Positions 1 through 62,975 of a stretch of DNA of 62,975 bases are shown piece by piece. The stretch spans positions 1-62,975 of the forward strand of contig CANNVE010000016.1 in NCBI GenBank assembly GCA_947525975.1, in the 5' to 3' direction. The translations under genes were made by a program, and so were the position numbers. This stretch comes from an uncultured Muribaculaceae bacterium. GTDB lineage: Bacteria > Bacteroidota > Bacteroidia > Bacteroidales > Muribaculaceae. The first letter of the stretch is position 1, and each line of letters opens with the position of its first letter. The notes under the pieces are model-generated. The model was not told the origin of the DNA. It saw nothing but the letters and a program-made list of their open reading frames with translations, and did not search any database.

Positions 1-51
1 GTAACCTTCTGATCCGTAGTCAGATGCTCTATTCAGTTGAGCTAGCGAACC
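1..51 (-). tRNA. tRNA-Arg (anticodon ACG), 3' part cut off by the window edge
   Basis: Read on the minus strand, the sequence begins with a 7-nt acceptor arm GGTTCGC, then TA, a D-arm GCTC...GAGC, and an anticodon stem TCTGA/TCAGA enclosing the loop CTACGGA, whose middle three bases are ACG. The variable loop starts just before the window edge; the T-arm and 3' acceptor strand lie outside. A matching promoter sits directly upstream (74-105). Confidence 0.9.
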
Positions 52-73
52 ATCCGTTGTTGGATTTCGAGTG

Positions 74-105
74 CAAAGTTAGCGCATATTTTTCAATACT
101 CCAAA
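74..105 (-). promoter_or_regulatory. Bacteroidetes-type promoter for tRNA-Arg
   Basis: On the minus strand a TTTG box (105-102) is followed after exactly 20 nt by TAACTTTG (81-74). This matches the Bacteroidetes consensus TTTG-N19-21-TAnnTTTG. It lies about 23 nt upstream of the mature tRNA 5' end. Confidence 0.75.
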
Positions 106-131
106 TATTTTGAAGAAAATTTTCAAAAAAG

Positions 132-176
132 AGAAAAAAAATCGCCGCAGGGAGCTCTCGCGAGCCTTTGCGGCGA
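132..176 (-). terminator. Orphan intrinsic-terminator-like hairpin
   Basis: An 8-bp stem (142-149 with 169-176) encloses a second small stem (GCTC/GAGC). On the minus strand it is followed by eight T residues (141-134). No minus-strand gene lies to its right, so the transcript it would end is unknown; it may only insulate the tRNA promoter. Confidence 0.45.
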
Positions 177-350
177 CATATCCTATCTAATCAATATTGA
201 CTTTAGATCATAGGGAGTTTAGAAAACGAAAAAGTTGCTTACACTATTATAGATTGCCGACGAGCCGCAAAGTTTAAAGCTAAAAGATGAGTATTTGCAT
301 ACTTTTGCTGAAAAATGATGTTTATATCAAAAAGTCTGATTATTATTCCG

Positions 351-358
351 TAACTTTG
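351..358 (+). promoter_or_regulatory. -7 box of the aminotransferase promoter
   Basis: TAACTTTG matches the TAnnTTTG consensus 21 nt before the ATG at 380. No clear TTTG is present about 20 nt upstream, so only half of the promoter is convincing. Confidence 0.55.
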
Positions 359-379
359 CCATAGAAAATTTCATCTTAA

Positions 380-1579
380 ATGCCCGAAATATCAGTACGC
401 GGCTCTGAAATGCCGCAATCTCCAATACGCAAGCTCGCACCTCTCGCATACGCAGCCGAAGCAAGGGGCGTGAAGGTGTACAGGCTCAACATCGGACAGC
501 CCGACCTGCCCACGCCCGCCTGCGCGCTCGACGCACTGAAGCACATAGACCGAAGCGTGCTTGAATACAGCCCCAGCCAGGGATTCCTCAGCCTGAGAAG
601 AAAACTGTCGGAATACTACGCTTCCTACAGCATAGACCTTGGGCCTGACGACATCATCGTGACCAACGGCGGCAGCGAGGCTGTGCTGTTCGCATTCCTG
701 AGCTGCCTTAATCCCGGCGACGAGATCATAGTGCCGGAGCCGGCCTACGCCAACTACATGGCTTTCGCCATTAGCGCCGGAGCGGTGATACGCCCCGTGG
801 TGTCGACCATCGACGACGGATTCGCATTGCCCCCGGTGGAGAAATTTGAGGAGCTGATCAACGAGCGCACACGCGCCATACTGATATGCAACCCCAACAA
901 CCCCACGGGATACCTCTACACAAGGCGTGAGATGGAGGCCATACGCCAGCTTGTGATGAAGCATGACCTGTATCTGTTCAGCGATGAGGTCTACCGCGAA
1001 TTCATCTACACAGGCTCGCCCTACATCAGCGCATGCCACCTTAAGGACATCGAAGACAACGTGATCCTCATAGACTCGGTGTCGAAGCGATACAGCGAAT
1101 GCGGCATACGCATCGGCGCCCTCTGCACAAAGAACGAGGCTGTGAGGCAGACGGTGCTTAAATTCTGCCAGGCGCGCCTCTCGCCGCCGCTCATAGGCCA
1201 GATTGTGGCCGAAGCAAGCATCGACGCTCCGGAGGAATACCGGCGCGAGGTCTACGAGGAATACCTCGAAAGGCGCAAATGCCTGATCGACGGCCTCAAC
1301 CTCATCCCGGGCGTGTATTCGCCGATACCTATGGGTGCTTTCTACACAGTGGCCCGCCTGCCGGTGGACGACGCCGAGGCATTCTGCGAATGGTGCCTGC
1401 GCGACTTCGAGCATGAAGGCGCCACCGTGATGATGGCTCCGGGAGCCGGATTCTATTCAGATCCCGCCCTAGGACGCAACCAGGTGCGCATGGCCTACGT
1501 GCTCAACAAAGACGATCTGCGCAAAGCCCTTGAGATACTGCGCATCGCCCTCGAGCGATACCGCAGCCTACACCCTTGA
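380..1579 (+). CDS. PLP-dependent aminotransferase, class I/II (aspartate aminotransferase-like)
   Basis: The 399-residue protein is a fold-type I pyridoxal-phosphate aminotransferase. It has the NIGQPDLPTP substrate-loop motif near residue 37, NPNNPTG at 171-177, SDEVY at 201-205, the Schiff-base lysine in SVSKRYS (K236), and an arginine near the C-terminus (NQVRMAY) suited to binding a substrate carboxylate. Length fits the AspC/AlaA-like group. The real amino donor cannot be told from sequence. It is the first of four same-strand genes, with the glycosyltransferase 30 nt downstream. The ATG at 380 is favoured because the -7 box at 351-358 lies just upstream. Confidence 0.88.
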   Translation: MPEISVRGSEMPQSPIRKLAPLAYAAEARGVKVYRLNIGQPDLPTPACALDALKHIDRSVLEYSPSQGFLSLRRKLSEYYASYSIDLGPDDIIVTNGGSEAVLFAFLSCLNPGDEIIVPEPAYANYMAFAISAGAVIRPVVSTIDDGFALPPVEKFEELINERTRAILICNPNNPTGYLYTRREMEAIRQLVMKHDLYLFSDEVYREFIYTGSPYISACHLKDIEDNVILIDSVSKRYSECGIRIGALCTKNEAVRQTVLKFCQARLSPPLIGQIVAEASIDAPEEYRREVYEEYLERRKCLIDGLNLIPGVYSPIPMGAFYTVARLPVDDAEAFCEWCLRDFEHEGATVMMAPGAGFYSDPALGRNQVRMAYVLNKDDLRKALEILRIALERYRSLHP

Positions 1580-1609
1580 GCAAAGACAACATTAAAAAAA
1601 CCTGAGGAT

Positions 1610-2608
1610 TTGAAACGCTTTTCAGTAATAGTCCCCGTATACAACCGCATCGACGAGGTCAGGGATCTGCTCGAAAGCCTTGCCGCGCAGACTTGCAAGG
1701 ACTTTGAAGTGATCATCGTGGAGGACGGCTCGACAGAGCCTTGCCGCGATGTCGCGGACGCATATTCGGCAAGCGTAGACGTGAGCTACCACTACAAAGA
1801 GAACGAAGGACGCTCGATAGCCCGCAACTACGGCATGGAGCGGGCCAAGGGCGAATATTTCATATTCTTCGATTCCGACTGCGTGATTCCGCCGACATAC
1901 TTCGCCACCCTTTCAAAGGCCCTCGATGAGAATCCGCTCGATTGCTTCGGAGGCCCCGATGCGGCGCACGATTCATTCACCGACGTGCAGAAAGCCATCA
2001 ACTACACCATGACCTCATTCCTGACCACCGGAGGCATCCGTGGCGGAAAGGTTAGCCTGGAGAAATTCACGCCGCGCACGTTCAACATGGGCTTCTCAAG
2101 GCGCGTCTACGAAAAGGTAGGCGGATTCAGTGAGATGTTCTCCGAAGATATCGACATGAGCACCCGCATACGCCTGGCCGGCTTCAGCATCGGCCTCATC
2201 CATCAGGCGCCGGTGTGGCACAAGCGCAGAGTCGATTTCCGCAAATTCCTCCGCCAGGTCTACGTCTTCGGCATGTCGCGCATCACGCTCAAGCTCCTCT
2301 ATCCCGGGTCGCTGAAAGCAGTGCATACGCTTCCGGCCATATTCGTGCTCGGCAGCGCGGCCCTGATATTGCTGTCGATCTTTGTCAGATGGTGGTTTAT
2401 CCTGCCTTTGGCCGCATACGTGACAGCAGTCTTCGCCGCCGCCCTGGCATCGACCCGCAGCCTCAAGATAGCCGCGCTCGCAGTGCCGTCGTCGCTGATA
2501 CAGCTATGGGGCTACGGATGCGGATTCATCAAAGCGTTCGTCATCAAGATACTGCTTGGCCGCGGACGCGACGAAGCCGAGGAAATCGCCTTGCGCAAAG
2601 GCAAATGA
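1610..2608 (+). CDS. Glycosyltransferase family 2 with C-terminal membrane segments
   Basis: The 332-residue protein begins with a GT-A fold (SVIVPVYNR at 5-13, VEDGS near 37). It carries the metal-binding DSD triad at 88-90 and an ED motif at 179-180 that usually includes the catalytic base. The last ~100 residues contain about three hydrophobic helices, so it is probably an inner-membrane enzyme transferring a sugar to a lipid carrier or glycan; donor and acceptor are unknown. The start is TTG, preceded by CTGAGGA, and no nearby ATG fits. Codons from about residue 223 to the stop are repeated downstream by the 560-bp tandem duplication, but this copy is complete. Confidence 0.85.
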   Translation: MKRFSVIVPVYNRIDEVRDLLESLAAQTCKDFEVIIVEDGSTEPCRDVADAYSASVDVSYHYKENEGRSIARNYGMERAKGEYFIFFDSDCVIPPTYFATLSKALDENPLDCFGGPDAAHDSFTDVQKAINYTMTSFLTTGGIRGGKVSLEKFTPRTFNMGFSRRVYEKVGGFSEMFSEDIDMSTRIRLAGFSIGLIHQAPVWHKRRVDFRKFLRQVYVFGMSRITLKLLYPGSLKAVHTLPAIFVLGSAALILLSIFVRWWFILPLAAYVTAVFAAALASTRSLKIAALAVPSSLIQLWGYGCGFIKAFVIKILLGRGRDEAEEIALRKGK

Positions 2609-2836
2609 CAATGCAGGCGAGAGCCATTGCTCTTACAAACAGATAAAAACAAACTACTTTGGCCTCAAAACTGATCAAGGATCTCGACGCGGGAGACCGC
2701 CCCAGAGAAAAGGTGCTGGCCGGCAGGCTGAAAGACCTCACCAACGCCGAGCTTATGGCCCTGCTCTTCGCCACGGGCATAAAGGGAAAGTCGGTGATCG
2801 AGCTATGCGATGACATACTCCGCGACAACGGCAACC
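2277..2836 (+). repeat. 560-bp perfect tandem duplication, copy 1
   Basis: Every base from 2277 to 2836 recurs 560 bp downstream. Identity breaks at both ends (2276 T versus 2836 C; 2837 C versus 3397 A), so there is no extra microhomology at the junction. The unit covers the last third of the glycosyltransferase gene, the short intergenic region and the first ~59 codons of radC. Confidence 0.97.
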
Positions 2837-3168
2837 CGCGCATCACGCTCAAGCTCCTCTATCCCGGGTCGCTGAAAGCAGTGCATACGCTTCCGGCCAT
2901 ATTCGTGCTCGGCAGCGCGGCCCTGATATTGCTGTCGATCTTTGTCAGATGGTGGTTTATCCTGCCTTTGGCCGCATACGTGACAGCAGTCTTCGCCGCC
3001 GCCCTGGCATCGACCCGCAGCCTCAAGATAGCCGCGCTCGCAGTGCCGTCGTCGCTGATACAGCTATGGGGCTACGGATGCGGATTCATCAAAGCGTTCG
3101 TCATCAAGATACTGCTTGGCCGCGGACGCGACGAAGCCGAGGAAATCGCCTTGCGCAAAGGCAAATGA
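2659..3168 (+). pseudogene. Chimeric reading frame: RadC N-terminus fused to glycosyltransferase C-terminus
   Basis: The frame starts at the TTG of the first radC copy, encodes about 59 residues of RadC (MASKLIKDL...) and, at the duplication junction (2836/2837), continues in frame into the last ~109 residues of the glycosyltransferase, ending at its stop. It would join a helix-hairpin-helix segment to about three membrane helices. It lacks the RadC JAMM residues and the GT catalytic domain, so a function is unlikely. It is a direct by-product of the tandem duplication. Confidence 0.85.
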
Positions 3169-3396
3169 CAATGCAGGCGAGAGCCATTGCTCTTACAAAC
3201 AGATAAAAACAAACTACTTTGGCCTCAAAACTGATCAAGGATCTCGACGCGGGAGACCGCCCCAGAGAAAAGGTGCTGGCCGGCAGGCTGAAAGACCTCA
3301 CCAACGCCGAGCTTATGGCCCTGCTCTTCGCCACGGGCATAAAGGGAAAGTCGGTGATCGAGCTATGCGATGACATACTCCGCGACAACGGCAACC
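2837..3396 (+). repeat. 560-bp perfect tandem duplication, copy 2
   Basis: Second copy, directly abutting the first. It carries the glycosyltransferase tail and the start of the intact radC. Because both outer genes stay whole, the duplication creates only an internal chimera. Confidence 0.97.
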
Positions 3397-3914
3397 ACCT
3401 CTCGCTCGTGACGCGCTACACCCCGCAGGAGCTTTCGGCCAAATACACAGGCATCGGCCCTGCCAAGGCCATAACCCTGCTCGCGGCCCTGGAGCTTGGA
3501 GCAAGGTCGGTGGCCGATGCGCAGTCACTCAACAGCGCGCCCATCATCGGCAGCGCCAAGGCTGCCTACAATCTGATGTCGCAGCATTTCATAGGCCTGA
3601 AGCATGAGGAATTCTGGGTGCTCTTCATCAACCGCTCCGGCCACGAAATCAGGCGCGAGCGTATATCGCAGGGTGGAGTGGCATCGACCGTGGTTGATGT
3701 GAAGATAATACTCAGGGGCGCCATCCAATGCCTGGCCGCAAGCATCATATTGTTTCACAACCATCCGTCGGGCACCCTTGTCCCCAGCCCGCAGGACGAC
3801 GACCTCACAAAGCGCATAAAGAAAGGCGCCGAAATAATCGACATCACCGTCCATGACCACATAATAGTCACTGACGGCGGATACTACTCATACGGCGAGC
3901 ACGGACGCATATAG
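3219..3914 (+). CDS. radC: RadC family JAB1/MPN metalloprotein
   Basis: The 231-residue protein has the usual RadC layout: an N-terminal helix-hairpin-helix region (GIGPAKA near 78-84), then an MPN/JAMM domain with E130 in HEEFWV and the metal motif H180-x-H182-x7-S190-x2-D193. The biochemical role of RadC is unsettled; the older DNA-repair assignment is doubtful. The start is TTG at 3219, as in the duplicated copy at 2659. nspC follows after 32 nt on the same strand. Confidence 0.92.
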   Translation: MASKLIKDLDAGDRPREKVLAGRLKDLTNAELMALLFATGIKGKSVIELCDDILRDNGNHLSLVTRYTPQELSAKYTGIGPAKAITLLAALELGARSVADAQSLNSAPIIGSAKAAYNLMSQHFIGLKHEEFWVLFINRSGHEIRRERISQGGVASTVVDVKIILRGAIQCLAASIILFHNHPSGTLVPSPQDDDLTKRIKKGAEIIDITVHDHIIVTDGGYYSYGEHGRI

Positions 3915-3946
3915 CCCGGCATCGCCCATAACTCAAGACCACAGAC

Positions 3947-5068
3947 ATGAACACCAACCAACTGCCCACCCCCGTTTACGTTGTCTACGAAGATAAGATA
4001 CGCCGCAACCTCGACCTTATTTCAGACGTAAGCAGACGCTCGGGAGCTAAAATCATAATGGCCTTCAAGGCCAACGCCCTGTGGCGCACATTCCCGATAT
4101 TCAAGGAATACGGCGTGGGATTCACCGCCAGCTCGCTCAATGAGCTCAGGCTCGGACTGGAATGCCTCGCAGACAAGGCCCATTCCTATTGCCCGGCCTA
4201 CACAGAGCAGACCATCGACGAATATCTCGACGGCAGTTCACACATCACATTCAACTCTCTCCACCAATATCGCAGATTCGCCGAAAAGGCCCGGGCCAAA
4301 GGCGTTTCTTGCGGGCTGCGCGTGAATCCCAAATGCTCCGTCATAGAGACAGACCTCTACAACCCGGCTCTGCCCGGCTCGCGCTTCGGCGTTTCTGCCG
4401 AAGACATCGGGGGCGCCTTGCCCGAAGGCATCGAAGGCCTACATTTCCATGCCTTGTGCGAATCTTCGAGCCATGACCTCGAGAAGGTGCTCAACGCGTT
4501 TGAGGAGCAATTCGGCCATCTGCTGCCTACGCTGAAATGGGTCAACATGGGTGGCGGACATCTCATGACACGCGAAGGATACGACACCGGCCATCTTGTG
4601 GCCCTCCTGCGCGATTTCCGCAGCCGCTACCCGTGGCTTGAAGTGATACTTGAGCCGGGCAGCGCATTCACATGGCGCACAGGCGATCTGCTAACCACAG
4701 TGGTCGACATGATGGAAAACGACGGCGTGCGCACGGCCATCATCGACGCTTCATTCGCCTGCCACATGCCCGACACGCTCGAAATGCCCTATCAGCCCAT
4801 AATCACAGAGGCCTCGGAGGAAGGCATCCCCTACCGCCTCGGCGGAAACTCATGCCTGAGCGGAGATTTCTGCGGCCCCTGGCACTTCGCCGAGCCCCTG
4901 ACACCGGGACAGCGCCTCACGCTCGAAGACATGAACCACTACACCACCGTAAAGACCACGATGTTCAACGGCATACAGCACCCCGACATTGCGCTCGTGA
5001 ACCACGAAGGCGAGTGCCAATACCTGCGCCGATACACCTACGACGACTACAAGCACCGCATGAGCTGA
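3947..5068 (+). CDS. nspC: Carboxynorspermidine decarboxylase
   Basis: The 373-residue, fold-type III PLP enzyme resembles NspC, which decarboxylates carboxy(nor)spermidine in the alternative bacterial spermidine route. Visible features are the PLP lysine in MAFKANA (K41), GGGH at 202-205, EPGSA at 236-240 and the catalytic NSCLSGDFCG segment with C303 and D307. Its partner, carboxyspermidine dehydrogenase, is not in the window. The gene ends before two palindromic repeats and a strong hairpin. Confidence 0.92.
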   Translation: MNTNQLPTPVYVVYEDKIRRNLDLISDVSRRSGAKIIMAFKANALWRTFPIFKEYGVGFTASSLNELRLGLECLADKAHSYCPAYTEQTIDEYLDGSSHITFNSLHQYRRFAEKARAKGVSCGLRVNPKCSVIETDLYNPALPGSRFGVSAEDIGGALPEGIEGLHFHALCESSSHDLEKVLNAFEEQFGHLLPTLKWVNMGGGHLMTREGYDTGHLVALLRDFRSRYPWLEVILEPGSAFTWRTGDLLTTVVDMMENDGVRTAIIDASFACHMPDTLEMPYQPIITEASEEGIPYRLGGNSCLSGDFCGPWHFAEPLTPGQRLTLEDMNHYTTVKTTMFNGIQHPDIALVNHEGECQYLRRYTYDDYKHRMS

Positions 5069-5087
5069 CCGAAGCTTGCGCTAAAAC

Positions 5088-5110
5088 GCGGGCGCGATTT
5101 ATCGCGCCCC
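5088..5110. repeat. Palindromic intergenic repeat, copy 1
   Basis: A 23-bp element whose core GGGCGCGATTTATCGCGCCC is almost fully self-complementary and can form a short hairpin. An identical 23-bp copy lies at 5146-5168. Confidence 0.8.
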
Positions 5111-5145
5111 TACTTTTGTCACCGCCTCCATGACTTTTTGTTGAT

Positions 5146-5168
5146 GCGGGCGCGATTTATCGCGCCCC
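5146..5168. repeat. Palindromic intergenic repeat, copy 2
   Basis: Identical 23-bp palindromic element, with 35 bp between the two copies. It directly precedes the long hairpin at 5172-5220. The arrangement recalls REP-type elements, but no family can be named. Confidence 0.8.
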
Positions 5169-5171
5169 AAC

Positions 5172-5220
5172 ACACACAAAAGCGCCGGAATGCTTTTCGC
5201 ATTCCGGCGCTTTTGTGTGT
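5172..5220. terminator. Bidirectional hairpin between nspC and rpmA
   Basis: A perfect 22-bp inverted repeat (5172-5193 and 5199-5220) with a 5-nt loop sits between convergent nspC (+) and rpmA (-). The arms contain CTTTTG/CAAAAG runs, so it can act as a terminator in both directions. Confidence 0.8.
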
Positions 5221-5233
5221 TGTCTGCAGGCGA

Positions 5234-5497
5234 TTATGCCTCAGCGATGGGAGTCACGTTGATGAACTTGCGGCCCTCTTTGCCTACGGTGAAGACGACT
5301 GTGCCGTCAACGAGAGCGTAGAGAGTGTGGTCACGACCGATGCCTACGTTGAGGCCGGGGTGATGCTGTGTGCCGCGCTGGCGCTTGATGATGTTGCCAG
5401 CCTTGGCGAATTGACCGCCGAAGAGCTTGATGCCGAGTCGTTTGCTTTCTGATTCACGACCGTTCTTAGAGCTACCTACACCTTTTTTATGTGCCAT
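5234..5497 (-). CDS. rpmA: 50S ribosomal protein bL27
   Basis: The 87-residue protein starts [16 protein letters not shown] and contains KLFGGQ and IIKRQRGT, the L27 signature region. Bacterial L27 lies near the peptidyl-transferase centre of the large subunit. It starts directly with the mature-type AHKK sequence and lacks the N-terminal extension seen in Firmicutes. It follows rplU by 20 nt in the usual rplU-rpmA order. Confidence 0.97.
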
Positions 5498-5517
5498 TTC
5501 TTTACGGTTTTAAAGGG

Positions 5518-5835
5518 TTAAGCGACAATGTCTTTGATCACGACTTTGGTGAACTGCTGGCGATGGCCGTTCTTGCGGCGATAGCCCTTGCGACGCTTCT
5601 TCTTGAAGACGATCACTTTGTCACCTTTCACGAGGGGAGTAGCCACCTCGCATACTACTTTGGCGCCCTCTACTACGGGCATGCCGATCTTCACATCGCC
5701 GTCGTTGTCAGCGAGAAGAACGCGGTCGAACTCTACTGTCTGGCCTTCTTCAACGCCTTCGATGTGCTGGACATACAGGAAACGGTCCTTTTCAGCCTTG
5801 AACTGCTGTCCCTGGATTTCTACGATAACGTACAT
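5518..5835 (-). CDS. rplU: 50S ribosomal protein bL21
   Basis: The 105-residue protein begins [19 protein letters not shown] and ends with the basic C-terminal segment [16 protein letters not shown] typical of L21, which binds 23S rRNA. It is the first gene of the rplU-rpmA pair, and a TATCTTTG box lies 85-92 nt upstream of its ATG. Confidence 0.97.
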
Positions 5836-5919
5836 TTAAATATGTAAATTTAAACAGGTTAACCCGCCGGGCGGACGACACGCGCCTCTTGATGGAGCCC
5901 GTTACGGAAAAATTGCATG

Positions 5920-5951
5920 CAAAGATAGCGCTTTTCCGCCACTCTACCAAG
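5920..5951 (-). promoter_or_regulatory. Promoter of rplU-rpmA
   Basis: On the minus strand TATCTTTG occupies 5927-5920, with CTTG 20 nt upstream (5951-5948) as an imperfect -33 box. The leader before rplU would be about 80 nt. Confidence 0.6.
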
Positions 5952-6112
5952 CATTTCGCCAATTATTTCATCATTATTTTGTTTAAGTGACAACGGATAC
6001 GCATCCAAAGTCAATCCCTCTTTGATAAAATCGTCTATACACCTAAGAACAGACTAAATTTCACAAACAATGTATCGATTTATCGTAGTACACACATCCT
6101 AAATATGCCATA

Positions 6113-6168
6113 TTATCGAAGTTTACAATACAAATATTTGGTTATTTACCGAAGTTTGGCTATTTTTG
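6113..6168 (+). promoter_or_regulatory. Promoter and possible operator of the ATPase gene
   Basis: TTTG (6137-6140) and TATTTTTG (6161-6168) are 20 nt apart, a full Bacteroidetes promoter. Two imperfect direct repeats, TTATCGAAGTTTA (6113-6125) and TTACCGAAGTTTG (6146-6158), flank and occupy the spacer. A repressor bound there would block RNA polymerase, so an operator is plausible but inferred. Confidence 0.6.
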
Positions 6169-6187
6169 CACAATAAATATAAGACAA

Positions 6188-7456
6188 ATGGATACTTCAG
6201 TATTGCTTGAAATATTGCGTGACCAACGAGAGGAACTTGATTCGCTTCGCTCCCAATCCTTTTGCGAACGAAAAGAAGAAGCCATGATTAAACTTGATAG
6301 CAAAAAGGCTCAAGTTGTGATAGGTGTACGCCGCAGCGGAAAATCGACATTATGTTTCAACGTATTGAATAATGCCCAAGTTAAATTTGCATATGTGAAT
6401 TTTGACGACGAGCGTTTAGTTCGTCTGTCAGCCGATGACCTTAACGATGTATTAAAATGTCTCTACCAGATTTATGGAGACTTCACTCATCTGTTTCTTG
6501 ACGAGGCACAGAATATTGATGGATGGCATCTCTTTGTCAATCGATTGCTACGTCATGGAATGAAGGTGATCATAACCGGCAGCAATGCAAAACTACTCAG
6601 TAGCGAGCTTTCCACATATCTCACCGGACGCTATAATGAAATCGAATTGCTTCCTTTCTCATTCCGTGAATTTTGCGAAATGGAAAAAGTGGAAACAACT
6701 AATCTTTCTACAAAAACGGACGCTTTACTCCGAAGAGCTTTTGACAGGTACATGGATACAGGCGGCTTCCCAGAAATAATCAGCGGAGAAGAAACCGCCG
6801 ATGAATATATCGACACACTTGTTTCAAACATTTTGGAAAGAGACATAGTACAACGTTTTAAGGTAAGATACAAAGATGCTTTTAAGTCTCTATCAAATCA
6901 TCTTATGAATAATGCCCCATGCGAAATTGTATATACAGCTTTGCAGAAGACTTTTAATTTCAAGAATGACAAAACAGTTGAAAATTATGTCGGATACCTT
7001 TATCAAGCCTATCTATTGAAACAACTGCGCAAATATTCTACCAAAAGCAGTGAGCGCATTCGCAATGCCAAATGTTATCCCATAGATGTTTCGCTTATGA
7101 ACGCCAGAAAAAACGCATTCGCGAAAGACAATTTTGGATGGAGACTTGAATCTTTGGTTTATTTGGCGTTATGCAGGAAATATGGAACCGGTTACGATAT
7201 CTATTATCACAAAACAGACTCTTACGAAGTGGATTTCGTAGTTTGTCATCGAGCAACGGTTATAGAGCTTGTACAGGTCTCCTATGACATATCCTCTGAA
7301 AAAACTCTCAATAGAGAGACTTCCGCATTGGCGAAAGCCGGAAAATCACTCAATTGCGACAATTTGACTCTGGTCACCGCCTTTGAGGAGCGTGTGGCTG
7401 ATGTGCATGGACAATCCGTCAATGTCAATGCTGCCTACAAATGGCTTCTTACATAA
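6188..7456 (+). CDS. Accessory ATP-binding protein (AAA_14 / DUF4143 type)
   Basis: The 422-residue protein has a Walker A motif GVRRSGKST at 46-54, Walker B LFLDEAQN with DE at 105-106, and a sensor-like ITGSNAKLL. Its C-terminal region has YEVDFVV followed by IELVQVSYD, matching the position of the restriction-endonuclease-like DUF4143 half, but the usual E-x-K lysine is replaced. These proteins are widespread in Bacteroidetes, often in many copies, and have no firm function. The gene is visibly AT-richer than its neighbours and stands alone, which suggests horizontal acquisition. Confidence 0.82.
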   Translation: MDTSVLLEILRDQREELDSLRSQSFCERKEEAMIKLDSKKAQVVIGVRRSGKSTLCFNVLNNAQVKFAYVNFDDERLVRLSADDLNDVLKCLYQIYGDFTHLFLDEAQNIDGWHLFVNRLLRHGMKVIITGSNAKLLSSELSTYLTGRYNEIELLPFSFREFCEMEKVETTNLSTKTDALLRRAFDRYMDTGGFPEIISGEETADEYIDTLVSNILERDIVQRFKVRYKDAFKSLSNHLMNNAPCEIVYTALQKTFNFKNDKTVENYVGYLYQAYLLKQLRKYSTKSSERIRNAKCYPIDVSLMNARKNAFAKDNFGWRLESLVYLALCRKYGTGYDIYYHKTDSYEVDFVVCHRATVIELVQVSYDISSEKTLNRETSALAKAGKSLNCDNLTLVTAFEERVADVHGQSVNVNAAYKWLLT

Positions 7457-7516
7457 CTTCTTCTCCCATAAATGCCTGCCATGAGCCACCCTCCGAAGAG
7501 GAAAAATTCAGCGAAA

Positions 7517-8065
7517 TCAATTGTTTGAGAGGTTTCCCCATGCCCAAAGACCGGTGACGCCGGCTATTATCACGTCAAAGAGCGTGAAATACACCGGGTC
7601 GGTGATAGTGCCTGAAAAGTTCATGTCGGCCATGCTGACACCGCCCACAAGGCGAGCCGCGCAGCTCGTCTGCAGGAAGTTGATGCCGCTTTCGATAAAG
7701 CCCGGGAGCATAGGGGCTATGCGCGGATCATAGACGCATATCACCGTCAGGCAAAGCACCACGCCCGTCAGCACCGTGATCCCGTCGGCGCCCTCCCCAC
7801 TTTCCAAGCGATTGGAGAGCTGCGTGAGCACCATGAAGAAAAACAGCCCATAGATCCACTCAAACCCTACGATATACATCACCACGCGCCCAAACCATCC
7901 GAGATCGCGCATGAAAAGGTCTGAGATAAGAGCGTCGGCTCCGATGCCGAGCAGCCACATGATGCCGTTGGCTATCCAGAAGAGGAGCCATATGGCCACG
8001 CCGGAAAGCGCCACGCCAAAAAGCACCAGCAACAATAATAGCAAGATTCCGATAATTCCTCTCAT
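7517..8065 (-). CDS. Hypothetical integral membrane protein downstream of rodA
   Basis: I do not recognise a family. The likely start is the ATG at 8065 (MRGIIGILLLLLLVL), giving 182 residues; a longer frame to 8281 would run into rodA in another frame and has no membrane-protein character there. Four or five hydrophobic segments are visible, the first at residues 3-30. It follows rodA by 29 nt on the same strand and may be read with it. It sits at the end of the elongasome cluster, but no role in wall growth can be shown. Confidence 0.6.
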   Translation of the reverse strand: MRGIIGILLLLLLVLFGVALSGVAIWLLFWIANGIMWLLGIGADALISDLFMRDLGWFGRVVMYIVGFEWIYGLFFFMVLTQLSNRLESGEGADGITVLTGVVLCLTVICVYDPRIAPMLPGFIESGINFLQTSCAARLVGGVSMADMNFSGTITDPVYFTLFDVIIAGVTGLWAWGNLSNN

Positions 8066-8094
8066 ATAAGTGAAGCAAAAAAAAGTGGTTAATG

Positions 8095-9567
8095 TCAGTA
8101 GGCGAGTACGCTTTTGCGCGATGCGTCGATGCGGAGCAGGATGAAGAGCAGGATGGTGAACCCCCACAGCGAGGAGCCGCCGTAACTGAAGAATGGCAGC
8201 GGGATGCCGATCACCGGGCACAAGCCTATGACCATGCCGATGTTGATGCAGAAGTGGAATATCAGATACGAAGCCACACAATAGGCGTAGACACGCCCGA
8301 ATGTGGTGTGTTGGCGCTCGGCTATCTGTATGATGCGGAGTATCATGGCCAGGAACAGGAGCTCCACGCCCACCGCGCCCCAGAATCCCTCTTCCTCGCC
8401 TATGGTGCAGAAGATGAAGTCAGTGTGCTGCTCGGGCACGTATTTGAGCTTGGTCTGGGTGCCTTCGAGGAATCCTTTGCCCAAGAGGCCGCCGGAGCCT
8501 ATGGCGATCTTCGACTGGTTGACGTTGTATCCGGCTCCGCGCAGATCCTCCTCTATGCCGAGCACCACCTTGATGCGCAGCTGCTGGTGGGGCATCAGCT
8601 TGCCGAAGGCCGCCTCCACGGTGAAGAGGAAGCCGACTGCGAGCACGGCGGTGGCTATCGGTATGAGCAGCTTGCGCAGGCGCATGCGGGCGCTTTCAAA
8701 GCCGAGGTAGACGCAGGCCACGCCGATGGCGAAAAGCATGGCGGCGCGCCCGGGGATGATGATTTCGGTGAAGGCCGAAAGTCCCCACATCGAAAGGCCG
8801 CAGAGCAGATACCACAAGAGCAGATTGCGGGCTATCTCTATGTTGCGTTTCCCGTAGATTACGCTCATGCCCACCGTTATGACCATGACGAGCACAAGAA
8901 TCCAGAATTGGCCGCTTTCAAGCCCGAGTATCTGCGACTCGGTGAATTTGATGGCCACCACAAATATCACCACCGAAAAGAGAGCCGCGAAGAGCACAAG
9001 GCCGCTCATGCCTTCGCGGTAAAGCACGAAAAAGAGCGACATATACACCAGGGCCGACCCGGTCTCATTCTGCAGCAGGATTAGCACAATCGGCATGAAT
9101 ATCAGCGCAAGAGCCTTGGCGTAGTTGCCGGCCTTGGCATTGAGCTGGAAGTTGTAGCCGCTGAAAAGGCGGGCCATGGCCAAGGCCGTGGCGAACTTGG
9201 CCAGCTCGGCGGGCTGAAGGCTCATGGGGCCGATCACAAGCCATGAATGCGAACCTTTGATGTCAGGAGCCACGAAGGGCGTGATGAAAAGGAGCACCAT
9301 CATGGCGCCATATATCACGTAGGCGTAGGTCTCGTAGATGCGCGTCTCCACAAGCAGCAGCGTGAGGCCTATGACGAGCGACAGGGCTATCCATCGCATC
9401 TGCTTGCCCGAAAACTCATCGAACGAGAAGAGATTGGCGTGGTCAAAATCATAGCAGGCGGCGTAGATGCTGACAGCGCCGCACACCACCATGATCAGGT
9501 AGAGAATTATGGTGACCCAGTCGATCTGGCTGAAAATCGAAGTCTGGCCATTGCGTAGTTGACTCAT
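8095..9567 (-). CDS. rodA: Rod-shape-determining protein RodA (SEDS peptidoglycan polymerase)
   Basis: The 490-residue polytopic protein belongs to the FtsW/RodA/SpoVE family: segments such as FVAPDIKGSHSWL, QPAELAKFATALAMARLF, LLQNETGSALVY and the C-terminal PLPFFSYGGSSLWGF are SEDS hallmarks. RodA polymerises lipid II glycan strands together with the class B PBP encoded next to it. It is longer than E. coli RodA (about 370 residues) because of an inserted central block, which is common in Bacteroidetes. It lies 12 nt after mrdA in the mreBCD-mrdA-rodA series. Confidence 0.95.
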   Translation of the reverse strand: MSQLRNGQTSIFSQIDWVTIILYLIMVVCGAVSIYAACYDFDHANLFSFDEFSGKQMRWIALSLVIGLTLLLVETRIYETYAYVIYGAMMVLLFITPFVAPDIKGSHSWLVIGPMSLQPAELAKFATALAMARLFSGYNFQLNAKAGNYAKALALIFMPIVLILLQNETGSALVYMSLFFVLYREGMSGLVLFAALFSVVIFVVAIKFTESQILGLESGQFWILVLVMVITVGMSVIYGKRNIEIARNLLLWYLLCGLSMWGLSAFTEIIIPGRAAMLFAIGVACVYLGFESARMRLRKLLIPIATAVLAVGFLFTVEAAFGKLMPHQQLRIKVVLGIEEDLRGAGYNVNQSKIAIGSGGLLGKGFLEGTQTKLKYVPEQHTDFIFCTIGEEEGFWGAVGVELLFLAMILRIIQIAERQHTTFGRVYAYCVASYLIFHFCINIGMVIGLCPVIGIPLPFFSYGGSSLWGFTILLFILLRIDASRKSVLAY

Positions 9568-9579
9568 AGGGCGAGAGGG

Positions 9580-11442
9580 CTATTTCTTCTGTTTGGGAGG
9601 TGCGTAATACACCGACGAGGAGAGCAGAAACTGCTCAAGGTATTTGCGGCTCGGATGTATTGTACCCGTGAGATATTTCTCCATAACCAGGGCGCCAGTG
9701 GGCACTCCGTAGGTCGCGCCCCAGCCTCCATTCTCGATGTATGCGCATACGGCGATCTTCGGATTGTCGAAAGGTGCGAATCCCATGAAAGCCGAGTGAT
9801 CTTCCCCATGAGGATTCTGTGCAGTACCCGTCTTTCCGGCCACTTCTATGCCGGGGATGTTAGCCTTTCCACAAGTGCCTCCAATCACCGCCATACGCAT
9901 ACCCTGGGCAACATCGGCGAAGTATTCGGGATTGATGGTTGGAATACGCTTTTGCGTGTATTCTTCCGAGATTACAGTGTCTTGGATTTCCTTCACCACG
10001 TGGGGGGTGTAGAAATATCCACGGTTGGCGATAGTGGCGCAGAGATTCGCTATCTGCAGAGGCGTGGCCAGCACCTCGCCCTGGCCTATGGCCACGGATA
10101 TGATGGTGTTGGCGCTCCAGTGGGTGGCGCCATAGTTCTTGTCATAGAAAGCGGAGTTGGGGATGAAGCCTCGACGCTCGCCCGGGAGGTCGATGCCGAG
10201 CTTGTATCCGTAGCCCATCGACACGAGGTGGTTTTTCCACACCTCAAATGCGTTGGAGGGGTTGCCGTATTTCGAGCGTTTATCAATCATGGCCTTGAAG
10301 CCGTAGCAGAAATAAGCGTTGCATGACGTCTGCAGAGCAGGCAGCAGGGGCAACGGCGAGCCGTGGGGGTGGCAACGCACGCGCAGGCCTCCGCTGATGT
10401 ATCCGCGCGAGCAGGGATACATGGTCTTGTCGGTGATGATGCCCTCTTCGAGGAATATCAGGCCTTGTGTGGGCTTGAACGTGGAGCCGGGCGGGTATCC
10501 GGCCATTATGGCACGGTCGAACAGGGGCCAGTCGGGAGCATTCACCAGCTTGCGGTAATTCTCGCCTCGCTTGCGGCCCACGAGCAGATTCGGGTCATAG
10601 TTGGGCGACGACACCAGGCACAGCACCTCGCCCGTCGACGGCTCGATGGCCACCACGGCTCCGCGCTTGCCCACCATGAGGCTTTCGGCGTATTCCTGCA
10701 GCTTGATGTCGATGCTGAGGGTGAGGTCGCGGCCAGAAATCGGAGCGATGTCATGGGCGCCGTCTTCGTAACGGCCCTGGATGCGTCCGTGGGCGTCGCG
10801 TATGAGTATCTCCACGCCCTTTATGCCGCGCAGCTCCTTCTCATAGCTTTTCTCTATGCCAAGGTCGCCTGTATAGTCGCCAGGGGCGTAATAATCGTCG
10901 GCCTGGATGTCGGCCTGCGAAGCCTCGCGTATGTTTCCGAGCACGTTTGCGCCCGATGTGCCGGCGTATTGCCGCAATATCCTTTTCTGTATGAAGAATC
11001 CGGGGAATCGGTAGAGCTTTTCCTGCAGGCGTCCGTAATCCTGGGCCGACAGGTGGCTCACGAGCCTCTGCGGCGTATAGGAGGAGTATCCCGGATTGAG
11101 GCGCGGGTCCTTCATGTCGGCAAGCCTTTTGAGCAGCTCTTCGCGAGTCATGTTGAGGGCGTTGCAGAAACTCACGGTGTCGAATTCCTGAACATCCCTG
11201 GGTATGAGCATCACGTCGTAGGCCGGCTGGTTGAAGACCACAAGCTCACCGTTGCGGTCATAGATCAGGCCGCGCGACGGATATATGGTCTTGCGCAGGA
11301 AAGCGTTGGAGTCGGCCGAGCGCTTATATTTCGCGTCGGCAATCTGCAGGTTGAACAGGCGGACGCCGTAGATTAAGGCTATGAGTATGATGAACCCGCA
11401 GATTACGTATTTGCGTTTTTCGAGATTATAATCCTTTCTCAT
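9580..11442 (-). CDS. mrdA: Penicillin-binding protein 2 (peptidoglycan DD-transpeptidase)
   Basis: The 620-residue class B PBP has one N-terminal membrane helix (about 12-30), a PBP-dimerisation region, and a transpeptidase domain with the active-site serine motif STFK (320-323), SCN (373-375) and KTG (537-539). It cross-links wall peptides during elongation as partner of RodA. Its start overlaps the end of mreD by 17 nt, showing tight operon packing. Confidence 0.95.
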   Translation of the reverse strand: MRKDYNLEKRKYVICGFIILIALIYGVRLFNLQIADAKYKRSADSNAFLRKTIYPSRGLIYDRNGELVVFNQPAYDVMLIPRDVQEFDTVSFCNALNMTREELLKRLADMKDPRLNPGYSSYTPQRLVSHLSAQDYGRLQEKLYRFPGFFIQKRILRQYAGTSGANVLGNIREASQADIQADDYYAPGDYTGDLGIEKSYEKELRGIKGVEILIRDAHGRIQGRYEDGAHDIAPISGRDLTLSIDIKLQEYAESLMVGKRGAVVAIEPSTGEVLCLVSSPNYDPNLLVGRKRGENYRKLVNAPDWPLFDRAIMAGYPPGSTFKPTQGLIFLEEGIITDKTMYPCSRGYISGGLRVRCHPHGSPLPLLPALQTSCNAYFCYGFKAMIDKRSKYGNPSNAFEVWKNHLVSMGYGYKLGIDLPGERRGFIPNSAFYDKNYGATHWSANTIISVAIGQGEVLATPLQIANLCATIANRGYFYTPHVVKEIQDTVISEEYTQKRIPTINPEYFADVAQGMRMAVIGGTCGKANIPGIEVAGKTGTAQNPHGEDHSAFMGFAPFDNPKIAVCAYIENGGWGATYGVPTGALVMEKYLTGTIHPSRKYLEQFLLSSSVYYAPPKQKK

Positions 11443-11947
11443 GTTGGCGGGTGAAGATGGAGTCGAGTGCGTAGATTAGAGCGGAGGTAAAGATTGAGCT
11501 TGTGATTATCTGCAGCAATATGCGCCAGAAGCTGAATACGGCGAGCGAATCCACCGTCAGAGCCAGCGCGCAGTAGGCCACGGTCATCGTCAGCATATAT
11601 TTCAGGAAGGCGGCGGATCCCATGGAGCGCTGGCTTGGCTTGAGGCCCGCCAGATCATCGTCGCGCTGCACGTAAAGGTGGAATATCGGCTTGCGGGCGA
11701 AGGCCAGCACGGTGCATGACAGGGCGTTGACGCCGTATGTGTTGCTGAAGATGTCGACCGTGAGGCCGAGCAGAAACCCGATTGTGACCGATAGGTTAGT
11801 GGGCCACGTGATGGGCATAGATATGATAGCGTATACAAACACCAGGGGCACAGCCATGCCGAACAGCACCAGGTTGTTGAATATCACAGCCTGCGCCAGC
11901 ACGAGGAGCACCACCTTCAAAAAATATGTAAACGCTATCTTTGACAT
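11426..11947 (-). CDS. mreD: Rod-shape-determining protein MreD
   Basis: The 173-residue, very hydrophobic protein has five or six membrane segments. Its place between mreC and mrdA identifies it as MreD, the membrane partner of MreC in the elongasome. Sequence alone is weakly conserved (segment GFLLGLTVDIFSNTYGVNAL is typical). It overlaps mrdA by 17 nt and starts with ATG 12 nt after mreC. Confidence 0.88.
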   Translation of the reverse strand: MSKIAFTYFLKVVLLVLAQAVIFNNLVLFGMAVPLVFVYAIISMPITWPTNLSVTIGFLLGLTVDIFSNTYGVNALSCTVLAFARKPIFHLYVQRDDDLAGLKPSQRSMGSAAFLKYMLTMTVAYCALALTVDSLAVFSFWRILLQIITSSIFTSALIYALDSIFTRQHEKGL

Positions 11948-11959
11948 TAGGCCTGGTTG

Positions 11960-12814
11960 TCATCTCGCGGGCTTGTAGTCAGCCTCGGCGAGCTTGTTGA
12001 GTTCGTCTATATCATTGTTGATCACCACCTGGGCATTGCTCAGGGTGGCGAAGTCAGTGAAGAGCTTCACTTTGAGGGTGAAGAAATTGTCATTCTTGCC
12101 GTCAGAGCCTTCCTCCACCACTCCCACGGGAAGCCCCTCGGGGAACACGGCTGAATAGCCGCTGGTGACCACCGTGTCGCCGGGATGGAACACAGTGTGC
12201 TTGGGCAGCTCCTCAAGTGTGGCGTAGCGGGGGTCTGAGCCTGTCCATGACAAGGAGCCGAAGTTGGAATTGCCCTTAATCTTGCACGAAAGCTTCAGAT
12301 TGGGATTGAGCAGCGATATCACGCGCGAATAATGGGGCCCGACTACGTTGACGATGCCCACCACGCCATTCTGGTCGACGACGCCCATCTCAGGCTTGAC
12401 GCCATCGAGCTCCCCCTTGTTGAGGGTGATGTAGTTATAGGGCTTGGCCACCGAATTGCTGACCACGTGGGCCACCACAAACTCGAAGCGCCTCGCGCCC
12501 TCGGGCATCAGGGCTGTGTCGTTGGCAAGGGTGTCTTCCTGCATGCGGAGCACCTGATTCTGCAGGCTGATGAGCTCGGCCTGGAGCAGGGCGTTGCGCT
12601 CGTTGAGGTCGTTGTTGGCCTGGCGCAGATTGAAATACGAATACACCTCATTGGCCGCTCCGTAGACCGTCGCCACCGCCGAGTTGGCGGTGGTGAGGTA
12701 TACGTGATGCTGATATGGGTTGCGGCTGAAGAGCAGCACACAACTCAACACAACATACAGCAAGAAAAAGAACCACTTGCTGTTGCGTACGAAAAATGAG
12801 ATCAGCTCGCGCAA
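11960..12814 (-). CDS. mreC: Rod-shape-determining protein MreC
   Basis: The 284-residue protein has an N-terminal membrane anchor (about 10-30), a coiled coil (NLRQANNDLNERNALLQAEL, about 62-81) and the periplasmic beta-rich domain with GVVGIVNVVGPHYSRVISLL. MreC organises PBP2/RodA along the cell cylinder. The start appears to be TTG (12814), only 4 nt after the mreB stop, which implies translational coupling. Confidence 0.93.
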   Translation of the reverse strand: MRELISFFVRNSKWFFFLLYVVLSCVLLFSRNPYQHHVYLTTANSAVATVYGAANEVYSYFNLRQANNDLNERNALLQAELISLQNQVLRMQEDTLANDTALMPEGARRFEFVVAHVVSNSVAKPYNYITLNKGELDGVKPEMGVVDQNGVVGIVNVVGPHYSRVISLLNPNLKLSCKIKGNSNFGSLSWTGSDPRYATLEELPKHTVFHPGDTVVTSGYSAVFPEGLPVGVVEEGSDGKNDNFFTLKVKLFTDFATLSNAQVVINNDIDELNKLAEADYKPAR

Positions 12815-12818
12815 TTGA

Positions 12819-13838
12819 TCAGCGTATTAGGAACTGGAACTTATCGATATTCTTCAATGCCACGCCTGTGCCTCGGGCCACAGCCAGCAGAGGGTCGTCG
12901 GCTATGTGGAATTTTATGCCGATCTTGTCGGTGAGGCGCTTGTCGAGGCCGCGCAGCATGGCTCCGCCGCCGGCAAGCCAGATGCCGTTGCGCACGATGT
13001 CGGCGTAGAGCTCAGGCGGGGTCTGCTCGAGGGCGCTGAGCACGGCTGCCTCGATCTTCGAGATCGACTTCTCGATGCAGTGGCTGATCTCCTGGTAAGA
13101 TACGGGCACCTCCATAGGCAGGGCCGTCATCTGGTTGGGACCATGCACCACGAAATCCTCCGGAGGATTGTCGATCTCTGTGAGGGCTGCGCCTACGTTG
13201 ATCTTGATGAGCTCGGCTGTGCGCTCGCCCACCTTCACGTTGTGAGCGCGGCGCATGTGATTCTGTATGTCGTCGGTGAGGTCATCGCCGGCTATCTGTA
13301 TGCTCTTGTTGCTGACGATGCCGCCGAGAGAGATCACGGCAATCTCGGTGGTGCCGCCGCCGATGTCCACGATCATGTTGCCCTCGGGAGCGGTGACGTC
13401 GAGCCCGATGCCGAGAGCGGCTGCCATAGGCTCATAGATCATGTATGTGTCGCGGCTGCCTGCGTGCTCCGAAGAGTCGCGCACGGCGCGGGTCTCGACT
13501 TCGGTAGATCCCGAGGGGATGCCGATGACCATGCGCAGCGAGGGAGCGAACCAGTTGTTCTTCGAGCTGGCCTTCTTCACGAGGCCGCGTATCATGAGCT
13601 CGGCAGCCTGGAAGTCGGCTATGACGCCCTTGCGCAGAGGGCGCACGGTGCGTATGTGCTCATGCTCCTTGCCCTGCATCTGCTGGGCCTCCTTGCCGAC
13701 AGCGATGAGCTTTTCGGTTTTTTTATCAATCGCCACGATCGAAGGCTCGTCCACCACGATCTTGTCGTTGTGGAGAATCACAGTGTTGGCTGTGCCCAGG
13801 TCGATGGCAATTTCTTTTGTGAAAGAGAAAAATCGCAT
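12819..13838 (-). CDS. mreB: Rod-shape-determining protein MreB (actin-like)
   Basis: The 339-residue actin homologue begins with IAIDLGTANT (phosphate-1 loop), and has GTTEIAVISLGG (phosphate-2 loop) and WLAGGGAMLRGLDKRL (adenosine region). It forms membrane-bound filaments that guide the elongasome. It is the first gene of mreBCD-mrdA-rodA. No TAnnTTTG box is visible in the 115 bp to purH, so transcription from purH through the hairpin between them is possible. Confidence 0.97.
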   Translation of the reverse strand: MRFFSFTKEIAIDLGTANTVILHNDKIVVDEPSIVAIDKKTEKLIAVGKEAQQMQGKEHEHIRTVRPLRKGVIADFQAAELMIRGLVKKASSKNNWFAPSLRMVIGIPSGSTEVETRAVRDSSEHAGSRDTYMIYEPMAAALGIGLDVTAPEGNMIVDIGGGTTEIAVISLGGIVSNKSIQIAGDDLTDDIQNHMRRAHNVKVGERTAELIKINVGAALTEIDNPPEDFVVHGPNQMTALPMEVPVSYQEISHCIEKSISKIEAAVLSALEQTPPELYADIVRNGIWLAGGGAMLRGLDKRLTDKIGIKFHIADDPLLAVARGTGVALKNIDKFQFLIR

Positions 13839-13877
13839 TATTGGTTATGTTATGTTTTTCGGGCTGGCGCTCCGGGC

Positions 13878-13914
13878 ATCCGGCATCCGAGGCTCACGCC
13901 ATCGGATGCCGGAT
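13878..13914 (-). terminator. Hairpin between purH and mreB
   Basis: A perfect 13-bp inverted repeat (13878-13890 and 13902-13914) with an 11-nt loop lies downstream of purH. No U-run follows, so it may be a partial or rho-assisted terminator that lets some transcription pass into mreB. Confidence 0.5.
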
Positions 13915-13953
13915 CGGGATGCGTCAATCTGAATTGTGATTATTTCAGGTCAA

Positions 13954-15483
13954 TCAATGCTTGAAGTGGCGGAATCCGGTCATGACCATGGCCATGCCGT
14001 GAGCGTCGCAGTATTCCACCGACTCATTGTCGCGGATCGAGCCGCCGGGGTGAATCACAGCCTTGATGCCGGCCTTGTCGGCTATCTCCACGCAGTCGGC
14101 GAAGGGGAAGAAAGCGTCAGAAGCCATCACAGCGCCTTCGAGATCGAAGTTGAAGCTGCGGGCCTTCTCGATAGCCTGCTTCAGGGCATCTACGCGCGAT
14201 GTCTGGCCTACGCCGCTGGCGCAGAGCTGGCCGTTCTTGGCGAGCACGATCGAGTTGCTCTTTGACTGCTTCACGATCTTGTTGGCGAAGAGCATATCCT
14301 CAACCTGCTGGGCCGTGGGGGCGATCTTGGTCACCACCTTCAGGTCTTCAGGGGTCTCGGTCTTGAGGTCGCGCTCCTGCATGAGGGAGCCGTTGAGGCA
14401 TGAGCGGAAAGAGCGCTTGCCGTCGATGCCGCTTTTCTGCACCAGGATGATGCGGTTCTTCTTCTGCATGAGGATAGCGAGGGCGTCGTCGGTGTATTCG
14501 GGCGCGATGCAGACCTCGAAGAAAATCTTGTTCATGCCCTCGGCCGTTACGGCATCAACAGGGCGGTTGGCGATGAGGATGCCGCCGAATGCCGATACAG
14601 GGTCGCCGGCGAGAGCGTCAGCCCAAGCCTGCGCGAGAGTGTCGCGCGAGGCAACGCCGCAAGCGTTGTTGTGCTTGAGTATGGCAAATGTAGGAGCGTC
14701 AAACTCGGCTATGAGGTTGACTGCGGCATCGATGTCAAGCAGGTTGTTGTATGAAATCTCCTTGCCGTGGAGCTGGGCGAACATGGCGTCGAAGTCGCCG
14801 AAGAAGAAACCCTGCTGATGGGGATTCTCGCCGTAGCGCATGTGCTTGCATCCGTCGATGGCCACGCGCATGGCCGATGGCTGCTCGGCGAGGGAGTCGA
14901 AATATCCGAAGATGGCCGAGTCATAGGCCGAAGACACGGCGAAGGCCTCCTTGGCGAGCCATTGGCGGTCGGCCAGGGTGGTAGCGGCACCGTTCTTGTC
15001 GAGCATGCCCGCGAGGGCTGCGTACTGACCTTTGGAGGCCACGATGGCCACATCGTTATAGTTCTTGGCTGCGGCGCGTATGAGCGAGATGCCGCCGATG
15101 TCAATCTTCTCGATGATGTCAGCCTGCGAGGCTCCCGAGGCCACGGTGTCGACAAACGGATACAGGTCAACGATGACAAGGTCGATGGCCGGAATTTCGT
15201 ATTGAGCGGTCTCCGCCTGGTCACCTTCGTGATCGCGGCGGTTGAGGATGCCGCCAAATACCTTGGGATGAAGCGTCTTTACGCGGCCTCCGAGTATGGA
15301 TGGATATCCTGTGAGGTCTTCTACGGCGTCACATTCATAGCCGAGGCTTTCGATGAATTTGCGGGTGCCTCCTGTTGACAGAAAGCGTACACCTCCGTCA
15401 TGGAGCATGCGAAGAATCACGTCGAGTCCGTCCTTGTGATAGACAGATACAAGAGCTGTGGTAATCTTTTTCAGGTCTGACAT
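13954..15483 (-). CDS. purH: Bifunctional AICAR transformylase / IMP cyclohydrolase
   Basis: The 509-residue enzyme performs the last two steps of IMP synthesis. The N-terminal MGS-like cyclohydrolase domain shows VSVYHKDGLD, RFLSTGGTRKFIESLG and GRVKTLHPKVFGGIL; the C-terminal transformylase domain has RYGENPHQ, AILKHNNACGVA and the terminal HPGGSIRDNE. A complete promoter precedes it (15518-15549). A purH-mreB neighbourhood is familiar from other Bacteroidales. Confidence 0.97.
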   Translation of the reverse strand: MSDLKKITTALVSVYHKDGLDVILRMLHDGGVRFLSTGGTRKFIESLGYECDAVEDLTGYPSILGGRVKTLHPKVFGGILNRRDHEGDQAETAQYEIPAIDLVIVDLYPFVDTVASGASQADIIEKIDIGGISLIRAAAKNYNDVAIVASKGQYAALAGMLDKNGAATTLADRQWLAKEAFAVSSAYDSAIFGYFDSLAEQPSAMRVAIDGCKHMRYGENPHQQGFFFGDFDAMFAQLHGKEISYNNLLDIDAAVNLIAEFDAPTFAILKHNNACGVASRDTLAQAWADALAGDPVSAFGGILIANRPVDAVTAEGMNKIFFEVCIAPEYTDDALAILMQKKNRIILVQKSGIDGKRSFRSCLNGSLMQERDLKTETPEDLKVVTKIAPTAQQVEDMLFANKIVKQSKSNSIVLAKNGQLCASGVGQTSRVDALKQAIEKARSFNFDLEGAVMASDAFFPFADCVEIADKAGIKAVIHPGGSIRDNESVEYCDAHGMAMVMTGFRHFKH

Positions 15484-15517
15484 ACTGGAAATCTTAAATA
15501 GCTATTTTATCAAAGTG

Positions 15518-15549
15518 CAAAGGTACTAAATAATCTGACACCGCACAAA
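15518..15549 (-). promoter_or_regulatory. Promoter of purH
   Basis: On the minus strand TTTG (15549-15546) and TACCTTTG (15525-15518) are separated by exactly 20 nt. The leader to the purH ATG would be about 28 nt. No purine riboswitch-like structure is visible. Confidence 0.75.
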
Positions 15550-15646
15550 TTTCAGTCGGCCCTTTTCCGAAAAATTAACTCTATCGACGCGCTTCCCGTC
15601 CCGTCAAAAAGCGTAGCGGGCCAGCCAGCCTCGCCAATATACGACG

Positions 15647-15679
15647 AAGAGGCTGCCTGATCTCTGTCAGACAGCCTCT
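15647..15679 (-). terminator. Hairpin downstream of the ompH operon
   Basis: Outer stem AAGAGGCTG/CAGCCTCTT (9 bp) and inner stem CTGA/TCAG lie 22 nt past the last ompH stop codon. It lacks a clear U-tract on the minus strand, so termination is probable rather than certain. Confidence 0.55.
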
Positions 15680-15700
15680 TGGTTATGCGATTGGGGAATA

Positions 15701-16234
15701 TCAGTTAGCGGCGGGAGCCTGGGCGTTGGTCTGGGGAGTCACGCCGAGACGCTTTGCCACGATGTTGGTGACATCCTCTACCTGCGCGCCCTCGTAAACC
15801 GAAAGGCCCACGGGGAAGATGAACACGTATCCGCCCTCCTGGCCGATGGCCTTGGTGGCGTCAAGAATCTTCTGCTGGATGGGAGCAGCCTGCTGCATCT
15901 GCATGCGCTGCAGATCCTGCTGGGCGCTGTTGAGGAATTGCTGAGCCTTCTGGTCGAGCTCTGTCATCTCCTGCATGCGGCGGTCCTTGATGGCCTTGGG
16001 GGTAGCGGCGTCCTGGTCGAGCTGCTGGTATTCAGTCATTTTCTTGTCAAACTCCTCTTTGAGCTTTCCGTATTCGTCTTCATACTTTTTAGATGCTTCG
16101 GCGATCTGATTCTGCATGGCTGTGTATTCAGGCATGCCGAGCATGATGGCGTCGAAGTTGATGACGCCGAATTTCTGAGCGAAGATGCTCATGGGCAGCG
16201 CGATGAGAAGCGCAAGAATGATTCTTTTATTCAT
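15701..16234 (-). CDS. OmpH/Skp family periplasmic chaperone (1)
   Basis: The 177-residue protein has a signal peptide (about 1-19, ending SIFAQ), then the OmpH start KFGVINFDAIMLGMPEY and a long charged coiled-coil middle rich in K, E and Q. Skp-type trimers hold unfolded outer-membrane proteins for BamA. A Q/A/P/N-rich tail follows. It lies at the end of uppS-bamA-ompH-ompH and has its own -7 box (16286-16293). Confidence 0.9.
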   Translation of the reverse strand: MNKRIILALLIALPMSIFAQKFGVINFDAIMLGMPEYTAMQNQIAEASKKYEDEYGKLKEEFDKKMTEYQQLDQDAATPKAIKDRRMQEMTELDQKAQQFLNSAQQDLQRMQMQQAAPIQQKILDATKAIGQEGGYVFIFPVGLSVYEGAQVEDVTNIVAKRLGVTPQTNAQAPAAN

Positions 16235-16285
16235 AGTTTATTGTTTGATTTTTATTTGCGTGTCGGTTTGAAAACATCAATGGTG

Positions 16286-16293
16286 CAAAGATA
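16286..16293 (-). promoter_or_regulatory. -7 box upstream of the distal ompH
   Basis: TATCTTTG on the minus strand, 52 nt before the ATG at 16234. No convincing TTTG lies 20 nt upstream. It suggests an internal promoter that can express this chaperone apart from bamA. Confidence 0.5.
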
Positions 16294-16336
16294 ATAATAA
16301 ATTTGCAATATATCGATGTTTTGCAAAAATAAAATG

Positions 16337-16852
16337 TCAGTTGGAATATCCGAGCTTGCCGAGCACCTCGTTGCTGACATCTATGCGCGGCGACGCATAG
16401 ATGATGTCGCTCGACGATGCGCGGTCGAAAATGGCCTGATAGCCCCTCTCCTCGGCCACCTTCTTGATGGCGTTGTAGATGTCGTCCTGTATGGGCTTAA
16501 GCAGGGTCTGGCGCTTCTGGTAGAGCTCACCGTCGGGGCCGAAATATCTATATCTCAGCTCGGTGGCCTCCTTCTCCTTCGCCACGATTTCCTGCTCGCG
16601 CTTCTTCACCTGCTCATCGGTGAGGAACACCTTGTCTGAAAGGAAATTCTGATACATGTTCTGGGCTTCGGTGGCCTTTGCGTCAACCTCTTTCTGCCAG
16701 CGCTGCGAGAGCTGGTCAAGCTGCTCGTTGGCCATCTCGTAGGCGGGTATGTTCTTGAGCACATACTCCATGTCGACCATAGCGAATTTCTGGGCCATTG
16801 CGCCTAAAGCGCCCGCGATGGCTACGCAGATTATAAGTGCAAAACGTCTCAT
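16337..16852 (-). CDS. OmpH/Skp family periplasmic chaperone (2)
   Basis: The 171-residue paralogue of the neighbouring gene has a signal peptide ending near AMAQ (about 1-20), KFAMVDMEYVLKNIPAYEMA at the OmpH start, a coiled-coil centre (WQKEVDAKATEAQNMYQ; EQVKKREQEIVAKEKEA) and a folded end with YQAIFDRASSSDIIYA. It lies 69 nt after bamA. Two tandem skp-like genes after bamA are usual in Bacteroidales. Confidence 0.92.
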   Translation of the reverse strand: MRRFALIICVAIAGALGAMAQKFAMVDMEYVLKNIPAYEMANEQLDQLSQRWQKEVDAKATEAQNMYQNFLSDKVFLTDEQVKKREQEIVAKEKEATELRYRYFGPDGELYQKRQTLLKPIQDDIYNAIKKVAEERGYQAIFDRASSSDIIYASPRIDVSNEVLGKLGYSN

Positions 16853-16921
16853 TTCATCATTGTTTTGGGGTTAGTAACTACTATATAAGACACTTATCAG
16901 CCCAAATAGTTTAGTCTGTCA

Positions 16922-19657
16922 TCAGAATTCCTGGCCGAGGATGAAGTGGAAGTGGCTGCCGCCCTTCTGGCCGTAGGCGTCATTGTCGAAGCCGTAGGCC
17001 CAGTCGATACCCATCATGCCCACCATAGGCAGGAAGATGCGGACGCCGGCGCCGGCGCTGCGCTTCATCTGGAAGGGATTGAACTGGCCCACCGATGTCC
17101 AGGCATTGCCTCCCTCTACGAAGCCAAGGGCGTAGATGGTGGTGCTCGACTGCAGCATGAGCGGGAAGTGGAGCTCGAGGCCGAAGCGGGTGTAGGCATA
17201 ACCCTCACGTCCCCACGGGGTGAGAGAGCCGTTGTCGTATCCGCGCAGGGCCACTGTCTCGGTGGCGTAGGTGTAGCTGCCGCTCATGCCGTCGCCGCCT
17301 ACGTAGAATGTCTCGAACGGAGACTTCAGATGCTTGTTATAGCTGCCGAGGAGGCCAAAGTCGGCGCGTGTCATGAGCACCGGGGTCCACTTGCTCTCCA
17401 TGCTTGCCAGCGGAGTGTAGGTGCGCGATTTGAAGCGGAGTTTCCAATATTCGATCCATTTGTACATCTCCTTCTTCGATTCTTCGGTATTTTCCTCGGC
17501 GAGTTTGGCCCAATTCTTCTTTCCGAAGAGAGAAGCGGGGGGCGTCATCTGCAGGCTGAGCGAGAACATAGAGCCTGAACGCGTGTAGAGCGGGCTGTCG
17601 ATTGACTGGCGCGAAAGCGTGAGGCCGAGCACGAGCGAGTTGCTGGCGCCATTGTTCATGTAGTAGAGGTATTCCCAGTTTTTGAGGTAGTACCATGTGT
17701 AGCCGAGCTCGGCAGTGAATGTGAAGTAGTCGTCAGGCCACTTCAGGCGCTTGCCGAAGCCGACGTTCACGCCGAGCATCTGCAGCAGCTTGTTGGGGTC
17801 GTATGCGCTCTCGTAGGAATACTGGTTATAGTCGTTGTAATAGTTGTTGCCGTATCCGTAATTATAGCCGTAGTTCATGCCGCTGTAGAGATAATTCATG
17901 TAGTTGCTGCTGTAGAACGACTGGTTGATGCCTGTCTGGCGGCTATAGAATGCCGACACCGAGAGCGAGTTGGGGCGCTTGCCGCCGAACCACGGGTCGA
18001 GGAACGATATCGAGTAAGCCTGGAAGTAGCGGGCATTGGTCTGAGCCGACACGGTGAATGTCTGACCCTCGCCCTGAGGGATGATGCCTCGGTAGGTGCT
18101 CGGGTAGAGGAGGTTCTTTATCGAGAAGTTGGTGAATTTGAGCGAGAGCTTGCCGATGATGCCGGTCTGTCCCCAGCCCATTGAGAATTCTATCTGGTCA
18201 TTAGCCTTTGACTCGAGGTTGAAGTCGATGTCGACGGTGCCGTTCTCGGGGTTAGGCTTGGGCTGGATGTCCATGTTCTCGGGGTTGAAGTGGCCGGTGT
18301 TGGCAATCTCCATCGCCGAGCGCTGCAGCTGAGTCTTTGAGAAGAGGTCGCCGGGCTTCACGAAGAGCTCGCGGCGAATAACCTTCTCGTAGAGGCGGTC
18401 GTTGCCGTTGATGTTGATATTGTTGATGCGGGCGGGCTGGCCTTCGTAGAGACGCATCTCCAGCGCGATCGAGTCGCCCTTGATTTCCTTCTCGATGGGC
18501 ACGAGGTTGAGGAAGAGGTAGCCTTGGTCGAGATAGAGGTTTGACACGGCGTCCTGGTCTTCCATCAGGCGCTTGTTGAGCTGCTTCTGGTTGTAGACCT
18601 CGCCGGGCTGCATATCGAGCACTTCCGAAAGGAATTCGCTCGGATAGAGGGTGTTGCCCACCCATTTGATGTCGCTGATGTAGTATTTCTGTCCTTCGTC
18701 GACCGTCAAGTAGACATCGACGCGATTGTCATTGTACTTCGCCACGCTGTCTTTTACGATCACAGCATCGCGGTATCCGTTTTCGTTGTATTTCTCAATG
18801 ATGCGGTTAAGGTCGTCCTGATAGTCGCTCTCCACGAATTTCTTCTGCTTGAAGAGATTGAGGATGTTGCCGTTCTCGTTGGTCTTCTTCATGGCGCCCT
18901 TTATCTTGCGGTCAGAGAAGACTTCGTTGCCCTCGATGTAGATCTTGTGCACCTTCACTTTGTCGTGACGGTCTACATCTATGTCTACAAACATCTCATT
19001 GGGCTTCGAGAGATCCTCGCGCAGCGAAATCTTGACGTCGGCGTTGCCGAATCCCTTCTTCGAGTAATAATTCTCTATAAGCTTGGTGGCGCGGTTCACG
19101 ATGTTTTGCGTGATCTGGTTTCCCTTCTGCAGCTGCAGCATCTCTTCGATGTCTTTGCGCTCGCCCTTCTTCATGCCCGAATACCTCACCTCGGAGATGC
19201 GGGGCTGGGTGCGGAGGGCAAATTCGAGCCACGCCTGGTCGCCGTAGATCTTCTCGACCTTGATCTGGGCCTGAGAGAAAAGCCCCTGCCTCATCAGACG
19301 CTTGGCGGCGTCGGTGATCTCAGAGCCTGGAATCGCCACTGTCTCGCCCACCTTCAGGCCTGAATATCCGATGATGATGAAGTCATCATAGTTGGGTGCT
19401 CCGGTGACACGGATGCCGGCTATGACATATTTCTTCGGATAAGAATTGAATATCAGCTTAGGATTATAGATTGTGTCGGTCGACGCGCCCGTGCCCGGGG
19501 CAGTCTGCGCCGCTGCCTGGAACGAAGGCACGGCGATAGCAAAGGCTACAATCGCGAGCCACGACGGCATCGATCGGCGCGCAAAGGGTCTCCGGGCGTC
19601 AGACTTAGCGCCAAAGGCGAGCATGCGGTGTATCGCTTTTTGTATTAATCTTTTCAT
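16922..19657 (-). CDS. bamA: Outer-membrane protein assembly factor BamA
   Basis: The 911-residue Omp85 protein has a long basic N-region before its signal peptide (hydrophobic about 33-50), POTRA repeats (for example VRYSGMKKGERKDIEEML and KVHKIYIEGNEVFSDRKIKG), and a C-terminal barrel ending in aromatic F (FHFILGQEF). It inserts beta-barrels into the outer membrane. An Asn/Tyr-rich segment at about 579-619 probably forms an extracellular loop. Its ATG overlaps the uppS stop by 4 nt (ATGA), so the two are translationally coupled. Confidence 0.96.
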   Translation of the reverse strand: MKRLIQKAIHRMLAFGAKSDARRPFARRSMPSWLAIVAFAIAVPSFQAAAQTAPGTGASTDTIYNPKLIFNSYPKKYVIAGIRVTGAPNYDDFIIIGYSGLKVGETVAIPGSEITDAAKRLMRQGLFSQAQIKVEKIYGDQAWLEFALRTQPRISEVRYSGMKKGERKDIEEMLQLQKGNQITQNIVNRATKLIENYYSKKGFGNADVKISLREDLSKPNEMFVDIDVDRHDKVKVHKIYIEGNEVFSDRKIKGAMKKTNENGNILNLFKQKKFVESDYQDDLNRIIEKYNENGYRDAVIVKDSVAKYNDNRVDVYLTVDEGQKYYISDIKWVGNTLYPSEFLSEVLDMQPGEVYNQKQLNKRLMEDQDAVSNLYLDQGYLFLNLVPIEKEIKGDSIALEMRLYEGQPARINNININGNDRLYEKVIRRELFVKPGDLFSKTQLQRSAMEIANTGHFNPENMDIQPKPNPENGTVDIDFNLESKANDQIEFSMGWGQTGIIGKLSLKFTNFSIKNLLYPSTYRGIIPQGEGQTFTVSAQTNARYFQAYSISFLDPWFGGKRPNSLSVSAFYSRQTGINQSFYSSNYMNYLYSGMNYGYNYGYGNNYYNDYNQYSYESAYDPNKLLQMLGVNVGFGKRLKWPDDYFTFTAELGYTWYYLKNWEYLYYMNNGASNSLVLGLTLSRQSIDSPLYTRSGSMFSLSLQMTPPASLFGKKNWAKLAEENTEESKKEMYKWIEYWKLRFKSRTYTPLASMESKWTPVLMTRADFGLLGSYNKHLKSPFETFYVGGDGMSGSYTYATETVALRGYDNGSLTPWGREGYAYTRFGLELHFPLMLQSSTTIYALGFVEGGNAWTSVGQFNPFQMKRSAGAGVRIFLPMVGMMGIDWAYGFDNDAYGQKGGSHFHFILGQEF

Positions 19658-20406
19658 AGAGCTGGATTTATTTGTTCGCTGGTAAGGCCGAAGCGGCGTT
19701 CGCGCCCGCGGAAATTGTCGATCGCGGCGGCAAACTCTTCAGTCGAGAAGTCAGGCCAGTATGTAGGGGTAACGAAAATTTCAGAATATGCTATCTGCCA
19801 AAGCAGGAAATTGCTTACGCGCATGTCGCCGCCCGTGCGTATGAGCAGGTCGGGATCAGGATATTTGGCGGTGGCCAGATGCGCGCTGATGGTGTCGGCG
19901 GTGATGCTGTCGGGGTCAATTCGCCCGGCTGCGGCCTCTCTGGCAATCTGCGCGCAGGCGCGGGTTATCTCCCATCTCGACGAGTAGCTGAAAGCCACCA
20001 CCACGGTCAGGCCGGTGCAGTGAGCAGTGGCCTTTATGCTGTTGTCGAGCCTGCGGCGCGCTTCGTCGGGCATACGGTCTATGTCACCTATGATCTCGAG
20101 CCTGGCGTTGTTGGCTATCAGGCTCGGGGTCTCGCGCTCGAGAGCGAAAGATATGAGGTGCATGAGGGCATCGACCTCCGACTGAGGCCGATTCCAATTC
20201 TCGGTGGAGAAGGCGTAGAGAGTGAGGTATCTCACTCCCATGTCTGAGGCGGCCTGGGTGATGCGGTGCACCGCAGTGACTCCCTCGACATGCCCGGCCG
20301 AGCGCTCGAGCCCGCGCTCCTTTGCCCACCGCCCGTTGCCATCCATGATGATGGCCACGTGCGCCGGCACGGGTTTAAGCTGTATGTCATTGACTAAATC
20401 CGCCAT
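19654..20406 (-). CDS. uppS: Isoprenyl transferase (undecaprenyl diphosphate synthase)
   Basis: The cis-prenyltransferase has MDGNGRWAKERGL with the catalytic D22, followed by GHVEG, LTLYAFSTENWNRP, and the C-terminal DLLIRTGGDMRVSNFLLWQIAYSE block split over about 30 residues. It makes the lipid carrier used for peptidoglycan and surface glycans. I chose ATG 20406 (MADLVNDIQL, 250 residues), 4 nt after the DUF6089 stop; a longer frame from 20454 would overlap that gene. It is coupled to bamA by an ATGA overlap. Confidence 0.95.
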   Translation of the reverse strand: MADLVNDIQLKPVPAHVAIIMDGNGRWAKERGLERSAGHVEGVTAVHRITQAASDMGVRYLTLYAFSTENWNRPQSEVDALMHLISFALERETPSLIANNARLEIIGDIDRMPDEARRRLDNSIKATAHCTGLTVVVAFSYSSRWEITRACAQIAREAAAGRIDPDSITADTISAHLATAKYPDPDLLIRTGGDMRVSNFLLWQIAYSEIFVTPTYWPDFSTEEFAAAIDNFRGRERRFGLTSEQINPAL

Positions 20407-20410
20407 ATTG

Positions 20411-21103
20411 TCAGTCCTTATAATTGCAGGTCTCGCACCTTTCGCCAAACTCATATGTGAGTCCGACAGTGATGCGCGAGCACCAGTCAGTGTTTTTAAT
20501 GAAAGAGGTCTTTATGCCTGAGAGATCGTGGAGATCGCGGCCATCGACCTTGTCGCCTATCACCTTGGTCATAGTCCACTCTACAGCGAGATTCAACCTC
20601 GGCTTAAGCTTATATTTTATGCCGGCGCCCATGGGGATAGTGGGGGCGAAAGCGTTCGATCCGTCGCAATTCGCGAGGCTCACGCCTAAACCGACCACCA
20701 GATAAGGCGACCACCGGCTCAGTTTCTTGTAGGTCTCACCAATGCCGTAAGGGAGGAAGTTGAATTCCACCCTGGCGTCAAGCGTGACGAGCTTGCTTGA
20801 GAATGAGTATTCCCTGCCCTGTGGCAGCACATTGTCCATGTCGGCTGTGTTGCCGCTCAGGGTCGACACGCCAAGCACTCCGCGCACCGCCCATCTGACA
20901 TCGGGGAGGAATCTGAATCCCGCCTCTGCCGTGAAGCCGGGATGCTTGAACACCGAGGCATTGTTGGCGTCGCCCAGGTATCCGCTCATGCCGATGCCCC
21001 CTCCAAAATCGAATTTGTAGGGCGCAGACTGCGAAGCCGCTGACAGAGCGGCGGCGCAGGCTATGGCCAGCATTATTGACAATCGTCGGAGCAAGGCTTG
21101 CAT
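20411..21103 (-). CDS. DUF6089-like outer-membrane beta-barrel protein
   Basis: The 230-residue protein has a signal peptide (about 1-25, ALSAASQ) and alternating hydrophobic strands (YKFDFGGGIGMSGYLGDANN; WSPYLVVGLGVSLANCDG). In Bacteroidetes such a gene commonly precedes uppS-bamA; the family includes PorG of type IX secretion, but outside T9SS species its role is unknown. Two cysteines near the end (CETCNY) are notable. It lies 4 nt upstream of uppS, so it is the head of the outer-membrane assembly operon. Confidence 0.75.
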   Translation of the reverse strand: MQALLRRLSIMLAIACAAALSAASQSAPYKFDFGGGIGMSGYLGDANNASVFKHPGFTAEAGFRFLPDVRWAVRGVLGVSTLSGNTADMDNVLPQGREYSFSSKLVTLDARVEFNFLPYGIGETYKKLSRWSPYLVVGLGVSLANCDGSNAFAPTIPMGAGIKYKLKPRLNLAVEWTMTKVIGDKVDGRDLHDLSGIKTSFIKNTDWCSRITVGLTYEFGERCETCNYKD

Positions 21104-21151
21104 TTAAAGCGGCGGAAAGGTCTATTCGGTAGAAAATGATTGGTTAAGGCG

Positions 21152-22669
21152 TCAGCAAATCGGACGGAAAGTGTAGCGCAGAATCACGCCGCGCCACATC
21201 TGGTTGATGGGCTTTCCGAAATAGTCATATCCACCGATCATATAGATGGCGGGGCAAGCCCACTGGTCAACGAGAGTGGAGACTCTTGACGAGACAGGCA
21301 GCTCTACTACGCACTGCGGCGGAAGCGACCTCAACTGCAGGCTCTTCCACATGCCTGCCGAACGCGTGGGATAGAGGGTGGTGGTATGCACAAAGGCCGA
21401 GGCACCATAGTTGGTGGGCAGATCCTTGGGCAGGGCAAGCAGCTCGGGAGCCTGGCGCCAAGTGAGGCCCCAGTCAGTCGACAGATATACCGTGCGGTTG
21501 ATGGCGCCCTCGATGTTTCTGCCGCCGAAGAGCAGCAATGCCGGATACTGCACCGGCGACCATGTTGACGACGGCACCTTGAAGAGGTCGTAAGCCACGA
21601 GGCACATGTTTTCGAGGCCGACGGGGAGCTCATGATTGCTCCTCGACACCTTTGCCCAGGAGTTGCCGTCAAATGACCATGTGGCCTTTGAAAGCGAGCC
21701 GGCGGGGGTGCGTCCTCCCACGAGCACTGTCTGGGGTGACTCGGCTATTGGCATGTCGTATGAAAGCATCTGCGACGCTCCGGTCACAGGGAAGTCTGAC
21801 GGAGCATCCCATGTCTTAAGGCCGGGATATGAGGCTATCTTCCATGCGCCGCCGCTCTGGAGGGTGCCGATCACCTGATCTTCATAAATGCCAGTAATGG
21901 CTTTCCAGATCTGCCTGGTTGAGACCCATGAAGCAAAGTCGGTGCCCTCAAAGAGTACGCCGTCGGCTGAAAGCATATATAGCTTGTCGGCTGAGGCTGT
22001 GAGGGAGTTTACATCGGCCACGAAAGGCAGAGTGATGGTCTTCACGTCCCATGTCGGAGCAGAGGGGTCTGACGTCGAGGCCAGGCTATATGCCGAGCCG
22101 TCGGTGGTGAGGCAATAGTATCTGTCTCCGAATTTCACGGTCCTCTGCGCCGTGGGCGCCGAAAGCGCCGTAGGAAGCTCGGCCATGTCTATCGAATTCC
22201 ACATAAGCGTGTCGGGCTTCACGGTGTGCACATTGACTTTGATCTTGTATGTGCGCGAGACGGTGCCCGACTCTGACTTGACGGTGAGCGAGACGGGGCC
22301 TTGCGAGAAGTCGATGCTGTCAGTCGAATTTGTGAGGTAGTCGACAATAGAGTCAGTCTTGCCCTCCCTCGGATATTCGAGCGTGACTGCCGATGCGGTC
22401 GACGGAGTGGTGATGTCGGGAATAAGCTTATTTATCTTTGTGCCGAATGGCAGAGAGTCAGCGTTGAAAATCTCACCCTTCACCAGATCGATCGAGAAAA
22501 ATACATTTTCCAGGCTGTCAAGCACCTTGGAGTCTGCCTTCAGCGAAAAAGCCGTAACCTGCACAGACGATGAGGATTCATAGACAAACTCCTCGGGAGA
22601 ATCGCTGTTGCAGGCCGTGACGCCGATCAGAGCGGCTAAGGTGGATGGCAGGATCAGTTTTTTAATCAT
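21152..22669 (-). CDS. DUF6242-like lipoprotein with propeller-type repeats
   Basis: I read the start as ATG 22669 (MIKKLILPSTLAALIGVTAC, lipobox cysteine at residue 20), because an upstream promoter (22695-22726) would place the transcript start close to the more distal ATG at 22690. The N-terminal part is an Ig-like region with paired domains (VQVTAFSLKADSK; VSLTVKSESGTVSRTYKIKV); the rest carries repeats ending in SFDGNSWAKV- or STDWGLTWRQ-like turns typical of exo-sialidase/Kelch propellers. It is a probable surface or periplasmic lipoprotein of unknown function; the DUF6242 label is from memory. Confidence 0.65.
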   Translation of the reverse strand: MIKKLILPSTLAALIGVTACNSDSPEEFVYESSSSVQVTAFSLKADSKVLDSLENVFFSIDLVKGEIFNADSLPFGTKINKLIPDITTPSTASAVTLEYPREGKTDSIVDYLTNSTDSIDFSQGPVSLTVKSESGTVSRTYKIKVNVHTVKPDTLMWNSIDMAELPTALSAPTAQRTVKFGDRYYCLTTDGSAYSLASTSDPSAPTWDVKTITLPFVADVNSLTASADKLYMLSADGVLFEGTDFASWVSTRQIWKAITGIYEDQVIGTLQSGGAWKIASYPGLKTWDAPSDFPVTGASQMLSYDMPIAESPQTVLVGGRTPAGSLSKATWSFDGNSWAKVSRSNHELPVGLENMCLVAYDLFKVPSSTWSPVQYPALLLFGGRNIEGAINRTVYLSTDWGLTWRQAPELLALPKDLPTNYGASAFVHTTTLYPTRSAGMWKSLQLRSLPPQCVVELPVSSRVSTLVDQWACPAIYMIGGYDYFGKPINQMWRGVILRYTFRPIC

Positions 22670-22694
22670 TTTTGAGGTATTATTTTTCAAACTG

Positions 22695-22726
22695 CAAAAT
22701 TATGATTTAGAATCCAATTCTACAAA
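22695..22726 (-). promoter_or_regulatory. Promoter of the DUF6242-like lipoprotein gene
   Basis: TTTG (22726-22723), a 20-nt spacer and TAATTTTG (22702-22695) on the minus strand form a full promoter. Because initiation should occur about 5-8 nt after the -7 box, it supports the downstream start codon at 22669. Confidence 0.75.
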
Positions 22727-22760
22727 GACTTTAAGCTAAATCACGTTTTTTTGCCGCTTT

Positions 22761-23780
22761 TTATATGTTTTTAGCTTCGATCAATGGGTTGTGTGAATAA
22801 TAATTAACATTATGGCCGTCGGCCATGCGGGTCTCCACCGGAATCCAGCCGCGCAAATCGGGAGCCTTTACGGCGCCGTATGCGCCCAGGGCTATCGGGC
22901 TTGTCTCCACCCTGGCCAGATCCCACAGGCCGGCGTCGATAAATGCCTGAAGCACTTTGGCTCCGCCCTCCACCATCAGGTTGGAGAAGCCATGCTCGGC
23001 GTAGAGATCGTGCATGATTTCAGGCAGAGGCTTGTCGTCGCGCACGATGATGGGATCAAGTGACATTATGCGCCTGTCGGCGCCTACGCGGCCGCGCCTG
23101 TCGAGAATTACGGGCCTTGGCGACGGCCCGGGCCAGAGGCGGTTGGTGAGCAAGGGGTCGTCAGAGAGCACTGTGCCCGAGCCCACAAGGATGGCGTCGA
23201 AATGTGCCCGCACGCGATGCACGAGCAATTGGGTGAGCCTGCTCGACAGCATGGTCGGGGGCTCTCCCTCGGCGTGGATGCCGTCGATGTATCCGTCGGC
23301 GCTCTGCGCCCATTTCAGGCAAATGTATGGCCGCTTTTCGCGATGGGCTGTGAGGAACATGGCGTTCATCTGCTCGCACTCTCTCTGCATGAATCCCTCC
23401 ACCACTTCGATGCCGGCTTCACGCATGCGCTCTATGCCACGGCCCGCGACCTCCGGAAAGGGATCCCTGACACCGACCACCACCCTGGGAATGCCCATCT
23501 TGATGATCAGATCGGAGCAAGGCCCCGTGCGGCCTGTGTGGGAGCAAGGCTCAAGCGTCACATACATGGTAGAGTCTTTAAGCGATTCCTTGTCGGCCAC
23601 CGCATTGATGGCGTTCACTTCGGCATGGGCCTCGCCGCATCTGCGATGATAGCCCTCGCCCAATATCTTGCCGTCGGGGCCCACGATGACTGCGCCCACG
23701 ATGGGATTGGGGTGCGCGTAACTGACTCCGTGGCGCGAAAGAGCCAACGCCCTCTCCATGTATTTCCGGTTTGTCTCCAT
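22761..23780 (-). CDS. ribD: Riboflavin biosynthesis deaminase/reductase RibD
   Basis: The 339-residue bifunctional enzyme converts the second pyrimidine intermediate of riboflavin synthesis. The N-terminal deaminase domain has the zinc motif H52-A-E54 and PCSHTGRTGPC (C79, C88). The C-terminal reductase domain (ICLKWAQSADGYIDG; SNLMVEGGAKVLQAFID) belongs to the DHFR-like fold. Other rib genes are absent from the window. It lies 44 nt after the M16 peptidase gene on the same strand. Confidence 0.95.
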   Translation of the reverse strand: METNRKYMERALALSRHGVSYAHPNPIVGAVIVGPDGKILGEGYHRRCGEAHAEVNAINAVADKESLKDSTMYVTLEPCSHTGRTGPCSDLIIKMGIPRVVVGVRDPFPEVAGRGIERMREAGIEVVEGFMQRECEQMNAMFLTAHREKRPYICLKWAQSADGYIDGIHAEGEPPTMLSSRLTQLLVHRVRAHFDAILVGSGTVLSDDPLLTNRLWPGPSPRPVILDRRGRVGADRRIMSLDPIIVRDDKPLPEIMHDLYAEHGFSNLMVEGGAKVLQAFIDAGLWDLARVETSPIALGAYGAVKAPDLRGWIPVETRMADGHNVNYYSHNPLIEAKNI

Positions 23781-23824
23781 AGCGGTTTATCGATTGCTTA
23801 TCTATTGGTGTGAAGAATTTACAT

Positions 23825-25072
23825 TTATCTGAAAGTCAGCACTGACATGGGGGCTATCTCTGCGGCCATGCGGCATATGTCATCGGCGGTGACAGAGTTG
23901 ATGCGCTCGGCGGCCTTGCGGCTGTCAGGCAGCAGACCGTGCCAAAGGGCTGCCCGCCCGTCGGATATGGCCGAATTTTCGCGATTGTCTGAAGCCACGG
24001 CCAGCTGCCCGAGATATTGTCTCTTGGCCATCGACAGCGCCGAAGCCGACAGGGGGCTTGAAGCCATTTCCTCGACGGTGCGCGCCACCAACTGCCTGCA
24101 CTTGGCCGCATCGCTGTGATCGCAGCCGAAATAGACGGTGAAGAGGCCGCAATCGTTCAGCAACGATGCGTTGGCCTCTACCGAATACACGAGCCCGCGC
24201 TTCTCCCTGAGCTGCACGTTGAGCAGAGAGTTCATGCCCGGGCCTCCGAGTATGTTGGTGAGCAGGCTGAGCGCGTATTTGTCGGCTCGATGGCGCCCCG
24301 AGGCCACAGCGCCCATGACAATATGCGACTGGTGAGATCCTATCTCGCGCTCTACGTCGAACCTCGCGTTGTTTCTGATCTTTTCGCCCTCATCGGCGTA
24401 TCCGTCAGGCCTCGGATCGGCCAGCCCGATGCCGGCGAAGGCGCTCTCCACGGCCTTGGCCACTCTCTCCCTGCTCGCGGGCCCGCTGTAGAAAGCCGTG
24501 ATGTTGGGCGCCACGTACCATTTGCGCAGATAGGAGCGGCATTCCTCTGAATCGAATCGAGAGAGAGCCCCGGTGTTGCCGAGTATGTTGTGCCCGAGCG
24601 TGGTGCCGGCGAAAATGATATCTTCAAAATCATCGAAGATGGCGTCAGATGGCATGTCGAGATATGTGTTTATCTCATCCGCCACCACCTCACGCTCCTT
24701 GTCGATCTCATGCTGCGGAAATCTGGAGTGAAGGGCGAGGTCGGCGATAAGCTCCATGGCGCGCCTGAGATTGCCCGCCGGGGCGGCTGTGTACACCACC
24801 GTTTCCTCTTTCGTGGTGAAAGCGTTGATTTCGCCTCCCACACGCTCCATGCGATTGTTGATGTGCCACGACGAGCGTTTTTCCGTGCCCTTGAATATTG
24901 TGTGCTCCACGAAGTGGGCCATGCCGTCAAAGCCGGGCGCGTCATCACGGCTCCCGGCCTTCACGGCTATTCCGCAATATTCCACTGCGGCGCCGGGCAT
25001 GCGCCTGTAAGCCACAGACATACCTGAAGGCAGCCGAAGCACCTCTCCGTCGATATTTTTCTTTGCAGACAC
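23825..25072 (-). CDS. M16 family zinc peptidase (pitrilysin/processing-peptidase type)
   Basis: The 415-residue protein has the inverted zinc motif HFVEH (H53, E56, H57) and the downstream NAFTTKEETVVY segment that supplies the third zinc ligand. A second, non-catalytic M16 half with LREKRGLVYSVEA follows. No signal peptide is seen, so it is probably cytoplasmic. The start is GTG at 25072. It lies between ispG and ribD on the same strand. Confidence 0.92.
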   Translation of the reverse strand: MSAKKNIDGEVLRLPSGMSVAYRRMPGAAVEYCGIAVKAGSRDDAPGFDGMAHFVEHTIFKGTEKRSSWHINNRMERVGGEINAFTTKEETVVYTAAPAGNLRRAMELIADLALHSRFPQHEIDKEREVVADEINTYLDMPSDAIFDDFEDIIFAGTTLGHNILGNTGALSRFDSEECRSYLRKWYVAPNITAFYSGPASRERVAKAVESAFAGIGLADPRPDGYADEGEKIRNNARFDVEREIGSHQSHIVMGAVASGRHRADKYALSLLTNILGGPGMNSLLNVQLREKRGLVYSVEANASLLNDCGLFTVYFGCDHSDAAKCRQLVARTVEEMASSPLSASALSMAKRQYLGQLAVASDNRENSAISDGRAALWHGLLPDSRKAAERINSVTADDICRMAAEIAPMSVLTFR

Positions 25073-25112
25073 TGTTTTATCGCTACATATTTCTATTTAA
25101 CCATGCCTCGGA

Positions 25113-26717
25113 TCATGCGTCGATCCAGTCGCCCGAGTCCTTGATCAGCTTTATCAGCAACGGGAGAGCCTCGGAGGCCGGAATATTCTTTACCATGCAC
25201 TGCTTGCCCTTGTAAAGGCTGACATTTCCTACGCCGGCACCTACGTATCCGTAGTCGGCATCGGCCATCTCGCCCGGACCATTGACGATGCATCCCATCA
25301 CCGCTATCTTCAGGCCGGCAAGATGGGATGTGGCCTCACGCACGCGCGCCAGCTCAGCCTGAAGGTCAAATAGCGTGCGACCGCAGCTTGGGCAGGCTAT
25401 GTATTCAGTGCGGCTTATGCGCAGGCGCACAGCCTGCAATATCGCGAGCGAGAGCGAATTAAGGCGCTCGCGGCCGATGTGCGGGGCGTCTATCCAAAGG
25501 CCATCGCCAAATCCGGCCAAAAGCACAGCGCCCATATCGACTGAAGCGGCTATCACGATGTCGTCATAGCTCATGTCGGGGCCATAGCTGAGCTTGACTA
25601 TGGCCGGGGACTCATCGCCCTCCCTCATCATCTTATGGAATTGCGATTTTATCTCTGCCGGGGCGTTGGCCGACGATGCCGTCACCACCTTCACACCCGC
25701 AGGAATCGCTGCCGCCTCCACGTCAAGACCAACCACGGGATATGACCGCATTGCGGCATCAGCATCGGCAGGCCAAGTCACCTTCCTGCGCGCGGGGGCC
25801 ACGCTGTCGTATCCCGGAGCCTCATCGCCATCAAAGGCCGGAGCGGAGGCCATGGCTGCTATGTGCGCCGCCAACTGGCGGCCTACGGGTATCTCAGCCT
25901 CCGGAGCCTCGCTCAGGGAGACGCGTATGGTATCGCCTATGCCATCGGCAAGGAGCGAGCCTATGCCCACAGCGCTCTTCACGCGGCCATCCTCGCCGTC
26001 GCCGGCCTCAGTCACGCCGAGATGCAGCGGATAGCGCATGCCCTCGGCGTCCATGGCACGCACGAGGGTGCGCACGGTCTCTGTCATTACGCATACGTTT
26101 GACGCCTTGATCGAGATCACCACATCGTGGAAATCATTGTCACGGCATATGCGCAGGAATTCCATGGCCGACTCTGTCATTCCCGCCGGAGTGTTGCCAT
26201 ACCGGCTCATTATGCGGTCGGAGAGCGAACCATGGTTCACGCCTATGCGCATGGCCACTCCCCTGCTTTTGCACAGGTCGATCAATGGCACAAGCCGCTC
26301 TTCTATTTTCTTGATCTCGGAGGCGTATTCGGTGTCGGTATATTCCAGTGAGCGGAACGTGCGGGCGGGGTCGACGAAATTGCCCGGATTGACACGCACC
26401 TTCTCTACGTGGAGGGCAGCCTCGAAGGCGGCATCGGGGGTGAAGTGGATGTCAGCCACCAGCGGCACGTCGCATCCGTGAGAGCGCACCAGGGCCGAAA
26501 TGGCTCCGAGATTGCGTGCATGGCGCACACTCTGGGCCGTGAGACGCACTATGTCGCCTCCCGCCTCGGCTATACGCTCTATCTGGGCGGCGGAGGCCTC
26601 GGTATCAAGAGTGGGCGTGTTGGTCATCGACTGCACAGCCAACGGATGGCCGGCGCCTATGGTGACGCGCCCTATCCTCACGGGCGCTGAATCACGCCTG
26701 ACGTATCGGAAAGCCAT
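25113..26717 (-). CDS. ispG: 4-hydroxy-3-methylbut-2-enyl diphosphate synthase (IspG/GcpE)
   Basis: This enzyme of the MEP isoprenoid pathway has the TIM-barrel N-terminus (LAVQSMTNTPTLD; VPLVADIHF; VRVNPGNF) and a C-terminal [4Fe-4S] module with CPSCGRTLFDL and MGCIVNGPGEMADADYGYVG. At about 534 residues it is the long form with an inserted domain between the two, known from Bacteroidetes, Chlamydiae and plants. ATG 26717 is preferred; a GTG at 26723 overlaps the purE stop. It follows purE almost without gap. Confidence 0.96.
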   Translation of the reverse strand: MAFRYVRRDSAPVRIGRVTIGAGHPLAVQSMTNTPTLDTEASAAQIERIAEAGGDIVRLTAQSVRHARNLGAISALVRSHGCDVPLVADIHFTPDAAFEAALHVEKVRVNPGNFVDPARTFRSLEYTDTEYASEIKKIEERLVPLIDLCKSRGVAMRIGVNHGSLSDRIMSRYGNTPAGMTESAMEFLRICRDNDFHDVVISIKASNVCVMTETVRTLVRAMDAEGMRYPLHLGVTEAGDGEDGRVKSAVGIGSLLADGIGDTIRVSLSEAPEAEIPVGRQLAAHIAAMASAPAFDGDEAPGYDSVAPARRKVTWPADADAAMRSYPVVGLDVEAAAIPAGVKVVTASSANAPAEIKSQFHKMMREGDESPAIVKLSYGPDMSYDDIVIAASVDMGAVLLAGFGDGLWIDAPHIGRERLNSLSLAILQAVRLRISRTEYIACPSCGRTLFDLQAELARVREATSHLAGLKIAVMGCIVNGPGEMADADYGYVGAGVGNVSLYKGKQCMVKNIPASEALPLLIKLIKDSGDWIDA

Positions 26718-26719
26718 GC

Positions 26720-27226
26720 TCACACCTTGTATTTATATCCCTCGATCTTGGCGAGTTCTTCGTTCGCCTTCACAATCTTGCCTGCCAGCCCCTTCTTGTA
26801 GGCATCGAGGCGTTCGGCCAAAGCCTCATCTGAAAGAGCCAGAATCTCGACAGCCATGACGGCGGCGTTCATGGCTCCGTTGACGCCCATTGTGGCTACG
26901 GGTATGCCCGGAGGCATCTGCACGATCGACAGCAGGGCATCCATACCGTCGAGACTCGAATTGATGGGCACGCCAATGACGGGTACAGTGGTCTGGGCGG
27001 CTATCACGCCCGGCAAAGCGGCTGCCATGCCTGCGGCTGCTATGATCACCTTTATGCCTCTGGAGCGCGCTCCAGTGGCGAATGCCTCCACCTCGGCGGG
27101 GGTGCGGTGGGCGCTGAGTGCGTTCATCTCAAAAGGCACTTCCATGCTTTCAAGATAGTCGGCGGCTTTCTTTAGGACGGGCAGGTCAGAGGTGCTGCCC
27201 ATGATGATGCTAACGATTGGGGTCAT
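26720..27226 (-). CDS. purE: N5-carboxyaminoimidazole ribonucleotide mutase
   Basis: The 168-residue protein has the PurE start IIMGSTSDLPVLKKAADYL, the SAHRTP motif, AAGMAAALPGVIA and GVPI near residue 90. Class I PurE interconverts N5-CAIR and CAIR in purine synthesis, with the catalytic His in SAHRTP. The stop codon touches the ispG start, indicating cotranscription of purE-ispG. Confidence 0.96.
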   Translation of the reverse strand: MTPIVSIIMGSTSDLPVLKKAADYLESMEVPFEMNALSAHRTPAEVEAFATGARSRGIKVIIAAAGMAAALPGVIAAQTTVPVIGVPINSSLDGMDALLSIVQMPPGIPVATMGVNGAMNAAVMAVEILALSDEALAERLDAYKKGLAGKIVKANEELAKIEGYKYKV

Positions 27227-27277
27227 GGGGTGTAGGGTATTATCGTATATTAAATTGTCAATCTGTGTGAAACCAAA

Positions 27278-27982
27278 TCAGACGTAAAGGAATATCGACT
27301 CCACGGCAGCGCCGAGAAGCAGGCCGGCATAGACTTGCCAAGGCGTGTGGCGGCCAAGATAGAGGCGAGCTGACCCGACAGCGCCGGCTATCAGCACAAC
27401 CCCTGTGATCCAAGGCATCATCCACACCACGGCCAAGCCTTTTACGGCTATAAACAAGACCATGGCGCAGAGGCCGCCCATCACCATGCCGTGGGCGCTG
27501 ATTTTCCAGAATAAGTTGATGACGAATGCCATTACCGTAGAGGCGCATGCCCCGGCATAGAACATGGCAAGCCAATGAGGGGCGCGTATATGCGTCATGA
27601 ACAGGTACACGCCCAGATAGCACAAGGCTGTCACCAGGAAAGGCACTCCCCTCTCCCTGCGGTGGCTTATGGACGAATCAGAGACTTTGCCCGCGCGCAT
27701 CATGAAGATGATGACGGCCAACGGAGCCGCCGCTGTAAGCAGGAACACTATCAGCGACACCAGGAAGCGCGTGCGCTCGGGCAGGATAGCCAGATGCGTG
27801 ATCCATAGAGCCATGGCGCACGCATACGTAGGCACAAGCAACGGCGAGAACACGCCCGAAAGCAGGAGCGAGAGAGTGTTGACCGCTCCTGCCGGACCGT
27901 GGCCCGGATGCTTGAGCGGGTCATCGCCTCCCTGACACGCAGCCTGCATGTTATTTTCGTGCAAATCTTCTTGCATAATCAT
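27278..27982 (-). CDS. PAP2-like integral membrane protein, atypical active site
   Basis: A polytopic protein with about six membrane helices. Its KISAHGMVMGG and SARLYLGRHTPWQVYAG segments resemble the second and third PAP2-phosphatase motifs (PSGH and SR-x5-H-x3-D), but PSG is replaced by ISA and the terminal Asp by Gln. Activity is therefore doubtful. The start is uncertain: ATG 27982 or 27976 are preferred over a TTG at 28006 that overlaps the rpoN stop. It lies directly after rpoN. A role in lipid-phosphate or polyprenyl-phosphate handling is only inference. Confidence 0.65.
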   Translation of the reverse strand: MIMQEDLHENNMQAACQGGDDPLKHPGHGPAGAVNTLSLLLSGVFSPLLVPTYACAMALWITHLAILPERTRFLVSLIVFLLTAAAPLAVIIFMMRAGKVSDSSISHRRERGVPFLVTALCYLGVYLFMTHIRAPHWLAMFYAGACASTVMAFVINLFWKISAHGMVMGGLCAMVLFIAVKGLAVVWMMPWITGVVLIAGAVGSARLYLGRHTPWQVYAGLLLGAAVESIFLYV

Positions 27983-28002
27983 TAATTCAAGATCTAATAA
28001 TC

Positions 28003-29490
28003 TCAATCGCCTTTGCGCAGCCTTGCCACGGGCAGGCCGAGTTTCTCGCGATATTTGGTGATCGTGCGCCGGGCAAGTTTGTACCCCTTCTCCTCCAGCG
28101 CCTCAAGAATGGCCTGGTCTGAAAGCGGACGCTGCTTGTCTTCAGAGCCCACGATCCTGGAGATGGCATCCATCAGCTCATGCGACGACGCATCGGCATC
28201 TTCGGTAGGCGCCTCGCTGAAGAACATCTTCATCGGGTACACGCCCATGGCCGTGGCCAGATATTTGCCAGCCGTGCTGCGCGACACCACCGAAATGTCA
28301 AATCCGGTGTCGGAGGCTATGTCCTTGAGGATCAGCGGGCGCAATTGAGCCTGATCGCCCGATGCGAAGAAAGGCATCTGCCTGCGCACTATGGCCTCGG
28401 CCACAGTCAGCAGCGTATCTCCCCTCTGGCGCAGCGCTTCGATGAAGGCCGCCGCATCGTCGCGCTTAAGGCGTATGAAGGCCTGGGCCTCGCGCTCGCC
28501 CTTTGTGCGCGGCTTGTCGGCCACCTGATCGATGGCGAATGATCTCTCGAGCTGCAGCCTTGGCACCGAGCCTGCAAGCGACACGCTGACGCGACCATCG
28601 CCGAGGTCCTCCACTATCACATCAGGAGTGATATGCCCAGAGCGCATCACCGCCGGATTCATGGCCACCGCCGAGCCCGGCTTCGGATTGAGGGTGCGTA
28701 TCAGAGCCAGGGCCTTGCGCATCTCCTCGCGGTCGTCGAGCCCGAGCTGGGCCTGCATGCGGTCATAATGCTTCTTCGAAAGCATATCGAAGTAGTCAGC
28801 CACTATCTCCCTGGCTATGCGCAGGGTGAGGGTGAGCGGTCTGCGCCTCTGCAGCTGCAGCAGCAGGCAGTCGCGCAGGTCGACTGCGCCTACGCCCGCC
28901 GGGTCGAGGCTGCGCACTACGTCGAAAGCGCGCCGCATCTGCTCAGGGCCGGCATCAATCTCGCCGGCAATGGCAAGATCGTCGGCCATCGACTGCAGGC
29001 TGCGTGTGATGTAACCGTTCTCGTCGATATTGCCAATGATGTAGACTGCTATGCGGCGTATGTCGTCGGGAAGGTCGATCTGGCCAAGCTGGTCGGCCAG
29101 CATAGTGTAGAGATCCGGAGTGTCGGCCGCCACGCCCCAGTCAAAGGGCGATTGCTCCCCCTGGCTCGGCCTGTAGTAGTCGGCGGGATCATCGTCGGCA
29201 TCGCGGTCGTATGCTTCAGCCTGCCCAATGCTTTCGGGCGCTTCGGCATAGTCGTCAGCATCGGCATCGGGAGTCCCGGGGGCTTCATCAGCCCCTGCAT
29301 CGGCATAATCATCAGTGTCAGCGTCAGACGCATCGACAGCCTCCAAGGCCGGATTGTCATCGAGCTGCCTGCGCACCTCTTCCTCGACCTCGGGGGCTGT
29401 CATCTCAAGGAGCCTAACGAACTGCACCTGGCGCGGCGACAAGCGCTGCACCGTCTGCTGATGCTGATGTATGTTGATTGACTCCTTCAT
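28003..29490 (-). CDS. rpoN: RNA polymerase sigma-54 factor
   Basis: The 495-residue protein has a Gln-rich region I (INIHQHQQTVQRLSPRQVQ), a strongly acidic region II (about 50-105, many D, A and E), the core-binding domain, the helix-turn-helix with TGFDISVVSRSTAGKY, and the RpoN box ARRTITKYRE at 473-482 that contacts the -24 element. It needs an AAA+ activator; none is in the window. It follows asnS by 14 nt. Confidence 0.96.
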   Translation of the reverse strand: MKESINIHQHQQTVQRLSPRQVQFVRLLEMTAPEVEEEVRRQLDDNPALEAVDASDADTDDYADAGADEAPGTPDADADDYAEAPESIGQAEAYDRDADDDPADYYRPSQGEQSPFDWGVAADTPDLYTMLADQLGQIDLPDDIRRIAVYIIGNIDENGYITRSLQSMADDLAIAGEIDAGPEQMRRAFDVVRSLDPAGVGAVDLRDCLLLQLQRRRPLTLTLRIAREIVADYFDMLSKKHYDRMQAQLGLDDREEMRKALALIRTLNPKPGSAVAMNPAVMRSGHITPDVIVEDLGDGRVSVSLAGSVPRLQLERSFAIDQVADKPRTKGEREAQAFIRLKRDDAAAFIEALRQRGDTLLTVAEAIVRRQMPFFASGDQAQLRPLILKDIASDTGFDISVVSRSTAGKYLATAMGVYPMKMFFSEAPTEDADASSHELMDAISRIVGSEDKQRPLSDQAILEALEEKGYKLARRTITKYREKLGLPVARLRKGD

Positions 29491-29504
29491 GGATGCCTAT
29501 GGAA

Positions 29505-30893
29505 TCAGAACTCCGCGTTCTTCGGATAGCGGGGGAAGGGAATCACGTCGCGGATGTTGGCCATGCCGGTCACGAAAAGCACCAGACGCTCGAATCCGAG
29601 ACCGAAACCGCTATGGGGCACGGTGCCGAACTTGCGGGTGTCGAGATACCACCACATGTCCTTCATCGGGATGTTGAGCTCGTTGATGCGGCCCATGAGC
29701 TTGTCATAGTCAGCCTCACGCTCCGATCCGCCGATGATCTCGCCGATCTTCGGGAAAAGGACGTCCATGGCGCGCACGGTCTTGCCGTCGTCGTTAAGCT
29801 TCATGTAGAAAGCCTTGATTTCCTTGGGATAGTCGGTCAGGATCACAGGCTTCTTGAAATGCTCCTCCACGAGGTAGCGCTCATGCTCGCTCTGCAGATC
29901 GGTGCCCCAATGCACGGGGAATTCAAACTTCTTGCCTGACTCTTCGAGTATCTTCACGCCCTCGGTGTAGGGAAGGCGCACGAAATCATTGTGCAGCACA
30001 AACTCCAGGGTCTTGATCAGCTCCTTGTCATAGTGCTCGGCCAGGAACTCGATGTCTTCGCGCGAATGCTCAAGGGCGTATGAGATGCAGTATTTGATGA
30101 ACTCCTCGGCCAGATCCATGTTGTCGGCGATGTCATAGAAAGCCATCTCAGGCTCTATCATCCAGAATTCAGAAAGGTGGCGGGGGGTGTTACTGTTCTC
30201 TGCGCGGAAAGTGGGGCCGAAGGTGTAGATTTCGCCAAGGGCTGTGGCTCCGAGCTCGCCCTCGAGCTGGCCTGACACGGTGAGGGCTGTGGGCTTGCCG
30301 AAGAAGTCCTGGCTGTAGTCGACCTTGCCGTCTTCAGTGCGGGGAAGATTCTCGAGGTTGAGGGTGGTGACCTGGAACATAGCTCCTGCGCCCTCGCAGT
30401 CGCTCGCTGTGATCAGCGGGGTGTTGAGATAGAAGAAGCCTTTATCCTGGAAGAATTTGTGCACAGCGAAGGCCAGGGCCGAGCGCACGCGCAGCACAGC
30501 CGAGAAGGTGTTGGTGCGGGGGCGCAGATGAGCCTTCTCGCGCAGGAATTCAAGCGAGTGGCCCTTCTTCTGCAATGGATATTCTTCAGGGTCGGCGGTG
30601 CCGTAAACCTCAAATTCGGCTGCCTGCACCTCGCAGGTCTGTCCTTTGCCCTGCGACTCAACGAGCGTGCCGGTTACGCGCAGCGACGATCCGGTGGTGA
30701 TGAGCTTGAGGTCATCGTCGTTGAATTTCTGCATGTCAAACACGATCTGCAGATTGCGTATGGTGGAGCCGTCGTTGAGGGCCACAAACTGCACATACTT
30801 GTTGCCGCGCCTGCTGCGCACCCAACCCTTCACCTCTACCGCCTGACCTTCGGGCTTAAGGGCGTATATGTCTTTGATCTTTATCCTTTTCAT
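29505..30893 (-). CDS. asnS: Asparaginyl-tRNA synthetase
   Basis: The 462-residue class II synthetase has an N-terminal OB-fold ([21 protein letters not shown]), [21 protein letters not shown] as motif 2, and [15 protein letters not shown] as motif 3. The RHLSEFWM version and the length point to AsnS rather than AspS. It lies between rluB and rpoN on the same strand. Confidence 0.96.
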
Positions 30894-30905
30894 ATATGTG
30901 ATAAT

Positions 30906-30933
30906 TCAAGTTTCGGCCAAGGCCGAAACTTGA
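30906..30933 (-). terminator. Hairpin between rluB and asnS
   Basis: A perfect 13-bp inverted repeat (30906-30918 and 30921-30933) with only 2 nt between the arms. It can end the rluB transcript or act in the asnS leader. The minus strand shows no U-run after it. Confidence 0.5.
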
Positions 30934-30974
30934 GGTTTAAATGCCGCAAGGCGGCTGATTATAAATACGGTTGA

Positions 30975-32486
30975 CTATTCGAAGCTTCCCATCTTGAGGT
31001 AGTTGACCTCTTCCTGGGTGAGATAGCGCCAACGTCCGCGCGGGAGATTCTTCTTCGTGAGGCCGGCGAAGTACACGCGGTCGAGCTTGGTCACGTGATA
31101 TCCCAGCGATTCGAAGATGCGACGCACGATGCGGTTGCGGCCCGAGTGGATTTCGATTCCGGCCTGGTTGCGGTCGGTCTCGGTGGCGTAGCTGATGGCG
31201 TCGGCATGGATTTCGCCGTCTTCGAGCTCGATGCCGTCGGCTATGCGCTGCATGTCCTCCTCGGCGATGTCATGGTCAGTCCAGACGTGGTAAATCTTTT
31301 TCTTCGTGTATTTGGGGTGAGTGAGCTTCGAGGCGAGGTCTCCGTCGTTGGTGAGCAGGAGCACACCGGTGGTGTTGCGGTCGAGTCGGCCCACAGGGTA
31401 GATTCGCTCGGTGCAAGCGCCCTTGACGAGATCCATCACAGTGGTGCGGCCATTGGGGTCGTCGCTTGTGGTGACGCAGTCTTTGGGCTTGTTGAGCAGG
31501 ATGTAGCATTTCTTTTCGAGAGCCACTACCTTCTCGTCGTATTCCACCACATCGCTGTGCTTGATCTTCACGCCGAGCTCGGTGACTACCTCGCCATTTA
31601 CCTTGACGAGGCCCTGCTGGATGAATTCGTCAGCCTCGCGGCGCGAGCAGATTCCGGCATTGGCCATGAACTTGTTCAGGCGCACTGTCTCGTTAGGATC
31701 GGGTATCGGCAATTCATACTCTATGGCCTTGGGCCTGGGAGTGAAGCTCTTGCCCTTGCCGGGGAATATGCCCTGACGCTTGCCGTAGCCGCCCTGGCGC
31801 TGGCCGTAGGGGCGCTGCTGACCGCCGCGCTGATTTCCGCGCTGCTGGTAGCCGCCCTGACGCTGCTGGCCGTAGCCGCCCTGGCGGTTGTTGCTGCGGT
31901 ATCCGCCCTGGCGCTGCTGGCCGTAGCCGCCTTCAGAGCGCTGCTGATAGCCGCCTTCCTGACGCTGCTGGTATCCGCCGGCGTATCCGTTTTCGTCGGC
32001 CTGCTGGCCTGCGTTGTATTGGCGGTTGCCGTAGCCGCCCTGGCGATTGTTGCCATATCCGCCCTGGCGCTGCTGGTAGCCGCCCTGGCGGTTGTTGTAT
32101 CCATTATATCCGCCTTGGCGCTGCTGGTAGCCGCCCTGATGCTGCTGATAGCCGCCTTGGTAGCGGGGCTGCTGATGCTCTGCGCCTTCTGCGGCGGGAT
32201 TAGCGTCAGATCCTGCGCCTTCTGCCATCTGTTGCTGGCGCGCATAGTAAGGGCTGCGCGGGAATGAGCTCTGGCGCTGCTGGCCGTAGCCTCCCTGACG
32301 CTGCTGATAAGGCCTGCGCTGGTAGCCGTATTCCCCCTCCTGGCGCTCTGGAGCGCCGTTGTCAAATCGTGTCATCTGCTGATCCGCATCTCTGTTGACC
32401 GGACGCATTTGTCCGATTCTCGGCCTTTTAGGCTTCTTCTCGCCCGGCTGCTGAGCTGCCGTTGACATTGTGGTGTCGTTGTCCAT
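30975..32486 (-). CDS. RluB-type 23S rRNA pseudouridine synthase with long QGGY/R-rich N-terminal region
   Basis: The 503-residue protein has a catalytic half of usual RluB/RsuA build: an S4 RNA-binding domain from about residue 265 (VRLNKFMANAGICSRREADE) and the synthase domain with catalytic D369 in GRLDRNTTG. The first ~255 residues are a low-complexity tract of repeated GGYQQRQ/GGYGNNRQ units, rich in Gly, Tyr, Gln and Arg, like RGG-type disordered RNA-binding tails. The start is the ATG at 32486. A TAACTTTG box lies about 265 nt upstream, so the leader is long. The exact rRNA target is not shown by sequence. Confidence 0.9.
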   Translation of the reverse strand: MDNDTTMSTAAQQPGEKKPKRPRIGQMRPVNRDADQQMTRFDNGAPERQEGEYGYQRRPYQQRQGGYGQQRQSSFPRSPYYARQQQMAEGAGSDANPAAEGAEHQQPRYQGGYQQHQGGYQQRQGGYNGYNNRQGGYQQRQGGYGNNRQGGYGNRQYNAGQQADENGYAGGYQQRQEGGYQQRSEGGYGQQRQGGYRSNNRQGGYGQQRQGGYQQRGNQRGGQQRPYGQRQGGYGKRQGIFPGKGKSFTPRPKAIEYELPIPDPNETVRLNKFMANAGICSRREADEFIQQGLVKVNGEVVTELGVKIKHSDVVEYDEKVVALEKKCYILLNKPKDCVTTSDDPNGRTTVMDLVKGACTERIYPVGRLDRNTTGVLLLTNDGDLASKLTHPKYTKKKIYHVWTDHDIAEEDMQRIADGIELEDGEIHADAISYATETDRNQAGIEIHSGRNRIVRRIFESLGYHVTKLDRVYFAGLTKKNLPRGRWRYLTQEEVNYLKMGSFE

Positions 32487-32535
32487 AATTCTTTCTGGCT
32501 GTGTTGTAGAGTGTAAACTTACAAAATATTAATGT

Positions 32536-32580
32536 AAAAAAAACGAAGATGGTGGCATGCCTCCCGGCGGTGCCATGCAT
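32536..32580 (-). terminator. Possible attenuator or sRNA terminator upstream of rluB
   Basis: On the minus strand an imperfect hairpin (about 32580-32549; ATG/CAT and TGGCA/TGCCA stems with an internal loop) is followed by CTTCG and eight T residues (32543-32536), 49 nt before the rluB ATG. It lies inside the transcript expected from the box at 32751-32758. Confidence 0.45.
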
Positions 32581-32750
32581 TGATGCCTGTGGTTAGTGTT
32601 GCTCTTTCTGTTTTCTATTGTTATTAGAGTGGTTAATCTTGATATACCTTATCTATTATGTGATACTCACTTATAGTGAATCGTGAATGCGATTGCCTGA
32701 GTCACGCAGACTTTTAGGCACAATAATTCTTATCATGCTGTTTCTTGATG

Positions 32751-32758
32751 CAAAGTTA
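32751..32758 (-). promoter_or_regulatory. -7 box upstream of the rluB leader
   Basis: TAACTTTG on the minus strand matches TAnnTTTG. No clear TTTG is found 20 nt upstream. Transcription from here would give a leader of roughly 255 nt or a separate small RNA of about 205 nt. Confidence 0.5.
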
Positions 32759-32886
32759 AAGATTAAAATTTTCATTTCCTAAAAAATCCACCAAAAAATC
32801 AACAATTAAGTCTCGGATTATGCTCATTTAGCGCATCATTTTCAGCCGCGTCACCATCTGGCGCCCCGCATCAGCGTCGATAACAG

Positions 32887-32922
32887 AAAAAAAAGCGCAT
32901 CCCGGACTTTGCCGGAATGCGC
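32887..32922 (-). terminator. Rho-independent terminator of nifJ
   Basis: Stem 32895-32905 / 32912-32922 (11 bp with one mismatch) followed on the minus strand by eight T residues (32894-32887). It lies about 30 nt past the nifJ stop codon. Confidence 0.85.
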
Positions 32923-32952
32923 CTTCTCGATTATACAGTATGAGTGAGTTGC

Positions 32953-35900
32953 TTACTTGACTTCAGGATCCACGCCCCACTGCTGCTGGGCGAGGCGGCG
33001 ATAGTTGTTGTAGCGCCACATGGCGTTGGCCTTGGCGGCTGCGAAGAGCTCGTCGGCCTCGGCGGGATACTGCTTGTAGACAGATGCGTAGCGCACCTCG
33101 CCCTTGAGGAAGTCAGCGAACTTGTCCCAGTCAGGAGCCTTTGAGTCGAGGGTGAAGGGGTTCTTGCCATCGAGCTCGAGAGCGGGGTTGTAGCGCCAGA
33201 GGTGCCAGTATCCGCACTCTACGGCGCGCTTCTCCTCGGCCTGCGAGCGACCCATGCCTGCCTTGAGGCCGTGGTTGATACAGGGAGAGTATGCGATGAT
33301 GAGCGACGGACCATCATAAGCCTCAGCCTCGCGGATAGCCTTGAGGGTCTGGGCCATGTCGGCGCCCATAGCCACCTGAGCCACGTAGACGTAGCCGTAG
33401 GTAGAGGCGATCAGGCCGAGATCCTTCTTGCGGATGCGCTTGCCCGAAGCGGCAAACTTGGCGATCGCGCCTACGGGAGTAGCCTTCGATGACTGGCCGC
33501 CGGTGTTAGAGTAAACCTCGGTGTCGAGGACAAGGACGTTGACGTTCTTGTCAGATGCGAGCACGTGGTCGAGGCCGCCGAAGCCGATGTCGTATGCGGC
33601 GCCGTCGCCGGCGATGATCCACTGCGAGCGCTTGGCGATGAAGTTCTCGAGAGCGACGATGCCCTTGCAGATGTCGCAGTCGCAAGCCTTGCACAGAGGC
33701 ACGATCTTGTCGCATACCTCGCGGGTAGCGGCGTAGTCGTTGCGGTTTTCAAGCCACTTGGCTGCGAGAGCCTTGATTTCCTCGCTGCAGCAGTCGCAAG
33801 CCTGTGCCTTCGTGAAGAGGTCGGCAAGGCGCTCCTGCATCTTCTCGGTGGCGATCTTCATGCCAAGGCCGAATTCGGCGAAGTCCTCGAAGAGAGAGTT
33901 GGCCCATGCGGGTCCGCGGCCGTTCTCGTCCTTGCAGTAGGGAGTCGAGGGCACAGAGCCAGAGTAGATAGAAGAGCAGCCTGTAGCGTTGGCCACCATC
34001 TGGTGGTCGCCGAAGAGCTGGGTGACGAGCTTGACGTAGGGAGTCTCGCCGCAGCCCGAGCAAGCGCCCGAGAACTCGAAGAGAGGCTGGGCGAACTGGC
34101 TGTTCTTGACGTTGACCATCTTGTCTACGAGCGAAGCCTTTGACTTGACGTCCTTGCTGCAGTATTCCCAGTTGGCCTGGTATTTGAGCTCCTGCTCCAG
34201 GGGCTTCATGGCCAGAGCCTTGTTGCCCTTCTTGCCGGGGCATACGTCTACGCAGTTGCCGCAGCCGAGGCAGTCGAGCACATCGACAGCCTGGATGAAG
34301 CGCATGCCGGCCATTGTCTTGCCGATAGCGGGCAGCGAGTAGTCGTCGCCGAAGGGAGCCTTGGCCATCTCGTCGGCGTCAAGCACGAACGGACGGATCG
34401 AGGCGTGGGGGCAGACGTAGGCGCACATGTTGCACTGGATACAGTTCTGGGGATCCCATTCGGGCACGAAAGCCGCAACGCCGCGCTTCTCGTAGGCAGC
34501 GGTGCCCTGCTCCCATGTGCCGTCGGGGTTGTTGACGAATGCGCTCACCTTGAGCAGGTCGCCGTCCTGGGCGTTGATGGGGCGCACCACATCGTTGATG
34601 AATGCGGGGTCGTTGTTCTCCTTCACAGGCTCGTCAGCGAGCGAAGCCCATGCGGGATCTACGTCGAGCTTGTGGTATTCGCCGCCGCGGTCAACTGCGG
34701 CATAGTTCTTGTCAACGACATCCTGGCCCTTCTTGCCGTAGCTCTTCACGATGAATTTCTTCATCTGCTCGATGGCGAGGTCTACGGGAATCACGCCTGT
34801 GATGCGGAAGAATGCGCTCTGGAGGATGGTGTTGGTGCGGTTGCCCAGACCGATCTCCTGAGCTATCTTTGTTGCGTTGATGTAGTATATGGTGATGTTG
34901 TGCTCGGCAAAGTAGCGCTTAACCTTGTTGGGCAGGTTCTTGGCCAGCTCCTCACCCTCCCAGATGGTGTTGAGCAGGAATGTGCCGTTGTCGCGCAGAC
35001 CGCGGGTCACGTCGTACATGCGCAGGTATGCCTGCACGTGGCAAGCCACGAAGTTGGGGGTGTTCACCAGATAGGTCGAGCGGATGGGCTCGTCGCCGAA
35101 GCGCAGGTGAGAGCAGGTGAAGCCGCCCGACTTCTTAGAGTCGTATGCGAAATAAGCCTGGCAGTATTTGTTGGTGTTGTCGCCGATGATCTTCACCGAG
35201 TTCTTGTTAGCGCCCACAGTGCCGTCAGCGCCGAGGCCGAAGAATTTGGCTTCGTATGTAGAAGCGTGGCCGAGAGCCATCTCCTCGGGCAGGGGCAGCG
35301 ATGTGAAGGTAACGTCGTCGACGATGCCGATGGTGAAGTGGTCCTTAGGCATGGGAAGAGCGAGGTTCTCGTATACGCCGATGATCTGCGAGGGAGTGGT
35401 GTCCTTCGAAGCCAGGCCGTAGCGTCCGCCAACGATGATGGGGGCGTCCTCCTTGCCATAGAAGCAGTCCTTTACGTCGAGGTAGAGGGGCTCGCCGTTA
35501 GAGCCGGGCTCCTTGGTGCGGTCAAGCACGGCGATGCGCTTGGCGGTCTTGGGCACTGCTGCGAGGAAGTGCTTTGCCGAGAACGGACGGTAGAGGTGCA
35601 CAGCCACGAGACCCACCTTCTCGCCCTTGGCGCGGAGGAAGTCGATGGCTTCCTGTGCGGCCTGGGTGATTGAGCCCATGGCAATGATCACGCGCTCAGC
35701 CTCGGGATCGCCGTAGTAGTTGAAGAGGTGGTATTCGCGACCTGTGATCTTAGAGATCTCGGTCATGTACTGCTCCACGATCTCGGGAACAGCGTCATAA
35801 TATTTGTTGCAAGCCTCGCGGTGCTGGAAGAATACGTCGCCGTTCTCAGCCATGCCGCGCGCCACGGGATTCTCGGGGGTGAGGGCGCGGTTGCGGAAGT

Positions 35901-36510
35901 TGGCCAGGGCATCCTGGTCGATCAGACCCTTGAGGTCGTCCTGCGATATCTCTTCGATTTTCTGGATTTCATGAGAAGTGCGGAAGCCGTCGAAGAAGTT
36001 GACGAAAGGCACGCTTGACTTGATAGTCGACAGGTGAGCGACGCCAGCGAGGTCCATCACCTCCTGCACAGAGCCTTCGGCGAGCATAGCGAAGCCGGTC
36101 TGGCGCACAGACATCACGTCCTGGTGGTCACCGAAGATCGAGAGGGCGTGCGAAGCGAGCGTACGGGCCGAAACATGAAAAACGCAGGGGAGGAGCTCAC
36201 CGGCGATCTTGTACATGTTGGGGATCATCAGCAGCAGACCCTGCGAAGCGGTGTAGGTGGTGGTGAGGGCACCGGCCTGGAGCGAGCCGTGCACAGCGCC
36301 TGCGGCGCCGCCTTCTGACTGCATTTCCTGCACAGTCACGGTCTCTCCGAAGATGTTCTTGCGACCTGTGGCCGACCATTCGTCGACATACTCGGCCATG
36401 GTCGAGGAGGGGGTGATGGGATAGATGCAGGCTACCTCTGAGAACATATAGCTCACATGAGCAGCTGCCTGATTACCATCACAAGTAAGAAATTTCTTTT
36501 CTTTACTCAT
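32953..36510 (-). CDS. nifJ: Pyruvate:ferredoxin (flavodoxin) oxidoreductase, single-chain
   Basis: The 1185-residue fused PFOR oxidises pyruvate to acetyl-CoA and CO2 with ferredoxin reduction, a hallmark of anaerobes. In order: the pyruvate/TPP-binding N-terminal domain (YPITPSSTMAEYVDEW), the gamma domain (GLGADGTVGANK), two ferredoxin-type clusters at about 690-700 (CIQCNMCAYVC) and about 743-753 (CLGCGNCVDVC), then the TPP-binding domain with CSGCGETPYV near 815 and GDGAAYDIGFGG near 964. The length equals that of known fused enzymes. It is monocistronic, with its own promoter and terminator. Confidence 0.97.
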   Translation of the reverse strand: MSKEKKFLTCDGNQAAAHVSYMFSEVACIYPITPSSTMAEYVDEWSATGRKNIFGETVTVQEMQSEGGAAGAVHGSLQAGALTTTYTASQGLLLMIPNMYKIAGELLPCVFHVSARTLASHALSIFGDHQDVMSVRQTGFAMLAEGSVQEVMDLAGVAHLSTIKSSVPFVNFFDGFRTSHEIQKIEEISQDDLKGLIDQDALANFRNRALTPENPVARGMAENGDVFFQHREACNKYYDAVPEIVEQYMTEISKITGREYHLFNYYGDPEAERVIIAMGSITQAAQEAIDFLRAKGEKVGLVAVHLYRPFSAKHFLAAVPKTAKRIAVLDRTKEPGSNGEPLYLDVKDCFYGKEDAPIIVGGRYGLASKDTTPSQIIGVYENLALPMPKDHFTIGIVDDVTFTSLPLPEEMALGHASTYEAKFFGLGADGTVGANKNSVKIIGDNTNKYCQAYFAYDSKKSGGFTCSHLRFGDEPIRSTYLVNTPNFVACHVQAYLRMYDVTRGLRDNGTFLLNTIWEGEELAKNLPNKVKRYFAEHNITIYYINATKIAQEIGLGNRTNTILQSAFFRITGVIPVDLAIEQMKKFIVKSYGKKGQDVVDKNYAAVDRGGEYHKLDVDPAWASLADEPVKENNDPAFINDVVRPINAQDGDLLKVSAFVNNPDGTWEQGTAAYEKRGVAAFVPEWDPQNCIQCNMCAYVCPHASIRPFVLDADEMAKAPFGDDYSLPAIGKTMAGMRFIQAVDVLDCLGCGNCVDVCPGKKGNKALAMKPLEQELKYQANWEYCSKDVKSKASLVDKMVNVKNSQFAQPLFEFSGACSGCGETPYVKLVTQLFGDHQMVANATGCSSIYSGSVPSTPYCKDENGRGPAWANSLFEDFAEFGLGMKIATEKMQERLADLFTKAQACDCCSEEIKALAAKWLENRNDYAATREVCDKIVPLCKACDCDICKGIVALENFIAKRSQWIIAGDGAAYDIGFGGLDHVLASDKNVNVLVLDTEVYSNTGGQSSKATPVGAIAKFAASGKRIRKKDLGLIASTYGYVYVAQVAMGADMAQTLKAIREAEAYDGPSLIIAYSPCINHGLKAGMGRSQAEEKRAVECGYWHLWRYNPALELDGKNPFTLDSKAPDWDKFADFLKGEVRYASVYKQYPAEADELFAAAKANAMWRYNNYRRLAQQQWGVDPEVK

Positions 36511-36561
36511 ACTTATATTGTTTTTGTAATCTTAAATTTGTAGTTTCTCATTTTGATTCCG

Positions 36562-36593
36562 CAAAATTACTAATTTTTTGGTAAACATACAAC
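36562..36593 (-). promoter_or_regulatory. Promoter of nifJ
   Basis: On the minus strand TAATTTTG (36569-36562) is preceded 20 nt upstream by GTTG (36593-36590), an imperfect -33 box. The leader would be about 45 nt. Confidence 0.6.
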
Positions 36594-36682
36594 ACAATTT
36601 TCTTTAAAGGAACGCGAAATCGACCGATTGGCCCATCGGCGCATGAATTTTAAGGCGGGGCGGCACCCGTGGCCTACGGCAC

Positions 36683-36714
36683 AAAAAAAATGCCCTCGGG
36701 CGGCGCCGCGGGCA
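36683..36714 (-). terminator. Rho-independent terminator of birA
   Basis: A GC-rich stem (TGCCC...GGGCA, 36691-36714) followed on the minus strand by eight T residues (36690-36683), 28 nt past the birA stop codon. Confidence 0.85.
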
Positions 36715-36741
36715 TGATGAGTGGTGAATCAGGGCTTGCTG

Positions 36742-37506
36742 TCAGTTGGGCATTATGGTGTTGTCATCGAGCACAGGCGAGACTTCCTTGAAGTCGAATG
36801 TGCGGAATGCCCCGGTGACGGTGGAGAGCGTGAGCTGACCGCCCGGATCGACAGCCGCAATGCGGGCGTTGAAAATGTCGCCCTTCACATTGTCGCGATA
36901 TGGCCAGTATCCTTCGCTGCGCCATAGCATGAACCTGTATCTGGCCGACAGGGCCGCTCCGTCAGGATTCTCCTCATATGCGTCAAAGTCATTGACTATC
37001 TGCGTCACAAGGTATTCAAGCACAGAATCCACGTCAAATTCACGCCCGGCAATCTGCGCCATGGACACGGGGTTGGGCGCGTCGCTGCGGAATTTGGTCT
37101 GATTCACGTTTATGCCTATGCCCACTATTGAGCGGTCGATAGAAACGCCGGCTATGGAATTTTCTATCAGCATGCCTCCGAGCTTGCGGTCGAGATAATA
37201 AATGTCGTTGGGCCATTTTATGCACACATCGTTGGTGTCGAGAAGGCTGCGGAGCACCTTCACCGTGGATATGGCCACTACCTGCGAAATCTCAAATTGC
37301 CTTGAGGCCACTACGCCCCGGGGATAAAGGAGTATTGAAAAAGTAAGGTTTTTGCCAGGCTCCGACTCCCAATGGTTGCCCCTCTGTCCCCGGCCCGCCG
37401 TCTGGGTATGGGCAGCGAGAGCTGTGCCATGCTCAAACTGCGTGGCCACTGACGCGAGCATATTATTGGTGGAGGTTGCCTCTTCGACATAGACGATAGT
37501 ACACAT
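36742..37506 (-). CDS. birA: Biotin--[acetyl-CoA-carboxylase] ligase
   Basis: The 254-residue protein has the biotin/ATP loop AGRGQRGNHW (GRGQRG at 38-43), KWPNDIYYLDRKLGGMLIE with the catalytic lysine region, and GIGINVNQ. It attaches biotin to carboxylase carrier proteins. It has only the catalytic and small C-terminal domains, without the N-terminal DNA-binding domain of E. coli BirA, so it is not expected to be a repressor. Confidence 0.94.
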   Translation of the reverse strand: MCTIVYVEEATSTNNMLASVATQFEHGTALAAHTQTAGRGQRGNHWESEPGKNLTFSILLYPRGVVASRQFEISQVVAISTVKVLRSLLDTNDVCIKWPNDIYYLDRKLGGMLIENSIAGVSIDRSIVGIGINVNQTKFRSDAPNPVSMAQIAGREFDVDSVLEYLVTQIVNDFDAYEENPDGAALSARYRFMLWRSEGYWPYRDNVKGDIFNARIAAVDPGGQLTLSTVTGAFRTFDFKEVSPVLDDNTIMPN

Positions 37507-37692
37507 AATGATTCAACTTATTAAAGTGATGGCGTGACAAATCACGATGAAAAACAGATACACAGACATCGGAGCGGCGGCCTTTGCAGACGCCGACCGG
37601 CAATCAGTAACAGGAATCGCGCCGAGCCAAAAATGGACTACCGGCGCACGGAGGCGCGCCCCGATATGCGGGGCTTGCTGCATACGGCGCCG

Positions 37693-38127
37693 TCAGGAGC
37701 CATGCATAGTCAGATCGCGGCTGCCGTCGGGGTTGACGGTGATGTCGACCCATACGGTGTCGTCAGGGAGTATGTCGGCCACGCGCTCGGGCCACTCGAT
37801 CAGGCACACGGCGCCTGAATCGAAATAGTCTTCGACCCCTATGTCAAATGCCTCCTCGAGGCTTTCGAGACGGTAAAGGTCAAAATGGTAGATCAGTTCC
37901 GCTGTTTCTTCTGATCGGTATTCATTGATTATCGAGAATGAGGGAGAATTAGCCACGTCATCCTCGACTCCTAATGCACTGCATAATTGTGCGATGAATG
38001 TAGTCTTGCCTGCGCCCATCTCACCGCGGAAAGCATAGACCGTGGCATCATCCATAGCCTCTACGAAAGCGCGGGCTGCTGACGCCACCTCTTGCAATGA
38101 TCCGATGTGAATAGTCTTTTCAGTCAC
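37693..38127 (-). CDS. tsaE: tRNA threonylcarbamoyladenosine biosynthesis ATPase TsaE
   Basis: The 144-residue P-loop protein has Walker A GEMGAGKTT at 35-43, the SPSFSIINEY and HFDLYRL motifs and IEWPERV, all diagnostic for TsaE (YjeE). It works with TsaB and TsaD in t6A37 modification of tRNA; those partners are not in the window. It is read divergently from the PorW-like gene. A TATCTTTG box lies 42 nt upstream. Confidence 0.95.
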   Translation of the reverse strand: MTEKTIHIGSLQEVASAARAFVEAMDDATVYAFRGEMGAGKTTFIAQLCSALGVEDDVANSPSFSIINEYRSEETAELIYHFDLYRLESLEEAFDIGVEDYFDSGAVCLIEWPERVADILPDDTVWVDITVNPDGSRDLTMHGS

Positions 38128-38168
38128 TTTAAAATAAATGGATACTATCAGTTAAAAACATTCTTCCG

Positions 38169-38176
38169 CAAAGATA
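38169..38176 (-). promoter_or_regulatory. -7 box of tsaE
   Basis: TATCTTTG on the minus strand, about 42 nt before the tsaE ATG. The -33 region has no clear TTTG at the standard distance. Confidence 0.5.
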
Positions 38177-38336
38177 CTGACATTTTTCTTACGTTTGTCA
38201 CAGACCCTCTCAAATTTGACGTTAAAATATCTTAAAAGGCCTCTCCACGGTGGCTTCGCGCCGATATCCTCCCGCTTGGCGCCCATCTTTGGCATGCGCG
38301 CACAATATATCGGGCAGAAAGGGCGTTATATCTATC

Positions 38337-41300
38337 GTGGATATACGCGCGCGCCGATACATGCTGAATGCGGCCGCCGCCTTGCTGTGCTTGGCGGCGG
38401 CGTGCCTGCTGTCGGCCTGCAACGCGCAGAAAAAAAACACCGCAGCCGCCCGGCAGTACACGGCATTCATCACTCGATACAACATACACTACAACGGCGA
38501 CAAGCACTATAAGGAGACCCTCTCCGACATGGAATCGGGCTATGAGGATGACTATTCGCGCTTCGTATTCATGCACCCCGTCGAGGCGAAGGCCGACGCG
38601 AAGGCGCCGCAGCCATCAGGAAATTTCGACCGCAGCATCGAGAAGGCGCAGAAAGCCATACAGATCCGGTCGATAAAGAAAAAGCCTAGGCGCAAGCCGG
38701 GGCGAGGCAGCGACCCCGCCTACAAGGCATGGCTCAAGAGAGACGAATACAATCCATTCATCCATAACTCCTGGATGCTGATGGGGCGCAGCCAATACTA
38801 CAACGGCGATTTCCTCGGAGCGGCATCTACTTTTTTCTACGTCGCGAAGCATTTCTCCTGGCTGCCCAAGACCGTGACAGAGGCCAAGCTTTGGCAAGCC
38901 CAATGCTATCTGTCGCTCGACTGGCTCTACGAAGCCGAGATGATATTAACGCGCATCAAGCCCGACGACCTGTCGACATCGGGCCTGCGGCAGCTTTATG
39001 ATTTCTGCTACGCCGACTTCCTGGTGCGAAGCAAGGACTACGCCAAGGCCGTGCCGTATCTGCAGAAGGCCATCGACGGGGCGTCAGGCGCGCAAAAGAC
39101 GAGGCTGAGGTTTCTGCTCGGGCAGATATATACGGCTTTGGGCGAGAAAAAGCTTGCATACGAAGCCTTCAAGAAAGCAGGAGGCTCGGCTTCGGCCCCC
39201 TACCGCACCAAATTCAACGCCCGAATCAAGCAGAGCGAGGTGTTTGACGGCGGCGACATCTCGGGCGAGGTGAAAGCCCTGCGGCGCATGGCCAGGTATG
39301 ACCGCAACAAGGAATACCTCGACCAGATATATTACGCCATAGGCAACCTCTACCTCTCGCGCCGCGACACCGCACACGCCATCGAGAACTACGAGCTCGC
39401 GGCGGCCAAGAGCACGCGCGGGGGCATCGACAAGGCCATTTCGCAGATCACCCTCGGCAACATTTATTTCGACCTGCGCCGCTACGACAAAGCTCAGCCA
39501 TGCTATTCGGAGGCTGTGCCGATGCTGCCTGAATCATATCCCGACTACAACCTGCTCAAGCGCCGGTCAGACGTGCTCGACGAGCTTGCCGTCTACTCGC
39601 AGAACGTCTCTATGCAGGACTCACTGCTGCACGTGGCGTCTCTGCCCGAAGACCAGCAGCTGGCCATCATCGACCGCCTTATCAAGGAACTGAAGGACCG
39701 CGAAAAGAAAGAGGCCGAGGAGCGGAACCGCGAAGAATACATGGCTCAGCAGCAGGCATCAGGCTCCCAGCTCAACGACCGCGACCAGCGTCAATATGAG
39801 ATTAACACTGACGGCAGCTGGTACTTCTACAATCCGTCTTCACGCAATTCGGGCAAGACCGAATTTCAGCGCCGATGGGGCAGCCGAAAGCTTGAAGACG
39901 ACTGGCGCCGGCGCAACAAAGCCTCCTTCAACACATCGGACTTCGAAGAGGCGGATGAGACAGACGAGCAAGACAATCCTGACGATTCCGGCTCGACCGA
40001 GGCTGCGGAGACACCCGACAAATCTGACGGGTCTGACCCCAACGATCCCCACAACCGCGAATACTACCTCGCCAACCTGCCATCCACGCCCGAGCAGAAG
40101 GCCACCGCTCACGAGGTGATACAAGACGGCCTCTACAACATGGGCATAATACTCAAGGACAAACTCGAAGACTACAGCGCGGCTCTGGCCGAGTTTGACC
40201 GCCTGCTGCGCGAATACCCCGACAACGTATACCGCCTCGACATATACTACAACCTCTACCTTATGTATATGCGCCAAGGCAACACCGCCGAGGCCGAGAA
40301 ATACAGGCAGCTGATACTGACCGACTTTGCTGAATCGCCTTACGCCTTGGCCCTCAGCAACCCGGATTACATCGAGGACCTGCGGCAGATGGACCGCCGG
40401 CAGCAGGAACTCTACGACGCCACCTACGAGGCCTACCTCGCCAACCGCAACGACGAAGTGCACCGGGCCTACGGCACCATGATGGAGAAATATCCGCTGA
40501 GTCCGATTATGCCTAAATTCATGTTTCTCGACGCGCTGGCATACGTCACCGAAAAGGACACTGACAGCTTCAGGTCGGTGTTGCGCGAGCTGCTTGACCG
40601 ATACCCCGACACCGACATCACTCCCATAGCCTCAGCGTGGCTCACCGGCCTGGCCAAGGGCCGGCAGATACAGGCCCAGGCCGAGGGAAACCTGCGCGGC
40701 ATGCTGTGGGACATAAGGCTATCGGCCGACTCGGCCTCTATGGCAGCCGACAGCATAGCCGCCGCATTCGAGATCAACGAGGACTCGCCCCAGCTGCTGG
40801 TGCTCGTATATCCCACCGACAGCGTATCGGCCAACGCCCTGCTCTACGAAGTGGCGCGATTCAACTTCAACTCTTTCGTCGTTAAGGATTTCGACCTCGA
40901 GGTGATGAACTTTGGCCGCCTCGGGATGTTAATCATTAGGGGATTCGACAATCAGCGCGAGCTCAACCACTACCGCAGCGTGATGGCCGCAAGCCCGATA
41001 TTCAGGCTCCCGCGCGGAGTGCGCCCCATAGCCATCTCGGCAAAGAATTTTGACACACTGCTGCAGCAAGGGAGGTCGTTTGACGATTATTTCCGATTCC
41101 TTCAAGAGCAAAACTACATCGACGCCCAGGCCGACATCCTCAAAGCAGAAGAGATAGAGACCCTGCCCGAGGCCGAAGAGGCTGCCGCCCTCCCGAGCGA
41201 CGAAACCGAGCCCGCGCAGGCGCCGCCCACACCCGAAGAGCCGGCACCGGCCCCGACTCCTGCCCCGGTTCTGACTCCAACTCCTGCTCCTACCGCGCCC

Positions 41301-41372
41301 GACAAGCCGACCTCTCCTCCGATCATACCCACAGGCAGCGAGGGCGACGACGACCCCCTGCTGCAAGATTAA
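38337..41372 (+). CDS. TPR lipoprotein related to SprE/PorW
   Basis: This is a large (about 1010 residues) lipoprotein with a signal peptide ending in LLSAC. I prefer the GTG at 38337, which gives an Arg-rich n-region (DIRARRYMLNAAAALLC); ATG 38361 is the alternative, and a longer frame to 38250 adds no signal-like sequence. TPR-type helices fill most of the protein (FIHNSWMLMGRSQYYNGDFL; AIGNLYLSRRDTAHAIENYE). An acidic linker lies near 530-590 and a Pro/Ala/Thr-rich tail ends the protein. The build and the PorX-like neighbour match PorW/SprE, a type IX secretion lipoprotein, though no T9SS core gene is visible here. Homologues occur in Bacteroidetes without T9SS. Confidence 0.72.
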   Translation: MDIRARRYMLNAAAALLCLAAACLLSACNAQKKNTAAARQYTAFITRYNIHYNGDKHYKETLSDMESGYEDDYSRFVFMHPVEAKADAKAPQPSGNFDRSIEKAQKAIQIRSIKKKPRRKPGRGSDPAYKAWLKRDEYNPFIHNSWMLMGRSQYYNGDFLGAASTFFYVAKHFSWLPKTVTEAKLWQAQCYLSLDWLYEAEMILTRIKPDDLSTSGLRQLYDFCYADFLVRSKDYAKAVPYLQKAIDGASGAQKTRLRFLLGQIYTALGEKKLAYEAFKKAGGSASAPYRTKFNARIKQSEVFDGGDISGEVKALRRMARYDRNKEYLDQIYYAIGNLYLSRRDTAHAIENYELAAAKSTRGGIDKAISQITLGNIYFDLRRYDKAQPCYSEAVPMLPESYPDYNLLKRRSDVLDELAVYSQNVSMQDSLLHVASLPEDQQLAIIDRLIKELKDREKKEAEERNREEYMAQQQASGSQLNDRDQRQYEINTDGSWYFYNPSSRNSGKTEFQRRWGSRKLEDDWRRRNKASFNTSDFEEADETDEQDNPDDSGSTEAAETPDKSDGSDPNDPHNREYYLANLPSTPEQKATAHEVIQDGLYNMGIILKDKLEDYSAALAEFDRLLREYPDNVYRLDIYYNLYLMYMRQGNTAEAEKYRQLILTDFAESPYALALSNPDYIEDLRQMDRRQQELYDATYEAYLANRNDEVHRAYGTMMEKYPLSPIMPKFMFLDALAYVTEKDTDSFRSVLRELLDRYPDTDITPIASAWLTGLAKGRQIQAQAEGNLRGMLWDIRLSADSASMAADSIAAAFEINEDSPQLLVLVYPTDSVSANALLYEVARFNFNSFVVKDFDLEVMNFGRLGMLIIRGFDNQRELNHYRSVMAASPIFRLPRGVRPIAISAKNFDTLLQQGRSFDDYFRFLQEQNYIDAQADILKAEEIETLPEAEEAAALPSDETEPAQAPPTPEEPAPAPTPAPVLTPTPAPTAPDKPTSPPIIPTGSEGDDDPLLQD

Positions 41373-41397
41373 TAACCTCTTAAAGAAACAGCCACAC

Positions 41398-42969
41398 GTG
41401 ATCAACAACAAATACTCCATACTCTGGGCCGATGACGAAATCGACCTGCTCAAGCCTCACATCCTTTTTCTCAAAAACAAAGGATATGACCTCGTCACAG
41501 CCAACAACGGACGCGATGCCCTCGACATCGTGGCCGCAACGCCTACGCTCGACCTCGTCATCCTCGACGAAAACATGCCCGGCCTCACCGGTCTGGAGAC
41601 TCTGGCACAGATCAAGCAGTCAAGCCCGTCGCTGCCTGTGGTGATGATCACGAAGAGCGAAGAGGAGAACATCATGGACCAGGCCGTAGGCAACAAGATC
41701 GCCGACTATCTGATAAAGCCCGTCAACCCCAACCAGATACTCCTGGCCATAAAGAAAATACTCCATGGCGGCCAACTCGTGTCGCAGCAGGCCACAATAG
41801 ACTACCGGCAGGAATTCAGCAACATATCATCGCTGATCAACTCGGCAGGCAGCATAGCCGACTGGTATGAGCTCTACTCCAAGCTCGTATACTGGGAGCT
41901 GCAGCTGGCCTCCACACAGACCAACATGGACGAGCTCCTGGCCATGCAGCGCGACGAGGCCAACAGCGAATTCGCCAAATTCGTGCGCCGCAACTACGAG
42001 GACTGGGTATCAGCCGACGGCCCCACCGACTCCGCTCCCCTGATGTCGCCGAGGCTCATACCGCGCAAGGTGTTTCCGCTCCTCGACAAGAAAGAGAAAG
42101 TATTCCTTATAGTTATCGACAATTTCCGCCTCGACCAGTGGCGCACCATCATGCCGTTGCTGTCAGAGCACTTCACCTTTGACGAAGAGCTCTACTGCGC
42201 CATCCTGCCCACAGCCACCCAGTATGCCCGCAACGCAATCTTCTCAGGGCTCATGCCACTGCAGATTTCAAAGATGTTTCCCGACCTGTGGGTCGACGAG
42301 GAGGCGGAGGAAGGCAAGAACCTCAACGAATCGCCCCTGATATCCACCCTGTTTGACAGATACCGCCGCAAATGCTCGTTCTCATACAGCAAGGTCAACG
42401 ATTCAGCCGCATGCGAGAAACTTGTGCGCGAATTCAGCCGCTTCGAGGAGCATGACCTCAACGTGATTGTGGTCAACTTCATCGATATGCTCTCGCACGC
42501 CCGCACTGAGCTCAGGATGATACGCGAGCTGGCGTCGAACAATGCCGCCTACCGCTCGATCACAGAGTCATGGTTCCGCCACTCGTCAATACTCGACCTC
42601 TTCCGTAAAATCGCCGAAAAAGGCCACAAGGTGGTGCTCACCACCGACCACGGTACCATCCGCGTGGAAAATCCCGTGAAGGTGATCGGAGACAAGAATA
42701 CAAACACCAACCTCCGCTACAAGGTGGGGAAGAACCTCAACTACAACTCAAAGCAAGTATACGAAATCAAGCATCCCGACCGATTCGGCCTCCCCTCCCC
42801 CAACATCTCCTCGGCCTACATCTTCGCATACGGCAAAGACTTCTTCGCATACCCCAACAACTACAACTACTACGTGCAATACTATACCGACACATTCCAG
42901 CACGGCGGCATCTCAATGGAAGAAATGCTCGCCCCCCTCATCACCCTCACCCCAAAGACCCAGGCATAA
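41398..42969 (+). CDS. PorX-like response regulator with PglZ/alkaline-phosphatase-type domain
   Basis: The 523-residue protein combines an N-terminal receiver domain (ADDE at 11-14, phospho-acceptor D57 in LVILDENMPG, Lys in YLIKPVNPN) with a C-terminal PglZ alkaline-phosphatase-superfamily domain (FLIVIDNFRLDQW; HKVVLTTDHGT supplies metal ligands). This is the PorX architecture; PorX regulates type IX secretion in Porphyromonas and has phosphodiesterase activity on oligonucleotide second messengers. The start is GTG 41398, 25 nt after the TPR lipoprotein gene, so the two are likely cotranscribed. No histidine kinase is nearby. Confidence 0.88.
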   Translation: MINNKYSILWADDEIDLLKPHILFLKNKGYDLVTANNGRDALDIVAATPTLDLVILDENMPGLTGLETLAQIKQSSPSLPVVMITKSEEENIMDQAVGNKIADYLIKPVNPNQILLAIKKILHGGQLVSQQATIDYRQEFSNISSLINSAGSIADWYELYSKLVYWELQLASTQTNMDELLAMQRDEANSEFAKFVRRNYEDWVSADGPTDSAPLMSPRLIPRKVFPLLDKKEKVFLIVIDNFRLDQWRTIMPLLSEHFTFDEELYCAILPTATQYARNAIFSGLMPLQISKMFPDLWVDEEAEEGKNLNESPLISTLFDRYRRKCSFSYSKVNDSAACEKLVREFSRFEEHDLNVIVVNFIDMLSHARTELRMIRELASNNAAYRSITESWFRHSSILDLFRKIAEKGHKVVLTTDHGTIRVENPVKVIGDKNTNTNLRYKVGKNLNYNSKQVYEIKHPDRFGLPSPNISSAYIFAYGKDFFAYPNNYNYYVQYYTDTFQHGGISMEEMLAPLITLTPKTQA

Positions 42970-42986
42970 ACAGACGCGAAAGAGCA

Positions 42987-43007
42987 AAGCCCGCGGTGAG
43001 CGGGCTT
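42987..43007. terminator. Terminator between convergent porX-like and minus-strand genes
   Basis: A perfect 8-bp stem AAGCCCGC/GCGGGCTT with the 5-nt loop GGTGA lies in the 49-bp gap between the convergent genes. Confidence 0.7.
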
Positions 43008-43018
43008 CGCCTTTAGTG

Positions 43019-43438
43019 TCAGTTGATAAAGACATGGTCAAACCATGCGGGCACGATAAATGAATTGAAGAGAATCATCACGGCCACCGACAGCAGAAAC
43101 ACCGCCGCGCTCTTTTTGGCATGGCAAACGCCTGCGAGCGCAGTGCCCAAAAGCGCCGAAATCACGAAGATCGCCGACATGCGGCCTTCTGACCAACTCG
43201 ACGCAATGACCAAGACGGGAAGCAGGTTTGCACCCACAGCCGCTGCCGAAAGCAATGCACCGCTGCCGGCCTTGTCTCTGAATTTGACCAAGATAAAGTA
43301 CGTGGCCGCGAAAATCCACATCATCCAGCTCCAGCAGGCGTTGGAGTCAGACTTGATGGCAAGCACCCAGAAGATGCAAAGATAGGCGCAGACGGCAATG
43401 CCAGCCGCCTTAAGCCAAATGAGAAATTTTGGATTCAT
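43019..43438 (-). CDS. Small membrane protein of unknown function
   Basis: I do not recognise the 139-residue protein. Four hydrophobic segments are visible (about 10-27, 36-50, 62-80, 85-103 and a further one near 113-130). It begins 12 nt after the stop of the fulvocin-C-like lipoprotein gene and is read in the same direction, so cotranscription is plausible. Its base composition is clearly GC-richer than the four upstream genes, placing the island boundary at about 43440. Confidence 0.6.
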   Translation of the reverse strand: MNPKFLIWLKAAGIAVCAYLCIFWVLAIKSDSNACWSWMMWIFAATYFILVKFRDKAGSGALLSAAAVGANLLPVLVIASSWSEGRMSAIFVISALLGTALAGVCHAKKSAAVFLLSVAVMILFNSFIVPAWFDHVFIN

Positions 43439-43450
43439 ATTTCAAATACA

Positions 43451-44143
43451 CTAAGCTGGTCCGTAGCCATAAATACCACATCTACCATTGCAGGATTGCA
43501 ATATAAGCCACCCGCATCCATGCTCTGAGGATCCACAACCAGAATCAGACATACACTCACTGCTACCATTACAGAAGTCATGCTTTTGATTACAATTACA
43601 CGAACTATCCTCTTCTTCATCCTCTGAAAGAATGGACGTTCTTGTTGTATTTTTCATTAAAGCCAAATCTCCATTGGTATTCAATACTTTACGCCCAGAA
43701 CCAATTACAGCTCTAACTTTTAATTCGTCCCAGCCAAGTTCATCCATTGCGAATTCCATCCATTTATAACAGAATGCATCTATGATATCATCTCGCTCTT
43801 CAATAGAAAGTTCATTGGAGAATATCTCTTTATGAAAGTTAACGAACTCCTGCGCCTTACAGATATGCCCAAGTTCTTCATTAGTCCAAGGCAATAGCAT
43901 AAGTTCCTCAAACTTGTCATTCCAAAAGACAAGACGTTGTGTAGGGGTAAAGGCGCGATACATCGCATTCGCAGCTTCACTTGAAGAGTTCAGCCAATCC
44001 TCTCGATCCATTGTACGGATTTCTTTCAGATTGTTTTTCACCCAATTATTCACTTCTTTATCACAGCTGAAGATCTCATCTTCTGAAGTGCACGCACCCA
44101 TCAGAAGACCAGCCATAATTAAAAATAAAATTTTAATTTTCAT
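43451..44143 (-). CDS. Lipoprotein with C-terminal fulvocin-C-like 8-cysteine domain
   Basis: The 230-residue protein (ATG 44143 chosen; a GTG at 44149 adds two residues) has a lipoprotein signal MKIKILFLIMAGLLMGAC (C18). An acidic, helical middle of about 150 residues follows. The last ~49 residues carry eight cysteines: CNC, then spaced Cys, GCG and a final SCNGRCGIYGYG. This spacing resembles the mature myxobacterial bacteriocin fulvocin C, which has eight cysteines in four disulfides. Related proteins are annotated in Bacteroidetes as fulvocin C-related, with unknown activity. The gene is AT-rich and the fourth gene of the island operon. Confidence 0.75.
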   Translation of the reverse strand: MKIKILFLIMAGLLMGACTSEDEIFSCDKEVNNWVKNNLKEIRTMDREDWLNSSSEAANAMYRAFTPTQRLVFWNDKFEELMLLPWTNEELGHICKAQEFVNFHKEIFSNELSIEERDDIIDAFCYKWMEFAMDELGWDELKVRAVIGSGRKVLNTNGDLALMKNTTRTSILSEDEEEDSSCNCNQKHDFCNGSSECMSDSGCGSSEHGCGWLILQSCNGRCGIYGYGPA

Positions 44144-44201
44144 AGTCACTTTTGTTTAACATTAACAATTCTTATTGACGGGCCTCTTTTTTTATGCTAC
44201 A

Positions 44202-45335
44202 TTACATAGCCTTTCGAATAAATTGTTTTTGGATTTTAACAAATCTATTCATCATGTAATTACAAACTTTGAGAGGCCCGTCTTTATATTCCTCCAGAAC
44301 AAAGCAAAAATACAAAAATAGAAAACTTATTATCCAAAACACGATTTGGTTATCAATAGTATATATCGACAAAATATCAGTTAAATCAACACATAACAAA
44401 TCAACCAATTTCATTGAAAACATATTAAGATCCATCTTTCCAGTAATCACTCCGTTGTTTAATCTCAACAAACCAAATTCCGAAGGGAATATGGCATTAA
44501 ACAAAGACGCATCTATAACATACAGATTTTTATGGGACTTAATAAAAGCAACTTCATCAGAAACATATGTTGTTACAAATAAGATGGAATGGTCTTTGTT
44601 CAAATTAGAAATAGCATTCCTATAAATCCCAAAATCTATATCCGCTATATCCATCCGACGATTAAAGAAGATAAAAATCTCCTCTCCATCTATATAATCG
44701 ATATCAGAACTTTCAATTACGTTTAATGGCGTATTTTGATTATTCAAGTTGTCTATCTCAAAAATAGGTGCGCCATACCTAACAACGGAAACATCGTCTC
44801 CGATACGATAGAATGAAGCATCAATCATAGCAGGATATAACAGAGCTCTGACACAAAATAATCCAATCCAAAGAAACAATAAAAAAACAATAAAACCATT
44901 ATGTTTTCTTTCACTTTTTATTGTTCTAAAAACAATAGATAATATTGATAAAAGCACTAATATGATATTCTTATAAAATGATGTCCAGGGGTCAATCATC
45001 CACATAGAACCGAAGCACCCGCAATCCGTCAATAAGTTATTTGACGCGACATCATATGTAAGTATTAGAAAAAAGACACAAATAATCAGACACACCCATT
45101 TTGTGTATTGATTAAAGAAATTGAATAGAAGAAATACTCCAATTAACAATTCCAAACAGACAAAAAAAACTGTCGTCAACAAAACCTCTTCAGATCCAAA
45201 ATTAAGATTGAAGATATCCAAATAGGCACTTACCGTCACTGTGGTAGAATTGAATTCTGAACCTTTTACAAAAGCAGAACACAAAAAGACCACCGCCAAA
45301 ATCTTATTTACAAACAATAGGATTATATTCCTCAT
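44202..45335 (-). CDS. MauE/DoxX-type redox membrane protein with extra C-terminal domain
   Basis: The 377-residue protein starts with a four-helix MauE/DoxX-like domain (about 1-140) holding the C105-G-C107 pair in LLTDCGCFGS, typical of membrane proteins linked to thiol redox. After a membrane helix (about 146-165), residues 190-330 look like a periplasmic alpha/beta domain (EEIFIFFNRR...ILFVTTYVSDE...LYVIDASLF) without any C-x-x-C. A last helix and a basic tail end the protein. It lies 3 nt after the DUF1573 gene and before the cysteine-rich lipoprotein gene, which suggests a role in that protein's folding or delivery. Confidence 0.7.
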   Translation of the reverse strand: MRNIILLFVNKILAVVFLCSAFVKGSEFNSTTVTVSAYLDIFNLNFGSEEVLLTTVFFVCLELLIGVFLLFNFFNQYTKWVCLIICVFFLILTYDVASNNLLTDCGCFGSMWMIDPWTSFYKNIILVLLSILSIVFRTIKSERKHNGFIVFLLFLWIGLFCVRALLYPAMIDASFYRIGDDVSVVRYGAPIFEIDNLNNQNTPLNVIESSDIDYIDGEEIFIFFNRRMDIADIDFGIYRNAISNLNKDHSILFVTTYVSDEVAFIKSHKNLYVIDASLFNAIFPSEFGLLRLNNGVITGKMDLNMFSMKLVDLLCVDLTDILSIYTIDNQIVFWIISFLFLYFCFVLEEYKDGPLKVCNYMMNRFVKIQKQFIRKAM

Positions 45336-45338
45336 TTT

Positions 45339-45758
45339 TCAGTCTTTAACATCTCCTTTGATTCGAAGAACTATCAGACCATCAACATCATAATTGACAA
45401 AAATGGCCTTGCTCAAATGCCCATATTGGTTAGATATGTTGATATTACCTGAAACTATTCCATGTTCTCCAGGCGGTATCACATTCGACTTATAGATGAC
45501 ATTCACACAACCACAACTCACATCAACTTTTCCTAAATACACAGAATCAGTTGTATTGTTTAAAATATCGAATGAAAAATCATGGATAGAATCATGATTA
45601 CTTTTAGAAATAACACCAATATCAAAGTGTTTAGGAGTCAGTGTAAAATCTATTTCATTTACTGTCTTTTGTTCTATTTGTGTATCGACATTATCTTTTT
45701 TTTGGCAAGACAACACGAAACCCACCAATATAAATACGATTAGCTTCCTCATATCCAT
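45339..45758 (-). CDS. DUF1573 domain lipoprotein
   Basis: The 139-residue protein has a lipobox (FVLSC, C18) and one DUF1573 immunoglobulin-like domain: TPKHFDIGVISKSN, then DVSCGCVNV with C82 and C84, and PPGEHGIVSGNI. DUF1573 domains are common in Bacteroidetes envelope proteins and have no firm function. It lies 3 nt from the genes on either side, so it is tightly packed in the island operon. Confidence 0.82.
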   Translation of the reverse strand: MDMRKLIVFILVGFVLSCQKKDNVDTQIEQKTVNEIDFTLTPKHFDIGVISKSNHDSIHDFSFDILNNTTDSVYLGKVDVSCGCVNVIYKSNVIPPGEHGIVSGNINISNQYGHLSKAIFVNYDVDGLIVLRIKGDVKD

Positions 45759-45761
45759 AAT

Positions 45762-47480
45762 TTATTTTTTAACATATTCCTTTATCATATCTACTTGTCT
45801 TGACGGTATTTTCACCGACTTATTTACAATATCAAACCGCAGTTTTCCAAGGGAAATACTATCTTGCAATTCTTCATAGATTTTATATTTTTCAAATAAT
45901 GGAACAAAACGATTGGGACACATCCTCTGCGCCATATTAAGTTCTGTTATAGCGGACGGAAAATCTCTCATATTAATGTACACATTGGATTTGAGCATAG
46001 CCACCTCATAATCATATATACCATTTTTGTCAATTAAATACAAAGCCTTTTGATAGTTACCGCTCAAGTTCTCAAAATAAGCCATATTATAAAGGAATTG
46101 TGGAGATGATAAAAAAAGTGATGCTTTTTCATAACATCTTGATGCATCTTCAAATTTACCAACCTGTGTGTATGATATAGCTTTACTCCAATTATGGCAC
46201 CCTATAATTTCTTTTATAGACAAACTTGACGTTATGATGAAAACAATAAATAAAAAAAATCCTTCAAACATACATTTACTCTTTAAGATCGAATCATTAT
46301 CTTGTTTGAAAAATTTCCTTTCCGAAACCGCAAAAGAAAAAACCAGCCAAGTGATGGGATATTTCATCGGATATGAAAAACACATAAATACGACAATTAT
46401 CAACATTGATAATTTACAAAATATATTGTTAGAGGTTATAGCAAGGAATATTAAGAAAACAATAATTCCAATCATAAACAATCCATACTCTATCATCCAA
46501 AGTATAAACTCATTTAATGGATGCCTTATATTACCTGCCCTAAACTTATATTCAAAAGGCAAGAGTTCCAAAGACGACGCTTGGGCTTTCATATATTCCT
46601 TTTTAAATGCGCCTCCACCTATGCCAACCACATAATCATTCGGTTGTTCCAACAAAGACATAGACGTCTGTATAATATATTGACGCCCCATTGTTGATTC
46701 TACCTTTTTTAAATTACTTTTTGAAATAAGTACAATTAATCCTATAACGACCAACGACATGACCATTCTAATTCTATAGTTTGACAAGGAATACAATAGA
46801 ACAACTACCGATGCGAACAACGCAGTCCTAGCCAAAATACAATAGAAGATTAAAATATTAATTACTATATAGATATACGAAAACTGTTTTATCCATTTTA
46901 TGGAACCAATACGAGACAAACATACGATAGACAACATACTTAATGTCATCGTGAGAGTCAAAGGTGTAATCTCTCTAGCTGGAACATCGAAACACCCTTT
47001 TATTATAAATAAAAAAAGAATATATATAACAGAAATAATACCTGCAAAAATAAGTCCCACACACACTGTTACGTATTTTAATCTAAGCCTCTCGAAATTA
47101 AATGTTAACAAAACTGACGCTCCAATAGCAATAAGACCTTCACAACTACCTCCTCTTAAAAAGAAATAAATAAGAAGAGTTAAAAACATAAACATAGGTA
47201 AATTATTACAATTTCGTGTCGTCAAGGCAATTTGTTTGGATTTAACTAAACACACAATATACATAGTAATAACATACCCCACATAAATATACCACTTCAA
47301 ACGAGTATCACGTATGATTGTAGTATCTACATCAACACAACAAATACTAATTATCACGATGCAAGTGATTATACATAAGAACATATTAGATTCTAATTTC
47401 GTCCCCAAATTATCAATAATATGTCGTTTGGAATACCTATACATCTTTATTAAGATAGAACTTACTGTTGATGGATACAT
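45762..47480 (-). CDS. Polytopic O-antigen-ligase-like protein with C-terminal TPR region
   Basis: The 572-residue protein has about ten membrane helices (roughly 30-425) with a Wzy/WaaL-like loop (YVVGIGGGAFKKEYMKAQ and HPLNEFILWMIEYG). A soluble tail of about 150 residues follows with TPR-like repeats (AISYTQVGKFEDASRCYEKA; ENLSGNYQKALYLIDKNG). The N(x2)E-type motif in the large loop is a family hallmark of O-antigen ligases and polymerases. No sugar-pathway gene is adjacent, so the substrate may not be O-antigen. It is the first gene of the AT-rich operon, 20 nt downstream of a full promoter. Confidence 0.72.
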   Translation of the reverse strand: MYPSTVSSILIKMYRYSKRHIIDNLGTKLESNMFLCIITCIVIISICCVDVDTTIIRDTRLKWYIYVGYVITMYIVCLVKSKQIALTTRNCNNLPMFMFLTLLIYFFLRGGSCEGLIAIGASVLLTFNFERLRLKYVTVCVGLIFAGIISVIYILFLFIIKGCFDVPAREITPLTLTMTLSMLSIVCLSRIGSIKWIKQFSYIYIVINILIFYCILARTALFASVVVLLYSLSNYRIRMVMSLVVIGLIVLISKSNLKKVESTMGRQYIIQTSMSLLEQPNDYVVGIGGGAFKKEYMKAQASSLELLPFEYKFRAGNIRHPLNEFILWMIEYGLFMIGIIVFLIFLAITSNNIFCKLSMLIIVVFMCFSYPMKYPITWLVFSFAVSERKFFKQDNDSILKSKCMFEGFFLFIVFIITSSLSIKEIIGCHNWSKAISYTQVGKFEDASRCYEKASLFLSSPQFLYNMAYFENLSGNYQKALYLIDKNGIYDYEVAMLKSNVYINMRDFPSAITELNMAQRMCPNRFVPLFEKYKIYEELQDSISLGKLRFDIVNKSVKIPSRQVDMIKEYVKK

Positions 47481-47499
47481 ATGAACTATGAATTATTCG

Positions 47500-47531
47500 C
47501 AAATATAGACACACACATCAATAAAATCAAA
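47500..47531 (-). promoter_or_regulatory. Promoter of the fulvocin-like island operon
   Basis: TTTG (47531-47528), exactly 20 nt, then TATATTTG (47507-47500) on the minus strand. The -7 box ends 19 nt before the ATG at 47480, so the leader is very short. Confidence 0.8.
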
Positions 47532-47635
47532 ATTTTGTAACGCTATTGATATGAAACTGTTGCATTAATTGGTTTATTTTGCATAAAATGATTACAAAAC
47601 GGTATTAAGGGGGCAGAGCCTTGCGGAGGAGCATA

Positions 47636-47680
47636 TAAAAGAAAAACAGCTGTCGTCACGACAGCCGCAGTTCTTTTTTT
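47636..47680. terminator. Hairpin with flanking A and T runs
   Basis: Stem GCTGTCG/CGACAGC (47649-47655 and 47659-47665) with loop TCA, flanked by an A-rich run on the left and TTCTTTTTTT (47671-47680) on the right, so it can terminate in both directions. No plus-strand gene precedes it. Confidence 0.55.
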
Positions 47681-47714
47681 ACCTTAAATCTAATACCATT
47701 TACGATAATAAAAC

Positions 47715-47746
47715 ACGCGCCGGCGAAAAAAGGTTCGCCGGCGCGT
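47715..47746 (-). terminator. Terminator of the yitT-OMP operon
   Basis: Perfect 12-bp inverted repeat (47715-47726 and 47735-47746) with an 8-nt loop, followed on the minus strand by GTTTTATTA. It lies 22 nt past the stop of the outer-membrane protein gene. Confidence 0.75.
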
Positions 47747-47768
47747 ATATTTTTTCGAAAAAAAAATT

Positions 47769-48545
47769 TCAGAATGTGTATCCAAACTGGAAGCAGACCG
47801 TGGCGTGGCGGTATTTCACGGGCAGCGTGGAGCATCGGGTGGCGAGGTTGAATGCGCTGAGCTGCCCCACCACTGCGAATGTGACATGACGCTTGAACAT
47901 CAGGCCCAACGCCAGGCGCGGGCCGTGGTCAAATGACTTTACGGTGTTGACAAACGGACGGTCGCTGTTGTAGTAGTGGTGCTTGTACGACGTATGGGTC
48001 ACGAGCGGCTGCCCGAGCGAATTCTCGCCCGACGTGTATCCGCTCAGGGTGCTGTGGCCGCCGAGGCCTTTGCCGAAATACCAGCCCGGATCCACGCTCC
48101 ACGTCATGGAGCGGCCCGCATTGAAGCGGAATGAGATGTAGACGGGCACCGTGGCCACATAATAGTGGTTGGTGACGTATAGCGAATTGATCGATGACCC
48201 GCCGTCGGTCACGATGCTCATGGCGTAGCGGGAATTGTTGATGCCGAAATCGATGCCTGTGCCGAGGCCAAAGGAATTGCGTATGTTGAAACGCACATCA
48301 AGGCCGGCGCGCATCAGCACCCCGGGCGAGAAAAAGAAATCGCTGATATTGTCGATGACGCTGCCATAATTTTGCAGCACAGCCGAAAGGCCGATGCCCG
48401 CATGGGCATTGATCTCTATGAACCTCTCTGCATGAGCCGAGTCATATACCGGAAGCTCATCTGAGCCACCGTCTTCCCGGGCCGAGACTGTCAGGGCGAA
48501 GCAGGCGGCGCAAGCCAGGGAGGCCAATCTCACCAACGCATTCAT
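47769..48545 (-). CDS. Outer-membrane beta-barrel protein (porin-like)
   Basis: The 258-residue protein has a signal peptide (about 1-22, ending TVSARE) and alternating amphipathic strands (FIEINAHAGIGLSAVLQNYG; TVPVYISFRFNAGRSMTWSV; ending ATVCFQFGYTF with a terminal Phe). I cannot assign a specific family. Its ATG overlaps the yitT stop by 4 nt, so the pair is translationally coupled. Confidence 0.72.
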   Translation of the reverse strand: MNALVRLASLACAACFALTVSAREDGGSDELPVYDSAHAERFIEINAHAGIGLSAVLQNYGSVIDNISDFFFSPGVLMRAGLDVRFNIRNSFGLGTGIDFGINNSRYAMSIVTDGGSSINSLYVTNHYYVATVPVYISFRFNAGRSMTWSVDPGWYFGKGLGGHSTLSGYTSGENSLGQPLVTHTSYKHHYYNSDRPFVNTVKSFDHGPRLALGLMFKRHVTFAVVGQLSAFNLATRCSTLPVKYRHATVCFQFGYTF

Positions 48546-49474
48546 TTCAGGGAGGTGTTAGCGTCAGACTTGTCTTCGGCGCCGTGCTGCTGCGACGGAG
48601 ACTTCATCTTCACCTTGAGCTCGTCAAAGCCTTTGCCATAGACGCCGTTGACGTTGGCCTGCGTGAGGAATGCCTCAGGATCGATCGATTTCACGATCCT
48701 CGATATTGTCACGGCCTCGATCTTGCGGCACATGACCAGAAGCACCTTCACAGGCTGCTTGCTGAACCAGCCTTCGCCCGTGAGCACGGTGCAGCCTCGG
48801 TGGGCGTCGTTGTTGATGGCGGTGGCTATCTCCTCCCATTTGCGCGAAAATATCGTGAACTGCACTGCCTGGCGGTTGGTGTTGATCACCATATCGACAG
48901 TGAATGACACAAGGAAAAGCACCACGAAGCCAAACACGATCTTCTCCACGCTGTGGGTGATCAGGTATGACGACGATATGATGACAAAATCCGTATACAG
49001 GATGGTGCGCCCGATGGTGACGTTGGTGTGCTTCGACACCATGGCGGCCACGATGTCGGTGCCTCCGGTGGATCCGTTGTGGATGAATGCCGTGCCGATG
49101 CCTACGCCGCAGAGAGTGCCTCCTATCACTATGTTGAGAAACGGCTCATCGGTGAGCGGAGTGGGAAACATAGGCTGGAAAAGGCCCACGAACACAGATA
49201 TCATGACCGCTCCGTAGATGGTGCCGAGCACGAATTGACGCCCCACCACCTTGTAGGCTGCGGCCAGCAGCAGCAGGTTGATTATCAGCTGGGCCACGGC
49301 CACGGGAATGCCGCTCAAAAAATAAATAATGGTGCCTACACCCGCAAGGCCACCGATCACGACCTTCTCCGGCAGGATAAATCCGCAGAAGCCGAACGCA
49401 TACAAGGCTATTCCCAAGGTGATGAGCACATAATCCTTGGCGGATATCCATAGTTGGGTTTTGTTTACCTTCAT
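48542..49474 (-). CDS. YitT family membrane protein with DUF2179 domain
   Basis: The protein has five or six membrane helices (KDYVLITLGIALYAFGFCGF; GGLAGVGTIIYFLSG; HNGSTGGTDIVAAMV, a YitT hallmark) and a soluble C-terminal DUF2179 domain (GCTVLTGEGWFSKQPVKVLL...VYGKGFDEL). Function is unknown in bacteria; related proteins are proposed transporters. ATG 49474 is chosen because the more distal start at 49492 overlaps the TACCTTTG box at 49490-49497. Confidence 0.88.
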   Translation of the reverse strand: MKVNKTQLWISAKDYVLITLGIALYAFGFCGFILPEKVVIGGLAGVGTIIYFLSGIPVAVAQLIINLLLLAAAYKVVGRQFVLGTIYGAVMISVFVGLFQPMFPTPLTDEPFLNIVIGGTLCGVGIGTAFIHNGSTGGTDIVAAMVSKHTNVTIGRTILYTDFVIISSSYLITHSVEKIVFGFVVLFLVSFTVDMVINTNRQAVQFTIFSRKWEEIATAINNDAHRGCTVLTGEGWFSKQPVKVLLVMCRKIEAVTISRIVKSIDPEAFLTQANVNGVYGKGFDELKVKMKSPSQQHGAEDKSDANTSLK

Positions 49475-49489
49475 TGACTTTATTTTTTG

Positions 49490-49497
49490 CAAAGGTA
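49490..49497 (-). promoter_or_regulatory. -7 box of the yitT operon
   Basis: TACCTTTG on the minus strand, 16 nt before the preferred ATG at 49474. It argues against the start codon at 49492, which would lie within the promoter. Confidence 0.6.
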
Positions 49498-49541
49498 GTT
49501 ACTTTGTCGTAATTTCCGCACAGGCGATTGATTATTTTTTG

Positions 49542-49549
49542 TAATTTTG
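49542..49549 (+). promoter_or_regulatory. -7 box of the zinc-uptake genes
   Basis: TAATTTTG on the plus strand, 52 nt before the ATG at 49601. No -33 box at the usual distance. No inverted repeat matching a Zur box could be recognised. Confidence 0.45.
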
Positions 49550-49600
49550 TAGCCAAGTATGGGTTATCCGCCCTATTTCTGACCATAAAATTTATACTGA

Positions 49601-50497
49601 ATGAAATCTCACCTGTATTTTGCCATATTATCAGCCCTCGCCGCGGCCCTTTCGGCTTGCACGGGCCGCGGAGGCGACGCTGCCACAAAGCCCCTGCTGG
49701 CTGTGAGCATCGAGCCGCAGCGCAAGATGCTCGAAGAGCTTGCAGGCGACCGCTTCGAGGTGGTCTCGGTGATGCCGGCAGGCGCCAACCCCGAGACCTA
49801 TGACCCTCCGATGTCGACAAGAGCGAAAATCGCCGACGCAAAGGCGTACTTCACCGTTGGGCACCTGCCATTTGAGCAGACAGTGGCTCCGGGATTGCCC
49901 AAAATCGACACTTCGGTAGGCATAATGCCCGTCACCGGCACACACTCTCACGGCCATGAGCATGACCACGCTCACGAGCACAGCCATGCACATGACCACG
50001 CACACGCACACGCACATGACCACGGCGATGCTGACCCCCACGTGTGGACTTCGCTGCGCAACGCCAAAGCCATGACCTACATCATGATGACAAGCCTCGT
50101 GGAGGCCGACCCGGCCAACGCCGAGACTTACCGGTCAAATTTCGCCAGGATGGCCCACCGCTATGACTCGCTTGACAATGTCGTGGCCGAGCGCCTGGCA
50201 GGGGGCGGAGCATTCGCCGTGTGGCACCCTTCGCTCAGCTATTTCGCCCGCGATTACGGACTGCGCCAGATAGCAGTAGGGCAGGAAAGCAAGGAGATGC
50301 CGATCGGCAGGCTCAAAGAGGTGATCGACGCGGCAAAAGCAAATAAGGTGAAGGTTTTCTTCTTCCAGAAAGAATACGACTCCCGCCAGGCCGAGAACGT
50401 CAACAACGAGATTGGCTCACGCATAGTCAACATCAACCCGCTCGCCTATGATTGGGAAGAGCAAATAATGATCGCGGCGGATGAACTCTCAAAGTAG
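49601..50497 (+). CDS. Zinc/manganese ABC transporter substrate-binding lipoprotein (ZnuA-like)
   Basis: The 298-residue protein has a lipobox LSAC (C20) and the cluster A-I fold (LAVSIEPQRKMLEELAGDRF). Metal-site signatures include H88 in FTVGHLPFE, a His-rich loop at about 115-142 (17 His in HSHGHEHDHAHEHSHA and following), HVW at 147-149, WHPSLSYFARDYGL and a terminal NINPLAYDWEEQ. The mobile His-rich loop is typical of zinc-specific members. It overlaps the ATPase gene by 17 nt. Confidence 0.92.
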   Translation: MKSHLYFAILSALAAALSACTGRGGDAATKPLLAVSIEPQRKMLEELAGDRFEVVSVMPAGANPETYDPPMSTRAKIADAKAYFTVGHLPFEQTVAPGLPKIDTSVGIMPVTGTHSHGHEHDHAHEHSHAHDHAHAHAHDHGDADPHVWTSLRNAKAMTYIMMTSLVEADPANAETYRSNFARMAHRYDSLDNVVAERLAGGGAFAVWHPSLSYFARDYGLRQIAVGQESKEMPIGRLKEVIDAAKANKVKVFFFQKEYDSRQAENVNNEIGSRIVNINPLAYDWEEQIMIAADELSK

Positions 50498-51155
50498 CGA
50501 CATCATACGGCTCCAAGGCGTGTCGATGGTGCGCGACCGCAGGGTGATACTCCAAGACGTCGACTTTTCCATCAAGAAAGGCGACTTCGTGGCCATCACT
50601 GGCCCAAACGGCGGAGGCAAGACCACATTGCTGCGCATAATTCTCGGGCTGCTTAAGCCATCTTCAGGGACAGTGGAGCTGATGAGCGGACTGCGCATAG
50701 GCTATCTGCCTCAGAAAAACATGATCGACTCCCACTTCCCAATCTCGGTGCGCGAGGTGGTGAGGTCGGGCCTGCTCGCCTCGAAAACCCTCACGCGCGA
50801 GCAGAAAAACGCTCTCACAGCCGACACTCTCGACCGCATAGGCATGGCCGACCACGCCGCCCGCCCCATAGGCGAGCTGTCGGGCGGACAGCTGCAGCGC
50901 ACACTACTGGGCCGAGCCATCATCAGCGACCCCGACCTGCTCGTGCTCGACGAGCCGCTGAGCTATATCGACAAGCGATTTGAAGAGCGCCTCTACAGGA
51001 TCATAGCCGATGTGGCGAGCCACGCCACAGTGCTGCTCGTGTCGCACGAGATGACCACCATAGCCGACATGGCCAACCGCCATCTGATCGTAGACCGCAC
51101 CATACACCAATGCGGAGCGGCTCACCATTTCGTGCGCACCGATTGCGACGAATAA
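50481..51155 (+). CDS. Metal ABC transporter ATP-binding protein (ZnuC-like)
   Basis: The 224-residue ABC ATPase has Walker A GPNGGGKTT at 41-49, Q-loop YLPQKN, signature LSGGQLQR at 133-140, Walker B LLVLDEPLSYID and the H-loop VSHEM. Similarity to ZnuC/MntB-type subunits and its 17-nt overlap with the substrate-binding gene show the metal-uptake role. No permease gene follows: the next gene is a separate Na/Pi cotransporter with its own promoter. Confidence 0.9.
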   Translation: MNSQSSDIIRLQGVSMVRDRRVILQDVDFSIKKGDFVAITGPNGGGKTTLLRIILGLLKPSSGTVELMSGLRIGYLPQKNMIDSHFPISVREVVRSGLLASKTLTREQKNALTADTLDRIGMADHAARPIGELSGGQLQRTLLGRAIISDPDLLVLDEPLSYIDKRFEERLYRIIADVASHATVLLVSHEMTTIADMANRHLIVDRTIHQCGAAHHFVRTDCDE

Positions 51156-51211
51156 TGACGCCCTGCACAAAAAAATCGCCTCGGTATGCTGATTTTTTCA
51201 TCAGATATCAT

Positions 51212-51219
51212 TATCTTTG
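51212..51219 (+). promoter_or_regulatory. -7 box of the Na/Pi cotransporter gene
   Basis: TATCTTTG, 83 nt before the ATG at 51302. The -33 box is not clear. Confidence 0.5.
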
Positions 51220-51301
51220 CATACATTAATAACAAAGAGATCAAACGGGCGTCGGCAACGACACCCATTCATCTGAAATTCACTTAAATATCGCATCTAC
51301 G

Positions 51302-53125
51302 ATGGACTACAGCATCCTCGACTTGCTTAGCCTGCTCGGCGCAGTCGGCCTCTTCCTCTACGGCATGAAGGTGATGAGCGAAGGCCTCCAGAAAGCCGCC
51401 GGCGACCGCCTGCGCAACATCCTCGGCGCAATGACCCGCAACCGCTTCTCCGGATTGATGACCGGCTTCGGAATCACAGCCCTGATACAGAGTTCCTCGG
51501 CTTCGACCGTGATGGTTGTCAGCTTTGTCAACGCCGGCCTGATGACTTTGGCGCAGTCAATGGCGGTGATCATGGGCGCAAACGTCGGCACCACGTTCAC
51601 CACCTGGATCATAGCCCTCTTCGGATTCAAAGTCAACGTTTCAGCCGTAGTCCTCCCGCTGATAGCGGCCGGCGCGGTGCTGCTGATTTTCATCAACAAA
51701 GGCAAATGGCGCAATGTGGGCGAGTTCATTGTCGGATTCGCGTTCCTATTCATGGGATTGAACATGATCAGCGACTATGTGCCTGACCTGCAGAGCAATC
51801 CCGAAATCTTCGCCCAGCTCAGGCAATACGCCTCCATGGGCATCTGGTCGATTGTCATATTCCTGCTTGTGGGCCTCGTGGTCACTATGATCATACAGTC
51901 ATCGGCAGCCACATTCGCCATCGTGCTTATCATGTGCACAAAGGGATGGATCACATACGACCTCGCCTGCGCCGTGGTTCTCGGCTCAAACATAGGCACT
52001 ACGGTCACCCCCTTGCTGGCATCGATGAGCGGAAACATAGCCGCGAAGCGCACAGCCATGGGCCACTTGCTCTTCAACGTGCTCGGCACTGTATGGTGCG
52101 TGTGCATATTCATCCCATTCGCCGACTTCAACGCCTGGCTCACCAACGCAATGGGCATGGGCGACCCCAACGGGCTTTACAATTTCGTAACCAACCTGGA
52201 GCAGACCGACCCCGAGCTCTACAACTCTATATTCCGCAATTCAGAGCCCAACGCCGACATGGTGCAGCAGCTCGGCGCGCTTCAGTCAAGCGCCTCGCTC
52301 GGCCTGACCATGTTCCACACCACATTCAATCTCGTGAATGTCTGCGTCATGATATGGTTCACCAACCTGTATGTGAAGATCGTGAAGAAACTCGTGCCCG
52401 CCAAGCACAAGCAGAATGAGGAGGAATTCAGCCTCAAATACATTTCATCGGGCTTCGTCAGCGCATCTGAGCTCAACATCGCCCAGGCAGAAAAGGAAAT
52501 GGGCGTATACGCCGAGCGCGTGGCGCGCATGATCAGCATGGCACAGGAACTCGTGCACACCAAGGAAAACAGCGAGGAATTCAACCAGCTGCTCTCGCGC
52601 ATAGAGAAATACGAAGACATCTCAGACCGCATGGAGATAGAGATCGCCAACTACCTCAACCATACAGCACAGGGACGCCTCTCTGACGAAGGCAAGATGA
52701 GGGTGGCTGCGATGCTCAATATCATCAGCGAGATCGAGAGCATTGCCGACTGCTGCTACGGCGTGGGCAAGATCACCCTGCGCAAGATACAGAGCAACGT
52801 GACATTCAACGATGAGATCATGGCCAACATCGACGTCCTCTTCAAATATGTGCAGGAGGCCATGGACATGATGGTGCAGATGCTCAAGGACGTGGAGAAC
52901 GTAGACGAGCACGACATCATCAAGAGCTACAACAAGGAGCGCGAGATCAACAACCTGCGCAACCAATACCGCAATGCCAACGTGCCCAACATCAACAATC
53001 ACCACTACGAATACCAGGCCGGCATCTACTACATGGATCTCGTGGGCGACCTCGAGAAGACCGGCGACTACATCATCAACGTGGTAGACACGATCAAGGA
53101 TCAATTCAGCATGCGCAAAGGCTGA
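51302..53125 (+). CDS. Na/Pi cotransporter family protein with PhoU-like C-terminus
   Basis: The 607-residue protein has an N-terminal NptA-type membrane domain with the duplicated QSSS motif (ALIQSSSASTVMVV near 60-73; MIIQSSAATFAIV near 199-211) and about nine helices. A cytoplasmic four-helix PhoU-like region (about 400-600) follows (MISMAQELVHTKENSEEF; ISDRMEIEIANYL). It probably imports phosphate with sodium. The ferredoxin gene follows after 12 nt. Confidence 0.93.
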   Translation: MDYSILDLLSLLGAVGLFLYGMKVMSEGLQKAAGDRLRNILGAMTRNRFSGLMTGFGITALIQSSSASTVMVVSFVNAGLMTLAQSMAVIMGANVGTTFTTWIIALFGFKVNVSAVVLPLIAAGAVLLIFINKGKWRNVGEFIVGFAFLFMGLNMISDYVPDLQSNPEIFAQLRQYASMGIWSIVIFLLVGLVVTMIIQSSAATFAIVLIMCTKGWITYDLACAVVLGSNIGTTVTPLLASMSGNIAAKRTAMGHLLFNVLGTVWCVCIFIPFADFNAWLTNAMGMGDPNGLYNFVTNLEQTDPELYNSIFRNSEPNADMVQQLGALQSSASLGLTMFHTTFNLVNVCVMIWFTNLYVKIVKKLVPAKHKQNEEEFSLKYISSGFVSASELNIAQAEKEMGVYAERVARMISMAQELVHTKENSEEFNQLLSRIEKYEDISDRMEIEIANYLNHTAQGRLSDEGKMRVAAMLNIISEIESIADCCYGVGKITLRKIQSNVTFNDEIMANIDVLFKYVQEAMDMMVQMLKDVENVDEHDIIKSYNKEREINNLRNQYRNANVPNINNHHYEYQAGIYYMDLVGDLEKTGDYIINVVDTIKDQFSMRKG

Positions 53126-53137
53126 CCACAGATTTGC

Positions 53138-53968
53138 TTGACAAAGAGAGTGAACAGATACCGCCACCTGCGCCGACTGCGCATAGCCATATCCCTGATT
53201 TTTGCCTTGGCTTTGGCATGGATTTCAGTCGACGCCGCCATCGGCCTCACTCGCATCGGCGCCTGGGTGGTCCACACCCAGATAGTGCCGGCAGTGCTTG
53301 CCGGCTCGGCCATATGGCTTGTGGTGTGGGTGCTGGCCACAATCACGTTCGGGCGCATCTACTGCTCATCGGTATGCCCTATGGGCACCTGCATGGACGC
53401 CGTGGGGCGCATGCGCCAGGCATGCCTGCCTAAAGACAGGCGCAGATATCGCTACCTGCCTCCGGCCAATGCCTTGAGATTCCCGATTCCGGCCATCGTG
53501 TGCGCGTGCCTTTTCGTCGGTTTCACGTCTGTGGTGGAATGCACCGACCCCGCCTACGTCTACCGCAACATAGTGCTCGCCATTTTCAAGCCTCTCGCCA
53601 TCACATCCGGCTCGCTCGCCGCAGCAGCCATCTGCGGCGCCGCCATCACGCTCTCCTCCTGGAAATGCGGACGCATACTTTGCAACACCGTGTGCCCGGT
53701 GGGAGGCCTGCTCGGCCTGCTCAGCCGCAATCCCGTATACCGCATAGATATCGACACTGACAAATGCATCCACTGCGGAAAATGCGAGGATGTGTGCAAA
53801 GCATCGTGCATCGATCTCACGGTTTGCACAGTCGACAACTCCCGCTGCGTGCGCTGCTTCGACTGCTCGGCCATCTGCCCAAACGACGCCATCGCGCTGC
53901 ACAAGGGGCGATACCGATTGTCGACACCGATGATGCAGCCCACCATGCAGTGCGGAAAAGCGAAATAA
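53138..53968 (+). CDS. NapH/MauN-type polyferredoxin membrane protein
   Basis: The 276-residue protein has four or five membrane helices and cysteine motifs CSSVCPMGTC near 85 and CGRILCNTVCPVGG near 187. Two C-terminal 4Fe-4S clusters follow (CIHCGKCEDVCKASC; CVRCFDCSAICP). NapH-like proteins pass electrons across the membrane. No nap, mau or rnf partner is adjacent. The start is TTG 53138 (GTG 53150 possible), 12 nt after the Na/Pi gene. Confidence 0.83.
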   Translation: MTKRVNRYRHLRRLRIAISLIFALALAWISVDAAIGLTRIGAWVVHTQIVPAVLAGSAIWLVVWVLATITFGRIYCSSVCPMGTCMDAVGRMRQACLPKDRRRYRYLPPANALRFPIPAIVCACLFVGFTSVVECTDPAYVYRNIVLAIFKPLAITSGSLAAAAICGAAITLSSWKCGRILCNTVCPVGGLLGLLSRNPVYRIDIDTDKCIHCGKCEDVCKASCIDLTVCTVDNSRCVRCFDCSAICPNDAIALHKGRYRLSTPMMQPTMQCGKAK

Positions 53969-53996
53969 GCCTCTTCATAATAACCCACTCCATACC

Positions 53997-56453
53997 ATGA
54001 AATCATTGAAATACGCCCTCTTGGCCACCGCATTGCTAACCATGGCCCACGCCGGCGCACAGCGCCAAAGCACCACCCTCACCGACGGATGGCAGTTCCG
54101 TCACGGCGGCCTTCAGAGCGAAGAGCCTTGGCAGAAAGTCACGGTGCCGCATGATTGGGCCATATACGGCCCCTTTGACCGGAACAACGACCTACAGAAA
54201 GTGGCTGTAAAGCAGAACGGCGAGACCACCGAAACATGGAAGACCGGGCGCACAGGCGGATTGCCTTTCATTGGGAAAGGAGCCTACACACGCACCATTT
54301 CGATTCCCGACACCGCCGGAAAATCATTCACGCTCATTTTTGACGGAGCCATGAGCAACGCCAGCGTATCTGTCAATGGCCGCCACGCCATCACGTGGCC
54401 CTACGGCTACAATTCGTTCCACGTCTGCATTGATTCGCTCATCAGCCCGGGAGAGAACACGGTCACCGTAGAGGTAGAGAATTTTGAAAAGCAATCGCGC
54501 TGGTATCCCGGCGCCGGGCTCTACCGCAATGTGCACCTCGTAGCCACCGGCAAGACGCACATACCCGTGTGGGGCACTTATGTCACCACGCCCGATGTGA
54601 CAAAAGACAGGGCCACAGTCGACCTCAGCGTTGAGGTGGCAGGCGCGGCAAAGGGAAGCCGCATCGACATCGCCACCGACATCCTCTCGCCCCGGGGCGA
54701 AGTGGTGGCTGCCGACACGGCCTTGTACGTGGCGCATGGCCAGCCCATGACGATGCGCTTCAATGTCGCTTCGCCCGAGCTGTGGTCGACTGAAACTCCA
54801 TCGCTCTACACGGCCCGCACCCGCCTTATTGCCGATGGCAAGGAGATAGACTGCTACGACACCCGATTCGGCATACGCAAGATACAATACATACCAGAAG
54901 TGGGATTTTTCCTCAATGGAGAGCCTACGAAATTCAGAGGCGTATGCAACCACCACGATCTCGGCCCCCTCGGAGCGGCTGTCAACTATGACGCACTGCG
55001 CCATCAGGTGCTGTTGCTGAAGGACATGGGCGCCAACGCCATACGCACATCACACAACATGCCTGCGCCCGAGCTCGCAGCAATCTGCGACGAACTCGGC
55101 ATGATGCTCATGGTCGAGCCTTTCGACGACTGGGGATTCCGCCCGAAATCACCCAACGGATACGGCAAGGTATTTGACGAATGGGCCGAACGCGACATCA
55201 CCAACATGGTGCGCCAATACCGCAACTCTCCATCGGTGACCATGTGGTCGATAGGCAACGAAGTGCCCTCGCAATGGAGCCCCGACGGAGTGGCTGAGCT
55301 CACTATGCTGCAGGATCTCGTGCACAAACTCGACCCGACACGCCCCGTCACCTGCGGAATGGACCAGATCAGGGCCGTGCTCGACAATGGCTTCGCCGCC
55401 GCCCTCGACATCCCCGGATTCAACTACAAGCCTCAGCATTACATCCGCGCCTACGGCATGCTCCCACAGCGACTGATACTCGGCTCAGAAACGGCTTCGA
55501 CCGTGTCATCGCGCGGCGTATACCACTGGCCCGTGAGATATGCCGAGCACTATACCAAGCGCCACGCCGACCACCAATCATCGGGGTATGACAACGAATC
55601 CTGCTCATGGTCAAACACCCCCGACATCGACTTTATGATGGATGAGGACTACCCCTGGGTCATAGGTCAATTCGTATGGACAGGATTTGACTATCTCGGC
55701 GAGCCCTCGCCATACGACACCGACGCTTGGCCCAACCACAGCTCTGTATTCGGCATCATCGACCTCGCATCGCTGCCCAAAGACCGATATTACCTTTACC
55801 GCAGTGTCTGGAACAAGAATGACCACACGCTCCATATCCTACCCCATTGGACTCATCCCGGACGCGAAGGCCTCGTGACGCCGGTCTACGTATACACCGA
55901 CTACCCCGAAGCCGAACTCTTCGTCAACGGCAAGAGCCAGGGGCGGCAGCGCAAGCTCTCGCGCGAGGAATATGTGCAGTCTACCGACTCTCTCGCCCTG
56001 CAGCGCCGCTATCGCCTGATGTGGAACGACGTAGTATACCAGCCCGGAGAAATAAAGGTGGTGGCTTACGACTCCGATGGCCGGAAGGCTGACGAAAAGA
56101 CTGTCAGGACTGCCGGGAAACCTCACCACCTGGTGGCCACGGCCAACAAGACCGTGCTTGACGCAAACGGACGCAGCCTCGCATACATCACCGTGGAGAT
56201 GGCCGACAAAGACGGCAACATCGTGCCTTGGGCCGACAATGAAGTCAAATTTAAGGTGGAGGGAGCAGGCTCTTTCCGCGCCGCCGCCAACGGCGACCCC
56301 ACATGCCTCTATCCGTTCCACGAGCCCAAGATGCCGCTCTTCAGCGGAGCGGCCACTGCCATCGTGCAGTCATCAGCCGAGCCCGGCCCCATCACCTTCA
56401 CCGCATCGGCCAAAGGCGTGAAGCCTGCGAAATTGTCGCTCGAATCAAAGTGA
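53997..56453 (+). CDS. Glycoside hydrolase family 2 beta-galactosidase-type enzyme
   Basis: The 818-residue secreted enzyme has a signal peptide (about 1-21), an N-terminal sugar-binding jelly-roll domain (GWQFRHGG; VTVPHDWAIYGPFD), an Ig-like domain, the TIM barrel (FRGVCNHHDLGPLG; AIRTSHNMPAPEL) with acid/base E422 in WSIGNE and nucleophile E498 in GSETAS, and GQFVWTGFDYLGEP. DUF4982- and Big-like C-terminal domains follow (PGEIKVVAYDSDGRKA). The likely substrate is a beta-galactoside of plant or host glycans; specificity is unknown. It is not in a SusC/SusD locus here. Confidence 0.92.
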   Translation: MKSLKYALLATALLTMAHAGAQRQSTTLTDGWQFRHGGLQSEEPWQKVTVPHDWAIYGPFDRNNDLQKVAVKQNGETTETWKTGRTGGLPFIGKGAYTRTISIPDTAGKSFTLIFDGAMSNASVSVNGRHAITWPYGYNSFHVCIDSLISPGENTVTVEVENFEKQSRWYPGAGLYRNVHLVATGKTHIPVWGTYVTTPDVTKDRATVDLSVEVAGAAKGSRIDIATDILSPRGEVVAADTALYVAHGQPMTMRFNVASPELWSTETPSLYTARTRLIADGKEIDCYDTRFGIRKIQYIPEVGFFLNGEPTKFRGVCNHHDLGPLGAAVNYDALRHQVLLLKDMGANAIRTSHNMPAPELAAICDELGMMLMVEPFDDWGFRPKSPNGYGKVFDEWAERDITNMVRQYRNSPSVTMWSIGNEVPSQWSPDGVAELTMLQDLVHKLDPTRPVTCGMDQIRAVLDNGFAAALDIPGFNYKPQHYIRAYGMLPQRLILGSETASTVSSRGVYHWPVRYAEHYTKRHADHQSSGYDNESCSWSNTPDIDFMMDEDYPWVIGQFVWTGFDYLGEPSPYDTDAWPNHSSVFGIIDLASLPKDRYYLYRSVWNKNDHTLHILPHWTHPGREGLVTPVYVYTDYPEAELFVNGKSQGRQRKLSREEYVQSTDSLALQRRYRLMWNDVVYQPGEIKVVAYDSDGRKADEKTVRTAGKPHHLVATANKTVLDANGRSLAYITVEMADKDGNIVPWADNEVKFKVEGAGSFRAAANGDPTCLYPFHEPKMPLFSGAATAIVQSSAEPGPITFTASAKGVKPAKLSLESK

Positions 56454-56512
56454 CTATCTATGGTGGAGGCGCGTTTCTCCGAAACGCATGGGCCATCTTT
56501 CCCGAAGCTATT

Positions 56513-56577
56513 CCATAACAAGCCCATAAAGGTGTAGCCCGATGTGAGCGGGCTACACCTTTATGGGCTTGTTATGG
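56513..56577. terminator. Long perfect hairpin between the GH2 and thioredoxin genes
   Basis: A perfect 29-bp inverted repeat (56513-56541 and 56549-56577) with a 7-nt loop lies between convergent genes. It can terminate transcription from both sides. Confidence 0.75.
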
Positions 56578-56594
56578 ATGGAGAGGATTTATCC

Positions 56595-56891
56595 TTAAAT
56601 GAACTCCTTGAGCTTGGCCTCGAGGGTCTCTGCGTCATGCACGCCTACTCCGCGCCATAGTGGCTCGCCGTTCTTGAACACGATCAAAGTGGGCACAGAG
56701 CGCACATTGTAGCGCGCAGCCACAGTCTGATTGCTGTCTATGTCTACCTTGATGATGGTGGCTTTGTCGCCTACCTTCTCCTTAACTGTCTCGAGTATTG
56801 GGCCCTGCACCTTGCAAGGTCCGCACCATGTGGCGAAGAAGTCGACCAATGTCGGCTTCTCACTGGCGATAATCTTATTAAATTCGTCCAT
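56595..56891 (-). CDS. trxA: Thioredoxin
   Basis: The protein of 98 residues from ATG 56891 (MDEFNKIIASEKPTLVDF) has the active site W22-C23-G-P-C26, KVDIDSN and the cis-proline segment RSVPTLIVFKNGE. It reduces protein disulfides in the cytoplasm. A longer frame to 56927 adds an unlikely basic stretch. It faces the GH2 gene across the long hairpin. Confidence 0.95.
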   Translation of the reverse strand: MDEFNKIIASEKPTLVDFFATWCGPCKVQGPILETVKEKVGDKATIIKVDIDSNQTVAARYNVRSVPTLIVFKNGEPLWRGVGVHDAETLEAKLKEFI

Positions 56892-56985
56892 AATATCTAT
56901 GATTTTGCGGCGGCCTCCGACCGCCATGTTTTATCATCTAAACACACGCCGATGGCCTATTGTTCGTGGAGCCTGGAAATAAGCC

Positions 56986-58401
56986 TCACCGCTTCCGCCA
57001 CGCCCAGACTGCGAGCACCCCGGTCAGCGGCAGCAGCAGCAAAGGCTGCCACCAGCCGGCAAGGCGCGCGACAATAGCCGCCCCAACAATCGCTACGGCA
57101 AAGCCCGTGACAGACCACGCACGGCGACTGATGTCAACGCCGTAGCGCCTGCGGCATACTTCGCGGCACATCAAGGCGTAGATGGCGTACCAAGCCACAT
57201 AAGAGACGCCAACGCCATAAAGGCCGGCTGCCTCATAGCCCAATATGCTGACCGACAAGCCCACGAGACTGCTCGCCACCTCAGTGATCACAAAGACCCG
57301 GCCATCGCCGCGGGCCACTATGACATAGGCGCAGCAATGCGACAACGCCCGGAAAACGACGCCTCCGATGGCTATCCCCATCATAGGCAACGCAGCGGCG
57401 AAACCATCAGTGTAGAGCAATTTCAGAAACAGGCTGTCAGCGCTGACAAACACCACTGTCATTGGCGCTATCACGCACATGAGCAGCGACGCCTGGTGGG
57501 ATATGAAAGCCGATGTCATGCGCCGGCGATGACATATCGCCGAAAGCCGTGGATAATAGTCCATGGCCAAGGCCGTGAATATCAACCCTGTGTACTTCAC
57601 CGTCAGCGTATAGCCGGCCTGGTACACACCGGTAGTCTCCTCACCGGCCACGCGAGTTAGATATGACAGAAACGCATAGGACATACCGGTGGCTGCGAGC
57701 GTGGATATGGTCATTGACACACCAAGCCGCAGGAAACCGCGTCCGCGCGCTATGTTCTCCCTCGCGGTCTGGCGGATGCCGCGCACATCGCTGAAGCCTG
57801 CGCCGCAAAGCATTGCCGTCAGCGAAAAGACAATCAGCGAAGGCACTATGCCACTTTCGCCCCAAAAATATATCAGTGGCAGCGACACAGCAGTGCCTAT
57901 CACCGATGCCCACACAAGGCATTTGGCCAAGGCAGGAAGCCGTCCGGCCCCCTGCATAAGCGCCTGCTCGGCGCCTGCCACCGACAGGAAAAGCATGCAC
58001 ACCGACAACAGGGCGAAAGCCCACCAATGGCCCGCTCCGCCGAAACTCGCCATCGACAGCAGGGGCGAAAACACGAGCATGACAGCCGCTCCGGCCAGGC
58101 CGAGGATGCGCCCCCACCAACGCACGGCTGACGCTATCCTGCCTGACTCCGAGGGTGATGCCTGCGCCACATCGCGCACGGCTGTCTGCCGCATGCTGAG
58201 CTGGGTGGCACCGGCCACCATTTCAATCACAGTGTTGTAGATGGCGAAGAGGCCTACGCCCGCCGGCCCGATAAGCACGGCGATGCACTTTGAGCGCACC
58301 ACAGAGCACAAGATGCCCACCACTTGCGTGCCGCCGAATACACTGAGGGCTTTGACGGCTTGGCCGGTGAGTCCGCGTCCTATGGTGCGCCTGCGGGTCA
58401 T
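56986..58401 (-). CDS. Polysaccharide flippase (Wzx/O-antigen translocase type)
   Basis: The 471-residue protein has about 12 membrane helices and begins with the MOP-superfamily start (GLTGQAVKALSVFGGTQVVG, then LIGPAGVGLFAIYNTVIEM), as in O-antigen and ECA translocases (WzxE-like). It would flip an undecaprenyl-linked glycan across the inner membrane. Its ATG overlaps the stop of the EnvC-like gene by 4 nt, so it is the last gene of the dut operon. No glycosyltransferase cluster is adjacent. Confidence 0.85.
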   Translation of the reverse strand: MTRRRTIGRGLTGQAVKALSVFGGTQVVGILCSVVRSKCIAVLIGPAGVGLFAIYNTVIEMVAGATQLSMRQTAVRDVAQASPSESGRIASAVRWWGRILGLAGAAVMLVFSPLLSMASFGGAGHWWAFALLSVCMLFLSVAGAEQALMQGAGRLPALAKCLVWASVIGTAVSLPLIYFWGESGIVPSLIVFSLTAMLCGAGFSDVRGIRQTARENIARGRGFLRLGVSMTISTLAATGMSYAFLSYLTRVAGEETTGVYQAGYTLTVKYTGLIFTALAMDYYPRLSAICHRRRMTSAFISHQASLLMCVIAPMTVVFVSADSLFLKLLYTDGFAAALPMMGIAIGGVVFRALSHCCAYVIVARGDGRVFVITEVASSLVGLSVSILGYEAAGLYGVGVSYVAWYAIYALMCREVCRRRYGVDISRRAWSVTGFAVAIVGAAIVARLAGWWQPLLLLPLTGVLAVWAWRKR

Positions 58402-59903
58402 TGTTTTATCCAGAGCATTGGGTCAAGCTTCTCCCTCTCCTTGCGCACCTCGAAGTGCAGGATAGAGCGCCCGCCATCGTCGGGGTCAGCGAAGATCTTG
58501 CCGAGTGTCTGCCCGGCCTTGACCTTCTCGCCCTTGCGCACCGACAGCTTGTCGACATTGGCGTAGACGGTGATGTATTCGCCGTGGCGCACCATCACTA
58601 TGTTGTGGAATCCTTTGAGGAAGAAGATCGACGACACCGTGCCGTCAAATACGGCGCGGGCATTGGCGCCGGAGGGGGTCTGAATGTCGATGCCCGAATT
58701 CTGCACCTCCACCTTTGTGAAATCATTGTGGCGAGTGCGCCCGAACTGACTGACCACGCGGCAGTCGCCCGACGCCGGGAAAAGGAGCCGCCCCTTGTTT
58801 TGCGCGAATGAGCCTGACAGGGCTGCCACGCTCTGGGCTGTCGATGTCGCCTTGTCGGCCGCGCCTGCCGGCTTCGAAGCTGCTGCCTGCGCCTTTGTCT
58901 CTTCAGCCGATGGCACCGGAGAAGCGGGCCTTTCGTTGCGATTCTTCTTGTCCTTTTTGCTATCTTTTTTCTTATCTTTCTTCTTTTCTTGCTTTTTATC
59001 TTGTTTTTCCGCGGCTGACTTTGATGGTTTTGCTTCGGCCTTGGCTTTCGCCTCCGCCTCGGCGCGGGCCTTGGCCTCTGCCTCTGCCTTTGCTTTTGCT
59101 TCAGCGGCAAGGCGTGCAGCCTCTGCTTCAGCGGCAAGCCGCTTCGCTTCAGCCTCGGCGGCCAGTCTGGCCTCCTCTGCCTCTGCGGCTATGATGCGGT
59201 CGAGCTCGTCGTCAAGCTCAGCCGCTTTCTTCTGCCTTGAAGCCAATTCGCGCTCCAGCGCCTTGCCTTGCGCGCGCAAGTCGCCCACGAGCCCTTTTGC
59301 CTGCTCCTGGTCAGCCACAAGCTTCTTGCGCTGCCGTGCCAGCAGAGCCAGCGTATTGCTCTGCTTCTGCTTCAAAGCCGACAATTCGTCTTGTTTCTTC
59401 GTCAGCAACGCCTTCTTGTCCTGAAGTTCGCGCGTCTTCTTGGCCAGGCTCCGGTCGAGTTCCTTAAGATATCCGAGCCTCTTCGTGGCCTGACTGAAAT
59501 TTTCAGAAGACAGGATCATGCTGGCCTCGCTCATGGTCTGCCTGCGCTTTCTCGCCTCGCGGAGTGATTTCTTGGCGCTTTCGGTGAGTTTCGACACATC
59601 ACCGGTGATTTTGGCTATCGTGTCGCTGACAGCCTTTATCGCGGTCTTCGTAGAGTCCACGCTCCGCTCCGTTGCCTTTATTTTCTTATTTGAAAGCGCA
59701 ATCTCGGCGTTTAGCGCATCAAGATTGTTGAGGCATGTGCGCAGCTGTCCCTCGTTGAGAGTGATTTTCTGCTTTGTCTGCTTCACCTGCTGGCTTGTGC
59801 GGTGCCTGTCGTTGCGCACTTGGCTTTTGCTGCGCCGGGGTTGGGCGCCAAAAGCCAGAGCCATGGCAAGGATGGATATTAGCAATATGGAGAGTCTTTT
59901 CAT
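58398..59903 (-). CDS. EnvC-like murein hydrolase activator with degenerate M23 domain
   Basis: The 501-residue protein has a signal peptide (about 1-20, ending FGAQP), long coiled coils (about 30-240), an Ala/Glu/Lys-rich linker (about 240-345, AEAEAKRLAAEAEAARLA-like, then a Lys/Asp-rich run) and a C-terminal LytM/M23 domain (about 385-501). The zinc motif is broken: N402-x-G-I-D406 in place of H-x-G-x-D, and I481-L-H483 in place of H-x-H. Like E. coli EnvC it should therefore activate amidases rather than cut peptidoglycan. It overlaps both neighbours by 4 nt. Confidence 0.88.
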   Translation of the reverse strand: MKRLSILLISILAMALAFGAQPRRSKSQVRNDRHRTSQQVKQTKQKITLNEGQLRTCLNNLDALNAEIALSNKKIKATERSVDSTKTAIKAVSDTIAKITGDVSKLTESAKKSLREARKRRQTMSEASMILSSENFSQATKRLGYLKELDRSLAKKTRELQDKKALLTKKQDELSALKQKQSNTLALLARQRKKLVADQEQAKGLVGDLRAQGKALERELASRQKKAAELDDELDRIIAAEAEEARLAAEAEAKRLAAEAEAARLAAEAKAKAEAEAKARAEAEAKAKAEAKPSKSAAEKQDKKQEKKKDKKKDSKKDKKNRNERPASPVPSAEETKAQAAASKPAGAADKATSTAQSVAALSGSFAQNKGRLLFPASGDCRVVSQFGRTRHNDFTKVEVQNSGIDIQTPSGANARAVFDGTVSSIFFLKGFHNIVMVRHGEYITVYANVDKLSVRKGEKVKAGQTLGKIFADPDDGGRSILHFEVRKEREKLDPMLWIKQ

Positions 59904-60634
59904 TGCTGCTGATAGATTGATTGCATTATGTCAACGCCGTATATGCGGGTGCCTCCTTTCGGCGATCGCAGCCGCAAACTTCGGCCTGTATCCCATTTCG
60001 CCTGGTCAAAATTGAATTTCAAAGCCAGCCGTGCCTGCTTGTCGGCCATCACGGCGAGCACATCAAGGTCGTTGTCGCCATATAGGCCTATGACGCGCAC
60101 GTCATCGTCGGCGAATATGAGCGCCTGCATGATGCTGTCGCCGGCCTGCGCCCTCCAAGCCTGAGGCATATCGGCGGGAATGAAAGGCGTGCCAAGCAGA
60201 GCATCCTGCAAGTTGCCAACCGAGAGGCCTGACGCGCCAAACACAGAGCAGTAGGGCTCGGCAAGATATTGCTTGTGGTATTTGTCGGCCACCACCACCG
60301 TGTCAGGATCGATGTAGGCGTTAGCGGCTTCCACGCCCATGGCCCGCAGAGAAATCTCGATAGCCGAATCGCGCACCATGGTCAGCCTTCCGGAGAGCGA
60401 CTGTCCTTTGCCCTCGGCGTCGATGAGAGTTACCGTGACAGGCATCTGCACATCATCCCATGTCTGATAGGTGCGGACTATGGCCGCATAGACAGAGTCA
60501 AGCGGCTCTGTAGCCTCCAGGGCCACAGAGAAATCAACAGCGGGCTGATCCTTGCGCCTGCTGCAGGAGACAATGCCCAAGGCCGCCGCACACAGGCACG
60601 CCAGAAGAGCCGACCGGTGCTGAAAGCTGATCAT
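59900..60634 (-). CDS. DUF4292-type lipoprotein
   Basis: The 244-residue protein has a lipobox GIVSC (C24). It shows the LolA/LppM-like beta-rich pattern of DUF4292 (MPVTVTLIDAEGKGQSLSGR; DSAIEISLRAMGVEAANAYI; TVVVADKYHKQYL). It is a conserved Bacteroidetes gene between the TPR protein and the EnvC-like protein; its function is unknown, with envelope lipid or lipoprotein handling as one guess. It overlaps both neighbours by 4 nt. Confidence 0.8.
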   Translation of the reverse strand: MISFQHRSALLACLCAAALGIVSCSRRKDQPAVDFSVALEATEPLDSVYAAIVRTYQTWDDVQMPVTVTLIDAEGKGQSLSGRLTMVRDSAIEISLRAMGVEAANAYIDPDTVVVADKYHKQYLAEPYCSVFGASGLSVGNLQDALLGTPFIPADMPQAWRAQAGDSIMQALIFADDDVRVIGLYGDNDLDVLAVMADKQARLALKFNFDQAKWDTGRSLRLRSPKGGTRIYGVDIMQSIYQQQ

Positions 60635-62499
60635 TCGTAGAAATACGTCTTATGCTTAACCTTGCGTTGCAGTATCTCGCGCTCGGGATCGAGGTCGAGA
60701 GCCTTCTTCCAGAAATCCAGCGCTTTAGCCGGCTCGCCGCTCATGAAATAGATATCGCCCGCATGCTCAAACACGTCGGAAGACGGCGCCAGATCGAGCG
60801 AAGCGTCCACCTCCTCGGCCACCTCTTCCACAAGCTCTTCGGTCTCAGCCGGGTCAGGGGCGTCCCCGTTTTCAGGCTTTTCGCCTATGCCGTAGAGGTT
60901 GAGGGTGATGTCAATATAATTCTTGGCCATCGAGTAGTCTTTCTTGCGGAAGAATACCCAGGCGTATGTATCCATGTAAGTGGGGTTGGTCTGCTCGCCT
61001 CGCACGGCTGCCGCTGCGTATTTCTCCGCCTTGTCGAGGTCTATGCCTTGCAGAGCCATAAAGTAGGCGGCATTGTTCATGGCCATGTAATTGTCAGGGT
61101 CAATCTCCACGGCCTGGTCATAGAGGCGGAGAGCGCCCACGGTGTCGGCGTTGGCCGTGTGGAGATCGCCTCTGAATGAAATGAACCGCGATACGGCTTT
61201 GGGATTGTTGATCTGCGCTATACGCACCGAGTCGACAACCGCAATGGCCTCGCCGATCTTTCCGGCGGAGTTAAGCACCTGGGCCACAGCCATCGGGAAG
61301 AAGAGATTTTCAGGAAATCGCTCCATGGCCTCTTTCCCTGACTCAAGCGCATTGGCGTCATCGTCAGCCAATAGGCTGCTTTGCACCATCAGAGTCCATG
61401 CCTCCTCGTCATCGCCGTCAAGAGCCACCGAATAGCCTGCCTGCTCGGAGGCTCCCTGATAATCCTTTATCGTATAGAGAAACGAACTGTAAAGATTGTG
61501 CACCTGCGCCTCACCGGGGTGAATCTGCTCAATGCGGTCGAAGAGCGAGCGGAGATTGCCATATTGGGTGGAATCGCCGATCATGCCCGTCACATACTGG
61601 CGCATGATATCCATCTTCTGCTCCACCTCAAGATTGGGGCTGAGCAGAGCCATGTTCATCTCGCGGTCATAGGCTGCGGTGTCTCCCTGCGCCTTATAGA
61701 CATCAGCGCGCGTCAGATAGATGGCGCCGATGGTTGAGTCAAGCTCAGCGGCGCGGTCGAGGTATTCGAGAGCCTTATCGTTGCGGTTGAGATAGTTGTA
61801 GATCGTGCCCACGTAGAAAGCCGTGTAGCAGTCATTAGGCGCGCTTGCGGCCAGCGCCTCTATTTCCTTGACGGTCGAGGCGGTGTCGTTTCTGAACATA
61901 TACGCCCTCACCTTCTGGGCTGAAAGCGACACGCTCTTGCCGTTGTCGGCCTCGAGGCGGCCAAACGCGTCGAGCGCCTTTCCATATCCGGCGGAGTCGC
62001 CCATAGCGTATGACAGCAGATAGGCCTGCCCGAGTTCCTGCAGAGGCTGCGCATAGGCCGGGAACACAGAGTCAAGAGTCTCCCAGACGTAGGCCTCGTC
62101 AGAGAATCTGCTGGAGTTTCGGGCTATGCGGGCCAATGTGAGGCCGGTGAGGTAATTGTCTTTGTTGGCCTCAAAAAGGTTCTTTATGGCGCGGTATCCC
62201 TTCTCTGCCGCCAAAGAGTCAGTGGGGCCGAGCATGAGCATAGCCTGCCCCCACTCGGCATTTATCTCAAGGTCAGTGCTGTCGAGTTCGTGGGCGCGCA
62301 TCATCAGCATCACGTAATCATCGATTTTCAGCTGTCCGTATCGGTTCTGACCTTCGAGATATGCCATCTCGGCCTTGCGTTTGGCGGCTTTGGCATCCCA
62401 ATCAGCCTTGGCCCAGGCCGCGACTCCGATGGCCACGGCCGCAAATATGAATATGTAGCGCCTTAAGTCCAAATTACGAAAAATATTATAAGTCTGCAA
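60631..62499 (-). CDS. TPR protein with N-terminal membrane anchor
   Basis: The protein of about 622 residues has a single hydrophobic helix (RRYIFIFAAVAIGVAAWA) near its start, then many TPR-type helices (TAFYVGTIYNYLNRNDKALEYLDRAAEL; DTVGALRLYDQAVEIDPDN). The frame is open to 62583, but that part overlaps dut; TTG at 62499 or 62472 is more plausible. The acidic stretch ETEELVEEVAEEVDAS is near the C-terminus. It lies in the dut-TPR-DUF4292-EnvC operon and probably faces the periplasm as a scaffold. Confidence 0.78.
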   Translation of the reverse strand: MQTYNIFRNLDLRRYIFIFAAVAIGVAAWAKADWDAKAAKRKAEMAYLEGQNRYGQLKIDDYVMLMMRAHELDSTDLEINAEWGQAMLMLGPTDSLAAEKGYRAIKNLFEANKDNYLTGLTLARIARNSSRFSDEAYVWETLDSVFPAYAQPLQELGQAYLLSYAMGDSAGYGKALDAFGRLEADNGKSVSLSAQKVRAYMFRNDTASTVKEIEALAASAPNDCYTAFYVGTIYNYLNRNDKALEYLDRAAELDSTIGAIYLTRADVYKAQGDTAAYDREMNMALLSPNLEVEQKMDIMRQYVTGMIGDSTQYGNLRSLFDRIEQIHPGEAQVHNLYSSFLYTIKDYQGASEQAGYSVALDGDDEEAWTLMVQSSLLADDDANALESGKEAMERFPENLFFPMAVAQVLNSAGKIGEAIAVVDSVRIAQINNPKAVSRFISFRGDLHTANADTVGALRLYDQAVEIDPDNYMAMNNAAYFMALQGIDLDKAEKYAAAAVRGEQTNPTYMDTYAWVFFRKKDYSMAKNYIDITLNLYGIGEKPENGDAPDPAETEELVEEVAEEVDASLDLAPSSDVFEHAGDIYFMSGEPAKALDFWKKALDLDPEREILQRKVKHKTYFYE

Positions 62500-62503
62500 A
62501 TAA

Positions 62504-62947
62504 TCAGGAAAGGCCGGTGTGCCCGAAAGCTCCTTCGCCCCGCTGCGTCTCGTCAATGCGGTCAACGGGCTCCCACTCCACATGCGTGTAAGGCCCGATC
62601 ACCATCTGGCATATCCTTTCTCCGGGATTGACCACAAACGGCTCTGAGCCGAAATTGATGAGGATGATGCCGATCTCGCCGCGATAGTCGGCATCGACTG
62701 TGCCGGGGGTGTTGACGAGCGAGATGCCGTGCTTCAGGGCCAGGCCGCTGCGCGGGCGCATCTGCATCTCATAGCCATGAGGCAGCTGCACACGCAGGCC
62801 TGTGGGTATGAGCTTGCGCTCCATGGGCATCAGCGTCACCGGCCCGGTGAGAGCGGCGCGCACGTCCATCCCGGCCGACGAGAATGTCTCGTAGGCAGGC
62901 AATTCAAATCCTGAATTATTGATTATCTTTACCTTGATTCTATCCAT
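62504..62947 (-). CDS. dut: Deoxyuridine 5'-triphosphate nucleotidohydrolase
   Basis: The 147-residue trimeric dUTPase shows all five motifs: AGMDVRA, RSGLALKHGI, GTVDADYRGEIG, GERICQMV and the C-terminal RGEGAFGHTG. It removes dUTP and supplies dUMP. It is the first gene of the envelope operon; its promoter is outside or at the window edge. Confidence 0.97.
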   Translation of the reverse strand: MDRIKVKIINNSGFELPAYETFSSAGMDVRAALTGPVTLMPMERKLIPTGLRVQLPHGYEMQMRPRSGLALKHGISLVNTPGTVDADYRGEIGIILINFGSEPFVVNPGERICQMVIGPYTHVEWEPVDRIDETQRGEGAFGHTGLS

Positions 62948-62975
62948 CTTGTGGCTTTGTGTTGTAGGTTAGGGG

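Follow-up and report, generated by a model that had tools for sequence, protein, structure and literature searches.

What does an AT-rich operon of an uncultured Muribaculaceae bacterium make, when its last gene encodes a lipoprotein that ends in eight cysteines? An earlier note on the window (the whole 62,975-nucleotide stretch of DNA analysed here) had proposed a relative of the bacteriocin fulvocin C together with dedicated redox and membrane partners. We find that the lipoprotein belongs to the fulvocin C-related family, that few Bacteroidota genomes carry this family, in a patchy distribution, and that its genes lie beside genes of thiol-redox proteins, from which we propose a maturation route for the cysteine-rich tail.

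Operon layout and composition

The four genes form a single minus-strand unit spanning 47480-43451, with intergenic gaps of 3, 3 and 58 nt, as the earlier note had described (the last gap as about 58). The unit and its surroundings contain:

45762..47480, minus strand: first gene, P0004, 572 aa, predicted membrane protein (hydrophobic segments judged by eye)
45339..45758, minus strand: second gene, P0003, 139 aa, DUF1573 protein with a lipobox (by eye) and an SCGC motif
44202..45335, minus strand: third gene, P0002, 377 aa, MauE-domain membrane protein with a DCGCFG motif
43451..44143, minus strand: fourth and last gene, P0001, 230 aa, fulvocin C-related lipoprotein
43019..43438, minus strand: P0005, 139 aa membrane protein adjoining the P0001 end of the operon
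47500..47531, minus strand: Bacteroides-type promoter serving the operon, TTTG-N20-TATATTTG
44305..44338, minus strand: second promoter-like match, TTTG-N22-TAnnTTTG, within the 3' end of the MauE gene P0002 (pattern only)
47748-47713 and 47668-47646, minus strand: two tandem terminator-like hairpins just upstream of the operon (consensus scan and inverted repeat)
44177..44282, minus strand: RNA hairpin, its outer stem GC-rich and 11 bp long, spanning the end of P0002 and the gap before P0001

The AT-richness that had been noticed is borne out: the operon has 32.5% G+C, against 48.9-59.9% in 255 equal-size slices (step 200) elsewhere in the window, and the individual genes have 31 (P0004), 33 (P0003), 31 (P0002) and 39% (P0001), compared with 53% for P0005 and 54.6% for the window. 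The operon is foreign-looking; it is not the sole AT-rich region of the window, because a shorter stretch at 5751-7250 also has 36-41% G+C.

The promoter predicted earlier at 47500-47531 fits the pattern TTTG-N20-TAnnTTTG, which matches six times in the window against a mean of 0.43 in 100 shuffles, and the second promoter-like match points toward P0001. The tandem hairpins separate the operon from an upstream outer-membrane-protein-like gene; the consensus scan found 4 terminator-like sites in the region, with 3.0 expected. The arms of the RNA hairpin (44177-44187 and 44272-44282) are 100% paired, with a folding z of -5.5 and none of 200 shuffles as good.

The fulvocin C-related lipoprotein and its family

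P0001 scores 108.3 bits (E = 6.2e-31; curated cut-off 35) against NCBIfam NF033852, 'bacteriocin fulvocin C-related', in an alignment that takes in the tail and runs from position 2 to position 149 of the 150-position profile, so that the proposed relationship is supported by a curated model. The family is named after fulvocin C of Myxococcus fulvus, which has reportedly been known as a free peptide for decades, whereas P0001 is a predicted lipoprotein likened to it by profile match. We found no literature on the gene context or making of fulvocin C relatives. The following parts can be distinguished within P0001:

44090..44143, minus strand: signal peptide and lipobox (Cys18), with acidic residues at +4 to +6
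43664..44062, minus strand: N-terminal helical domain, approximately residues 28-160 (AlphaFold2 model)
43478..43600, minus strand: eight-cysteine C-terminal domain, residues 182-222

The eight terminal cysteines stand where they had been reported and fit the NF033852 family spacing; the initial C-x-C and the final C-x7-C-x3-C are kept in all 17 aligned members (window included), and by the spacings of this alignment no two cysteines of the window's tail form a CxxC pair. By eye, 16 of the 17 members carry a lipobox (a simple lipobox pattern matched 13, picking another Cys in two). Acidic residues after the lipobox cysteine have been described as the rule for a surface lipoprotein export signal (PMC5080379), and the residues at +4 to +6 of P0001 resemble such a signal in sequence. 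The AlphaFold2 model, built from 4 sequences, has block-mean pLDDT of 63-88 over residues 31-150, and below 50 in the tail at residues 164-212 and 216-230. As to a cleavage site, the linkers of the aligned members have no common Arg. The N-domain also exists tail-less in four genes (L014, L016, L033, L037) and is therefore not only a leader.

Members of the family occur in 3 of 198 to 9 of 395 Bacteroidota genomes (own genome included), and in one genus in 3 of 7 genomes (2 of the 5 well-completed ones); eight relatives are 17-37% identical to P0001. Among 72,556 plasmid records a single one has a P0001 relative (E ≤ 0.01); the single record with a P0004 relative (E ≤ 1e-5) is this very one, and the two genes lie 6 kb apart in it. 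A Bacteroides finegoldii record is labelled plasmid, and the 49 kb of it that were read bear polysaccharide-use genes as on a chromosome.

Gene context was compared across 18 loci, the window and 17 others that bear the eight-cysteine tail; three of them (L040-L042) come from the same genus. Left out were a broken gene in two frames (G131), matches without the tail (G590 and both in G950), a tail-less paralogue in G769, and L017 and L018, which duplicate G407 and G643. L045, a short secreted tail without the N-domain, was kept despite scoring 32.8-34.8 bits, just below the NF033852 cut-off, and is absent from the 17-member alignment. The L030 sequence begins 130 nt upstream of the fulvocin-related gene and covers no further upstream genes.

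Thiol-redox neighbours

The claim of dedicated redox partners is supported by this comparison. A thioredoxin-domain gene directly adjoins the fulvocin-related gene in 14 of the 17 other loci, 13 times directly downstream on the same strand and once divergently (L028; Pfam AhpC-TSA, 1.1e-21), leaving three loci without such a neighbour. In a placement test, which saw 13 of the 14, random placement gave a mean of 1.8 and none of 20,000 trials reached 13. Of the 13 same-strand partners, 9 had served to train the thioredoxin profile; CxxC is kept in all 13, and Pfam Thioredoxin_8 matches 12 (E ≤ 0.01). A DUF1573 gene is present at 5 of the 18 loci, window counted, and at L045 there is a gene for a DCC1-like thiol oxidoreductase. 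The link of the fulvocin-related family to thiol-redox genes is thus well supported.

The window's operon has no thioredoxin-domain gene with CxxC; elsewhere such a thioredoxin occupies the place of its MauE gene. Both domain identities proposed for the partners hold, with scores above the Pfam cut-offs: P0002 matches MauE (PF07291) at 43.2 bits (cut-off 27, 5.8e-11) and P0003 matches DUF1573 (PF07610) at 49.2 bits (cut-off 26.1, 5.6e-13). Judged by sequence, P0002 is a divergent relative of the BT_3928 family (NCBIfam NF045576), with which it shares the MauE part and the overall layout, but it is shorter and scores 118.5 bits, below the curated cut-off of 250. Its C-terminal domain may be thioredoxin-like without CxxC: the C-terminal part at the level of the family (BT_3928 type) gives a weak profile match to the thioredoxin partners (probability 20%, E 0.0012), P0002's own C-terminal part gives none, and by eye P0002 contains no CxxC, only the CGC of MauE. 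BT_3928-type MauE proteins are found in nearly all genomes sampled, 96 of 99 matching P0002. P0002 itself is a second copy beside the match at G000:C5.

Of the 18 loci, only the window has MauE inside the operon; L027 has it with two genes between. The suggested co-occurrence of four families stands in part: 3 of the 18 loci, namely the window, Heminiphilus and B. finegoldii, combine fulvocin-related, DUF1573 and O-antigen-ligase-like genes, but all four families, MauE included, meet in the window only.

The O-antigen-ligase-like protein and comparison with known systems

The description of P0004 as an O-antigen-ligase-like protein with TPR repeats has to be tempered. P0004 has no match up to E 1 to O-antigen-ligase models, Wzy_C (PF04932) included, and its C-terminal TPR-like repeats match below the Pfam cut-offs; it is, however, a homologue of a B. 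finegoldii protein (26% over 441 aa, 4.7e-28) that matches Wzy_C at 5.7e-19, and because it is this homologue that matches, P0004 is only distantly O-antigen-ligase-like. At the place of the ligases' His motif, which has a role in O-antigen ligases, P0004 has H-P-L-N-E-F; across 20 aligned members N323, R266, G286 and G288 are present in 20 of 20 and the His is missing in most. An O-antigen-ligase-like gene lies near the fulvocin-related gene at 3 of the 18 loci, all Bacteroidales. Weak matches (E 1e-5 to 1e-4) were not counted, namely those at L039 and L044, which are also far, and a TPR protein at 38250-41372 in the window. A transglutaminase/discoidin gene occurs at 9 of 18 P0004-type loci.

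One of the NVEALA clusters of Bacteroidales (Pfam PF14055), L150, shares several of these parts: besides an NVEALA peptide it encodes an O-antigen-ligase-like relative of P0004 and a single protein that joins a thioredoxin-like part with DUF1573. Unlike the window, these clusters have a small NVEALA peptide as cargo, accompanied by a signal peptidase and a propeller protein, and the window's genome has no match to an NVEALA peptide gene. MauE and MauD mature the small subunit of methylamine dehydrogenase, an arrangement that by analogy would resemble the window in that an exported, disulfide-rich substrate is accompanied by a membrane protein of MauE type; the cargo is apparently unrelated, however, and the window's operon lacks a MauD-type CxxC thioredoxin. 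BcpT of Phocaeicola is, like P0001, a predicted Bacteroidales lipoprotein precursor, and its activity is described as residing in a C-terminal fragment, as by analogy it would in P0001; it differs in its length of 499 aa and in that its operon includes an immunity gene for a small lipoprotein, a kind of gene that we did not recognise beside P0001, and the main text of the BcpT paper does not use the word disulfide (PMC9308784).

Immunity and export

P0005, included in the span 43019..47531 of the earlier note, had been offered there as an immunity candidate or simply a neighbour. The former is not supported: P0005 has native G+C (53%) and no relative at E ≤ 0.1 in 18 other loci of the fulvocin family (17 tailed, one broken), and is therefore probably a neighbour outside the system. 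It has no lipobox by eye; the genome encodes a 27% paralogue of it at another place, and 48 other genomes of the same genus gave one weak match. We recognised neither a conserved immunity gene nor a peptidase-domain exporter. C11-type proteases are described as activating the lipoprotein toxin BcpT (PMC9308784); the window's own genome has one partial match to C11 peptidases, at a contig edge.

Proposed role and alternatives

We propose, at a little under even confidence, that production and folding of a fulvocin C-type cysteine-rich domain are the task of the operon, and that this domain is later released as a bacteriocin-like peptide. P0001 would be exported, lipidated and probably set on the cell surface, with its N-terminal helical part as carrier and its C-terminal 41 residues folding with up to four disulfide bonds. 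In the periplasm the MauE-type P0002 and the DUF1573 lipoprotein P0003 would take the place of the membrane-tethered thioredoxin of most relatives and set the redox state of the tail cysteines, a step whose direction we infer; redox maturation of the tail is the part we consider probable. P0004 may be an accessory common to other Bacteroidales peptide clusters that decorates or passes on the product. The folded tail would finally be cut off to act as a bacteriocin-like peptide against neighbours, and such a released antibacterial peptide is plausible to us at rather less than even strength. The lipobox in 16 of 17 members also fits a protein that remains on the cell, which counts against release.

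Such a protein could be a surface cysteine-rich lipoprotein that is never released, its tail matured by the same redox partners into a stable module that serves structure or binding (as an adhesin, or of glycans or host factors), with the 'bacteriocin' name over-transferred from one myxobacterial peptide. Lipidation and export-signal-like residues, the lack of a recognised immunity gene, the thioredoxin, DUF1573 and O-antigen-ligase-like parts common to the NVEALA cluster, and the N-domain-only paralogues are all consistent with this minority possibility, which we take seriously. However, so patchy and fast-diverging a family (3 of 7 genomes in one genus; 17-37% identity for eight relatives) resembles a competition factor more than a housekeeping surface protein, and one relative, L045, lacks the N-domain and consists of a short secreted tail.

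The MauE, DUF1573 and thioredoxin-domain neighbours, with the DCC1-like oxidoreductase at L045, could instead indicate an envelope thiol-redox or stress system without a product, in which P0001 is itself the redox carrier or metal buffer. This is decidedly improbable, for the window's tail has no CxxC pair, tail spacing is constant though partners vary, and the family is rare while nearly all sampled genomes already match P0002. Were P0004 a protein glycosyltransferase dedicated to P0001, the product would be a glycosylated cysteine-rich peptide; its homology to a Wzy_C protein, the linkage at 3 of 18 loci and H-P-L-N-E-F at the ligase His position point that way. We nevertheless rate it very unlikely: 15 of 18 loci have no convincing O-antigen-ligase-like gene in the fetched stretch (two have weak, far matches), and the His is lost in most aligned members that all keep N323, R266, G286 and G288.

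Implications

For fulvocin C relatives, the recurrent thioredoxin-domain membrane neighbour points to a route of maturation that can be tested, and the DUF1573 and O-antigen-ligase-like parts held in common tie the fulvocin-related system of the window to gut-bacterial NVEALA clusters. A broader joint reading, which we hold to be unlikely, is that Bacteroidota hold scattered lipid-anchored pro-bacteriocins whose tails are oxidised by a dedicated membrane thioredoxin, and that in gut Bacteroidales these have merged with the NVEALA DUF1573/O-antigen-ligase-like apparatus, MauE having replaced the thioredoxin in the window. If it were true, the NVEALA clusters would be a larger class of peptide systems akin to these, with a maturation apparatus in common. 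Few bacteriocins are described from Bacteroidales (PMC10352776); if the tail of P0001 is antibacterial, a disulfide-rich class would join them.

Operon organisation

The operon carries a disulfide-type domain from a family named for a bacteriocin, and that family has recurrent redox neighbours and a patchy spread. The four-gene minus-strand unit that the earlier note had read from the sequence is real: it spans 47480 to 43451, its intergenic gaps measure 3, 3 and 58 nt, and its G+C content is 32.5%, versus 48.9-59.9% in 255 equally long slices from the rest of the window. Its features are:

47500-47531, promoter of Bacteroides type, upstream of the operon
45762-47480, minus strand, P0004, membrane protein with distant O-antigen-ligase-like kin and TPR-like repeats below Pfam cut-offs
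45339-45758, minus strand, P0003, DUF1573 protein
44202-45335, minus strand, P0002, MauE protein
44305-44338, promoter-like match upstream of the hairpin below
44177-44282, strong RNA hairpin (z -5.5), spanning the MauE gene end and the gap before P0001
43451-44143, minus strand, P0001, fulvocin C-related lipoprotein
43019-43438, P0005, neighbouring gene

Two terminator-like hairpins also lie upstream of the operon. P0005 starts 12 nt past the P0001 stop and has 53% G+C, approximately the window's normal value. Another AT-rich stretch of the window lies at 5751-7250 (36-41% G+C). The window's genome and G407 both fall in the family with handle f1.

The fulvocin C-related lipoprotein

P0001 (230 aa) belongs to NCBIfam NF033852, 'bacteriocin fulvocin C-related', at 108.3 bits against a cut-off of 35. 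Its lipobox is at Cys18, followed by T-S-E-D-E; because acidic residues approximately +3 to +5 past the lipid cysteine send Bacteroidetes lipoproteins to the surface, according to PMC5080379, surface placement of P0001 is plausible. In a structure model built from four sequences, the N-domain (about residues 28-160) is a helical bundle of moderate confidence, and the eight-cysteine tail (residues 182-222) is not resolved. The hairpin before P0001 has a GC-rich 11-bp stem amid very AT-rich DNA, and Rfam gives no match to it; together with the promoter-like match it could be a putative means of setting P0001 expression apart from that of its partners.

Whole-genome searches were made within Bacteroidota; in addition, every GTDB species was scanned once for the pattern of a single N-domain motif, which confirmed three loci. 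NF033852 matches occurred in 4/395 phylum, 3/198 family, 8/393 order and 9/395 class genomes, in draws that overlap; each count takes in the genome of the window itself and certain genes that are broken or lack the tail. The genus with three carriers has the gene in 3 of its 7 genomes (2 of the 5 well-completed). Eighteen distinct loci bear the tail, including one Flavobacterium contig and one Bacteroides finegoldii record; all 17 aligned, the window among them, keep C-x-C at the start and C-x7-C-x3-C at the end. The eighteenth, L045, scores 34.8 bits, slightly below the cut-off. Its product is a 105-aa secreted protein (L045:9072-9389) consisting only of a signal peptide and the eight-cysteine tail, whose neighbours include both a membrane thioredoxin and a thiol oxidoreductase of DCC1-like type.

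Four genes (at L014, L016, L033 and L037) have the N-domain without the tail, and in a fifth, L016:1923-2270, just a tail remnant is left. Signal peptides were seen by eye at:

L016:1468-2270
L033:8529-8975
L014:1477-1911
L037:1389-1943

Such genes are possible immunity candidates or decayed copies. One directly follows a full-length gene.

Redox neighbours

At 13 of the 17 other loci a gene for a thioredoxin-domain protein lies directly downstream on the same strand. These partners have a C-terminal thioredoxin domain after hydrophobic N-terminal segments (by eye), and CxxC and an invariant Pro, probably the cis-Pro, are kept in 13/13. Pfam Thioredoxin_8 matches 12 of them at E up to 0.01, a check that matters because our in-house thioredoxin profile was trained on nine. 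At L028 the thioredoxin gene is a divergent neighbour. In a placement test, adjacent matches occurred at 13 loci (12 same-strand plus L028, the partner at L043 being absent from the gene list used) against a random mean of 1.8; a count of 13 was not attained in any of the 20,000 trials. Controls from the same genus, 12 regions surrounding PorX (one of only 5.4 kb), contained no thioredoxin of this kind and no MauE; two had DUF1573.

The loci without an adjacent thioredoxin gene are the window and three others:

L027, adjacent DUF1573 gene, MauE separated by two genes
L029, DUF1573, a membrane protein and an O-antigen-ligase-like gene
L033, a tail-less paralogue

DUF1573 is present at 5 of the 18 loci (window, L019, L027, L029, L038) and the O-antigen-ligase-like gene at 3 (window, L029, L038); L029 and the B. 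finegoldii locus L038 are closest to the window by path in a tree whose support is not strong. P0003 and P0002 each exceed their Pfam cut-offs. P0002 is a shorter, divergent relative of the BT_3928 family, matched in 96/99 order genomes and a second time elsewhere in the window's genome; a weak profile match hints that its second domain may be an inactive thioredoxin.

Proposed role of the tail

In the mechanism we propose, the MauE and DUF1573 proteins would take thioredoxin's place, oxidising the tail or proofreading it, P0001 would be flipped to the surface, and a protease would release the tail. BcpT of Phocaeicola, a lipoprotein toxin that C11 proteases activate, is a precedent for the last step (PMC9308784). 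A C11 peptidase match is also found in the window's genome, incomplete and at the edge of a contig. Neither a common cut site among the linkers of P0001 relatives nor a conserved immunity gene was found, and it is nearly as likely that the eight-cysteine domain is a binding module that stays attached to the cell.

Relatives of P0004 and NVEALA clusters

P0004 matches occur in 12/198 order genomes, its own included. A transglutaminase/discoidin protein is encoded in 9 of 18 stretches around them (4 of the 9 had served to build the profile used). In L029, where it is broken across multiple frames, and in L038, a relative of this protein is encoded ahead of DUF1573 and the fulvocin-related gene. 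The L038 record (NZ_OY725911.1, also L151), labelled a 'plasmid', has many polysaccharide-use genes and reads as a chromosomal stretch. L150:526-9967 is occupied by an NVEALA cluster that includes a signal peptidase of its own together with transglutaminase-like and O-antigen-ligase-like proteins, in transcription order:

1, NVEALA peptide
2, TolB-like propeller protein
3, thioredoxin-like/DUF1573 fusion (L150:7807-8667; CxxC by eye, thioredoxin-like matches weak and below cut-offs)
4, second NVEALA gene
5, second propeller-like protein (by eye)
6, thiol protein (by eye)
7, signal peptidase
8, transglutaminase-like protein (Pfam match below cut-off)
9, P0004 relative

Two genomes (G347, G694) have, at four places in all, NVEALA genes <9 kb from P0004 relatives; one of these places rests on a match below cut-off. 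Any NVEALA match occurs in 4 of the 12 genomes with P0004 matches, on other contigs in G663 and G643, and none in the window's genome. The natural fusion at L150 links DUF1573 with thiol chemistry and, read from the parts it shares with these clusters, the window's operon looks like their compact relative with a different cargo.
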